DNA of 35,763 bases, from positions 1 through 35,763 of the IMG/VR virus record IMGVR_UViG_3300031631_000687. One strand, written 5' to 3'. Under the pieces are notes generated by a model that was not told the origin of the DNA, searched no databases, and saw only the letters and a list, made by a program, of their open reading frames with translations. The DNA is from a virus. Within the stretch, counting starts at the first letter, position 1. Each line of letters starts with the position of its first letter. A program made the translations under genes and the position numbers. This document shows, piece after piece, positions 1 to 35,763 of the stretch.

Positions 1-291
1 TCATGGGTTCCAACCTTCCAGCAGGCGGCTGACCGCCTGTGTCTGGGCGTCGAGGGTGGGCTGGTTCAAGGCGATCTGCAGCTCGGCTTCGGTGTGCTCG
101 AGCTCGGCCTCGACGGCCGCCACCTGGGCCCGCTCCACTCGTCGATCAGGTGGGGCCCAGGCTGGCGGAAGCTCGGCGGTCTGGGGCCCGAAGCGCCTGG
201 CCACCGGGGAGCCCATGAGCAGGACGAGCGCGCCCATCACGGCCACGATGGCCGTAGCGATGCCGATCGCCCAGGCCTGCAGCCTGCTCAC
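1..291 (-). CDS. Spanin-like small membrane protein (possible Rz-type i-spanin)
   Basis: A 96-residue protein starting at GTG (291), whose start overlaps the stop of the holin-like gene (GTGA). It has one N-terminal membrane segment (about residues 7-27), a Pro-rich linker, and then a charged Glu/Ala/Leu helix (about 50-90) with coiled-coil character. This topology, at the end of a lysis cluster after an amidase and a TM protein, fits an inner-membrane spanin that would link to an outer-membrane partner for the last step of lysis. No family motif identifies it; function is inferred from shape and position. It ends exactly at the window edge, so an o-spanin partner could lie beyond or be nested. 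Confidence 0.55.
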   Translation of the reverse strand: MSRLQAWAIGIATAIVAVMGALVLLMGSPVARRFGPQTAELPPAWAPPDRRVERAQVAAVEAELEHTEAELQIALNQPTLDAQTQAVSRLLEGWNP

Positions 292-587
292 ACCGGCCCC
301 TCGTCAACGATGCCCCGCCTGGCGGCGATGACCGCTGCGGACTGGCTACTGGTAAGCCCCCCGGAGCGGCCGTCGCGGTAACCCATGGCCATCGCCCCGC
401 CGCCGGCGACGCCAGCGGCGCCCAGGGCGATGGCGGGGATGGCCTCGAGGTAGTCGGGCACCAGGTGGACGAGCTCGGGGTGGAGCAGCGACCACAGCAT
501 GGCGAAAAGCAGGACGAGCAGCACGGAGGCGAGGACCACCAGGCCGGCGGCGCCGAGGGAGAAGGTACGAGAGGGGAAGGTTTTCAT
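288..587 (-). CDS. Putative holin-like membrane protein
   Basis: A 99-residue protein. I chose the ATG at 587 because GGGAG lies just upstream; the longer open frame is a Pro/Arg-rich shadow of the amidase gene. A strong hydrophobic segment lies at about residues 10-35 (TFSLGAAGLVVLASVLLVLL), and a second Ala/Gly-rich segment at about 48-70. Two membrane spans, small size and position between endolysin and spanin-like genes suggest the holin or pinholin that times endolysin action. No Pfam-level signature is recognised, so the role is inference from context. It overlaps both neighbours by 4 nt. Confidence 0.5.
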   Translation of the reverse strand: MKTFPSRTFSLGAAGLVVLASVLLVLLFAMLWSLLHPELVHLVPDYLEAIPAIALGAAGVAGGGAMAMGYRDGRSGGLTSSQSAAVIAARRGIVDEGPV

Positions 588-1201
588 GGGTGGACTCCCA
601 GGTGGTCGAGGATTGCGGTGGCGAGGGCGAGCCCGACGCGGGCGAGGCCCTCGGGGCGCAGCAGGTGGGCATGGGCGGGCTGGTCCATGAAGGCTGGTTC
701 GAAGCAGAGGCCGGCAGGTCGGCCTGTGTAGACGCCACGGATGGTCACGAAGGGCCGCCACAGCCAGGCGTTGTCGCCGGCCAGGGGGCGGTCGTCCCAG
801 CAGGCGGTGGATCGGGCGCTGGTGAGCTCGGGGCAGTAGACCTCGAGCTGCGCAGCAGCGAGCTGGGCGAGGGCCCGGCCGCCAGTGCTGCGGCGATCGA
901 AGAACGCGTTGCCCCAGGTGCCGCCGCCGGCGTTGAGATGGCAGGCCACGTAGATGTCGGCGCCATATGCGCAGGCGCGCTCGTGCCGCTCACTGTAGCG
1001 CCCGTCAGAGATGGGGATGACGTCGATCCCGTGCTCGCGAAGATGGTTCTCGGCCGCGAGCGTGTAGTAGGGAACGAGTTGGGTCTCGCGCTCCCACTGG
1101 TCTCGCCGTCCATCACCGTCGATATCGAACCAGGCGCCACCCGAGTTCCGGCGGGTGGGGTGCCCGCTGTGCTGCCTGTCGAGGACTACGAGGGGCGGCA
1201 T
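584..1201 (-). CDS. N-acetylmuramoyl-L-alanine amidase (Amidase_3-like endolysin)
   Basis: A 205-residue protein; the start at 1201 overlaps the stop of the upstream gene (ATGA). It resembles zinc-dependent Amidase_3 enzymes, which cut the bond between muramic acid and the stem peptide. Visible zinc/catalytic candidates are H14 (in RQHSGHP), E39 (WERETQLV), H88 (VACHLNAGG) and the late glutamate E168 (CFEPAFM), in the family's order. No signal peptide is present, so release would need the adjacent holin-like protein. A DxDGDG-type acidic loop (residues 26-34) between the first His and first Glu looks like a calcium-binding loop. Role as phage endolysin is well supported by motifs and the flanking lysis genes. 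Confidence 0.82.
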   Translation of the reverse strand: MPPLVVLDRQHSGHPTRRNSGGAWFDIDGDGRRDQWERETQLVPYYTLAAENHLREHGIDVIPISDGRYSERHERACAYGADIYVACHLNAGGGTWGNAFFDRRSTGGRALAQLAAAQLEVYCPELTSARSTACWDDRPLAGDNAWLWRPFVTIRGVYTGRPAGLCFEPAFMDQPAHAHLLRPEGLARVGLALATAILDHLGVHP

Positions 1202-1818
1202 CAGTGGCCCTGCTTCGGCGAGCACTCGGCGTAGCCCACAACCCAGATGTCGGTATCGACGGCGTGGGCGTCCTTTCGCATGCACAGCACGCCGTCAGTG
1301 CGGACGAAGATCCTGACCTTCTCCGAGGTCCAGCTGCCCACCTGGGGGGTGAACTCGAGGTAGGGATGGGAGCCGCCGCCGGCGCTGCCGTCCTTCGAGA
1401 AGAACAGGCCGGAGACGGACTCCGTGTCCACGATGCCGCCGCCGTTGACGTGCACGTACTCGATGAGGTCGTCGGACGAGCCACCGGGCATGTAGTTGGG
1501 GCTGACGTTGACGTACAGCACCAGGCGGATGAACCGCTGGCGCCAGTCCGGGGCGAGATCGAGCACCACGGGGGTGACCCCGTTGGTGGACTTTTCGAAC
1601 CAGACCTTGCGGGCACCTGTGTCGTTGGGTGCCGGGGAGTCGGAGTGATTGCCCGAGGCGGTGGTGGACTCGAGCTTCAGCGGGAGCTCGTCGTCCTCGA
1701 TGGCCTCGATGGCATCAGAGCAGCCGACGATGCCGTCCTGGACGGCATTGAGGGTGGTCGAAGGAACCTGATCGCCAGGGGCGAAAGTCTGGGTTCGAGA
1801 GGGATAGGGGCCGGCCAT
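1201..1818 (-). CDS. Hypothetical distal tail/appendage protein
   Basis: A 205-residue protein located directly downstream of the gp48 baseplate homologue and upstream of the amidase, where Mu-like phages usually keep tail-fibre genes. The N-terminus (MAGPYPSRTQTFAPGDQVPS, then TLNAVQDGIVG) resembles the short start of tail-appendage proteins that dock on the baseplate. The remainder is beta-rich (Val/Tyr/Thr alternation) and ends in a Cys-containing segment. No enzymatic motif is seen. It is too short for a full fibre, so it may be an adaptor or a small receptor-binding protein. Product assignment is positional inference. Confidence 0.5.
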   Translation of the reverse strand: MAGPYPSRTQTFAPGDQVPSTTLNAVQDGIVGCSDAIEAIEDDELPLKLESTTASGNHSDSPAPNDTGARKVWFEKSTNGVTPVVLDLAPDWRQRFIRLVLYVNVSPNYMPGGSSDDLIEYVHVNGGGIVDTESVSGLFFSKDGSAGGGSHPYLEFTPQVGSWTSEKVRIFVRTDGVLCMRKDAHAVDTDIWVVGYAECSPKQGH

Positions 1819-1821
1819 GGG

Positions 1822-2412
1822 TCACACTCCAAGGAGATCGCGGTCACAACGCGAGTAGGGGTCGTCGCAGGCGAAGTTGTCCCACCGCAGGAAGCCGATG
1901 GTGTGGGAGGGCTTGACCCGATCGATGACTTCGTCGATCAGGTCGATGTCGGGGGACTCGGCCCGTGCCTCGACAGCGCTGCCATCGAGCACGAAGACGA
2001 AGGCTCCATCGAGCAGGTCGTCGGCGTCGTCGCACAGCGAGTCGGGGTCGTCGCACCTGAACGCGAAGGGCTCGTACAGGTCCAGCGCGAGGCCCGAGGC
2101 CTGCTCGAAGATGGCCTCGAGGGTGGCGGGCCGGAAGTCGGGCAGCAGCCGGCGCTGGGCGACGAGAACCCCGCGGCGGCGCACCACGCTGGGGGCGATG
2201 CGGTGGACGTCGTAGACGCGCTCCCAGCTGGTGAGCAGGGCACCCGCGGTGTTGGGCAGCACCTCGGCGAGCAGTAGGGTGGCCTGCCTTTCCGCGACGT
2301 CCAGGGCCTGGCCCAGCACGTCGAGGTCGTCCCAAGCCAGGGCGCCGTCTTCGAGCTGTAGGGCCCCCACTGGGTACAGTCGCAGCAGCGGTGCGAGGTT
2401 GTCCGAGGCCAT
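1822..2412 (-). CDS. Mu gp48-like baseplate/tail protein (YmfQ/DUF2313 family)
   Basis: A 196-residue protein immediately following the gp47 baseplate J gene, in the same order as Mu (46-47-48). The N-terminal half has the features of DUF2313/YmfQ proteins: an early LLRLYPVGALQ segment, a long helix around LLLAEVLPNTAGALLTSWER, and a VRRRGVLVAQRR helix followed by a predicted beta-rich domain. In contractile tails this protein is thought to connect the baseplate wedge to tail-fibre proteins. The C-terminal part is rich in Asp and Cys (FRCDDPDSLCDD, FACDDPYSRCDRD), in two similar CDDP motifs. These could bind metal, but that is inference. Start overlaps the gp47 stop. Confidence 0.75.
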   Translation of the reverse strand: MASDNLAPLLRLYPVGALQLEDGALAWDDLDVLGQALDVAERQATLLLAEVLPNTAGALLTSWERVYDVHRIAPSVVRRRGVLVAQRRLLPDFRPATLEAIFEQASGLALDLYEPFAFRCDDPDSLCDDADDLLDGAFVFVLDGSAVEARAESPDIDLIDEVIDRVKPSHTIGFLRWDNFACDDPYSRCDRDLLGV

Positions 2413-3497
2413 CAGGTCACCGTGACCACGCCAGGCTCGAGCACCTCGACCACCGAGCTATCCACCGTGATCGCGACGTTGGCGGCCGGGACGGTGAGGT
2501 TGTAGTCCATGACCCCACCAACGGCCGAGATCGCTCTGCCCAGCTGGGACCTGTAGAGCCCGCCTCCTGTGTCGAGGCCGTAGATGTGGGACGGGATGGC
2601 GGCCGCGACAGCGGCCCGGACGTCCGCCTCGTCGTAGCCAGCCTCGTACTCCAGGATCTCGACGGTGACGGCCTGGGTGACCGGCGTGACGGCAGGCACG
2701 TCCACCTCGGCGGTGACCGGGCGGACGAGCAGCAGGGCGGCGAGCACGGCGACGCGCAGCGCGTTGCTGGCAGGGGTTCGGAAGCCGCCCACGCCCTCGC
2801 TGTAGACGGCCACCGACACGGTGCCGGGACCGTTGCGCAGGGCCAAGCAGTCGGCGTGGATCACGCCATCGACGGCCGAGGCCCACTGGACGTAGTCCGC
2901 ATTGGTGCCGCCAGCGTTGCCCGCCCGCATCCGCAGCAGCACGCGCCCGAGGTAGGCCTCGTCGAGCTCGTCGTCGGTCCCGCCCTCGATGTCTGTGTCC
3001 AGGGTGGCGGTGGAGTCCAGGCCGGCGGGCGGGGTCTGGATGACGAGCTCGTCGCCGGCGGTCTTGTTGCCCACCGAGCCGGTGGTCACAGCATCCAGGT
3101 CCACGAGACCCAGGCCGGTGACCCCATCCAGCGTCACCCCGGAGGTGGAGACGTACTCGGTGCCATCGGCGTGCAGGCCTGTGAGGCCCGCGGCGACCAC
3201 CAGGCCCGGGGTGCCCGACAGCTCGAGACTGCCACCGCTGGCGGCCACCGCCTCGAGACGGTCGATCTCGAAGACACCGCCATGGCGCTCCAGGTTGGCG
3301 CTGTCGGCCGAGTCGGGGAAGATCTGGTCCTCGACGTAGCGCACGCCGAAGCAGATCTGGGCTGCGACGGCGGCCGCTACGGTGGCGCGGGCGTAGATCT
3401 CGGAGTCCTCCGAGATGTCGGCCCCGGGCACCAGGTTGCGGTAGGCCTGCAGGGCGTCCGCGCGGATCTCGTCAACGGTGGGCGGTTCGTAGGGCAT
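2412..3497 (-). CDS. Baseplate J-like protein (Mu gp47 family)
   Basis: A 361-residue protein; the start at 3497 (MPYEPPTVDEIRADALQAYR) overlaps the gp46 stop by ATGA, and the longer open frame upstream is a shadow. It has the Baseplate_J layout: a helical N-terminus, central beta-rich domain with GTEYVSTSGVTL and NKTAGDELVIQTPP, the characteristic GGTDDELDEAYLGRVLLRM segment near the middle, then NADYVQWASAVDGV and VSVAVYSEG. This wedge protein bridges the hub to the periphery of contractile-tail baseplates. Length is near the family norm. Gene order gp45-46-47-48 matches Mu exactly, which makes the assignment strong. Confidence 0.9.
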   Translation of the reverse strand: MPYEPPTVDEIRADALQAYRNLVPGADISEDSEIYARATVAAAVAAQICFGVRYVEDQIFPDSADSANLERHGGVFEIDRLEAVAASGGSLELSGTPGLVVAAGLTGLHADGTEYVSTSGVTLDGVTGLGLVDLDAVTTGSVGNKTAGDELVIQTPPAGLDSTATLDTDIEGGTDDELDEAYLGRVLLRMRAGNAGGTNADYVQWASAVDGVIHADCLALRNGPGTVSVAVYSEGVGGFRTPASNALRVAVLAALLLVRPVTAEVDVPAVTPVTQAVTVEILEYEAGYDEADVRAAVAAAIPSHIYGLDTGGGLYRSQLGRAISAVGGVMDYNLTVPAANVAITVDSSVVEVLEPGVVTVT

Positions 3498-3871
3498 CAG
3501 CCGACTCTCACGAAGTGGGTGAATTCCAAGGGGCGCAGGCCGGCATCGAAGGCGCGCAGCACCATCTCGACGCGGTTGCGGCCCACACGCTGGGCAGCGA
3601 CCTCGAGGTCGAGCAGTTCGCCAGCGTCTGTCATGGGCTGCAGGGCCTGCTCCACGTGGCCGACCACCACCCGCTCGACGTTGGCGCCGATCTTCGTGGC
3701 CACCAGCTCGTGCAGGCGGGAGCCGAAGTCGGGATCCCAAAAGCAGCTTCCCCGGCGGGTAGCCAGGCGGAGCCACATCGACTGCAGGGTGGTGTTGTCG
3801 GTGCGCTGCAGGTCATTGCCCGGGGTCTGGACGAAGGCGGCAGCGCTGGGGTCGATGTAGGCCATGCTCAC
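3497..3871 (-). CDS. Mu gp46-like baseplate wedge protein (gpW/gp25-like)
   Basis: A 124-residue protein between spike (gp45) and baseplate J (gp47) homologues. Features match the GP46 family: an early acidic/aromatic N-terminus, LQSMWLRLATRRGSCFWDP followed by FGSRLHEL, then a helix and a C-terminal beta segment (VEMVLRAFD). In Mu-type and T4-type baseplates this small wedge subunit is comparable to gp25, which starts sheath polymerisation. Two possible starts exist (3871 and 3865); the first overlaps the upstream stop, the usual arrangement in this operon. No unusual feature is seen. Confidence 0.82.
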   Translation of the reverse strand: MSMAYIDPSAAAFVQTPGNDLQRTDNTTLQSMWLRLATRRGSCFWDPDFGSRLHELVATKIGANVERVVVGHVEQALQPMTDAGELLDLEVAAQRVGRNRVEMVLRAFDAGLRPLEFTHFVRVG

Positions 3872-4464
3872 CCTGCCTTGACCGTGCTGGAGCCCGAGCT
3901 GACGCTGCCGCCCAGGGTGTAGCCGGGGGGCACACCTGGAGGCGTCGAGACTGGAGGGGCGACCAGCTGGGCGGCTACCATCTGGGCTGCGATGGCCACG
4001 ATGTCGTCGGAGGTCAGCGGGGTCTGGGTGTCGTCGCCGACCCGTGCGACGCCGGCGGCGCCGTCGTTGATGACTACCGACCCGTCGGCCTTGGCCACCA
4101 CCTTGGCCCCGCCTGTGCTGTACAGGGCGGCCTCGCCAACCACGAGGGTCGGCGGTGTGGTGCTGCGGTCGATCTCACCGACGACCACCAGGTGGGCGGA
4201 GCTGCCGCCGATGGGGATCGCGACGGCCTCGAGGCCGGCGGGGGCCACCGAGCGGAAGCCGAAGTGCTGGGCAATCTCGACCTGGTCCACGGTCTCGCCA
4301 GCGCGAGCCTCGAGGGTGGTCAGCAGCCCTTTGGCGGCCGCAGAGACATTGGACAGCACAGCCCTGACAGGCGCCGCACGGCGGCGCACCTGGCGCTGGA
4401 TGCGGGCGTCGAGCTCGCGCCAGAAACGTAGGCCCTGCAGCGGACTGCGGTTCAGGTCGGTCAT
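3868..4464 (-). CDS. Mu gp45-like baseplate spike protein (gpV family)
   Basis: A 198-residue protein downstream of the hub gene and upstream of gp46. An N-terminal Arg-rich helix (residues about 10-35) precedes an OB-like domain containing VDQVEIAQHFGFRSVAP and EAVAIPIGGSSAHLVVVGE, both typical of the Phage_Mu_Gp45/gpV family. A beta-helical segment (LYSTGGAKVVAKADGSVVIN) follows. In Mu, gp45 is the trimeric membrane-piercing spike at the tail tip. The C-terminal tail here is Pro/Ser/Gly-rich and lacks an obvious His-x-His iron-binding motif. Overlaps on both sides support translation coupling. Confidence 0.85.
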   Translation of the reverse strand: MTDLNRSPLQGLRFWRELDARIQRQVRRRAAPVRAVLSNVSAAAKGLLTTLEARAGETVDQVEIAQHFGFRSVAPAGLEAVAIPIGGSSAHLVVVGEIDRSTTPPTLVVGEAALYSTGGAKVVAKADGSVVINDGAAGVARVGDDTQTPLTSDDIVAIAAQMVAAQLVAPPVSTPPGVPPGYTLGGSVSSGSSTVKAG

Positions 4465-5525
4465 GACACCGCCGGCGGCAACAGGGCATTGGGCGGCCGC
4501 AAGGTCAGCGCTGTGCGGGACCCGGCGCTACCGTCACGGAGCAGGCGATAGCCCGCCACCCACCAGGGCCCTTCGATGGCGGCCAGCTCGTCGTAGACGT
4601 TGACCATGGTGTCCAGCCGCCACGTCGAACTCGGCGTCGGGCCGTGGCCGGCGACCACGTATTCGAGGCTGCGGCCCTGGTAGATGCGGTGGCTCACCTC
4701 CCACTCGGCGCGGTCTCTGGCTTCCCGCGAGCTCCGCAGGTCTCCGTCGTCCATCACCAGGGGCCGGGCGACACCAAGGGCGGCCAGGTCGGCGTCTACG
4801 GCCTCACCCCGAAGGTGGGCGGCATTGCCGCCGAACATGGAGTCTGATCCCTTGGACTGCCCCAGCACCGTCACCGAGCTGAAGCGCTGGGTGATGTCGT
4901 CCACGAACAGAGCCTCGAGGACGTTGGTCTGGTTCTTCTTGGCGGGGCTGATGGCATTGATCAGCGAGGCCACCGGGGTCGAGGTGTAGTCGGGGCGACC
5001 GATGCGCAGTGCGCCGGCCGGGGACATCCACGGCATCAAGCGAGCCTTGCGGGCGTAGCGCTCGAGGACCTGCCAGTAGGTCTCGCCCTGCTCGGCTTTG
5101 ACCCAGGGCAGCACCACCTGGGCGTCGCTGTGAGCATCGACGGTCACCGCCAGGCCCAGCTCGCTGACGGCCTTGGCGGCCAGGCCGGCCAGAGAGATGT
5201 TGCGCCATGCCCAGCTGGTGGGTGTGGTGCAGTCCACCAGCTGCCCCGCCAGGTCGCGGCCCGACAGCACCACCACGGTGCCGCCCTTGGTGGTCCTGCG
5301 GAGCTCACGACGGTCGAGACGGCCGCGAAGGACAGTGGACCGCTCGACCATGAGGATGACCACAGCACCCAGCTGGAGCTGGGCGAGCTGCGCCGAGCTC
5401 GGCGCGCGGACTTCGATCCGCCAGCTGTCCGCCGGCGTCTCGAACTGGGCCGCGACCTCGTAGGAGGTCCAGTTCCGCCAAGCGGAGCTGCCGACAACCA
5501 GTGTGATGGCCTGACTACTGGGCAT
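4461..5525 (-). CDS. Mu gp44-like baseplate hub protein (gpD/P family)
   Basis: A 354-residue protein similar in layout to Mu gp44/P2 gpD hub proteins: N-terminal beta domain (ITLVVGSSAWRNWTSYEVAA), a segment AVVILMVERSTVLRGRLDR and VVVLSGRDLAGQLVDCT, a central LysM-like/helical part with GETYWQVLERYARKARLMPW, and a C-terminal beta domain. The hub forms the ring to which spike and tail tube attach. Gene order (LysM protein, hub, spike) agrees. Start at 5525 overlaps the upstream gene by 11 nt. Function is established for the family; nothing unusual is seen in the sequence. Confidence 0.85.
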   Translation of the reverse strand: MPSSQAITLVVGSSAWRNWTSYEVAAQFETPADSWRIEVRAPSSAQLAQLQLGAVVILMVERSTVLRGRLDRRELRRTTKGGTVVVLSGRDLAGQLVDCTTPTSWAWRNISLAGLAAKAVSELGLAVTVDAHSDAQVVLPWVKAEQGETYWQVLERYARKARLMPWMSPAGALRIGRPDYTSTPVASLINAISPAKKNQTNVLEALFVDDITQRFSSVTVLGQSKGSDSMFGGNAAHLRGEAVDADLAALGVARPLVMDDGDLRSSREARDRAEWEVSHRIYQGRSLEYVVAGHGPTPSSTWRLDTMVNVYDELAAIEGPWWVAGYRLLRDGSAGSRTALTLRPPNALLPPAVS

Positions 5526-5946
5526 AGCGCACCAGGGTCGTGCCAGCGGGAACCCGAGCAGGCCGGGATAGGCGGCGGTTCAGGTCGGCCAGCTCTGTCC
5601 AGCGCTCCCAGTCGCCGTACCAGTTCACCGCGAGCTCGACGAGGGATGCCTCGCGGTCCAGGGTGACCTCGATGGTGGCGCCGGAGTCATCCACCAGCTC
5701 GCGCAGATCCAGCAGGCGAGCGGCGACAGCCCGGAGGTGGACCAGCGTAGCGTTGGCCCGCACGCCCCAGACGGTGGAGATCTGCGGCAGCAAGGCCTGG
5801 ATGAGGGCGCGAGTGGCACCGATGGCAGCCTCGGCCTCGAGCACCGACGAGTACTCCCCGGCCAAGGCTGCCGCGATGACCAGGTCGGCGGCGTCCAGCG
5901 CTTCGAGGATCGAGGCCTGCAGCTCGGTGGCGGTGAGCGCGCTCAT
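5515..5946 (-). CDS. LysM-like phage tail protein
   Basis: A 143-residue protein with start at 5946 (ATGA overlap with the preceding gene). Residues about 1-85 are alpha-helical (LQASILEALDAADLVIAAAL, ALIQALLPQI). The C-terminal 45 residues fit a LysM-type repeat: SLVELAVNWYGDWERW, then LADLNRRLSRPARVPAGTTL. Such modules occur in tail proteins beside the hub and may bind peptidoglycan or other tail proteins. In Mu this position is taken by the C-terminal part of gp43 (N). I infer that this gene and the next upstream one together cover the role of gp43. Function otherwise unknown. Confidence 0.7.
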   Translation of the reverse strand: MSALTATELQASILEALDAADLVIAAALAGEYSSVLEAEAAIGATRALIQALLPQISTVWGVRANATLVHLRAVAARLLDLRELVDDSGATIEVTLDREASLVELAVNWYGDWERWTELADLNRRLSRPARVPAGTTLVRYAQ

Positions 5947-6407
5947 GTCGGCAAGGCCGTGGCCGACGACCTGGCGGCCGTGGAGGCGGCCGTCGCGGCA
6001 GCTGCAGCGCTGGAGAGGGTGTCGGAGGTCGAGAAGGAGAACGGCGCCTGTGCGCCCTCGATGAAGGTGAACCGAACCTCGGCGAAGTCCTCTTTGCGGT
6101 CGAGGTGGGTGACGGTCCACTCCTGGATGATGCCGTCGTGGGTGCCGAAGTACGGGTGGCGGAACTTGCCAGCACCGTCCCAGTCCACTGCCTCCCTGAA
6201 CTGCGCGAGCTGTCTGAACCAGTCGGGACCGTTGAACAGCGCTTCGACCTGGAATCGTGCCGACCGGCGGCCGAGGTCCTCCCACTCCGAGGTGTCCCGA
6301 CCTGGGTAGGCGTGCTCGGCCCAGCTACGGCCGAACTGGTCGGTGATGCGGGTGACCAGCAGGGCCTGACCGTTCCACTCGCACTGCAGGGGCAGTACCT
6401 CGCGCAT
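5943..6407 (-). CDS. DNA circularization N-terminal-domain tail protein (Mu gp43 N-like)
   Basis: A 154-residue protein; start at 6407 overlaps the tape-measure stop. It matches the DNA_circ_N domain found at the N-terminus of Mu gp43: a short beta start (VLPLQCEWNGQALLV), the WAEHAYPGRDTSEWEDLGR segment, FQVEALFNGPDW, and HPYFGTHDGIIQEWTV. Full-length Mu gp43 is roughly 490 residues, so this protein contains only the N-terminal domain plus an Ala/Ser-rich tail (about residues 127-154). The family name comes from an old genetic phenotype; structurally it belongs to the tail tip near the hub. Truncation relative to Mu seems stable because the reading frame is intact and coupled to the next gene. 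Confidence 0.78.
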   Translation of the reverse strand: MREVLPLQCEWNGQALLVTRITDQFGRSWAEHAYPGRDTSEWEDLGRRSARFQVEALFNGPDWFRQLAQFREAVDWDGAGKFRHPYFGTHDGIIQEWTVTHLDRKEDFAEVRFTFIEGAQAPFSFSTSDTLSSAAAAATAASTAARSSATALPT

Positions 6408-8203
6408 CAGGCAGCCTCCCCGCGAGAGGCTGCGCGGGCGGCGCCAGCGTCGTGGGTCTCCCAGGACAAGCCGCCATCCTGGTCCACGTGGACGTCGAGC
6501 CTGAGCCCCGAGCCGAGCAGCTCGAGCAGCTTGTTGCCCACGGCGTTGGTCATCTCGGAGCCTTCGGTCTTGACGTGGCGCCGGGAGTTCGCGCCCATCC
6601 CACCGACTTGAAAGAAGGGATTCCACCCTGTAAATGCAGCCAGCGCGAGCTCAATGGCGCCCTGCACCTTGGTGCCCTGGATGAGGTTCTCCTGGACCAG
6701 GGTACCGATGCCGACGCCCGCGGCAGCGGCGCCACCGACCAGGGCTCCCTGGCCCAGCTTGCTGGCAGTGGTGCCCATCCCGGCCGCGCCGCCGGCAGCA
6801 CCCGCAGCGCCGCCCATGCCGCCTGAGGGCCAGTTGGTCACGTAGACAGGCTGCACGCCGGAGGCCGCCTCAACGGCCTTGCCTTTAGCGATGCCGGCGG
6901 CATCCCCCGCCAGCCCGCCACCCAGAGAGCGCAGCGCGCCCATGCCCTGCATCCCGCCCTGCAGCATGTAGGCGCCGCCCACGCCAGCGGCCAACAGGGC
7001 TGCGCCCGCGGAGCCGTAGGAGACCGTCTTGGCGATGTTCTCCTGCTCTTGGGCGGCAGTACCCAGCGCGCCCACCGCCTCATTGGCCTTGGTCGTCAGG
7101 GCCGTCATGGGGTCGAGCAACGGCGAGTAGAGGTTGGCCAGCGTTGTGCGGGCGGTGCCCGACAGGGCTCCGGCGCTGGCCTTCTGCGTACCGGAGAGCA
7201 CGCCGACCTTGTCTTCGAGGCTCCGGGCGCTGGACATGCTGCCCATCACGCTCTCGAGGCCACCAGATCCGGTGCGGAGCAGGCCCAAGGCGAAGCGGGC
7301 ACCCTCGTCGCCGAAGGCCTTCTGAAGGGCGACCTGGCGCTCCTGGTCGCTGCGATCGTCCATGGTCTCCCGCAGCTTCTCGGCCGCGTTCTGCAGCCCC
7401 AGGAAGCTGCCGTCCTCGCCGTACAAGCCCATGCCGAACTTCTTGTCGGAGGTGGCGGACTGGCGGAGGAAGGCGTTGAGCGAGGTACCCGCAGCGCCGC
7501 CATGGATGCCCATGTTGCCCATCACGCCGAGGCTCGCGAGGGTCTCGCCGGGGGCCAGGCCCATGGCGCCAGCACTGGGCGCCTGGGACAGGGCGTGGGC
7601 GAGCCGCGCCGGGTCGGAGGCTGCGGCGGAGCCGGCACGGGAGAGCAGGTCGGCACCGCCAGCGTACTCGCTGCCCTGCAGGCCGAAGATGGACCCCAGG
7701 GTCACCACGGCCGACTGAGCCTGGTCGATGCCCAGGCCCTGCTCGCCGGTGGCCAGCTGGGCCACGGCCTCGGCCGCGCCACCAGCGCCCAGGATGGTGT
7801 CGGTGCCCAGTCCGGCCTTCTTGAGCGCGGTCTGCACCCCGATGACCTCGGTCTGCGAGAACCGGGTAGGCCCCGCGACCCTGGCGGCGTCGGCCTGGGC
7901 GTCGACCAGGGTCTGCTGCATCTGCTCGACCGAGCTGGTGTCGAGGTTCACCTGCAGATTGGCCAGGGCTTCCTGCAGGTCCGCAGCAGCATCGAGCCCG
8001 GGGTCGATCAAGGATTCCTTGATGGTCCCGGCCGTGGCCATGGCCTTGAGCCCTTTCGACCAGGACTCGGCCATGGCCTCGAGCTGGCGCCCGGTCTCGG
8101 CCCCGCCTTCGCCGAGCTCGGCGAGGTTCCGGCCGATGCCGCGCAGAATGCCAGAGCCGCCATCGATGACGACGAACTCCAGCGCCAGCTTGGACAGGCC
8201 CAT
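6407..8203 (-). CDS. Tape measure protein (TP901-type)
   Basis: A 598-residue protein. It follows the tail assembly chaperone genes, as tape measures do. The N-terminal half resembles the TP901 tape-measure core: ALANLQVNLDTSSVEQMQ, SQTEVIGVQTALKKAG, VAQLATGEQGL, LGVMGNMGIHGGAAGTSLNAF. Two Gly/Ala-rich hydrophobic segments (about residues 396-417 and 489-508) could enter the host membrane. By the usual rule of about 0.15 nm per residue, the tail would be near 90 nm, but this is an estimate from family knowledge. The last 90 residues are rich in Gly/Arg and may meet the tail tip. Confidence 0.85.
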   Translation of the reverse strand: MGLSKLALEFVVIDGGSGILRGIGRNLAELGEGGAETGRQLEAMAESWSKGLKAMATAGTIKESLIDPGLDAAADLQEALANLQVNLDTSSVEQMQQTLVDAQADAARVAGPTRFSQTEVIGVQTALKKAGLGTDTILGAGGAAEAVAQLATGEQGLGIDQAQSAVVTLGSIFGLQGSEYAGGADLLSRAGSAAASDPARLAHALSQAPSAGAMGLAPGETLASLGVMGNMGIHGGAAGTSLNAFLRQSATSDKKFGMGLYGEDGSFLGLQNAAEKLRETMDDRSDQERQVALQKAFGDEGARFALGLLRTGSGGLESVMGSMSSARSLEDKVGVLSGTQKASAGALSGTARTTLANLYSPLLDPMTALTTKANEAVGALGTAAQEQENIAKTVSYGSAGAALLAAGVGGAYMLQGGMQGMGALRSLGGGLAGDAAGIAKGKAVEAASGVQPVYVTNWPSGGMGGAAGAAGGAAGMGTTASKLGQGALVGGAAAAGVGIGTLVQENLIQGTKVQGAIELALAAFTGWNPFFQVGGMGANSRRHVKTEGSEMTNAVGNKLLELLGSGLRLDVHVDQDGGLSWETHDAGAARAASRGEAA

Positions 8204-8206
8204 CGC

Positions 8207-8431
8207 CTACCCCTGGGGCTGCCCGAGTGCAGCCAGCATCTCGGGTGACAGGTCCTCGATGGCGAGCTCTTCGGCGGGCGGTCCTTCCTCGAGCGACCGA
8301 GCACCACCGTGCTCGTCCGGATCGATGCCCCGACTCCGGAGAGTCAGGTGCAGGTAGGACTGCAGGCGGTGCTCAGGCATCGCCATCAGCTCCTTCTCGC
8401 TCCATCCTGTCGCCATCGCTACCAGAAACAC
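8207..8431 (-). CDS. Possible frameshift extension of tail assembly chaperone (GT-like)
   Basis: An open frame of 74 codons counted from a GTG at 8431, though the frame stays open further upstream (I read no stop back to about 8540) inside the chaperone gene. It lies between chaperone and tape measure, where most tailed phages encode the T part of the G-GT pair. Its frame is +1 (equivalently -2) relative to the first ORF. Mu itself is reported to use a -2 shift for gp41. The sequence WSEKELMAMPEHRLQSYLHL looks helical and family-like. The slippery site was not identified. Independent initiation at 8431 or at the ATG of codon 6 cannot be excluded. Confidence 0.55.
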   Translation of the reverse strand: MFLVAMATGWSEKELMAMPEHRLQSYLHLTLRSRGIDPDEHGGARSLEEGPPAEELAIEDLSPEMLAALGQPQG

Positions 8432-8801
8432 CGCCGCCCTGGTCGCTTCCCTGGCCTCCTCGAAACGTGGTGGAGGCGAGGGACACCTCCTTGCACTGGG
8501 CGGACAGGAACAGGCAGTCGGTCTCGGCCAGCTCGAGCAGCAGCTCGGCGGTGACCTCGTCCTCTGGGATGTGGCCCAGCTGGCGAACGGTGGCCGCAGT
8601 TCGGCAAAGCACCGCCCAGGACTGCAGGTCCAGCAGCCCCTCGAGCTCGTTGGGCAGCTTCGTGGCCGTGGCCTCCATGCGGCAGCTCTCGAGCATGGTC
8701 AGTGGGTGGAGCATGACCTCGTTGTGCACGGTGCCGGACTCGTCCTGCACGCCACACGGCAGGTGCACGACGCGGCCGAGCTCGGCTGGAACCCGGGACA
8801 T
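8373..8801 (-). CDS. Tail assembly chaperone (Mu gp41-like)
   Basis: A 142-residue protein; start at 8801 overlaps the tube gene stop. Position between tail tube and tape measure, with an overlapping second frame at the 3' end, is the signature of gpG-type tail assembly chaperones, which coat the tape measure before tube polymerisation. The core (NEVMLHPLTMLESCRMEATA, LELAETDCLFLSAQ) is helical. The C-terminal 30 residues are Gly/Asp/Ser-rich and carry runs of G and GGC codons, plausibly the frameshift region. Sequence similarity alone is weak; the call rests mainly on context. Confidence 0.65.
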   Translation of the reverse strand: MSRVPAELGRVVHLPCGVQDESGTVHNEVMLHPLTMLESCRMEATATKLPNELEGLLDLQSWAVLCRTAATVRQLGHIPEDEVTAELLLELAETDCLFLSAQCKEVSLASTTFRGGQGSDQGGGVSGSDGDRMEREGADGDA

Positions 8802-9178
8802 CAATCCACCCCGATCTTCTTGAGCGCGCCACAGCTGATGCGACGGACAGCCGAGCCCTTCTCCTTGAAGCTGGTGCCGACGTCCTTGACGAACACGCCG
8901 GTGAACAGCGGGGCGTGGACTCCACCGCCGCGGGGCATCGAGCCGATGACCGCACCGGAGATGTTCTCCCACTGCAGATCGCCGGTCTTGGGGATGTAGA
9001 CCTCGAGGTCGAGGTCGTATTCCTTGGTGCCGTCGCTGGTGCCCGCGGGCTCGCCGGTGGGGCTCATGCCCACCACCAACTCCTTGTTGGTGCGCACCTT
9101 GTAGTCGTAGCTTTTCAGGTGGATGATGGGCAGGCCGTTGACGACCAGGATGATCTGAGAGACGTGGCTACCGGACAT
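8801..9178 (-). CDS. Tail tube protein (Mu gp40-like)
   Basis: A 125-residue protein following the sheath gene. It has the beta-sandwich pattern of Mu-type tube proteins: VNGLPIIHLKSYDYKVRT, then EYDLDLEVYIP and a C-terminal FVKDVGTSFKEKGSAVRR. Hexamers of this protein form the inner tube through which DNA passes, inside the contractile sheath. The pair sheath-tube followed by chaperone and tape measure is the standard myovirus order. Spacing to the sheath gene is 13 nt, and the upstream purine-rich stretch can act as ribosome binding site. Confidence 0.82.
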   Translation of the reverse strand: MSGSHVSQIILVVNGLPIIHLKSYDYKVRTNKELVVGMSPTGEPAGTSDGTKEYDLDLEVYIPKTGDLQWENISGAVIGSMPRGGGVHAPLFTGVFVKDVGTSFKEKGSAVRRISCGALKKIGVD

Positions 9179-9191
9179 GGTGGTACTCCTG

Positions 9192-10634
9192 TCAGCCGAG
9201 GATCAGCTGGATCTCACCGGCGAAGACGTGCAAGCCGTCCACGATGTCGGCGGGGATGGTGGCGTTGAGGCGGGTGGCGACGCTGGGGTCCCGCTCGACC
9301 ACCAGGCGGTCGAGGTGGTCTTCGACGCGCTCGAGGTAGCCGAGCTCGTCCTGCAGCTGCATCAGCACGCCCATCAGCAGGGTGCGGGCCATGCTGGGGT
9401 CGGTGGTGCCGGCGGTGGTGGCCGAATCGGCCAGCTTGGCTTGGGCGAGCTCGACCTGCATCTTGTAGCGGCAGGCGTACTGCACGTAGAACAACACCCG
9501 CATCGTCTGCAGATCGAGCAGGGTGTCGTCGTCGCTGCCGAAGGCGTCAGCGACGTAGGTGGAGATCAGGCGAACGATCTGGGCCTCGCCACCCGGACCC
9601 ACCTCGATGGGCATCAGGCCGTTGGCCAGGGCCGTCTCCTGTTCGGTCCGAGACAGCCGGTCCGCAGGGTCGTCTGGCGGCAAGGCGTCCAGCACCACAC
9701 CGTTGAGGGGCTTGGCGCGGTCGGCTTCGTAGCCGAGTTCGGCGGCAACCTGGGCAGCCAGCAGGCTGGGGTGGGTGCGAGAGCCGCGGAAGTAGGGCAT
9801 GGCCAGCATGCCGCTGTTGCGGGCGGCCGACAGGGTGGTGCCCGTCGACAGGGTCCCAGCGAAGCCAGCGACGCCCACGGCCGGGCGCATCTCCATGGGG
9901 CCCTTGAGCAAGTCGAGCTGGTCGTCCAAGGCGTCGAGGCTCGTGGCGTCGTTGTACTCCACCACGTAGATGTCGAAGTCCGCGGGGAACGCGACATCCA
10001 AGGCATCCTGGATATCGGCGTCACCCGAGCCGCCGGTGGGCTGGGTGGGGGTGATGGTCAGGCCGGTCCCCGTGAACTCCCAAGCCAGCAGCCAGCCGTT
10101 GCCGCCGGTACCCTTGGCCTTGGCCGTCAGGTTGCAGGCCGGCGAGACCACTGCGGTGGAGAACGGCATGTTGGCGTCGGCGTCAAGGGCCGCGGAGATT
10201 GCGGCCGCGATGTCGGCCACCAGGTCGTCGGCGGTGATGGCCACGCGCACCGTGCGGTTGCCGACGTACAGGGTGAGCGTGCCTGCGGTGAGGCTCGAGA
10301 TGGCCGTCGAGAGGCTGGCAGAAGCGGCCGCGGCGGCGCCGTCTTCGTCCTGGGGGCAGCACCAGACCTCGGAGAGGTAGGGCGACTGGTCCAGCAGGGC
10401 CTCGACCACCAGGGCCAGGGGCGAGCCGGAGCCGAAGAGCAGCTGGGCCTGGCCGGCCGAGAAGACCTGCACCAGCACCTCGGCTGTGGCGGTGGCCGTG
10501 GCCAGCTGGGTGCCGATGAGCAGCAGCTTGTCCGCGCTGACAGGCAGGCCCAGCCGGGCGGCCGCGGTGCTGATGGCGATGTAGGTGCCAGGCTTGCGGG
10601 TGGACAGCGGCACGGTGGGGATGGAAATGCTCAC
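9192..10634 (-). CDS. Contractile tail sheath protein (Mu gp39-like)
   Basis: A 480-residue protein starting at a GTG that overlaps the preceding stop (GTGA). The N-terminus (MSISIPTVPLSTRKPGTYIA) and the following LPVSADKLLLIGTQL, SGSPLALVVEALL and YLSEVWCCP stretches match Mu-type sheath proteins. The C-terminal domain includes RVLFYVQYACRYKMQVELA and ATRLNATIPADIVDGLHVFA, the conserved part that holds neighbouring subunits together. Length is close to the Mu protein. Its presence defines the phage as contractile-tailed. No odd features except a low-complexity Ala-rich run near residues 98-110. Confidence 0.92.
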   Translation of the reverse strand: MSISIPTVPLSTRKPGTYIAISTAAARLGLPVSADKLLLIGTQLATATATAEVLVQVFSAGQAQLLFGSGSPLALVVEALLDQSPYLSEVWCCPQDEDGAAAAASASLSTAISSLTAGTLTLYVGNRTVRVAITADDLVADIAAAISAALDADANMPFSTAVVSPACNLTAKAKGTGGNGWLLAWEFTGTGLTITPTQPTGGSGDADIQDALDVAFPADFDIYVVEYNDATSLDALDDQLDLLKGPMEMRPAVGVAGFAGTLSTGTTLSAARNSGMLAMPYFRGSRTHPSLLAAQVAAELGYEADRAKPLNGVVLDALPPDDPADRLSRTEQETALANGLMPIEVGPGGEAQIVRLISTYVADAFGSDDDTLLDLQTMRVLFYVQYACRYKMQVELAQAKLADSATTAGTTDPSMARTLLMGVLMQLQDELGYLERVEDHLDRLVVERDPSVATRLNATIPADIVDGLHVFAGEIQLILG

Positions 10635-10834
10635 TTCTCACCTCCGGCCTTCTTGGCCTTGGGCTTCACCACCACCAGGTCGCCGTCGCGGATCTGGCGC
10701 CGGTAGTAGGGGGAGCTGGTCACGGTGACCGGCTGCTCGTGGGTGATGTACCGGCGGGGGGCGCCCTCCATCGGCACGCGGACGTCAGCGCTGGCGGCGG
10801 TGACGGTGACCTTTCGGCGGTCAGATCGTGACAT
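10631..10834 (-). CDS. DUF2635 family protein (Mu gp38-like)
   Basis: A 67-residue protein; start at 10834 (MSRSDRRKVTV) overlaps the gp37 homologue and the stop overlaps the sheath start. DUF2635 proteins are short, beta-rich and sit just before the sheath gene in Mu-like phages. The typical pattern is visible: an early basic segment, VRVPMEGAPRRYI, then SPYYRRQIRDGDLVVV and a Lys-rich end. Function is unknown even in Mu; a structural or assembly role at the tail is assumed from position. The longer open frame upstream is a shadow of gp37. Confidence 0.75.
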   Translation of the reverse strand: MSRSDRRKVTVTAASADVRVPMEGAPRRYITHEQPVTVTSSPYYRRQIRDGDLVVVKPKAKKAGGEK

Positions 10835-11408
10835 CGATCGTCTCCTCGGCCACGGTGCTGAACGCGCCGTCGCCGTCGGGGGTTTCGTAGGTGGCCTCGA
10901 CGGTCTCGAGGGCATCGTCGGGCGCAGCCTCACGGAGCTCGGCGGTGGTGGAGAACCCGATGATCTGGGCGGACAGGGTGCGGTTGGGGATCGCGCCGGA
11001 CTGCAGGAGCTCCCAGCCCTGGGGCTGCAGCTCCGACAGCCCGTCGAGCCCCAGGTCCTCGAGGGTCAGCACGCGCAGCGCGTCCTGCACCATCTGGTAG
11101 GTGCCGATCTCGGAGGCCGAGCTCGGCGCGCGCTGGTACTTGTCGCCCCGCAGGTTGGTCGATCGGACCATGACGCCCAGCTCGATCTGCACTTCGTGCT
11201 GCAGGTGCCCCATGGGCTCGAACTCGCCGCCGTTGACGATGACCAGGAAGGCCGGGTCCAGGAAGCTGCGCTCTTCGAGCGCCTGCTCGAGGGTGCCCTG
11301 GAAGCTGCGGACGTCCCGGGCGTAGGCGGCCACGATGGGGTCTGCGGCCAGCGCGGCCACTACGGCATCTTCGATGGCCTCGAGGGTGGGGTACAGCGCG
11401 CGGGCCAT
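10821..11408 (-). CDS. Mu gp37-like tail terminator/completion protein (DUF1834)
   Basis: A 195-residue protein between the virion morphogenesis gene and the DUF2635 gene, as in Mu. Recognisable features of the gp37 family are the helical start (LYPTLEAIEDAVVAALAADP), RDVRSFQGTLEQAL, PAFLVIVNGGEFE, and the beta strand QIELGVMVRSTNLRG. The family is thought to terminate or complete the tail at the head-proximal end. The C-terminal 40 residues are acidic (DALETVEATYETPDGDG). Overlaps with both neighbours indicate coupled translation. Confidence 0.78.
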   Translation of the reverse strand: MARALYPTLEAIEDAVVAALAADPIVAAYARDVRSFQGTLEQALEERSFLDPAFLVIVNGGEFEPMGHLQHEVQIELGVMVRSTNLRGDKYQRAPSSASEIGTYQMVQDALRVLTLEDLGLDGLSELQPQGWELLQSGAIPNRTLSAQIIGFSTTAELREAAPDDALETVEATYETPDGDGAFSTVAEETIDVTI

Positions 11409-12013
11409 CAGAGAAGCTCTCCGGTGGTGGCGTACTCGACCAGGCGGCGGGACAGGTAGACCATGTCCTCGTCAACAGCGACGATGAAGGGGCGCGCGGG
11501 CTGGGTCACCTTGCGACGCAGCACGAAGCGGGGCACCACCTCACCACGGCGGTCGGTGGTGGCCAGGATGCCCACGGTGTCGGCCTTGCCCTTGACCGAC
11601 TTCATGAAGAACAGGCGGTCACCCCAGCGGCGGGGGCGACGCATGGAGCGCGCCACGCCTGGCAGGGGGATGGCCAGGGCTTTGGCCTTCTTGGGTTTCA
11701 GCTCGCCACCGAAGTGGCGTTGGGCGGCGTAGCGCAGGTTGGTACCGACACGCAGCCGGTCGCCGCTCACTTCGTGTTTCACCGACTGGATCAGCCGGGT
11801 GGATTCCTGCTGCTGCCGCCGAGACGACCAGGGGCCGCGCTTCCAGCGCTTGGGCCGGCCTTCCTGGCGGAAGGTCTCGGGGATGGAGCTGTTCTCCATG
11901 TGCTCGCCGAAGTCCTCGAGGACCGGGCGGACGTTCTCGATACGCTTGGCGAGCTCGTCCACCTGGTGGACGACCACATCACCGTTGCCACGCATCTCGA
12001 ACCGTAGGGACAT
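11408..12013 (-). CDS. Phage virion morphogenesis protein (Mu gpG / gpS-like)
   Basis: A 201-residue protein similar to the virion-morphogenesis family (tail completion, P2 gpS/Mu G). Visible family elements are IENVRPVLEDFGEHMENSSI near residue 30, FRQEGRPKRW followed by a Gln/Arg-rich helix, STRLIQSVKHEVSGDRLRVG, LRYAAQRHFGGE, and the C-terminal PARPFIVAVDEDMVYL. The protein is very basic in the middle. The family acts at the head-tail junction. In Mu this gene lies with the head genes; here it lies between the gp36 and gp37 homologues, a common order in Mu-like prophages. Confidence 0.85.
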   Translation of the reverse strand: MSLRFEMRGNGDVVVHQVDELAKRIENVRPVLEDFGEHMENSSIPETFRQEGRPKRWKRGPWSSRRQQQESTRLIQSVKHEVSGDRLRVGTNLRYAAQRHFGGELKPKKAKALAIPLPGVARSMRRPRRWGDRLFFMKSVKGKADTVGILATTDRRGEVVPRFVLRRKVTQPARPFIVAVDEDMVYLSRRLVEYATTGELL

Positions 12014-12447
12014 TAGAAGTCCTCCAGGTTCGCGCGGCCGAAGACCGGCTCGGTGCTGGTGCTCTGGATCACCCGCTCGGGGTTCTCCGTGGGCTCGGGC
12101 TGGGGACCGAGGGTGACGGTGCCGTCAGCCAGCCGATCGAGCAACTTCACCACTCGATCGTAGTCTTTCTGCAGGTCCTCGCCGATGGTGCCGGGGCGGC
12201 GACGGTGCAGACGGTAGACCGTCAGCCGTGCCGCCAGGCTCTTCACCAGGGGCGGGGCCGACGGGAGGGGAAGCGCGTAGCGGACACCCAGGTAGCCATC
12301 GACCTCGGCCTCGGCCGCCGCGATGACGGCGTCGAGAACATCGGTGTCGACCTCGTCACTGCCGGGCGTGTCCTGGGTCAGCTGCACCAGGTGCTGCTGC
12401 TCCACGAACCCGGGGGTGATGTCGGACTGGCTGACGTAGGTGCCCAC
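12013..12447 (-). CDS. Mu gp36-like head completion/adaptor protein (DUF1320)
   Basis: A 144-residue protein starting at GTG (12447) with GGGAGG 5 nt upstream. The DUF1320 pattern is clear: YVSQSDI at the start, DVLDAVIAAAEAEVDGYLGV, RYALPLPSAPPLVKSLAARL, YRLHRRRPG and a second helix. These are head-tail connector proteins, similar to gp6-type adaptors, that sit on the portal. The Asp/Glu-rich segment and the helix-rich fold agree. Located two genes after the major head protein on the transcript, as in Mu. Confidence 0.85.
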   Translation of the reverse strand: MGTYVSQSDITPGFVEQQHLVQLTQDTPGSDEVDTDVLDAVIAAAEAEVDGYLGVRYALPLPSAPPLVKSLAARLTVYRLHRRRPGTIGEDLQKDYDRVVKLLDRLADGTVTLGPQPEPTENPERVIQSTSTEPVFGRANLEDF

Positions 12448-12472
12448 GTGGGCCTCCCTGGACGACTGCCCA

Positions 12473-12487
12473 GGGCGCTACGCGCCC
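12473..12487 (-). other. Hairpin between head gene and gp36 gene
   Basis: A perfect 6-bp GGGCGC/GCGCCC stem with a 3-nt loop lies in the 56-bp gap after the major head gene stop. No U-run follows on the minus strand, so it is not a clear intrinsic terminator. It may partially attenuate or protect the 3' end of the head mRNA, which needs more copies than downstream genes. Confidence 0.45.
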
Positions 12488-12503
12488 CGGGCGGGTGAGT
12501 GGA

Positions 12504-13406
12504 CTACGGGCCGGTCGAGCCCACGATGAGCTGGTACAGGCCGAAGCCCATCTCCCAGCGGCCATCGGCGCCGTGCACCACCTCGTTGTCGAAGAACACG
12601 TTGTCGTCGCTGGTGCTGGCGCGGGCCACCACAGCGGGCTTGCGGCGCATCTGCAGGATGAAGGGCTTCACCGGGGCACCCTTCACGCACAGGAACCAGC
12701 TGCTGTCGGTGATGCGGCTGAACACCTCGAGCTCGGCGCGCTGGAAGTCGGTGTTGGTCGCACCGCCCGCGCCCTGCTGGGCCAGCAGGAGGGTGCGCGC
12801 AGTGGACTCGAGGGCAGGACCCACCACCAGCACCAGCTTGCCGCCCATGCCGAAGACGTCGATGGGGTTGCCTTCGTAGTCCTTCATCTGGCGCAGCTTC
12901 TTGACGGCCGTGTTGAAGGTTGCGGAGGCCAGGGCGCCGGTCACCAGGTTGGACAGGGTGCTACCACCTGCCAGGGGGTGGTCGGCGGCGATGAAGGCCT
13001 TGCCGTCGTAGCAGGGGGCGGTGGCGTCGAAGGCGTTGGCGAACAGCTCGCTCAGCAGCACATCGGGGTGCAGGGCCATCTGCATGCCCATGGCTTCGAA
13101 CTGGGGGTTGAGCAGGCCCAGGCGGTCGTCTTCGTACAGCTCGCGCTTCACGCCGACGGTGAGCTCCCAGGTCTTGTTGGTCAGCGTGAAGTCCCAGACC
13201 TTCATGGCCTTGACCTGACGCTCGCCGATCCACTCGCGGACCTGGGGCAGGCCCAGGATCAGGTCGTAGGTCTCGGCATGGCCAGCGCTGGGCACTTCGG
13301 CGACCAGCTGGGGGTACAGAGGCGCGGCGGCCTCGAACCCCTTCTTGTACAACGCGCGGTAGCCGGTGGCTGCGGCGAGGATTGCGGCTCCATTGAGGAT
13401 CATCAT
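12504..13406 (-). CDS. Major head (capsid) protein, Mu gpT-like
   Basis: A 300-residue protein, near the size of Mu gpT (about 305). The gpT pattern is visible: an N-terminal GYRALYKKGFEAAAPLYPQL, VREWIGERQVKAMKVWDFTL, ELTVGVKRELYEDDRLGLLN, PLAGGSTLSNLVTGALA, and the C-terminal ISDSSWFL-type strand (here ITDSSWFLCVKGAPVKPFIL). It forms the HK97-fold shell. The start has GGAG upstream, and two adjacent ATG codons. A strong hairpin lies just before the gene. Among the neighbours are protease/scaffold and decoration genes, the usual head cluster. Confidence 0.93.
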   Translation of the reverse strand: MMILNGAAILAAATGYRALYKKGFEAAAPLYPQLVAEVPSAGHAETYDLILGLPQVREWIGERQVKAMKVWDFTLTNKTWELTVGVKRELYEDDRLGLLNPQFEAMGMQMALHPDVLLSELFANAFDATAPCYDGKAFIAADHPLAGGSTLSNLVTGALASATFNTAVKKLRQMKDYEGNPIDVFGMGGKLVLVVGPALESTARTLLLAQQGAGGATNTDFQRAELEVFSRITDSSWFLCVKGAPVKPFILQMRRKPAVVARASTSDDNVFFDNEVVHGADGRWEMGFGLYQLIVGSTGP

Positions 13407-13417
13407 GTCTCCAGGGT

Positions 13418-13437
13418 GGCCGGGCTTCCGCCCGGCC
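13418..13437 (-). other. Strong hairpin upstream of major head gene
   Basis: A perfect 8-bp inverted repeat (GGCCGGGC, loop TTCC, GCCCGGCC) lies in the 51-bp gap between the decoration protein stop and the major head start. On the minus-strand transcript it would precede the head ribosome binding site (GGAG) by about 12 nt. It may stabilise a processed head mRNA or act as a partial terminator; no U-run is present. Confidence 0.5.
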
Positions 13438-13457
13438 GGACAGGGGGTTGCGTAGGG

Positions 13458-14744
13458 CTACGCGGAGGGGCTCAGCTCGGTGGGCCAGCCTTCGATGATG
13501 GTGCCCTGGCCGGCGAGGCCCGCGGCGCCGTCGAAGTCGCAGCTGTTGCCGGCGACGTAGCAGCCGATCACGGACACGCCGTCAGCAGGTCCAGGAAGGC
13601 GGCTGATGGCGTCGGCCTCGCTGACATCGCTGGTAGCGGCAGCGACGGTAAAGGAAGCGCCGGCAGCGTTCAGGTGCAGCCAGTAGGCACGCCATTCGCC
13701 CGCGCCGGTGTCCACTTCGCCGGTGAGGTCGAACAGATCGTCGGTGGCGGCCTTGTTGCACATGCGGCCGTCGGCCGTGTAGTTCGTGCCGACGGTGGTC
13801 TTGAGCTTGCCGTCCGTGGTGCCGTCGTCGATGCCCGAGAAGCTCTTGGTCTCGTTCTGCGCCCTGCTCATCAGGGAGGCGACGTCCGCGCTGTTGGCGT
13901 CGGCGTTGGCATCCACCTCGTTGATGGCGGGCTGCAGGCCCGTCTGGTCCGTGGTGGTGAGGTTCGCCAGCACGGTGACCCCGACCTGCGCCTCGAGGGC
14001 GGCAGCGTCGGCCAGCGCCTGGGTGGCGTCGGCCTGGGCCGTGTCGGCGTTGGCGTCCACCTCGTTGATGGCGGGCTGCAGGCCCGTCTGGTCCGTGGTG
14101 GTGAGGTTCGCCAGCACGGTGACCCCGACCTGCGCCTCGAGGGCGGCAGCGTCGGCCAGTGCCTGGGTGGCGTCGGCCTGGGCCGTGTCGGCGTTGGCGT
14201 CCACCTCGTTGATGGCGGGCTGCAGGCCCGTCTGGTCCGTGGTGGTGAGGTTCGCCAGCACGGTGACCCCGACCTGCGCCTCGAGGGCATCGGCGGCAGC
14301 CTGGGCGGTGGAGGCGTCAGCGACGCCGTCAGCACCTGCCTGGCCGGCCGGATCGATGTCCACCCAGCAGGTACCCGCGGTCACCACCTCGGCGATGGTG
14401 CCCACGTAGACGTTGGTGACCGACTTGGTGACGGTCTGGTTGTCGGAGAGGTACACCCGCTCGCCCACATCCGCGGCGGTCAGGCCCGCGCTGGCGACCA
14501 GGAACTGGCCCTCGACCCAGACGTCGGCGTTCAGGGCGGCGTCGGCGCCGCCGGTGTTGTCCACGGCTTCTTGGGAGACGCCGGCGAACTTGAGGCCGGC
14601 GGTGTCGGCACCATCGGCCAAGTAGCCGTCAGCGTCGTAGCAGGTGAGGCAGCCGGCGAAGATGACGGCGGCGGCGGCGAGACCGATGCCCAGGTAGGAA
14701 CCGGAGCGGCGGGCGGTGGAACGGTCGGTGGTGGCGGCGGCCAT
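13458..14744 (-). CDS. Capsid decoration protein fused to repeat-containing fibre domain
   Basis: A 428-residue protein between the protease/scaffold gene and the major head gene, the usual place of the small decoration (capsid cement, DUF2190-like) protein. Residues about 15-135 match such a domain in style: a hydrophobic start, VEGQFLVASAGLTAADVGER and VYLSDNQTVTKS, TAGTCWVDIDP. Residues about 150-295 carry 2.7 copies of a 48-residue repeat with LTTTDQTGLQPAINEVDANA and heptad-like Ala/Asp/Gln. The LTTTxxTxLxxAINEV pattern is common in trimeric fibre shafts. Residues about 300-428 form a beta-rich cap. It is probably a head fibre or ornamented decoration protein. A hydrophobic stretch near residues 20-33, followed by Cys, could also suggest a lipobox, which I consider unlikely. 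Confidence 0.7.
   Translation of the reverse strand: MAAATTDRSTARRSGSYLGIGLAAAAVIFAGCLTCYDADGYLADGADTAGLKFAGVSQEAVDNTGGADAALNADVWVEGQFLVASAGLTAADVGERVYLSDNQTVTKSVTNVYVGTIAEVVTAGTCWVDIDPAGQAGADGVADASTAQAAADALEAQVGVTVLANLTTTDQTGLQPAINEVDANADTAQADATQALADAAALEAQVGVTVLANLTTTDQTGLQPAINEVDANADTAQADATQALADAAALEAQVGVTVLANLTTTDQTGLQPAINEVDANADANSADVASLMSRAQNETKSFSGIDDGTTDGKLKTTVGTNYTADGRMCNKAATDDLFDLTGEVDTGAGEWRAYWLHLNAAGASFTVAAATSDVSEADAISRLPGPADGVSVIGCYVAGNSCDFDGAAGLAGQGTIIEGWPTELSPSA
13899..14288. repeat. 2.7 copies of a 144-bp in-frame tandem repeat
   Basis: Copies run 13899-14042, 14043-14186 and 14187-14288 (partial). The first two differ at only two positions, and the third matches over its whole length. 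Each full unit encodes 48 residues, so gain or loss of units keeps the reading frame. Near identity at the DNA level suggests recent duplication or ongoing homogenisation and predicts copy-number variation of the fibre shaft. Confidence 0.95.
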
Positions 14745-14745
14745 G

Positions 14746-15465
14746 TCAGGCCTCCTTCTTGGAAGCGAGGAACTCCTCGGCGGTCAGGCCCATCTGCGTA
14801 CAGGCGGCCTGCTCCACGTCGGAGAGGGTGGTGGAAGCGGGTTTGGGCGGCTGGCGGCCGCCGAGGCCGGAGGAACGGACGGGCACGCCCGGGGCGGTGC
14901 TCATCCAGGCGAGGAAGCCAGCGCGGTCGCGCTTGATGTGGGACTTGGCCCAGCCCTCGAGGGGCGGGGTGAGCTTGCCTTCGAGGCGGGCACGCTCGAG
15001 CAGCTGGTCGTCGTTGAGCTGCTCGACCTCACCGCCCAGCTTCGACAGCGCGGCGGTGTGCTCGGCCACCGGCACGTAGCCGGAGTGCGAAAGCTCGGCT
15101 TCGAGCTTGGTCGTGGCGTCGTCGGCCAGCTCGGAGGCGTCGAGCTCGAGCTTGCTGCAGACCACAGCGCCCAGCTTGGCCTCGGCGGCCACGCGGGTGG
15201 CGGCCGCCTGGATGTCCTCGAGGCTGGCGTCGGCAGCCAGGCCCAAGGCCGAACAGGCAGCGGTGAGGCGGGCGTGGCCCGTCGAAGCTGCCGTGGTGAT
15301 GTCCTCGAGCTTGGCCGAAGACTCCACACCGAGGGCCGAGCAGGCCGCATCATGGCGGCCCTGCTGGTCGCCGATGGCGCCTTCGACCTGCTCCTTGGTG
15401 GCGTCTTCGGGTTTGACGCCGCCCAGGCCGAGGGCGGCCAGGCAGAGGATGAGGAGGGGATTCAT
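14746..15465 (-). CDS. Nested scaffold protein (Mu gpZ-like) from internal start
   Basis: An in-frame ATG at 15465 is preceded by CAGGAG at the right distance (6 nt), which is a better ribosome binding site than most in this operon. It would give a 239-residue protein identical to the C-terminal part of the protease. Mu (I/Z) and lambda (C/Nu3) both make scaffold in this way. The product begins MNPLLILCLAALGLGG, then an acidic helical region. The start resembles the usual ALGLPEDAT motif of Mu-type scaffolds. Cys residues recur in the ACSALG repeats. Confidence 0.7.
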   Translation of the reverse strand: MNPLLILCLAALGLGGVKPEDATKEQVEGAIGDQQGRHDAACSALGVESSAKLEDITTAASTGHARLTAACSALGLAADASLEDIQAAATRVAAEAKLGAVVCSKLELDASELADDATTKLEAELSHSGYVPVAEHTAALSKLGGEVEQLNDDQLLERARLEGKLTPPLEGWAKSHIKRDRAGFLAWMSTAPGVPVRSSGLGGRQPPKPASTTLSDVEQAACTQMGLTAEEFLASKKEA

Positions 15466-16029
15466 GGCTGGCTCCTGATGGAGGGGTGAAACGCTCGCCA
15501 CGACCGGGACGAGCGTGTCCAGGAAGGGCGTGTTGGTGAGCGCGGCCGAGTGCAGCGTGGTGCCCACGTCCTTGCCGCTGCGCTCATCGTTGTGGTGCCA
15601 GTCGATGACCGGCGAGAGGTAGCGATACTCGCGCTCGAGCAGGTGCTTGGCGGCCTTTGCGGTCCAGTCCTTCACGTGGCCCCACACGCCGTCAGGCCGG
15701 ACCTCGAGGCGGTCGATCCAGCCAGCGGCGGGGGCCGTGGTTCCGGTGAACGGCGCGTAGACGGTCTGGTGCTGGTAGTCGATGACCAGGTCGAGGCCGC
15801 GGGCCGTGAAGTAGGCCAGGATCTGCCCAGCGTCCTGGGGACCCAGCACGAAGGTCTGCAGTTCGCCGCCGCGGGGGTACCCACGCCAGGTGCCGTAGGG
15901 CGCCAGGTGGATGAACTCGGGGGGCTTGCCGTCCTCGCCGATGGACAGCGCCAGCGCGCCCCCGTCGGGAGTGCAGGCCATCAGGCCCTCGGGCGATGAG
16001 GCGAGCACCGCTTGCAAGGTGGGGATCAT
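14746..16029 (-). CDS. Prohead protease with C-terminal scaffold (Mu gpI-like)
   Basis: A 427-residue protein of the Mu I protease family. The N-terminal protease domain (about residues 1-180) shows VIDYQHQT (H87), AAGWIDRLEV, WGHVKDWTAKAAKHLLERE, RYLSPV (S139) and SAALTNTPFLDTL, the conserved order of the family; H87 and S139 are candidate catalytic residues. Residues 189-427 form an acidic, helical scaffold domain with repeated CSALGxxxxAxLEDI units. The protease matures the head and removes the scaffold. A second start inside (15465) probably makes the scaffold alone. Located directly after the portal/MuF fusion, overlapping its end. Confidence 0.88.
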   Translation of the reverse strand: MIPTLQAVLASSPEGLMACTPDGGALALSIGEDGKPPEFIHLAPYGTWRGYPRGGELQTFVLGPQDAGQILAYFTARGLDLVIDYQHQTVYAPFTGTTAPAAGWIDRLEVRPDGVWGHVKDWTAKAAKHLLEREYRYLSPVIDWHHNDERSGKDVGTTLHSAALTNTPFLDTLVPVVASVSPLHQEPAMNPLLILCLAALGLGGVKPEDATKEQVEGAIGDQQGRHDAACSALGVESSAKLEDITTAASTGHARLTAACSALGLAADASLEDIQAAATRVAAEAKLGAVVCSKLELDASELADDATTKLEAELSHSGYVPVAEHTAALSKLGGEVEQLNDDQLLERARLEGKLTPPLEGWAKSHIKRDRAGFLAWMSTAPGVPVRSSGLGGRQPPKPASTTLSDVEQAACTQMGLTAEEFLASKKEA

Positions 16030-18395
16030 GCGCTCACTCCCAGGGCTTGCCGCCAGTCCTCGGGGAACCGGGACCAGTCGAACTCGTGGGGCTCCCGCGC
16101 GGGGTCACGCTGGAAGCCCTGGTCGGGCAGAGAGGGCCGGCCGGTGTGCTCGTCCACCGGCATCTCGTCGTAGACCGTCCAGCCCTTGGACTCGATCTCG
16201 ACCGGGGTGTGGGCCGTCTTGAAGCAGCGGCAGGCGTAGCCGTTGGTCGGGTTCCACACGGTCCAGAACGGGTGGTCGTGGGGGTAGACCTTGCCGTTCT
16301 GCGCGGCGTGGGTCACCCGCGAGTCGCGGTCGTCCGGGTTGTTGTACCGGAAGAACGGACGGCGGGCGATGGACTCGGGCCGGCGCTGGGAGCGGTCCCG
16401 GCCCACCGAGTAGGCCGCGCCCCAGTTGGTGCGGAACATCGTGTCGAGCCGGAAAGGCTTGATGGGGCCGAGGCCCTGACGCTCGAGCAGTGGGCCGAGC
16501 TCGTCCTCGAATTCGGCCAGGGTGCCGCCCTTCGCGATGGTCCGGCCGAACAGCTGGTGGGCCTCGTGCAGGGCCGAGCTGCTCGTCCACTTGGCGATGG
16601 TGAAGGCCTGGGCCTTGGCCTCGGTGGCCAACGCATCGAACTGCTGCTGGGTCACCACTCCCCTGCTGGTCCACCATGCCACTGCTTCGCGAGGCGGGAC
16701 CTTGGGGAAGCCTTCGAGCACGACGTCGCCCAGGCCGGCCTGGACTTCGCCCATCAGGCCAGAGGTCAGGATGGCGTCGCCGAGCTCGGGACCGAGCAGC
16801 TCGAGGTCCATCTCGCCGAGCAGCTCGAGCAGGCGGTTGGGCACCTGGCCGATGTCGGTCAGGTTGTGCATCTCGGTCTGCAGACGGTCCACGAACGGCC
16901 GCCAGGTGGCGGCGTGGCCGCCCTGGGTCAGGATGCGCTCGAGCTCGCCTTCGGCCTGGGCCAGCCAGGGGGGCAGGCCTGCGCCGGGAGCCTGGGCCAG
17001 CACCACCCGAGACGAATCCGGGCGGTGCTGGCTGGCTTCTACGGGCGCATCGCTGCCTCCCTTGGGGGTAGCCGTGGTTTCGGAGGCGGTGGGCTCGGTA
17101 AGAAGTTCTTCGCTGCCTTGGGGCTCGCGCAAGCCGAGCTCGTCGCGGACCTGGGCCAGCGGCACCGGCACGCCCATGGTGCGGGCGGCGGCGAAGACCT
17201 TGGCGCGGATCTCCTGGGTCTCGGCCACCACCTTTTCGTCGGCGGCCGGCTCGGTGTCGAAGACGAGCACGGGCACTGGGGCGTCGGGGCCGAAGTTGTA
17301 CTGCACCAGGGGCGCGAGCAGGCCGCGCTTGATGGTGCGGGCCAGCTGCTTGGCGTCGCTCTCCACCAGGTCCTGCCGCACTTCGTTGTGCACCAGGCCC
17401 AGGGCGCGGCTGCCGCTCTTGCCTTCGTCGGTGGTCAGGGTCTGGCCCAGCACTGCCTTGGACATGCCGCGCTCGCACAGCACGATCAGCCGCTCGAAGA
17501 CGTCCACACCGGCGGTGCCGCGCTTGTCGGTCACGATCTCGAGCTTCATGTCTTCGGGGATCACCGCGCTGGCGTCCACCCCGAGCTTGCGCAGTGCGGT
17601 GGCCAGCGCTGTGATGTCCGAAGGCTTCGCCCCCACCGGGTACTTGCCCACACGGAAGGGCGCCCCGAAGATCTCGCCGTAGGAAACCCAGTCCTTCACC
17701 GCGTAGTTCTTGAACAGGTACCACCACACCAGCACCCGGCCGAGGCCAGCTCGGACGGGGAAGCCGGACTTGGCCGCGGAGGTGTGAATCAGGAACCGGT
17801 ACGGGTCGGGCACGATGCCCTTGACCGGGTCGGAATCGTCCAGCAGCCGCCAGCTGTAGGGGTCGGCCTCGTCGGGCACGAACCAGCGCTGGGGGCGGTA
17901 GTCCATGCTGGTCACACCGGCGACGCCGCCACGGTTGTACCAGTCCAGCTCGACCGCGCCGTAGCCCTTGGAGATGGCGTCCAGCAGGGTGAGCAGGCCG
18001 TCTTCGAAGTTGTCGATCTCGTCCAGGCGCAGCTGGCAGAACTCGGCGATCTCTCGGGCCCGGGAGCTGTCGTCACGCTTGGGCGGCACCACCTCCCAGT
18101 CCAGGTTGGCCACCGCGCGCTTGCGGGTGCCCAGCACCGACACCAGGTGCAGGTCCCGGTCCTCGATTTCTTCCAGGAGCTCGCACAGCCGGGCGGGCTG
18201 ACCGTCGTCGGCTTCCTGCAGGTAGGTCGCGATCTTTGCGGGGGTCAGCCCCTTGGCCACGCCCGTGGTGGTGGTGGAGCGGTAGCCGCCCCACTGGGTG
18301 GGATCGCCCTGCACCGTCAGCGGCACCTTGAGGCGCTTGGCGGTGGCGAGCACCATGCCCTGGCCGAACTGCAGCAGCTGGGAGCGCACGCCCAT
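16026..18395 (-). CDS. Portal protein (Mu gp29/DUF935) fused to MuF-type head protein (gp30)
   Basis: A 789-residue protein, chosen to start at 18395 where ATGA overlaps the terminase stop. Residues about 1-490 match DUF935 portals: DPTQWGGYRS, LEEIEDRDLHLVSVLGTRKR, WEVVPPK, AISKGYGAVELDW, YGEIFGAPFRVGKYP, and ERGMSKAVLGQTLTTDEGKS. Residues about 540-700 match the MuF domain: FRLDTMFRTNWGAAYSVGRD, DDRDSRVTHAAQNGKVYPHD, and NPTNGYACRCF. In Mu these are separate genes (29 and 30). The portal is the dodecameric DNA channel; MuF is a minor head protein ejected or located near the portal. No internal ribosome binding site was noticed at the junction. Confidence 0.88.
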   Translation of the reverse strand: MGVRSQLLQFGQGMVLATAKRLKVPLTVQGDPTQWGGYRSTTTTGVAKGLTPAKIATYLQEADDGQPARLCELLEEIEDRDLHLVSVLGTRKRAVANLDWEVVPPKRDDSSRAREIAEFCQLRLDEIDNFEDGLLTLLDAISKGYGAVELDWYNRGGVAGVTSMDYRPQRWFVPDEADPYSWRLLDDSDPVKGIVPDPYRFLIHTSAAKSGFPVRAGLGRVLVWWYLFKNYAVKDWVSYGEIFGAPFRVGKYPVGAKPSDITALATALRKLGVDASAVIPEDMKLEIVTDKRGTAGVDVFERLIVLCERGMSKAVLGQTLTTDEGKSGSRALGLVHNEVRQDLVESDAKQLARTIKRGLLAPLVQYNFGPDAPVPVLVFDTEPAADEKVVAETQEIRAKVFAAARTMGVPVPLAQVRDELGLREPQGSEELLTEPTASETTATPKGGSDAPVEASQHRPDSSRVVLAQAPGAGLPPWLAQAEGELERILTQGGHAATWRPFVDRLQTEMHNLTDIGQVPNRLLELLGEMDLELLGPELGDAILTSGLMGEVQAGLGDVVLEGFPKVPPREAVAWWTSRGVVTQQQFDALATEAKAQAFTIAKWTSSSALHEAHQLFGRTIAKGGTLAEFEDELGPLLERQGLGPIKPFRLDTMFRTNWGAAYSVGRDRSQRRPESIARRPFFRYNNPDDRDSRVTHAAQNGKVYPHDHPFWTVWNPTNGYACRCFKTAHTPVEIESKGWTVYDEMPVDEHTGRPSLPDQGFQRDPAREPHEFDWSRFPEDWRQALGVSA

Positions 18396-20239
18396 CAGGC
18401 AGCCCTCCGAGCGGTGGCCCACGCCGGCCAGGTCGGGCGCAGCGCTTCACGCCAGGCCCCGCTGCCGAACGCGCGAGCGAAGCGGCGGGGGATGTGGATG
18501 ATCTTGTCCGCCAAGGTGCCCTGGCCCACCTGGCGCAGGTACCGGATGGCCATCTCGAGGGTGTCGGGGCCGTCCTTCTTGCCGTGGGGGTACGCCAGCA
18601 GCTGGCGCTCCAGGGGCCTGCAGCTGCCGTCGTCGGGGAAGCGCAGGATGCCCCTGTTGTTCAGCGGAGCCAGGCCGCGGATGCGGATGTCCTTGCTGGC
18701 CTCTTGGCGCTCGATGCGGGTCCAGGCGGGGAACAGCCCAGCGCGGGCGCCGGTGCTGGTGAGCAGGGACTCCAGGATCGAGCCCAGGCTGATGGCCTCG
18801 ATGGCTGCGATGTCCGGATCTTCCTCGGCGTAGATGCCGTTGACCGTCTCCACCAGCAGCTCGGGGTCTGGAATCCGCAGCAGGTCCACACGGTGCACCA
18901 GCAGGTAGCCCTCGGGGGTGGGGCCGCGGACGTTGACCACCGCCTGGAAGTCCGCCTTTCGCTTGGCCGTACTGCGCCCCAGGCTGGGGTCGAAGGCCAT
19001 GGCCTTGGGCAGCTTCATCCCGGCGTAGTCGCTGCGCTTGTAGTAGTTCAGCTCTCGGAAGGGGCGGGTGGCATCCTGGGGTGGGCGGTCGTCGAGCTCG
19101 GAGCCGTAGCTGTCGTCGTTGTACTCCTGCTCGTGGTCCAGCCCTTCGTTGCTCCACTTGGACGGGTACAGCACCACACCGGTTTCGTCCCGGGCGCGAA
19201 CCCGGATGCTCGTCCAGCGCTTCTTGTACTTCTCCAGCTCGGTGAACCGGCACACCACGCAGTCGCCATCGACCGGGGTGCCCACCAGGATGGCCCGGCG
19301 CTTGCGCTCGTCCAGGCCACCGATCAGCGCGCTGTTGACCTTCCTGGCGTTGGTGTTGCGCTGGCCCAGGGTGCGGGTGGTCTCTTCGCTGTCCAGGTCG
19401 TCGCCCAGGGCGAGGGTCGGGCGCCAAGGCCCGTGCTTGCCACCACGCAGGGACTCGCCCATGCCGAAGGCACGGACGCGCACCCCATTGCTCTCCCAGT
19501 CACTGTCCCTGGCTGCGCGACGGTAGCTTCTGGCCCAGTCACCGGACTTGCAGGGCGACAGGTCGCCCCAGTCGTACTTGATGAGCGGGTTGAGCTCGAG
19601 CTCGACCCGGGCTGCAGCGAGGAACTCGGTAGCGGTGGCGCCGTCCACGGCCAGCACCTGGATGTACGGGTCCCAGCAGATGGGGATGGTCCGCTCGGTG
19701 GCGATGAGCTGGTAGACCTGGGCAAGCCAGGCATCCATCTCCACCTGCACCGCGGGGTCCCAGTGGTCGGGTAGCTCGAGCGACGCACACGACAGCTCGC
19801 CCCGCTCCAGCCAGCTCTCGACCTCTTCTTCCATCGCTTCGGTGACGGCGGCGAACATCTCCGGATCGTCGCGCTCGAGGGTGCCGTCTTCCCAGGCCTT
19901 CAAAACCGGGCCGCACACGGCCTTGTAGACGATGGTGCGGAAGGTGCAGACCGTGGACTTGGCATGACCGCGAGGGGCGCGTACGGCGGCGAACTTGGAG
20001 AACAGCAGCGCCAGCTCGAGCAGCACGTGGAAGGGGCTGCCCTCGTCGCGGAAGTAGTGGCTCAGGTAGGTGCGACCGAAGCTCTCCTGGGACACCACCG
20101 CGCGAGCTCGGCGCTGTAGGCGCCGCTTGGAGGTGTCGCCCTCGAACTTGGCACTGCCGGCCTCGGCCTGGCGCTCGAGCGCCTCGATGCGGTCCCAGAA
20201 CCGCTTCTTGGTCAGCCGGCCGGCGGAGCTACGCGGCAT
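18395..20239 (-). CDS. terL: Terminase large subunit (Mu gp28-like)
   Basis: A 614-residue packaging ATPase-nuclease. The Walker A-like motif is APRGHAKST (residues 88-96) and the Walker B-like motif is TLALGDDLDSEE (D280/D281). The nuclease domain begins near FDPSLGR (about residue 420), with AAIEAIS as the next acidic strand. An acidic insert (about residues 110-185, WEDGTLERDDPEMFAAVTEA onward) separates Walker A from the next conserved strand (IQVLAVDGATATEFLAAARV). The enzyme cuts phage DNA, which for Mu-like phages includes host flanks, and drives it through the portal. It is preceded by a small terminase and followed by the portal. Confidence 0.92.
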   Translation of the reverse strand: MPRSSAGRLTKKRFWDRIEALERQAEAGSAKFEGDTSKRRLQRRARAVVSQESFGRTYLSHYFRDEGSPFHVLLELALLFSKFAAVRAPRGHAKSTVCTFRTIVYKAVCGPVLKAWEDGTLERDDPEMFAAVTEAMEEEVESWLERGELSCASLELPDHWDPAVQVEMDAWLAQVYQLIATERTIPICWDPYIQVLAVDGATATEFLAAARVELELNPLIKYDWGDLSPCKSGDWARSYRRAARDSDWESNGVRVRAFGMGESLRGGKHGPWRPTLALGDDLDSEETTRTLGQRNTNARKVNSALIGGLDERKRRAILVGTPVDGDCVVCRFTELEKYKKRWTSIRVRARDETGVVLYPSKWSNEGLDHEQEYNDDSYGSELDDRPPQDATRPFRELNYYKRSDYAGMKLPKAMAFDPSLGRSTAKRKADFQAVVNVRGPTPEGYLLVHRVDLLRIPDPELLVETVNGIYAEEDPDIAAIEAISLGSILESLLTSTGARAGLFPAWTRIERQEASKDIRIRGLAPLNNRGILRFPDDGSCRPLERQLLAYPHGKKDGPDTLEMAIRYLRQVGQGTLADKIIHIPRRFARAFGSGAWREALRPTWPAWATARRAA

Positions 20240-20678
20240 AGCGCTTCTCCAGACGGGCCGCGAAGGGGGCCAGGTGCGGGGTCAGCTTGTCCAGGGCGAC
20301 GGTGTCCACCTCGCCCAGGTACGCCACCAGCTCTTCGAGCAGCTCGAGGCCGGTGCGAATGCGCAGCCTGGGGTCCTCTTCGTCCGCCTTCTTGTAGCGG
20401 TGCTCGGGGAAGACCTGTTCCACCTTCTGCCACGCGAACAGCTTCTGGGAGTCCAGGGCCGTGTCGCTCAACAGCTCGTCCAGCGCGCGGTTCTTGAGCC
20501 GCTGCACCTTGTCGGCGTAGGACAACGCAGCCTCGCGTTGGGCCTGCCAGCCTTCGGTCGCTGCCCGCTTCTGCAGCGTGCTCAACGACAGCCCGGCAGC
20601 CTCGGCCGCCTGCCCGTAGCTGGCGCCCTCCTGGACCACCAGGTGCTTGGCTTGCGCCCATCGGCTGGACTGGCTCAC
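20229..20678 (-). CDS. Terminase small subunit-like DNA-binding protein (Mu gp27/DUF1804-like)
   Basis: A 149-residue protein overlapping the terminase large subunit by 11 nt. The N-terminal 40 residues contain a helix-turn-helix (KHLVVQEGASYGQAAEAAGL then SLSTLQKRAATEGW), the DUF1804 pattern; the rest is helical with a Lys/Glu-rich middle. Small terminase subunits bind the packaging site and regulate the large subunit. Position just before TerL supports this. The recognition of a packaging site at the left end in Mu-like phages is family knowledge, not visible here. Confidence 0.8.
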   Translation of the reverse strand: MSQSSRWAQAKHLVVQEGASYGQAAEAAGLSLSTLQKRAATEGWQAQREAALSYADKVQRLKNRALDELLSDTALDSQKLFAWQKVEQVFPEHRYKKADEEDPRLRIRTGLELLEELVAYLGEVDTVALDKLTPHLAPFAARLEKRYAA

Positions 20679-20968
20679 TACGAATCCCCGCCGATGTCCA
20701 CGCCGGGATCCGTGGTGCTGCCCTCGGCGATGTCCACGCCCTGGGGGGTCAGCTCGTAGGCACGGATGCGACGCGGGCCGAGCTTTTGCTCGGTCACCGT
20801 CAGGTACCCGGAGCGCTGCAGGTACGCGATGTCGCGCACCAGGGCTTCCTGGTCGCCCCGGTAGAACACACGGACCTGATTCTGCAGGGCCTGGTCGGTG
20901 AAGAACCCAGGGAACTGCGCGTACAGCGCCAGCACCAACAGGCCTCGGAGGTCACGGGCTTCCAACAT
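20678..20968 (-). CDS. Winged-helix protein (Mu gp26-like, VpaChn25_0724-type)
   Basis: A 96-residue protein overlapping the small terminase start (20678). It reads as a winged helix: LRGLLVLALYAQFPGFFTDQ, a helix QEALVRDIAYLQRSGYLTVT, and a wing with RRIRAYELTPQGVDIA. Proteins of this kind occur between the DUF2730 and DUF1804 genes in many Mu-like phages. Function is unknown; it may bind DNA in packaging or control late expression. A 209-bp gap with inverted repeats lies upstream. Confidence 0.72.
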   Translation of the reverse strand: MLEARDLRGLLVLALYAQFPGFFTDQALQNQVRVFYRGDQEALVRDIAYLQRSGYLTVTEQKLGPRRIRAYELTPQGVDIAEGSTTDPGVDIGGDS

Positions 20969-21010
20969 CGATCCTCCCCAGCGCGATGGCTACGGGGTGA
21001 GAAGAGAAGA

Positions 21011-21089
21011 CACCCCTCCTGGGGGCGTGTGAGGTCGCGTTGGAGAAACGAGCGAAGGTCAGCAAGGAGACACGTTCCCAGGAGGGGTG
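21011..21089. repeat. 20-bp inverted repeat with nested hairpin in late-operon gap
   Basis: Arms at 21011-21030 (cacccctcctgggggcgtgt) and 21070-21089 are complementary at 18 of 20 positions; the two exceptions are G.U pairs if plus-strand RNA is made and A.C mismatches in minus-strand RNA. The 39-nt loop contains a smaller inverted element (TCGCGTT ... AACGAGCGA). It lies between the DUF2730 stop and the winged-helix gene. It may be an operator, a cruciform or an antisense RNA element. Confidence 0.7.
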
Positions 21090-21109
21090 AACGCGGCCAG
21101 CATCGCAGC

Positions 21110-21130
21110 GTTGCCGCAACCCCATGTTGC
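21110..21130. repeat. Alternating GTTGC/GCAAC inverted elements
   Basis: Three related pentamers: GTTGC (21110-21114), GCAAC (21116-21120) and GTTGC (21126-21130). The middle one can pair with either neighbour, giving two exclusive hairpins. It adjoins the direct repeat at 21125 and precedes the winged-helix gene on the minus strand. A protein-binding site or RNA switch is possible; no more can be said. Confidence 0.4.
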
Positions 21131-21138
21131 GAGACTGC
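21125..21138. repeat. Direct repeat copy 1 flanking the DUF2730 gene
   Basis: TGTTGCGAGACTGC here recurs with one mismatch at 21788-21801. The two copies have the same orientation and lie on either side of the DUF2730 gene. Each is upstream of a late gene on the minus strand, which would suit a shared activator or repressor site. Confidence 0.5.
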
Positions 21139-21177
21139 ACTGCCGAACTGCTCGGCTTCTCAGGCCCCCCGGAGACC

Positions 21178-21735
21178 TCAGCTCAGCGGACGATGTGGGT
21201 CCACGAACTCGAGGATCTGGCGCTGCACGTCGCCCAGGCCCTTGACCTGGTCGGAGAGATCACCCATGCGCCGGTCGAAGCGGCCCTCGAGGGCTCCCAT
21301 GCCCTTGTCCAGCCGCTCCTCGATCCCCTCGACCTGCTTGCCGATGCGGGTTTCGAGCTCACCCATACGGCCCCCGAGCTCGTTGCCCAGCCGGTCCATG
21401 GCTCGCTCGTTGTGGGTCCGGTGTTCCGCCAGCTCCGCCTTGGTGGCGTAGTCCTCGCGCGTGTCCTGCAGCCGGGCCTGCAAGGTCTCTACCACCCCGG
21501 TCAGGCGCTGGCGCTCCGCCAGTTCTTCGTGGTGACGACGCCGGATCGACCAGGACACCCACAGCACGATGACCGCGACGACCAGGTCGAAGAACCCGCC
21601 GATCATCAGGGTGGTGAGGTCCACCGATCCGCCGAGGGTGGTGCCGCCGGCCGCCAGGGCGGGCGCGGAGGTGGCGAGCAAGACGAGGGTGGCGACAACA
21701 GCGAGGATCAGGACGGCGAGCAGGGGTCTGCGCAT
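21178..21735 (-). CDS. DUF2730-like membrane coiled-coil protein (Mu gp25-like)
   Basis: A 185-residue protein; start at 21735 with CGGAGG 5 nt upstream, which rules out the longer frame. N-terminal signal-like segment (about residues 4-25), then a second membrane segment (LMIGGFFDLVVAVIVLWVSW, about 45-65), basic residues RRRHH, and a long coiled coil to the end (ERQRLTGVVETLQARLQDTR and Gly/Glu/Arg heptads). DUF2730 proteins of Mu-like phages have one membrane span and a coiled coil and open the late gp25-26-27-28 block, the same order as here. Function is unknown. The extra N-terminal segment makes this one longer than usual. Confidence 0.7.
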   Translation of the reverse strand: MRRPLLAVLILAVVATLVLLATSAPALAAGGTTLGGSVDLTTLMIGGFFDLVVAVIVLWVSWSIRRRHHEELAERQRLTGVVETLQARLQDTREDYATKAELAEHRTHNERAMDRLGNELGGRMGELETRIGKQVEGIEERLDKGMGALEGRFDRRMGDLSDQVKGLGDVQRQILEFVDPHRPLS

Positions 21736-21938
21736 GGAGCCTCCGAGGGGAGATGGAGGGAGGCTACAGGCAGGTGGTGGTGGGGCGTGTTGCGAGAGTG
21801 CGCAGTGGGAGCCTTTCGAACTTACTGTACGCAGGATGAGCCCGAGCATCGTCGTGATCCGTATTTCCTGAACTCATCGGGCCCCGAAGCCTGCGAGCCA
21901 TGTACCGACATTTGGCCGCCAGAAGTGTTTCCCCGATA
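21736..21938. other. Gap before late operon; probable late promoter region
   Basis: 203 bp between the ATPase stop and the DUF2730 start, lying upstream of the leftward late block. On the minus strand a TACAGT hexamer (21824-21829) could act as -10; no good -35 is seen 17 bp upstream, as expected for an activator-dependent late promoter. GC falls visibly near 21810. No gene and no clear terminator were found. Confidence 0.35.
21788..21801. repeat. Direct repeat copy 2 upstream of the DUF2730 gene
   Basis: TGTTGCGAGAGTGC, 13 of 14 identical to 21125-21138. It lies 53 bp upstream of the DUF2730 start, between the candidate -10 (21824-21829) and the gene. Confidence 0.5.
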
Positions 21939-23993
21939 TCAATGCGGAAGTGGATCGATTGGGACAAGGACCTTCCCATTGCCCGCGATAATCCAATGGG
22001 CCTGGTCTCGGCCGTCGAAGGCCATCAGTCCTGCCAGGTTTTCCTCGCTGGTGGCGACGAGGATCTGATTCCTGCCTTCGCCAGCGACTTCTACCATCTC
22101 GCCGAGAAGACGTGAAAATGATCCGAGTTTCGCGCTTTGTTGCCGCGGCTCGTCCAGCACGAGCAGTCCTGGATGATTGCCTTCAAACCTGGTGGACGAT
22201 GAGAGCACCGCGAGCCTGTAGGACCATGCTGCTCTTACCGCGTCGCTAGCGGACAGTTCATACTGCAGCTTGCCTGCATGTGATTCACTGAACGGGAAGA
22301 ACGTGTCCTCGTTGACGGCCAGCCCGGAGGACTCCAGTTGGGCCACGCCAAACTCCGCGCAGTAGCGGGGAAACTCGACTGAGAGCATGTTCTGGATGCC
22401 ACGGTCTCTTTGAGATGTGCCTTTTCCTACGGACTTGAGGAGGGCCCGGATCTCAACACCCCGCTCTGCCATCAACTCCAGCTTAGTCTGCCACTCCGCA
22501 GTTGTGTCGATGACCTCCATGGTGACTTTCACCTTTCTTTCCAGGCGCAGAAGTTCTTCAAGCAGGGCGCGGCTCGGCAGCCGGCTGTCGTCATCCAGAG
22601 TGCGACGTAGGGCTTCCGACACCTGTCGCGCTTCGGTGAGTTCGCGGTCCAGAGCGGCGACTACGCTATCAACCTGGTCTCGTCGTCGTACCAACTGATT
22701 ACGGACCACACGATAGACCTGCTCCTTCTGCTTCAGGTAGTCAATACTCTCTCGTTCGTTCAGCACGGGTTCTTTTGCAGACTGCCCAACCAGGCTTCCG
22801 GTCACTCTCTGTTTGCAAGTAGGACAGGTGTCCCGGCTCATATGAAGGTCTGCGTCTGAACCAAGCTGCCTGAGCTTCTCAAGGTCTGCGTACCGCCGGA
22901 GGTCACTGGCGACACCAGCGATACGGCGATCGATGACAGTTCTTTCGCTTTCAATACTCTCCCTCTCAAGTAGCGCCCTTGACAGACGGCCCTCAAGTTC
23001 CTTCACTTGGCGGCGCACTTCCCGGAGTTGGTCCTGATGCTCTTCGCTCATGGCCTCCGCAGTAGGGATCATTTCCTGCCTTAGCTCAACGGCTCTCGCT
23101 TCTGCCGCCGACAGGAACTCAAGGACAGGTCGGTGCTCGATCTCGTCTTTACCTGAGATAGCAGCGAAAGAGAGCGTTGGAGGTGCGAGCCCTCGTTCTT
23201 GGGGTAGTTCACGAGAGATGCCTGCCAGCGTCAGCCCCCCTTCTTCAGCGATGAGGTACATCCTTCTCGCCAGACTACGCCAATCCGATTCGAGCACGGC
23301 CAGTTGACTACGAAGCCTAGCAATCTTGGCTGCATCCTCCACTCTGTCCAGTCGGAGGAGATACTCCATCACCCTCGTGTGCACCTCCCTGATGCGGAAC
23401 CATGTGGGATAACGTCCCCAGATAGGACTCCACCCTTCCTTTTGCTCGACTATGACTTGGGGTAGCAGGCACTCCAGATACAGAGGCACTTCGCGGCCAT
23501 CATAGGTCGGAACCTTTGGGAGGTTTGCCCCCATCAAATCGGCGAGAAAAGTATGAAATCCCTTCTCGCGGGTAGCCGAGCCTGGCTGTCTGACAAAATA
23601 GTCAGAACGGGTTCCAGCTTTCAGGCGATCCAGGCCTACTCCCGACCAAGTCCTGACCAAGTGCGGCGAGGAACCCACGATGTCTCGCCTTACCGACACC
23701 ACCTCGTCCGAGTCTCCGTAAACCTCCAACCACACCCGGCTACTCAATACGGGTACACGGGCGCCCTGGTGCTCCAGCCACGAAGTGACGGCATGAGCGA
23801 ATGGTGGTGTGTTCTTCGGATTCAGCGCTCCCTCAAGCCCCAGCCCGTACATCAACGCCATCACCAGAGTAGACTTTCCGGCGCTATTGTCAGCACGGAA
23901 CACGTTGAGTCCCTGCTGAAGATTCAGATCGACACCGAACAGACCCTTGTCGGTGTCGATCTCCAGGCGCAGCCTTTGAATACGAAGACGCAT
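21939..23993 (-). CDS. SMC/Rad50-like ABC ATPase (ABC-3C-type component)
   Basis: A 684-residue ATPase. Walker A is in VFRADNSAGKSTLV (residues about 32-44), a zinc-hook-like CPTC lies at 390-393 between two coiled coils (about 310-380 and 415-490), a signature-like ELSASDAVRAAW is at 579-590, and Walker B is LLVLDEP (610-616). This is the Rad50/SMC architecture with a short coiled coil. It starts on the stop of the middle gene (TAATG), last in a three-gene set with a nuclease-like protein. ABC-three-component conflict systems have this composition; the ATPase is thought to sense DNA or an invader and license the effector. GC is lower than in phage genes. It could also belong to another Rad50-like defence type. 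Confidence 0.82.
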   Translation of the reverse strand: MRLRIQRLRLEIDTDKGLFGVDLNLQQGLNVFRADNSAGKSTLVMALMYGLGLEGALNPKNTPPFAHAVTSWLEHQGARVPVLSSRVWLEVYGDSDEVVSVRRDIVGSSPHLVRTWSGVGLDRLKAGTRSDYFVRQPGSATREKGFHTFLADLMGANLPKVPTYDGREVPLYLECLLPQVIVEQKEGWSPIWGRYPTWFRIREVHTRVMEYLLRLDRVEDAAKIARLRSQLAVLESDWRSLARRMYLIAEEGGLTLAGISRELPQERGLAPPTLSFAAISGKDEIEHRPVLEFLSAAEARAVELRQEMIPTAEAMSEEHQDQLREVRRQVKELEGRLSRALLERESIESERTVIDRRIAGVASDLRRYADLEKLRQLGSDADLHMSRDTCPTCKQRVTGSLVGQSAKEPVLNERESIDYLKQKEQVYRVVRNQLVRRRDQVDSVVAALDRELTEARQVSEALRRTLDDDSRLPSRALLEELLRLERKVKVTMEVIDTTAEWQTKLELMAERGVEIRALLKSVGKGTSQRDRGIQNMLSVEFPRYCAEFGVAQLESSGLAVNEDTFFPFSESHAGKLQYELSASDAVRAAWSYRLAVLSSSTRFEGNHPGLLVLDEPRQQSAKLGSFSRLLGEMVEVAGEGRNQILVATSEENLAGLMAFDGRDQAHWIIAGNGKVLVPIDPLPH

Positions 23994-24451
23994 TATGCCC
24001 TCCCCCCCATCTTTTTCACCACCGTTTCCGTCAGCTTCTTCTTCAGAATCGCAGCCGCCTCCTTCTGCTCATCCAGCACTGTGGCGGCGGCGACTCTCTC
24101 CCAGACATTCTGACCAACCGCAGTGAGTCGAACTCTTCGGCCATCCGTTGTGATGCAGCCCTCGGCCCGAAGGTACTCCAGCGCACTGTCCACCACAGGA
24201 TGGTGCGGAGCATGGAATGCCATTGGGTTTTCAGACTCAATAGCTTGACGCAACTTCTTCGCACGAGCAACGCTGGACAGGCCCCAGAACAGAATGTGTG
24301 TCCGCGCCACGCTTGACTTCCTTCCGATTGAGCAGTATCCGAGCCCAATCACGAGAACCATTCCGGTCCATAGAAAATGAAACTCAGGCGGAATGGGACT
24401 CGGTCGACGTACTACCCGGACACAGGGGTTCAACCTCTCCAGTTCCATCAT
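23993..24451 (-). CDS. Small middle protein of the ATPase cassette (ABC-3C middle-component-like)
   Basis: A 152-residue protein. I chose ATG 24451, which overlaps the effector stop (ATGA); a start at 24469 is also open. The N-terminal half has a hydrophobic stretch (FLWTGMVLVIGLGYCSIG, about residues 25-45). The C-terminal half reads as a winged helix: HPVVDSALEYLRAEGCITTD, RRVRLTAVGQNVWERV, then a Lys-rich helix. Position between a nuclease-like and an SMC-like gene, size, and the winged helix fit the middle component (MC) of ABC-3C systems, which is thought to link effector and ATPase. Sequence similarity to any particular MC family could not be tested. Confidence 0.6.
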   Translation of the reverse strand: MMELERLNPCVRVVRRPSPIPPEFHFLWTGMVLVIGLGYCSIGRKSSVARTHILFWGLSSVARAKKLRQAIESENPMAFHAPHHPVVDSALEYLRAEGCITTDGRRVRLTAVGQNVWERVAAATVLDEQKEAAAILKKKLTETVVKKMGGRA

Positions 24452-25341
24452 GGGAACTCCAGCGGACACCGCATCAACCAGTCAGCTATTGACTCCCGAG
24501 CCAGATTTCTGGCGACATCTTCGTCGATACCGATGATCTTTGCATAGTCGGCTGTCAGCGATCGTTGAAGATCAAGCCACCGTTGAAGCCCCGCATTAGG
24601 GCCGGCCAGTAGTCTGTCCAGTTCAAGCGTAGATTGGCGATCGTCCTTTAGCCGTAGGAAGTCCTCATAGTCGCGAGGCCAGCGGACTCGTAGGCCCTCA
24701 AGGATGTTCTGCCCCTGCATCCACTTCTCCCGAAGCTCGTTCACTACACGGGCACATCGTTCGGCATCAGGAACCAGCTCCGCAATCTTCCCGGCCATCG
24801 TGTCGACTAAATCAGCAGCTGGGATGACCTGACCATCTGCGTCGCTGGACCTCCGAAGATGTGAGGACTTGTCGAAAGGCTCCGACAACTGTTCTCTTTC
24901 TGCGGTGAAGGCCTGTTGATCCAACACCCTGATGGCGAAGTCGGAGTCTATACAGGAAAGCCCCCAGCCTCTCACCGTTTTGGTCCGCTTGGCCGCGTAC
25001 ACAACAGTTTCTTTCGAGTCGATGTAAGGCACAACCAACAGCCAATACGAGACCTTTTTGCCGCAAAGAAGGCGACTGATGTCGTCGTTGTACTTCTTGA
25101 GCTTCAAGGTGTCACGGTAGATCTTTCCATTGTGCTTCTCATATCGGTCAGTTGTGCTGGCACAGGGCTCGTTCGGCGCATAGCACTGGAACAAACATCC
25201 GCAATCGGTGTAGCCCTCGATTCCGAAGTCGCCTCGATCGTTGGCGGACACCCTCTGATATTTGTGCCCATACCGAGCGGTGACCAGCAAGTTCGCCCAT
25301 CGCTCCCACTCAGTCGGATCCCAAGCAATATGAATCGTCAC
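24448..25341 (-). CDS. PD-(D/E)XK-like effector of the cassette
   Basis: A 297-residue protein starting at GTG 25341, with GGAGG 8 nt upstream. Residues about 11-56 look like a restriction-endonuclease fold: WERWANLLVTARYGHKYQRV, GDFGIEGY (D38, E42) and CLFQCYAP (Q52-P56). In such domains the second motif is usually (D/E)xK; here the Q-x-Y-A-P form lacks the lysine, but nearby lysines (K73 in NGKIYRDTLK and K80) could stand in. The FQCYAP motif, as I recall, recurs in predicted nucleases of conflict systems. The C-terminal 150 residues are helical and may contact the ATPase. It would be the toxic arm, cutting DNA when the ATPase is triggered; this is inference. Confidence 0.6.
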   Translation of the reverse strand: MTIHIAWDPTEWERWANLLVTARYGHKYQRVSANDRGDFGIEGYTDCGCLFQCYAPNEPCASTTDRYEKHNGKIYRDTLKLKKYNDDISRLLCGKKVSYWLLVVPYIDSKETVVYAAKRTKTVRGWGLSCIDSDFAIRVLDQQAFTAEREQLSEPFDKSSHLRRSSDADGQVIPAADLVDTMAGKIAELVPDAERCARVVNELREKWMQGQNILEGLRVRWPRDYEDFLRLKDDRQSTLELDRLLAGPNAGLQRWLDLQRSLTADYAKIIGIDEDVARNLARESIADWLMRCPLEFP

Positions 25342-25344
25342 TCG

Positions 25345-25575
25345 CTATTCCTCCGTATACATCTGCATAAGAGCATTTCGCCCTGGAAACCGAAGGCGGT
25401 CGCCCCTCCGGACTCCGATGTCCATTTCGCCGTCTGAAACGGATCCAGGATCCATTTTGACCGGCACACGCCACCCCGCACTACCGGCCACGCCCTGGGC
25501 GAGCCCCTGAAGATGAGCCCTTCCACGCAGCGTCCCAGACCAGCTCGAGCTGTGGCTCATCCCTTCCCCCCTCAT
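25345..25575 (-). CDS. Possible small ORF between repressor and effector
   Basis: A 76-codon frame that starts on the repressor stop (ATGA overlap at 25572-25575) and ends 3 nt before the effector start. This neat fit suggests translation through the junction. The C-terminal half (VPVKMDPGSVSDGEMDIGVR, then RGDRLRFPG) looks more protein-like than the Gly/Ala/Arg-rich N-terminal half. No family is recognised. A competing frame (25338-25526) has poorer fit. It may be a real small regulator, an antitoxin-like protein or only leader sequence. Confidence 0.35.
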   Translation of the reverse strand: MRGEGMSHSSSWSGTLRGRAHLQGLAQGVAGSAGWRVPVKMDPGSVSDGEMDIGVRRGDRLRFPGRNALMQMYTEE

Positions 25576-25937
25576 GCGGTTCGACGGTCAGCGGTATCCT
25601 CTGCCTGCTCCAGTAGGGCCTCGAGGTAGCCCTGTACACGGCGTCGCCCGGCTTCACCTAGCTCTGCAGCGACCTGAACCAGCAGCCTATCGAGGTCATC
25701 TTCAGAGCCTCGACCCTCTAAAAGGCACGGCCCATCTGCGGCAAGGAGCCAGGATAGCGAAACGCCGAAGTCCGACGAAAGCGCCAAGAGCATGCTGGGC
25801 GTCGGCCACTGCTCACCCCTCGCCACCTTGCTGACAGCACTCCTGCCGCACCTCGCAGCTTTAGCGAGTTCGGCTTGCGAAACCCCCGTAATCGCCAGCG
25901 CATGGCGAAGACGACTCGCTACTGCATCATGTCCCAC
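25572..25937 (-). CDS. XRE/Cro-CI-type helix-turn-helix repressor
   Basis: A 121-residue protein starting at GTG 25937 after AGGGAGGG. Residues about 5-65 form a Cro/CI HTH: LRHALAITGVSQAELAKAAR, CGRSAVSKVARGEQWPTP and LALSSDFGVSLSWLL. The C-terminal 50 residues are helical and acidic and may mediate dimerisation; no protease-like (LexA/S24) domain is present. It is divergent from the Ner-like gene across a 71-bp region with two operators, so it is the likely lysogeny repressor of this phage. The cassette genes follow on the same strand without a terminator. Confidence 0.82.
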   Translation of the reverse strand: MGHDAVASRLRHALAITGVSQAELAKAARCGRSAVSKVARGEQWPTPSMLLALSSDFGVSLSWLLAADGPCLLEGRGSEDDLDRLLVQVAAELGEAGRRRVQGYLEALLEQAEDTADRRTA

Positions 25938-25957
25938 GCCGCCCTCCCTTGACGGGA

Positions 25958-25974
25958 GTGTCTAAATCAGACAC
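25958..25974. promoter_or_regulatory. Operator 1 in the repressor/ner control region
   Basis: A 17-bp palindrome, GTGTCT-AAATC-AGACAC, inside the divergent control region. It shares the GTCT-N5-AGAC core with operator 2; the two centres are 20 bp apart, about two helix turns, so dimers would bind the same DNA face. A TTGACG hexamer (25949-25954) could be the -35 of the rightward early promoter and would be blocked by binding here. Confidence 0.72.
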
Positions 25975-25979
25975 ATTGC

Positions 25980-25992
25980 GTCTGTAACAGAC
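25980..25992. promoter_or_regulatory. Operator 2 in the repressor/ner control region
   Basis: A 13-bp palindrome, GTCTGT-A-ACAGAC, also of the form GTCT-N5-AGAC. It ends 16 bp before the Ner-like start codon at 26009. Either the XRE repressor or Ner could bind; the sequence alone cannot tell which. Confidence 0.72.
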
Positions 25993-26008
25993 TTTCCGCG
26001 GCGAGCTA

Positions 26009-26278
26009 TTGACCCCCACCGACCTCAAGATCCTGATGCTCCGCGCTGGCGTGACCGGCAGCGCCATTGCTAGGCGTATCGATGTGCACCCCCAGGCGGT
26101 ATCCCAGGTCGTGTGGGGCCATCGCCGCACACCGTTCATCCGCAGAGCCATCGCCGAGGCGCTCGCCATCTCCTATCGCTCCGTGTGGGGAGAGGATGAC
26201 CCGGGCGTCGACCGCCTTCGAGACCAGGGTCCTATTGCTTCAACTGTAACGCAAGCTCACACCGCTCAGGGGGAGTAG
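26009..26278 (+). CDS. ner: Ner-like HTH regulator
   Basis: An 89-residue protein, first gene of the rightward early operon. The start is TTG (26009); no better start lies upstream within the operator region. Residues about 4-60 match Ner/Nlp proteins: LKILMLRAGVTGSAIARRID, VHPQAVSQVVWGHRRTP, IRRAIAEALAISYRSVW. In Mu, Ner lowers transcription of both the early and repressor promoters soon after infection. Position across the operators from the repressor gene agrees with this. The last 25 residues show no pattern. Confidence 0.8.
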   Translation: MTPTDLKILMLRAGVTGSAIARRIDVHPQAVSQVVWGHRRTPFIRRAIAEALAISYRSVWGEDDPGVDRLRDQGPIASTVTQAHTAQGE

Positions 26279-26280
26279 CC

Positions 26281-26613
26281 ATGGCTGGAACCCACCAGGC
26301 GACCCAGAACGTCGTGGCCATCGTTGACCTGCTTTTCGATGCCGACCGCTGGATGAACACCAGCGAAGTCGGCTCGAACGCTGGAATCTCGAGGGATACC
26401 GCCAAGCGGGTGCTTGCCGAACTGCGCACTCAGGGATGGGTGAAGCACGCCGATCGTGATGGCCAGAGCGCATGGCAGCTCGCCCTGCGACTCTCCCAGC
26501 TCGGGTTGGCGCACCAGGCACGGCTCGTGGCGCGGATGCGCGAGTTGCGCCGTGAGCACGACGAACTGATCGGCCCGGCCGAGGCACTGCTCGAGGGGAA
26601 GAGCGGATGCTGA
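26281..26613 (+). CDS. Winged-helix DNA-binding protein
   Basis: A 110-residue protein, 2 nt after the Ner-like gene, with GGGGGAG before its ATG. Residues about 8-75 read as an IclR/MarR-type winged helix: NVVAIVDLLFDADRWMNTSE, NAGISRDTAKRVLAELRTQG and a wing with DGQSAWQLALRL. The C-terminal 35 residues form a basic helix. No ligand domain exists. It may act as a second early regulator or assist replication. Function not recognised. Confidence 0.65.
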   Translation: MAGTHQATQNVVAIVDLLFDADRWMNTSEVGSNAGISRDTAKRVLAELRTQGWVKHADRDGQSAWQLALRLSQLGLAHQARLVARMRELRREHDELIGPAEALLEGKSGC

Positions 26614-26882
26614 TCGCCAAGCTCCGCGAGGGTCGGCTGCTGCGCGTGGGCACTACGGTGCTGCAGGTGCTGCAGGCGAGGGAAGGGGCGGCCCTGCTCG
26701 ACCTGGTGCCCCTGTGTGGCCAGGCCCGTCAGGAGCGCGTGCGCTCCGGAGGCAGCCTGCAGTTGGGCGAAGCGACCGTCAACGTCTCCTGGGCTCGGCG
26801 GGGCGAAGCCCGCCTAGCCATCGACGCCCCAATGTCCGTGTTCATCGAAGTCCGACCCACAATCCCTACGAGGCCAGCATGA
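26607..26882 (+). CDS. Tandem CsrA-like protein
   Basis: A 91-residue protein overlapping its upstream neighbour by 7 nt and its downstream neighbour by 4 nt. Residues about 48-84 resemble the RNA-binding regulator CsrA: GGSLQLGEATVNVSWARRGE followed by ARLAIDAPMSVFIEV (family: GE.l.IGd.i.V.....g.vrlgI.AP..v.v.R). Residues about 1-36 (MLIAKLREGRLLRVGTTVLQ, then LLDLVPL) resemble the same unit. CsrA is normally about 60 residues and works as a domain-swapped dimer, so this could be a single-chain dimer or a degenerate copy. The arginine aligned with R44 of CsrA is displaced by one position, so RNA binding is uncertain. Confidence 0.55.
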   Translation: MLIAKLREGRLLRVGTTVLQVLQAREGAALLDLVPLCGQARQERVRSGGSLQLGEATVNVSWARRGEARLAIDAPMSVFIEVRPTIPTRPA

Positions 26883-28237
26883 CCGCCACCGACATTCACG
26901 GCGAAACCACCCTTGGCGACGTCCTTTCCGCCGATGACGCAGCAGTCGAACAAGCTCTGGCCGACGATGGCAAGCTGGCGTCCTACGACGACGGCAAACC
27001 CTGGCACCCTCGCGTCGCCGCCGAAGAGATCCACGGTCTGCTGGGCATCGCCGAGGAGTGCTACTACGAGATCGGCCGGCGCCTGCTCAAGGCTAAGGTG
27101 CGCCTTCCCCACGGCCAGTTCACGCCCTGGATCGAGGATAACTTCCAGTTCACCGCGCGCACTGCCAGGCGCTGGATGTACGTCACCACGGCACGCCTGG
27201 CCCACCCCAAGCTGAATGCCTCAGCCGCTGCTCTAGGAATGAAGCAGATCGAGGCCATCGCCAAGCTGCCCCCCGAGTTGGTGGACGAGTTCGACGAGAC
27301 CGGCGAGGTGGGCGGGCTGACCGTCGAGCAGATGGCTTCACTGCCCTACGCCAAGCTCATCAAGGCGCTGCGCCGCGACCAGCGCGCCAAGACCAAGGCC
27401 GAAATCAAGGCCGAGGAGTTCGAGGCAGAGCTCGAGACCCGCAAGCAGGAGCTGAAGGATCTGCGAGCCCAGGTGGGCCTCAACGCCACCGCCTTCGGTG
27501 AACAAGCGCGGAAGCAGATCGAGAAGGTCAAAGGCCTGTTCGACGAGGCCATGGGCGTGTCGGGGATGACCATGTCGGCCCTGGCCGAACGCATGGACGA
27601 ACTGGACCCGCGAACCCGCAGCGAGGTTCGCGCCTTCGCCCACTACATCGAGAACTACGCCCAGCTCGAGGCCTGCAACCTGCGCAACGCCATGGGCGAA
27701 CACGTCTTGGGCGACGAGTGGCCCATGGAGCACCACCGCGACGTCGGCGCCCAGGCCGTCTACCCCTTGCCCGAAGGTCGCATCCCCACCGAACACCCCG
27801 CCGCCGTGGCGGTGGAGCCAGCCGATGGGGAGTCCGATCCCGAGCCTCAGGATCCAACCACCCATCGAATCCGCAAGGTCATCGAGCTGGAACCCGGAGC
27901 CGCTGGTGGTGGCGTGAGCTCCGCCGACGCCGAGCGTATCGAGCCCTACACCGACCTTGTGGGCAAGGTGTCCGACGAAGAGATCGCCCAGGTGGCCGAG
28001 GTGTCCCCGGCGGCCGTCGCGGCCTGGCGGGCAGAGAAGGGGATCCCTTCGGTCACCCTGCAGACCAAGCGGGACCGTGAAGCCCTGGAGCTGCAGCGGG
28101 ACCTCGAGCGCATCCCTGGCCTGGACCTCGAGCACGCCAAGGCATGGCTGGAGATGGAGGCGGAGCACGACGAGCCCAGGATGCCCGTGGTCAACGCCCT
28201 GCACGACCACATCACGAAGCTCGAAGCCGGCGAGTAG
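26879..28237 (+). CDS. DUF3102 protein with C-terminal HTH
   Basis: A 452-residue protein; start at 26879 overlaps the CsrA-like stop (ATGA). The N-terminal part (about 50-105) matches DUF3102: LLGIAEECYYEIGRRLLKAK, PHGQFTPWIEDNFQFTARTA, RRWMYV. A coiled coil follows (about 160-225, rich in Lys/Glu/Arg). The C-terminal part has a homeodomain-like motif (365-392: SDEEIAQVAEVSPAAVAAWR then AEKGIP) similar to motifs common in myxobacterial proteins. Located directly before the transposase; in Mu-like phages early proteins there may help replication or target DNA handling. The role is unknown. Confidence 0.7.
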   Translation: MTATDIHGETTLGDVLSADDAAVEQALADDGKLASYDDGKPWHPRVAAEEIHGLLGIAEECYYEIGRRLLKAKVRLPHGQFTPWIEDNFQFTARTARRWMYVTTARLAHPKLNASAAALGMKQIEAIAKLPPELVDEFDETGEVGGLTVEQMASLPYAKLIKALRRDQRAKTKAEIKAEEFEAELETRKQELKDLRAQVGLNATAFGEQARKQIEKVKGLFDEAMGVSGMTMSALAERMDELDPRTRSEVRAFAHYIENYAQLEACNLRNAMGEHVLGDEWPMEHHRDVGAQAVYPLPEGRIPTEHPAAVAVEPADGESDPEPQDPTTHRIRKVIELEPGAAGGGVSSADAERIEPYTDLVGKVSDEEIAQVAEVSPAAVAAWRAEKGIPSVTLQTKRDREALELQRDLERIPGLDLEHAKAWLEMEAEHDEPRMPVVNALHDHITKLEAGE

Positions 28238-28249
28238 CCAGGGGCCAAC

Positions 28250-29950
28250 GTGAACGACCTGACGCTCATCGCCTACCGCAACGCCATCGAGGACCTGGCC
28301 CGTGCCAGCTCTGGTGCGGAACGCAGCGCCATCGTGGGCGCGCTGGCCTCGAAGGTCAGCCGGAGCCGCAACACGGTCTACACCACGCTGCGCAAGCTGG
28401 GCTGGAGCTCTGGTCGGACCGTCCGCAGTGACAAGGGGCGGAGTGCCGTGAGCGAGGCGGGCCTACGCCAGGTCAGCCAGATGGTGGCCCAGGCCCGCAA
28501 CAAGCGCGGCGAGCCCAACCTGCCGGTCACCGAGGCCCACCGCATCGCCCAGGACCTCGACCACGAAGCCGCCCAGCTCTCCTACCGGCAGCTGCAGCGG
28601 CGGCTGGCCCAGACCGGCCTGAGCCTGCGCCACATGCGCGCCCCCGAGGCGTCCATCCACCGGGTCAGCACCCACCCCAACCACGTCTGGTTCTTCGACA
28701 TCTCCCAGGCGGTGCAGTGGTACTTCCGGGATCCGGAGTCGGGCCGCAAGCTCGACCTGTACCCCGACGCCGGCGCCCGCTTCTACAAGCTCGAGCAGGT
28801 CAAGCGGGTGCGCAAGACCATCCACCGCTTCCTGGCCGTGGACCACACCACTGGCGCCTACTTCGTGCAGTACTACTACGTGGGCGGCGAGCGGGCCGAA
28901 GACGTGGTGGACTTCCTGTACCAGGCCATGGCGCCCAAGGGACTCAACGGCGCCTACCCGTTCCGGGGTGTGCCCCGCCGCATGGTGATGGACCTGGGCT
29001 CTGCCAACAGAAGCGCCCTGGTGGTCAACCTGATGCAGGAGCTCGACGTCGAGCATGAGTTCCACGTCGCGGGCAACGCCAAGGCCAGCGGTGCCGTGGA
29101 GACCCGCCACAACCACTGGCAGCGCAGCTTCGAAGGTCGGCTGGCCCAGAAGTTCGCCGGTGACCTGGAAGAGCTCAACCGCCTGGCCACCCTGCACTGC
29201 GCTCTGTTCCAGCGAGACAGCCGGCGGCTGCACTCCAGGCACAACCAGCCCACGATGGACGCCTGGTGCCGCATCACGCCCGAGCAGCTGGTGGAGTGCC
29301 CGTCGCGTGAGCTGTTCTTCCAGCTGGCCAGCAAGTCCCCCCGCACCGGCACGCTCAACGCCCAGCACGTGCTGCGGGCCGACAGCCGCAAGTGGGAGAT
29401 TCGCGGGGAGCATGTACACGGCCGCCAGAAGGTCACCTACCGGCTGGCCCCCTTCACCGAGGTGGGCATCCGCGTATGGGACGCCCACGGCCGGGAGCTG
29501 GCCGCCACCGAACTGGGCGCCGATGCCTGGGGCTTCGCCACCGGTGGCCGCCGCCACGTGTGGGACGACGAGGACCAGGCCGGCTCCACCGCACCGCCCA
29601 CCCCTGCCCAGCACATCGCCAACGCTGTGGCCGACAAGAGCAAGCGGGTGGAGGTCTCCGGGCTGTTCGACGACCTCGAGGACCGCCTGGCCCGTCAGGC
29701 CTACCTCACCACCCGCGGCCGAGAGTGGGTGCCCAAGGCCGAGTCCCCCGTGGCGGCCGAGCCCGTGACCGGCGAGCTGGACTGCAGGGAAGAGGTGCGC
29801 GAGCGCCTGGGTGGCCTGGACCGACAGGGCTGGCAGTGGTGGGCCGATCGCATCGGCGACGGCCTGACCCGCAGCGAGCTCGACGCGGCCTTCGAGGCCT
29901 GGGCCCAGCAGGGCCAGAACGAACGCACGACCACCGCCCGGTCGGGCTGA
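28250..29950 (+). CDS. DDE transposase, MuA-like
   Basis: A 566-residue transposase starting at GTG 28250. The N-terminal 60 residues hold an HTH region (VSRSRNTVYTTLRKLGWSSG). The catalytic core shows D150 (HVWFFDIS), D248 (RRMVMDLGSAN) and E284 (ASGAVETRHNHW), an ordered DDE triad in an integrase fold. A beta-barrel-like domain follows (about 400-440), and the C-terminal part is acidic and may bind the MuB-like partner, as in Mu. Compared with MuA (663 residues) it is shorter at the N-terminus, with less room for the enhancer-binding domain. The enzyme inserts and replicates the phage by transposition, with the ATPase encoded next. Confidence 0.9.
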   Translation: MNDLTLIAYRNAIEDLARASSGAERSAIVGALASKVSRSRNTVYTTLRKLGWSSGRTVRSDKGRSAVSEAGLRQVSQMVAQARNKRGEPNLPVTEAHRIAQDLDHEAAQLSYRQLQRRLAQTGLSLRHMRAPEASIHRVSTHPNHVWFFDISQAVQWYFRDPESGRKLDLYPDAGARFYKLEQVKRVRKTIHRFLAVDHTTGAYFVQYYYVGGERAEDVVDFLYQAMAPKGLNGAYPFRGVPRRMVMDLGSANRSALVVNLMQELDVEHEFHVAGNAKASGAVETRHNHWQRSFEGRLAQKFAGDLEELNRLATLHCALFQRDSRRLHSRHNQPTMDAWCRITPEQLVECPSRELFFQLASKSPRTGTLNAQHVLRADSRKWEIRGEHVHGRQKVTYRLAPFTEVGIRVWDAHGRELAATELGADAWGFATGGRRHVWDDEDQAGSTAPPTPAQHIANAVADKSKRVEVSGLFDDLEDRLARQAYLTTRGREWVPKAESPVAAEPVTGELDCREEVRERLGGLDRQGWQWWADRIGDGLTRSELDAAFEAWAQQGQNERTTTARSG

Positions 29951-29969
29951 ACGGCACCAGGAGGGAGCC

Positions 29970-31157
29970 ATGGAACCAGCACGCAAACTCGACACCCACC
30001 CAGGCAATGGGGGCTTGCCGTCTCTGGCCCAGTCCGACCTGGCGGTCGCGCTCGCCCGCCACGGCCTGAGCGTCACCGTCTTCGCCCGCCTGGTGGGGGT
30101 GCACCGAAGCAGCCTCCACAACTGGTGGACCGGCACCACGCGCCCCAGGGTCCTGCTGCGTCGGCGAGTGGTTGCCGGCCTCGAAGAACTCAGCATCAGC
30201 CCCACGCTTCTCTTCCCCCAACCCGACGGGACCGATCCCATGACCGTCACCGATCTGGCGGCCGAGCGAAAAGCGCGCGGCCTCTCCACCCCCACTCCCA
30301 CCCCGCCCCCCACCGATCCCCAGGAGGAACAAGTGCAGGTCACCTCACGCGAGTACCTCGAGGCCAGGGACCTCGAGCACTTCCAGCTCGGACAAGATCC
30401 CTTCGACGACCCGACCGACCCCGAAGACGTCTGGCTCCCCAACGCCCTGCAGCACATCGAAGTAGCGCTGTTCGGCGCCGCGAACCGCCGCCAGATGGTG
30501 GCCCTGACCGGCGAGCCCGGCAGCGGCAAGAGCACCCTGCTGCGCCGGTTCCACGGCCGCTTCGGCAACCAGAAGCGCATCAAGCTGGTCAGCGTGGCCA
30601 GCCTGGACCGCAAGCGCATCGACTCGGGCGCCCTGGCCACGGCCATCCTGCGTGACCTCATCGGCCGCGACTGCGCCACCATGGCCATGGAGAAACGCTC
30701 GGAGCTGCTCCGCACGACCCTCGAAGATCAGGACCGCTCTGGCAACCGGCCCGTGCTGTACATCGACGAAGCCCACCTGCTGCCGCCCAAGGCGCTGGTA
30801 GCCATCAAGCAGATCTGGGACTCCCACACCCTGTTCCGTCAGCTCGCTGTGTTCCTGGTGGGCCAGCAGGGCCTCGAGCGCAGGCTGCGCAACGACCCCG
30901 CCGTGCGCGAGGTCACCGGCCGCACCCGCATCCTCACCATCCCGCCAGTGAAGGATGCCGGCGAGTACCTGCGCTGGCGGTTCGCACGGGTCGGTGGCGA
31001 CGCCGACGCCGTCTTCGCGCCCGACGCCTACAAAGCCCTGGCCGTAGCTGGCAAATACCCGTTGTGGATCAACAACCTGGCCAGCCACTCCATGCGTCTG
31101 GCTGTAGAGTTGGGCTACGAAAAGGTCGACCAGGGCCTGGTGGGGAGGGTGGGATGA
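29970..31157 (+). CDS. MuB-like AAA+ target-selection ATPase
   Basis: A 395-residue protein with AGGAGGG before its ATG. N-terminal HTH (about residues 22-75: DLAVALARHGLSVTVFARLV, VHRSSLHNWWTG), as in Mu B, then a linker rich in Pro/Thr, and the AAA+ domain with Walker A GEPGSGKST (181-189) and Walker B VLYIDEAH (D266, E267). MuB polymerises on target DNA, recruits transposase and protects the phage from self-insertion. Gene order A-B is conserved. The ExeA/TniB family is the nearest relative. Confidence 0.88.
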   Translation: MEPARKLDTHPGNGGLPSLAQSDLAVALARHGLSVTVFARLVGVHRSSLHNWWTGTTRPRVLLRRRVVAGLEELSISPTLLFPQPDGTDPMTVTDLAAERKARGLSTPTPTPPPTDPQEEQVQVTSREYLEARDLEHFQLGQDPFDDPTDPEDVWLPNALQHIEVALFGAANRRQMVALTGEPGSGKSTLLRRFHGRFGNQKRIKLVSVASLDRKRIDSGALATAILRDLIGRDCATMAMEKRSELLRTTLEDQDRSGNRPVLYIDEAHLLPPKALVAIKQIWDSHTLFRQLAVFLVGQQGLERRLRNDPAVREVTGRTRILTIPPVKDAGEYLRWRFARVGGDADAVFAPDAYKALAVAGKYPLWINNLASHSMRLAVELGYEKVDQGLVGRVG

Positions 31158-31423
31158 CCAAGGCTACCGTCGACGTCATCGTCAAGGGCCGGGGGAACAG
31201 CCGGTACGTCTTCGTCAACGGCCACCAGGTGGGCCGCCTCGAGCGCAGAGTGGGCACCCAGACCACCCGCGGCACCGAGGACGGCAAGGCGTACACCGGG
31301 CGCAAGTCGGTGACCTCCTGGCGCGCCTACAACATGGCCGGCCGGTACGTCGGCGAGCTGGCGAGCATGGCCGCCTGGAAGCGCTGGTGGGCAGACCGCA
31401 CCGCGCAAAGCGAGCGTGGCTGA
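31154..31423 (+). CDS. Unknown small early protein
   Basis: An 89-residue protein starting at 31154, overlapping the MuB-like stop (ATGA), the reason for this start. The sequence is basic and beta-rich at the N-terminus (ATVDVIVKGRGNSRYVFVNG) and aromatic near the C-terminus (SWRAYNMAGRYVGELASMAA). No family is recognised. Its coupling with the ATPase suggests a role in transposition or early control, but nothing more is visible. Confidence 0.55.
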   Translation: MTKATVDVIVKGRGNSRYVFVNGHQVGRLERRVGTQTTRGTEDGKAYTGRKSVTSWRAYNMAGRYVGELASMAAWKRWWADRTAQSERG

Positions 31424-31701
31424 TGGACCGCACCGCCCTGCGAGACATGCTGCTCGAGGCCTCCCGCGAGTGGGGCCTGGGCAACACTGCCCCCATCGAG
31501 CTGATCGTCTCCGTGCTCGAAGAGTCGATCGAGATGTCCAAGCGCAACGCCAACATCCCAGCCGCGCTGAACATGGCGGGTCGCTGGGTTCTTCGGCTGC
31601 AGACCGAGCGCGATCCGGACGCCGATCGCGAAGCCGACCTCCCTCTCCCCACAGTCCCCGGCAGCGCCGAACCTGGCGAAGCCCAACCCCGAAGCGCCTA
31701 G
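31423..31701 (+). CDS. Unknown small early protein
   Basis: A 92-residue protein; the ATG at 31423 shares a base with the upstream TGA. The N-terminal 60 residues are helical (ALRDMLLEASREWGLGNTAP, ELIVSVLEESIEMSK, AALNMAGRWVLRLQ), the rest is Pro/Glu/Ala-rich and disordered. No family is recognised. It precedes gam, where Mu also keeps small genes of unclear function. Confidence 0.55.
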   Translation: MDRTALRDMLLEASREWGLGNTAPIELIVSVLEESIEMSKRNANIPAALNMAGRWVLRLQTERDPDADREADLPLPTVPGSAEPGEAQPRSA

Positions 31702-31716
31702 GCGCAGAGAGATCCC

Positions 31717-32289
31717 ATGACCACGAACGAACAGAAACCCGAGGTTCACGTCACCACCGAGACACGCCGCGAGCTGCGCGTGCTGCACGAGTGGCCCGAC
31801 GTGGACCACCTGCTGCTGGCGCTGCGCATGGCCGACACGGAGATCGCCGGCATCGAGGTCACCTTCGACGCCCAGCTGCAGATCATCCAGGAAGGCAAGC
31901 AGGCTGCGCTCGAGGCGGTACAGGCCCGCAAGGCCCGCATGGAAGAGCTGCTCGAGACCTGGGTCGAGGACCACCGCTCCGACTACAAGGGCAAGAGCAA
32001 GCAGCTGGTGCACGGCCGGGTGGGCCACCGCTCTGGCGCCCCCAAGGTGGACATGCCCAAGGGCGAAGCCTTCACCCTGGCCCGGGTCCAGACCCGCGGC
32101 CACGGCGAGTGCTTCGTGACCACGCCCAAGCTGGACAAGAAGGGGCTCAAGAAGCTCACCCCCGCCGAGCAGGCCCTGTGCGGCGTGGTGGTCTCCCGGA
32201 GTGAGGCCTTCTTCTACAAGCTCTCCAAGAGCCCCGGCATCGTCTACCCCGAGATCAGCGACCAGCAGGCCAAGGCCAGCGAAGCGTAG
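31717..32289 (+). CDS. gam: Host-nuclease inhibitor Gam
   Basis: A 190-residue protein of the Mu Gam family. The N-terminal helical part (HLLLALRMADTEIAGIEVTF, LQIIQEGKQAALEAVQARKA, RMEELLETWVEDHRSD) is followed by the conserved beta segment (KQLVHGRVGHRSGAPKVDMP) and a C-terminal basic region. Mu Gam is a Ku-like dimer that binds DNA ends and blocks host exonucleases such as RecBCD. Position after transposase and ATPase agrees with Mu. Length is close to the family norm (about 175). Confidence 0.87.
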   Translation: MTTNEQKPEVHVTTETRRELRVLHEWPDVDHLLLALRMADTEIAGIEVTFDAQLQIIQEGKQAALEAVQARKARMEELLETWVEDHRSDYKGKSKQLVHGRVGHRSGAPKVDMPKGEAFTLARVQTRGHGECFVTTPKLDKKGLKKLTPAEQALCGVVVSRSEAFFYKLSKSPGIVYPEISDQQAKASEA

Positions 32290-32325
32290 ACCCAGCCAGG
32301 AGGCTGAACCACAACATCGACCGAG

Positions 32326-32357
32326 GGCGCCAGGACGGCGCCGCCACCTCCGGGTGG
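32326..32357 (+). other. Two adjacent hairpins after gam
   Basis: In the 99-bp gap after gam: GGCGCC-AGGAC-GGCGCC (32326-32342), immediately followed by CCACC-TCCG-GGTGG (32344-32357). No U-run follows, so termination is doubtful. It may separate early and middle parts of the operon. No other gene is visible in the gap. Confidence 0.45.
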
Positions 32358-32388
32358 AAGGGGTCGTGCCCTGACCATGAGGAGAACC

Positions 32389-33051
32389 ATGGGCACCCCC
32401 AGATCAACCAGGACAGCCGGCCAAAACCGGCGCATGCACGGACTCGTGGGCCAGCTGGCCAAGGCCACCGGCAGCACGAGGGACGAAGCCAAGGAGTCCC
32501 TACGGCGCCACTGCCGCGAGGTCTCCGGGCAGGAGCACAGCTCGAGGCTGTCCCGCTACCAGGCCAACCAGGTCATCCAGCGGCTCGAGGTCGAGCTCGC
32601 CGGCCAGCGAACCGAGCAGCAGCCTGACCGGGAGCCCTGGGGGCAGCGCGGACCTGGACCCCGAGCCGGCCAGAACATCACCTCACGCCAGACCGAGGTG
32701 CTGCAGGCCTTGTTCCAGCAGGCGGGGATGGGTGATCGCAAGCGCCAGATGGTCTTCGCCAAGCGCCAGTGCAAGGCACCTTGGCCCCAGACTCAGCACC
32801 ACTACGACCAGATCTGCGAGGCGCTCAAGGCCATCATCTTGCGCACTACCGCCGCCAGCGACGCCTGGCGCCGAGCCAAGGCCCTGCGGGGCCGCGCCGA
32901 GCTGGACGACTGGAAGCGGCACTTCATCGCCGACCTGTGCCGCCAGTTCGAGCACGCCGCAGACGATGACGCCATCGACACCGTGCTGACCCCACACAAG
33001 CTGGCCAAGCTGGTCGAGGCCGAGGCCTGGTGCCTGAAGAGGGCCGGATGA
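32389..33051 (+). CDS. GemA/Mu gp16-like regulatory protein (DUF1018)
   Basis: A 220-residue protein; ATG 32389 was chosen because GAGGAG lies 4 nt upstream, but 32377 is also possible. The N-terminal half matches the Mu gp16 family: MHGLVGQLAKATGSTRDEAK, SLRRHCREVSG, LSRYQANQVIQRLEVEL. A Gln/Arg-rich linker follows, then a helical C-terminal part (QTEVLQALFQQAGMGDRKRQ). In Mu, GemA is reported to modify host DNA supercoiling and gene expression. The family is a dependable mark of Mu-like early regions. Confidence 0.8.
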   Translation: MGTPRSTRTAGQNRRMHGLVGQLAKATGSTRDEAKESLRRHCREVSGQEHSSRLSRYQANQVIQRLEVELAGQRTEQQPDREPWGQRGPGPRAGQNITSRQTEVLQALFQQAGMGDRKRQMVFAKRQCKAPWPQTQHHYDQICEALKAIILRTTAASDAWRRAKALRGRAELDDWKRHFIADLCRQFEHAADDDAIDTVLTPHKLAKLVEAEAWCLKRAG

Positions 33052-33401
33052 TGCCGGGCCTGCTCCTCGTGCCCCACGTTGCCGAGCATTTCGGCGTGTC
33101 CTCCCAGACCGTCAGGCGCTGGCTCGACGAAGGCCGGCTCCCGGGCGTCCGCATCAGTCGGCGCCTGGTGCGCATCGACGCCAGCTCCGTCCACGACGAT
33201 GAGCGCCCCGCCGTGCCGCCCGGCCCATCCCATGTCGATGCGACGTGGGTGGCCGAGGCCTGGTCCATGCACCGCCGCACCGTGTTGGGCCTCGCCGACG
33301 CTGGCGTGCTCCACGGTTCATTCGTCGGGCGGCGCTGGTCGTTCCGGCGGGCGGACCTGTCCCGCTTCCTCGACGAGCACCGCGTGGAGAGAGCAGCATG
33401 A
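33048..33401 (+). CDS. Tandem MerR/excisionase-like HTH protein
   Basis: A 117-residue protein starting at 33048 on the GemA stop. Two HTH_17-like units are visible: LLLVPHVAEHFGVSSQTVRR with WLDEGRLPGVRISRRLVRI (about residues 5-45), and TWVAEAWSMHRRTVLGLADA with FVGRRWSFRRADLSRFL (about 60-110). Excisionase and MerR-type HTHs bind DNA with a wing made by the second motif. It could be an early or middle regulator, or a DNA-bending protein. Two units in one chain may bind a direct repeat. Confidence 0.65.
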   Translation: MMPGLLLVPHVAEHFGVSSQTVRRWLDEGRLPGVRISRRLVRIDASSVHDDERPAVPPGPSHVDATWVAEAWSMHRRTVLGLADAGVLHGSFVGRRWSFRRADLSRFLDEHRVERAA

Positions 33402-34156
33402 TCGGCCCCACCCGCTACATCCCAACGCCGGGCCGCGTGGTCCAGGCACCCAGGCTGCAGAGCTGCGGCCGCTACTCCAAGTGCCTCCTGAAGGCAGCCT
33501 CGCAGAACTGGCCCAGCTTCACCTGCCGGGGCTGCAAGCTGGCCACCCGCGGCAAGCTGGCGGCTCCACAGGACCTCGGCCGGGCGCCGGCCCTCGAGGA
33601 CACCACCCCCGTCAACGACTGGGCTCCAGCCAGGCCCGAATGGAAGTACCCCACGCCAGCCCGGAACCTCGAGTGCTCGCGCTGCGGGCGTGAGGGGACC
33701 GCGCGGCTGGTCCACCAGGTCGAAGGCGAGCCCGCCTGCATCCTGTGCCGGCCCGACCTGGGCGCCCCCGTGCACCCCGAGTGGGCCTGGCGACTGGAAC
33801 ACCGCGGCCACCTGGCCAGCAACGCTCCGCTGCTGCCCTTGCGGCAGCTCGCCGGCATGACGGGGTTCACCGTCGGCGGTGTCTGGGAGCGCATTCGCAA
33901 GGGGCGCCTGGTTCACTACCACGCCGACCGCGGCCTGATGCTGGTCCCCGCCGCCCAGCTCGGCGTGGCCACGCCGCCGGGTCCCGACGACGAGCAGCTC
34001 GAGCCCGGCCTGGTTCGCGAGTTGCTGCACGCCAAGCCCAGCCACCGCCGTGTCGAGCAGCTCGTCGCAGGCCACCAGGCCGTGCCCTGGCTCGAGCTCG
34101 CCCACCACCTGGCCTCCACCTGCTCCGTCAACCTGGGAGGGAACCATGCTCACTGA
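33398..34156 (+). CDS. Zinc-ribbon and HTH protein, function unknown
   Basis: A 252-residue protein overlapping the previous stop (ATGA). Two four-cysteine groups are visible: C23, C29, C43, C46 (SCGRYSKC and CRGCK) and C93, C96, C114, C117 (CSRCG and CILC), both able to hold zinc. A third part (about 145-190: LPLRQLAGMTGFTVGGVWER, IRKGRLVHYHADRGLMLVPA) resembles the HTH_17 units of the upstream gene. The rest is helical. This combination fits a DNA-binding regulator, perhaps replacing the Mor/C activators, which were not found. No known family is recognised. Confidence 0.5.
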   Translation: MIGPTRYIPTPGRVVQAPRLQSCGRYSKCLLKAASQNWPSFTCRGCKLATRGKLAAPQDLGRAPALEDTTPVNDWAPARPEWKYPTPARNLECSRCGREGTARLVHQVEGEPACILCRPDLGAPVHPEWAWRLEHRGHLASNAPLLPLRQLAGMTGFTVGGVWERIRKGRLVHYHADRGLMLVPAAQLGVATPPGPDDEQLEPGLVRELLHAKPSHRRVEQLVAGHQAVPWLELAHHLASTCSVNLGGNHAH

Positions 34157-34304
34157 ACTCGTGCAGCTGCTGCCGCAGCCTCACCCTCACTTCATCTCCC
34201 TATTGCAGGCCGGGGTCATCGTCGGGGCTGGGGTGTACCTCTACCTCTGGGCGTGTCGCCAGGACCGGGCCGAGGCCGCAGGGCGGGATCAGGCACAGCC
34301 ATGA
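34146..34304 (+). CDS. Small single-span membrane protein
   Basis: A 52-residue protein with GGGAGGG before ATG 34146. One membrane segment (about residues 17-36: FISLLQAGVIVGAGVYLYLW) and a charged C-terminus (CRQDRAEAAGRDQ). Start overlaps the previous gene, and the stop overlaps the next start (ATGA). Phage early operons often carry such proteins; superinfection exclusion is one possibility, without support in the sequence. Confidence 0.5.
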   Translation: MLTELVQLLPQPHPHFISLLQAGVIVGAGVYLYLWACRQDRAEAAGRDQAQP

Positions 34305-34816
34305 TGGCGCTGACCCTGTGGCCCGAGTGGGCCTGGGCAGTCTGCCAGCTCGGCAAGGATGTCGAGAACCGTGGCTGGCGCCCGTGGGGACGCCTGGGCA
34401 AGAAGAGCTGGCTGGCCATCCATGCCGGCGCCTTCATTGGCGGCCGGCCGGGGAAACAGGTGAAGCGCGAGGGCGTCTGCTCCGTGCTGGACATGGCACA
34501 GCGCGGTGGCTGGAGCCAGCATCTCACCGGCCAGTTCGGGCGCTTCGGGAGCGAGCTCCGCCACCCCGAGCTCGGCCAGGTCGAGCTCGACTGGGACACC
34601 TTGGCCGCCAGCGCGATCATTGCTGTCGTAAAGGTGCCTCGTGCGAGCAGGGCCAGCGCGTCACCCTGGGCAGTCCCGGGCGAGTGGCACTGGGAGCTCG
34701 AGGATCTCCACGTCCTCGCGGAGCCCGTGGACTGTCCCGGGCGGCTGGGACTGTGGGCGCCTGGGGACGCCATCAGCGAGGCTGTGCTCGCCCAGCTCGA
34801 GCAGGGGCAGCGATGA
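34301..34816 (+). CDS. ASCH-domain protein
   Basis: A 171-residue protein starting at 34301 (ATGATG, overlapping the previous stop). ASCH/PUA-like features: MALTLWPEWAWAVCQLGKDV, VENRGWRPWGRLGKKSWLAI, HAGAFIGG at the start, and ASAIIAVVKVPR as a later strand. This N-terminal pattern (P-W-A, G-K-x-x-E-N-R, I-H-A) is typical. ASCH proteins bind RNA or nucleotides; some remove acetyl groups from modified cytidine. Phages often encode them with unknown role. No catalytic residues can be named here. Confidence 0.7.
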   Translation: MMALTLWPEWAWAVCQLGKDVENRGWRPWGRLGKKSWLAIHAGAFIGGRPGKQVKREGVCSVLDMAQRGGWSQHLTGQFGRFGSELRHPELGQVELDWDTLAASAIIAVVKVPRASRASASPWAVPGEWHWELEDLHVLAEPVDCPGRLGLWAPGDAISEAVLAQLEQGQR

Positions 34817-34920
34817 GCAAGAGGCCCAAGGTCAACGACCACTCGCCGTCCTGCTCGACGAGGTGCGCACCAGGACAGCGAATCAGACCCAAGAGACTGA
34901 CACCCCTTGCCGCTGGTTGA
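34813..34920 (+). CDS. Very short ORF, perhaps a truncated gene
   Basis: A 35-codon frame that overlaps the ASCH stop (ATGA) as a real operon member would, but it ends after a Lys/Arg/Pro-rich segment (MSKRPKVNDHSPSCSTRCAP) with a Cys pair. Base composition changes near 34870-34920 towards the AT-rich cargo gene, so it may be the 5' remnant of a gene cut by insertion of that cargo. No family is recognised. Confidence 0.3.
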   Translation: MSKRPKVNDHSPSCSTRCAPGQRIRPKRLTPLAAG

Positions 34921-34925
34921 AATCA

Positions 34926-34949
34926 TGATACCCGATTTTATCGGAATCA
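34926..34949. promoter_or_regulatory. Palindrome upstream of the last gene
   Basis: TGAT-AC-CCGAT-TTT-ATCGG-A-ATCA, a nearly perfect palindrome at the point where GC falls. It lies 13 bp before ATG 34963, so it could be an operator for that gene or the terminator of the early operon; a TTGAAA (34917-34922) could be a -35 but no good -10 is seen. Confidence 0.45.
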
Positions 34950-34962
34950 ACGGAGGGTACCC

Positions 34963-35763
34963 ATGACACCAAAAGGACAAGACGCCTGGCTGGATGGAAG
35001 AATCCATCAATTGGAGGGCTTCTTCAAAGACCAGGACTACAAGCTACTTACTGGTATGAGGAAGAAGCGTGCCAAGGCCCTTTCGGAGAAGGTGAAGATA
35101 GGTGGAGAGACAATATCTTCTCGGGCCGCTTTGGTTGTCCCTCTATATCAAGTCGCCTGGGCCGACGGATTGTTGCACGAGACTGACAAGGCTTATCTCG
35201 ACGGATTTGTCAACGAGATTGGTGCAACAAGGAAGGAGAAGTCCCTTCTCCAGGCGCTTCTTGCCAACAGTCTGTCGCCAGAAGAGTATTCACGGGTGCT
35301 CTACAAGATCCGTGAGACTATCAACCACTTGGACATCCTTTGGGCTGCGCGGGTACGTGAAAGAATTTCACAGTGTGGCGCGCGGATCTGTGGTAGCAGC
35401 CAAAGTGGAGAAGTGGACGTATTCACTAGGAAGCGGGGGGTATTAAACTCCCTTGATAGAGAGTTGAATACCAACGCACTTGAGATGTTCTTCTTCCAGC
35501 GGTTCTTGCAGGCGATCCCTGCGGCTAGTCGCTCGTTTGAACTCATTGGCTCATGCATTCGCTTGTTGGGTGGGCTGGACACGGTCGGTTCGCCGGCGAG
35601 CATGGAAGTGCCCAAGGGGAGCATTCTAAGAGTAGTAGGAGTGCGTCCGGCAACGGACTATCTCTCAACAGGTAAATTCCTGTGGCTGCTTGTCGAGGGG
35701 GATTGCGTGGATGGCCATGTCATGATTCCTTTCCCCGGCAGAAACTACGTGCTGGTGTCATAG
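34963..35763 (+). CDS. Accessory protein with TerB-like segment, function unknown
   Basis: A 266-residue protein with GGAGG 6 nt before ATG 34963; the stop is the last codon of the window. GC is clearly lower than in the phage backbone, as in the ATPase cassette. Residues about 55-105 (SRAALVVPLYQVAWADGLLH, EKSLLQALLANSLS) resemble the helical TerB domain, with the typical WADG turn. The C-terminal 60 residues (ILRVVGVRP, FLWLLVEGDCVDGHVMIPFP) look like a small beta barrel, perhaps SH3-like. No enzymatic motif is seen. It may be a moron or defence gene added at the end of the early region. Both domain calls are tentative. Confidence 0.55.
   Translation: MTPKGQDAWLDGRIHQLEGFFKDQDYKLLTGMRKKRAKALSEKVKIGGETISSRAALVVPLYQVAWADGLLHETDKAYLDGFVNEIGATRKEKSLLQALLANSLSPEEYSRVLYKIRETINHLDILWAARVRERISQCGARICGSSQSGEVDVFTRKRGVLNSLDRELNTNALEMFFFQRFLQAIPAASRSFELIGSCIRLLGGLDTVGSPASMEVPKGSILRVVGVRPATDYLSTGKFLWLLVEGDCVDGHVMIPFPGRNYVLVS

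Follow-up and report, generated by a model that had tools for sequence, protein, structure and literature searches.

A 428-residue protein encoded on the minus strand at positions 13458-14744 of a 35,763-bp IMG/VR virus record, the whole of which is referred to here as the window, is best explained as a decoration subunit of the capsid that continues into a head fibre, comparable in type to phi29 gp8.5. We give this reading a probability of about 0.78. The protein is composed of an N-terminal decoration base, a shaft built of repeats and a C-terminal beta-rich cap, and the head of the phage is probably studded with short fibres. A sequence-only reading of the window had suggested that the capsid may carry head fibres, and this suggestion is supported by the decoration fold of the base, the slot of the gene in the head module and the virion peptides of its relatives.

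Gene and genome setting

The window carries a Mu-like head module and a contractile tail (sheath, baseplate and tape measure), and its early region encodes an integrase-core domain, a TniB/MuB-like AAA protein, Gam and a GemA-like match. The most likely identity of the phage is therefore a Mu-like transposable myophage. The minus-strand head genes are arranged in the order of terminase, a portal fused to Mu F, an I-like protease, the 428-aa fibre gene and the gpT major capsid protein. The upstream gene (14746-16029, minus strand) encodes a Mu I-like head maturation protease (Pfam PF10123, E 6.4e-62), and the adjacent downstream gene (12504-13406, minus strand) encodes a Mu gpT-like major capsid protein (Pfam PF10124, E 2e-65). 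The open frame of the fibre gene was recovered at precisely the position where the sequence-only reading had placed it, and a strong Shine-Dalgarno sequence, AAGGAGG (14751-14757, minus strand), lies 6 nt 5' of its ATG. The gene is GC-rich, and the long plus-strand open frames that cross it are its antisense frames.

The Portal_Mu and Mu F-like head morphogenesis domains form a single 798-aa open frame in the window (16026-18422, minus strand), whereas they are separate genes in JBD30, JBD25 and FP_Mushu. A 684-aa protein encoded at 21939-23993 (minus strand) matches PHROG 25112, a family of unknown function, and shows weak AAA/SbcC-like similarity; it is not part of the usual Mu gene set.

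The decoration base

Residues 1-130 (14355-14744, minus strand) form a capsid decoration domain with a beta-tulip-type fold. PHROG 1731, annotated as 'virion structural protein, head and packaging', matches the whole domain with an E-value of 3.4e-29. The domain had been called DUF2190-like on the basis of the sequence alone. The decoration part of this assignment is upheld by PHROG 1731 and by Foldseek, but the DUF2190 label is rejected because Pfam gives no DUF2190 (PF09956) match to the base even at E<=1 and PHROG 1731 matches instead. The AlphaFold2 (AF2) model of the base, built from a 22-row alignment, is all-beta with a pLDDT of about 95. Foldseek searches of this model against the PDB retrieve almost exclusively capsid decoration proteins as the best matches, among them those of T1, FCWL1, Pam3, HFTV1, Sf11, XM1 and TW1, with lambda gpD ranking lower, and the top 19 fold matches are all capsid entries together with 6qyy, the N-terminal base of the phi29 head-fibre protein gp8.5. 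The match to 6qyy has a probability of 0.97, an E-value of 0.025 and a TM-score to the target of 0.51. Sequence searches of the base, the shaft and the cap against PDB chains gave no relevant match.

Ninety distinct proteins with a PHROG 1731 domain were found among all loci fetched. A gpT-like major capsid gene lies downstream in 88 of them, and an I-like protease gene lies on the same strand beside 77; in the others it was presumably lost where the contig or locus ends. In purified virions of vB_ThpS-P1 and vB_PeaS-P1, the product of the open frame in the slot between the I protease and gpT, annotated as hypothetical, is represented in mass spectrometry by 86 and 90 peptides, respectively, and gpT in the same virions by 172 and 197 (PMC5488378, Table 1). 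Profile searches assign the vB_PeaS-P1 slot protein to the decoration domain family, and membership by sequence is established for vB_PeaS-P1 alone. Gene numbering runs in opposite directions in the paper and in GenBank, and this protein was therefore equated with ORF35 of the paper through its position between two named neighbours. Homologues lacking head attachment, which the sequence-only reading had named as counter-evidence, were not encountered: nearly all lie by a major capsid gene, and the slot proteins are abundant in the virions of these two cultured phages. Family, fold, gene slot and the virion proteomics of relatives thus strongly support the docking of the decoration domain on the mature gpT capsid. 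By analogy with its fold relatives, the domain would presumably bind there in trimeric form, at threefold or quasi-threefold positions. In the related phage JBD30 the decoration trimer is gp39, which was weighed as a possible homologue and rejected; its gene is a different one, located downstream of the capsid gene, and JBD30 has no gene in the protease-to-capsid slot.

The tandem repeat array

Tandem Repeats Finder (TRF) detects one array in the window, at 13899-14288, with a period of 144, 2.7 copies, 99% matches and a score of 766. Among 60 Markov-shuffled windows the top score was 71, and the period of the best array was below 100 in all 60. The LTTTDQT..AINEV motif begins at residues 166, 214 and 262, that is, 48 residues apart, so that the 2.7 copies of a 48-residue repeat described in the sequence-only reading are borne out. 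Unit 1 covers residues 155-202 (14139-14282), unit 2 residues 203-250 (13995-14138) and the partial unit 3 residues 251-282 (13899-13994), all on the minus strand. A single position of 144 distinguishes units 1 and 2, and the change is synonymous; unit 3 has one difference in its first 96 positions. The 144-bp DNA units are near-identical, as had been noted, which implies that they arose recently, by duplication or conversion. Because of this near-identity, short-read metagenome assembly may have miscounted the copies, and a DNA search for near relatives of the 144-bp array in which repeats could be counted found none. Motif copy number and spacing differ between phages. Gain or loss of near-identical units would change the length of the shaft and leave the base and the tip unchanged.

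The predicted helical shaft

A helical linker at residues 131-154 (14283-14354, minus strand), with predicted helices at 132-140 and 144-166, connects the base to the array, and residues 283-303 (13836-13898, minus strand) form the end of the last predicted shaft helix. The AF2 helices span residues 144-166, 175-213, 223-264 and 267-303, with breaks or dips in confidence at the LTTT turns. The repeat region is thus predicted to be helical with turns and not globular, and the non-fibrous fold that would have spoken against a fibre is absent. The full-length model has a pTM of 0.42 and therefore does not fix how base, shaft and cap are placed relative to one another.

The spacing of LTTT..NEV motifs is 32, 43 or 54 residues in some proteins, in steps of 11, and 41/48, 43/50/57 or 46/53 residues in others, in steps of 7. 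A 468-aa phage protein (L069:2411-3817) has nine LTTT..INEV motifs spaced by exactly 32 residues. Steps of 7 and 11 fit heptad and hendecad insertions in a coiled coil. Within single shaft helices, a hydrophobic periodicity of 3.67 residues is marginal (p 0.03-0.07) and one of 3.5 residues is not significant. Such a marginal periodicity is unsurprising for an alanine-rich coil, yet it is no proof of a coiled coil. A search with the shaft profile against PDB chains, including gp8.5 (3QC7), gave no relevant match at E<=10. The shaft is described as a predicted helix for which the spacings favour a coiled coil and which would presumably be trimeric.

The fibre-style character attributed to the repeat from sequence is also supported. 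PHROG tail-fibre profiles match the repeats of the 428-aa protein, and a tail fibre in locus L003 carries 14 copies of the LTTT..NEV motif. Because the same repeat style occurs in tail fibres, the repeat alone proves no location, and the location must rest on the base and the gene slot. The protein is not assigned to the tail fibres, since its gene lies between the protease and capsid genes and its N-terminus is a decoration domain and not a tail-attachment domain. A literature search for the AINEV motif returned nothing relevant.

The beta-rich cap

Residues 304-428 and the stop codon (13458-13835, minus strand) encode a cap or tip. The beta-rich nature ascribed to it agrees with an AF2 model of residues 295-428 from a 9-row alignment, which is mainly beta with a pLDDT of 87.8 and a pTM of 0.84. 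In a fold search with the cap, no solved fold matches well; a similarity to the Bordetella phage tropism determinant Mtd is weak (probability 0.87, E 0.16) and was not relied on. In other loci, relatives of the cap occur beside major head proteins and, in one case, in a spike-like protein. A 558-aa protein (L015:3581-5257) contains three tandem copies of the cap domain and is encoded directly after a major head protein; it may be a separate multi-domain head appendage. Stand-alone relatives of 162-171 aa are encoded shortly after a PHROG 1357 major head protein in loci L058 and L063, and a further relative forms the end of a spike-like protein in L060, which, like the tail-fibre repeats of L003, counts against the head-fibre reading.

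Other extended decoration proteins

Among the 90 distinct PHROG 1731 members, 23, including that of the window, are extended at the C-terminus by 104-297 residues, with at least six kinds of extension that are unrelated to one another. The proportion of extended members is inflated by one search that was seeded with such a member; an unseeded search gave one extended type only, besides that of the window. The 297-residue extension of the window protein is the longest among the homologues found, and its LTTT..AINEV array occurs in no other of these 90 members. The other extended members (L031, L087-L104, L111, L114, L121 and L155) likewise consist of a base and a C-terminal module, of about 100-150 aa, and are also encoded next to gpT. 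In contrast, their modules are unrelated to that of the window protein and mostly contain one NLSD..ARxNLG motif followed by a beta domain. Those of L031:1750-2598 and L087-L104, with this motif and a beta-looking domain, form a second type of extension that is commoner than that of the window protein. Because members of the family bear unrelated C-terminal appendages, PHROG 1731 seems to act as a hub on which exchangeable head appendages dock.

A similar architecture occurs outside this family. In L006, a PHROG 122 head decoration domain is followed by three LTTT..AINEV motifs in a protein encoded within a head module, just upstream of a PHROG 3116 protein. It differs from the window protein in its decoration family, in its motif spacings of 46 and 53 and in lacking a beta cap. 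A relative in L068 has a decoration domain 63% identical to that of L006 and no repeats. L004 combines a decoration-like sequence with two motifs in a similar gene slot, but its C-terminal end is different, and in L001 the repeats are found two genes after the major head protein. In addition, an open frame just upstream of gpT in another locus (L056:3245-4246) begins like a lytic transglycosylase and continues into the final 92 residues of the decoration domain; it resembles a fusion created by a deletion in a prophage.

Proposed head fibre and alternative explanations

In the proposed head fibre, the beta-tulip-type domain would dock on the mature gpT capsid, and three chains would run outward from each base as an alanine-rich helix-turn-helix coiled-coil shaft of 48-residue units. 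The length of such a shaft, estimated from helix length, would be roughly 10-20 nm, with a small predicted beta domain at the tip. Reversible contact with the host or another surface before tail attachment is a likely function; such contact has been proposed for phi29 head fibres, Hoc and capsid fibres.

The extension could instead be a cementing arm that lies across the surface between capsomers and stabilises the shell. Many decoration proteins do cement capsids, some of them via terminal extensions (PMC7602432; JBD30 paper), and the low pTM of the full-length model leaves the direction of the shaft unfixed. However, a lateral arm would not need about 140 helical residues and a folded cap, tail-fibre shafts such as that of L003 are built from repeats of this kind, and the unrelated extensions of the relatives differ so greatly in composition that they are more readily understood as free-standing appendages than as one conserved contact for cementing. 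A cementing arm is therefore considered unlikely. Still less probable is a functionless product of recent recombination between the decoration gene and a tail-fibre segment, or an assembly chimera at the join, even though the repeats match tail-fibre profiles, are confined to this one member among the PHROG 1731 proteins found and can be misjoined in metagenome assembly. The frame is intact over 428 codons behind a proper ribosome site, the differences between repeat units are synonymous, a decoration domain and the repeat were joined independently in L006, and decoration domains are joined to other modules in 22 further distinct homologues. The gene position between the protease and capsid genes is a frequent location of scaffold genes, and many scaffolds have a helical region like that of the window protein, which would fit an assembly factor, either scaffold or chaperone, that is absent from the mature virion. 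This is the least probable of the explanations considered and very improbable, because the base has a decoration fold and homologues in the same slot are abundant in purified virions.

Relation to known head fibres

The head-fibre reading has its closest parallel in phi29. Like the window protein, gp8.5 has an N-terminal beta-barrel base with a decoration (beta-tulip) fold on the capsid. Its C-terminal stem is a helix-turn-helix coiled coil (PMC6542822; PMC7602432), and the window shaft, predicted to be helical with turns, would resemble it. The phi29 fibre is described as having no terminal sphere on its stem (PMC12796354), whereas the window protein has a near-identical tandem 48-residue array that ends in a beta cap. 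Moreover, gp8.5 is a homotrimer at quasi-threefold sites of a podophage, whereas the window protein belongs to a Mu-like myophage and was modelled as a single chain. The window protein would work like gp8.5, but membership of the gp8.5 family proper is not claimed because the stem has no sequence relation to gp8.5. JBD25 gp37, the RS1 protein, FP_Mushu gp30 and vB_PeaS-P1 ORF35 have the homologous PHROG 1731 domain in the same slot between the I-like protease and gpT, but they are bare domains of 129-149 aa, and the window protein has 297 residues beyond the domain. T4 Hoc, T5 pb10 and the capsid fibres of 7-7-1 and phiCbK are also head-borne parts used or proposed for contact with a host or surface, but their folds and attachment points, such as the pentamer centres in 7-7-1, are unlike those of the window protein. 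Head fibres fused to decoration bases are thus already known from phi29. The literature searched, with incomplete coverage, contained neither a Mu-like phage with a tandem-array head fibre nor a decoration family whose C-terminal modules are interchangeable, and none of the papers listed for Mu-like phages speaks of head fibres.

Few phages are known to have head fibres, whose genes are seldom recognised by sequence. A PHROG 1731 or PHROG 122 base followed by a repeat shaft and a tip in the protease-to-capsid slot provides a recognisable recipe for such genes, and the use of the capsid for host or surface contact by transposable phages becomes a testable question. The decoration base and its modules also offer a natural modular display scaffold. 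More tentatively, and with odds that we put somewhat below even, PHROG 1731 may serve transposable phages as a general capsid docking hub on which unrelated adhesive or fibre modules are exchanged, with recombination between the 144-bp units tuning the length of the head fibre in the phage of the window. If this is true, the phage would have a length-variable head adhesin.
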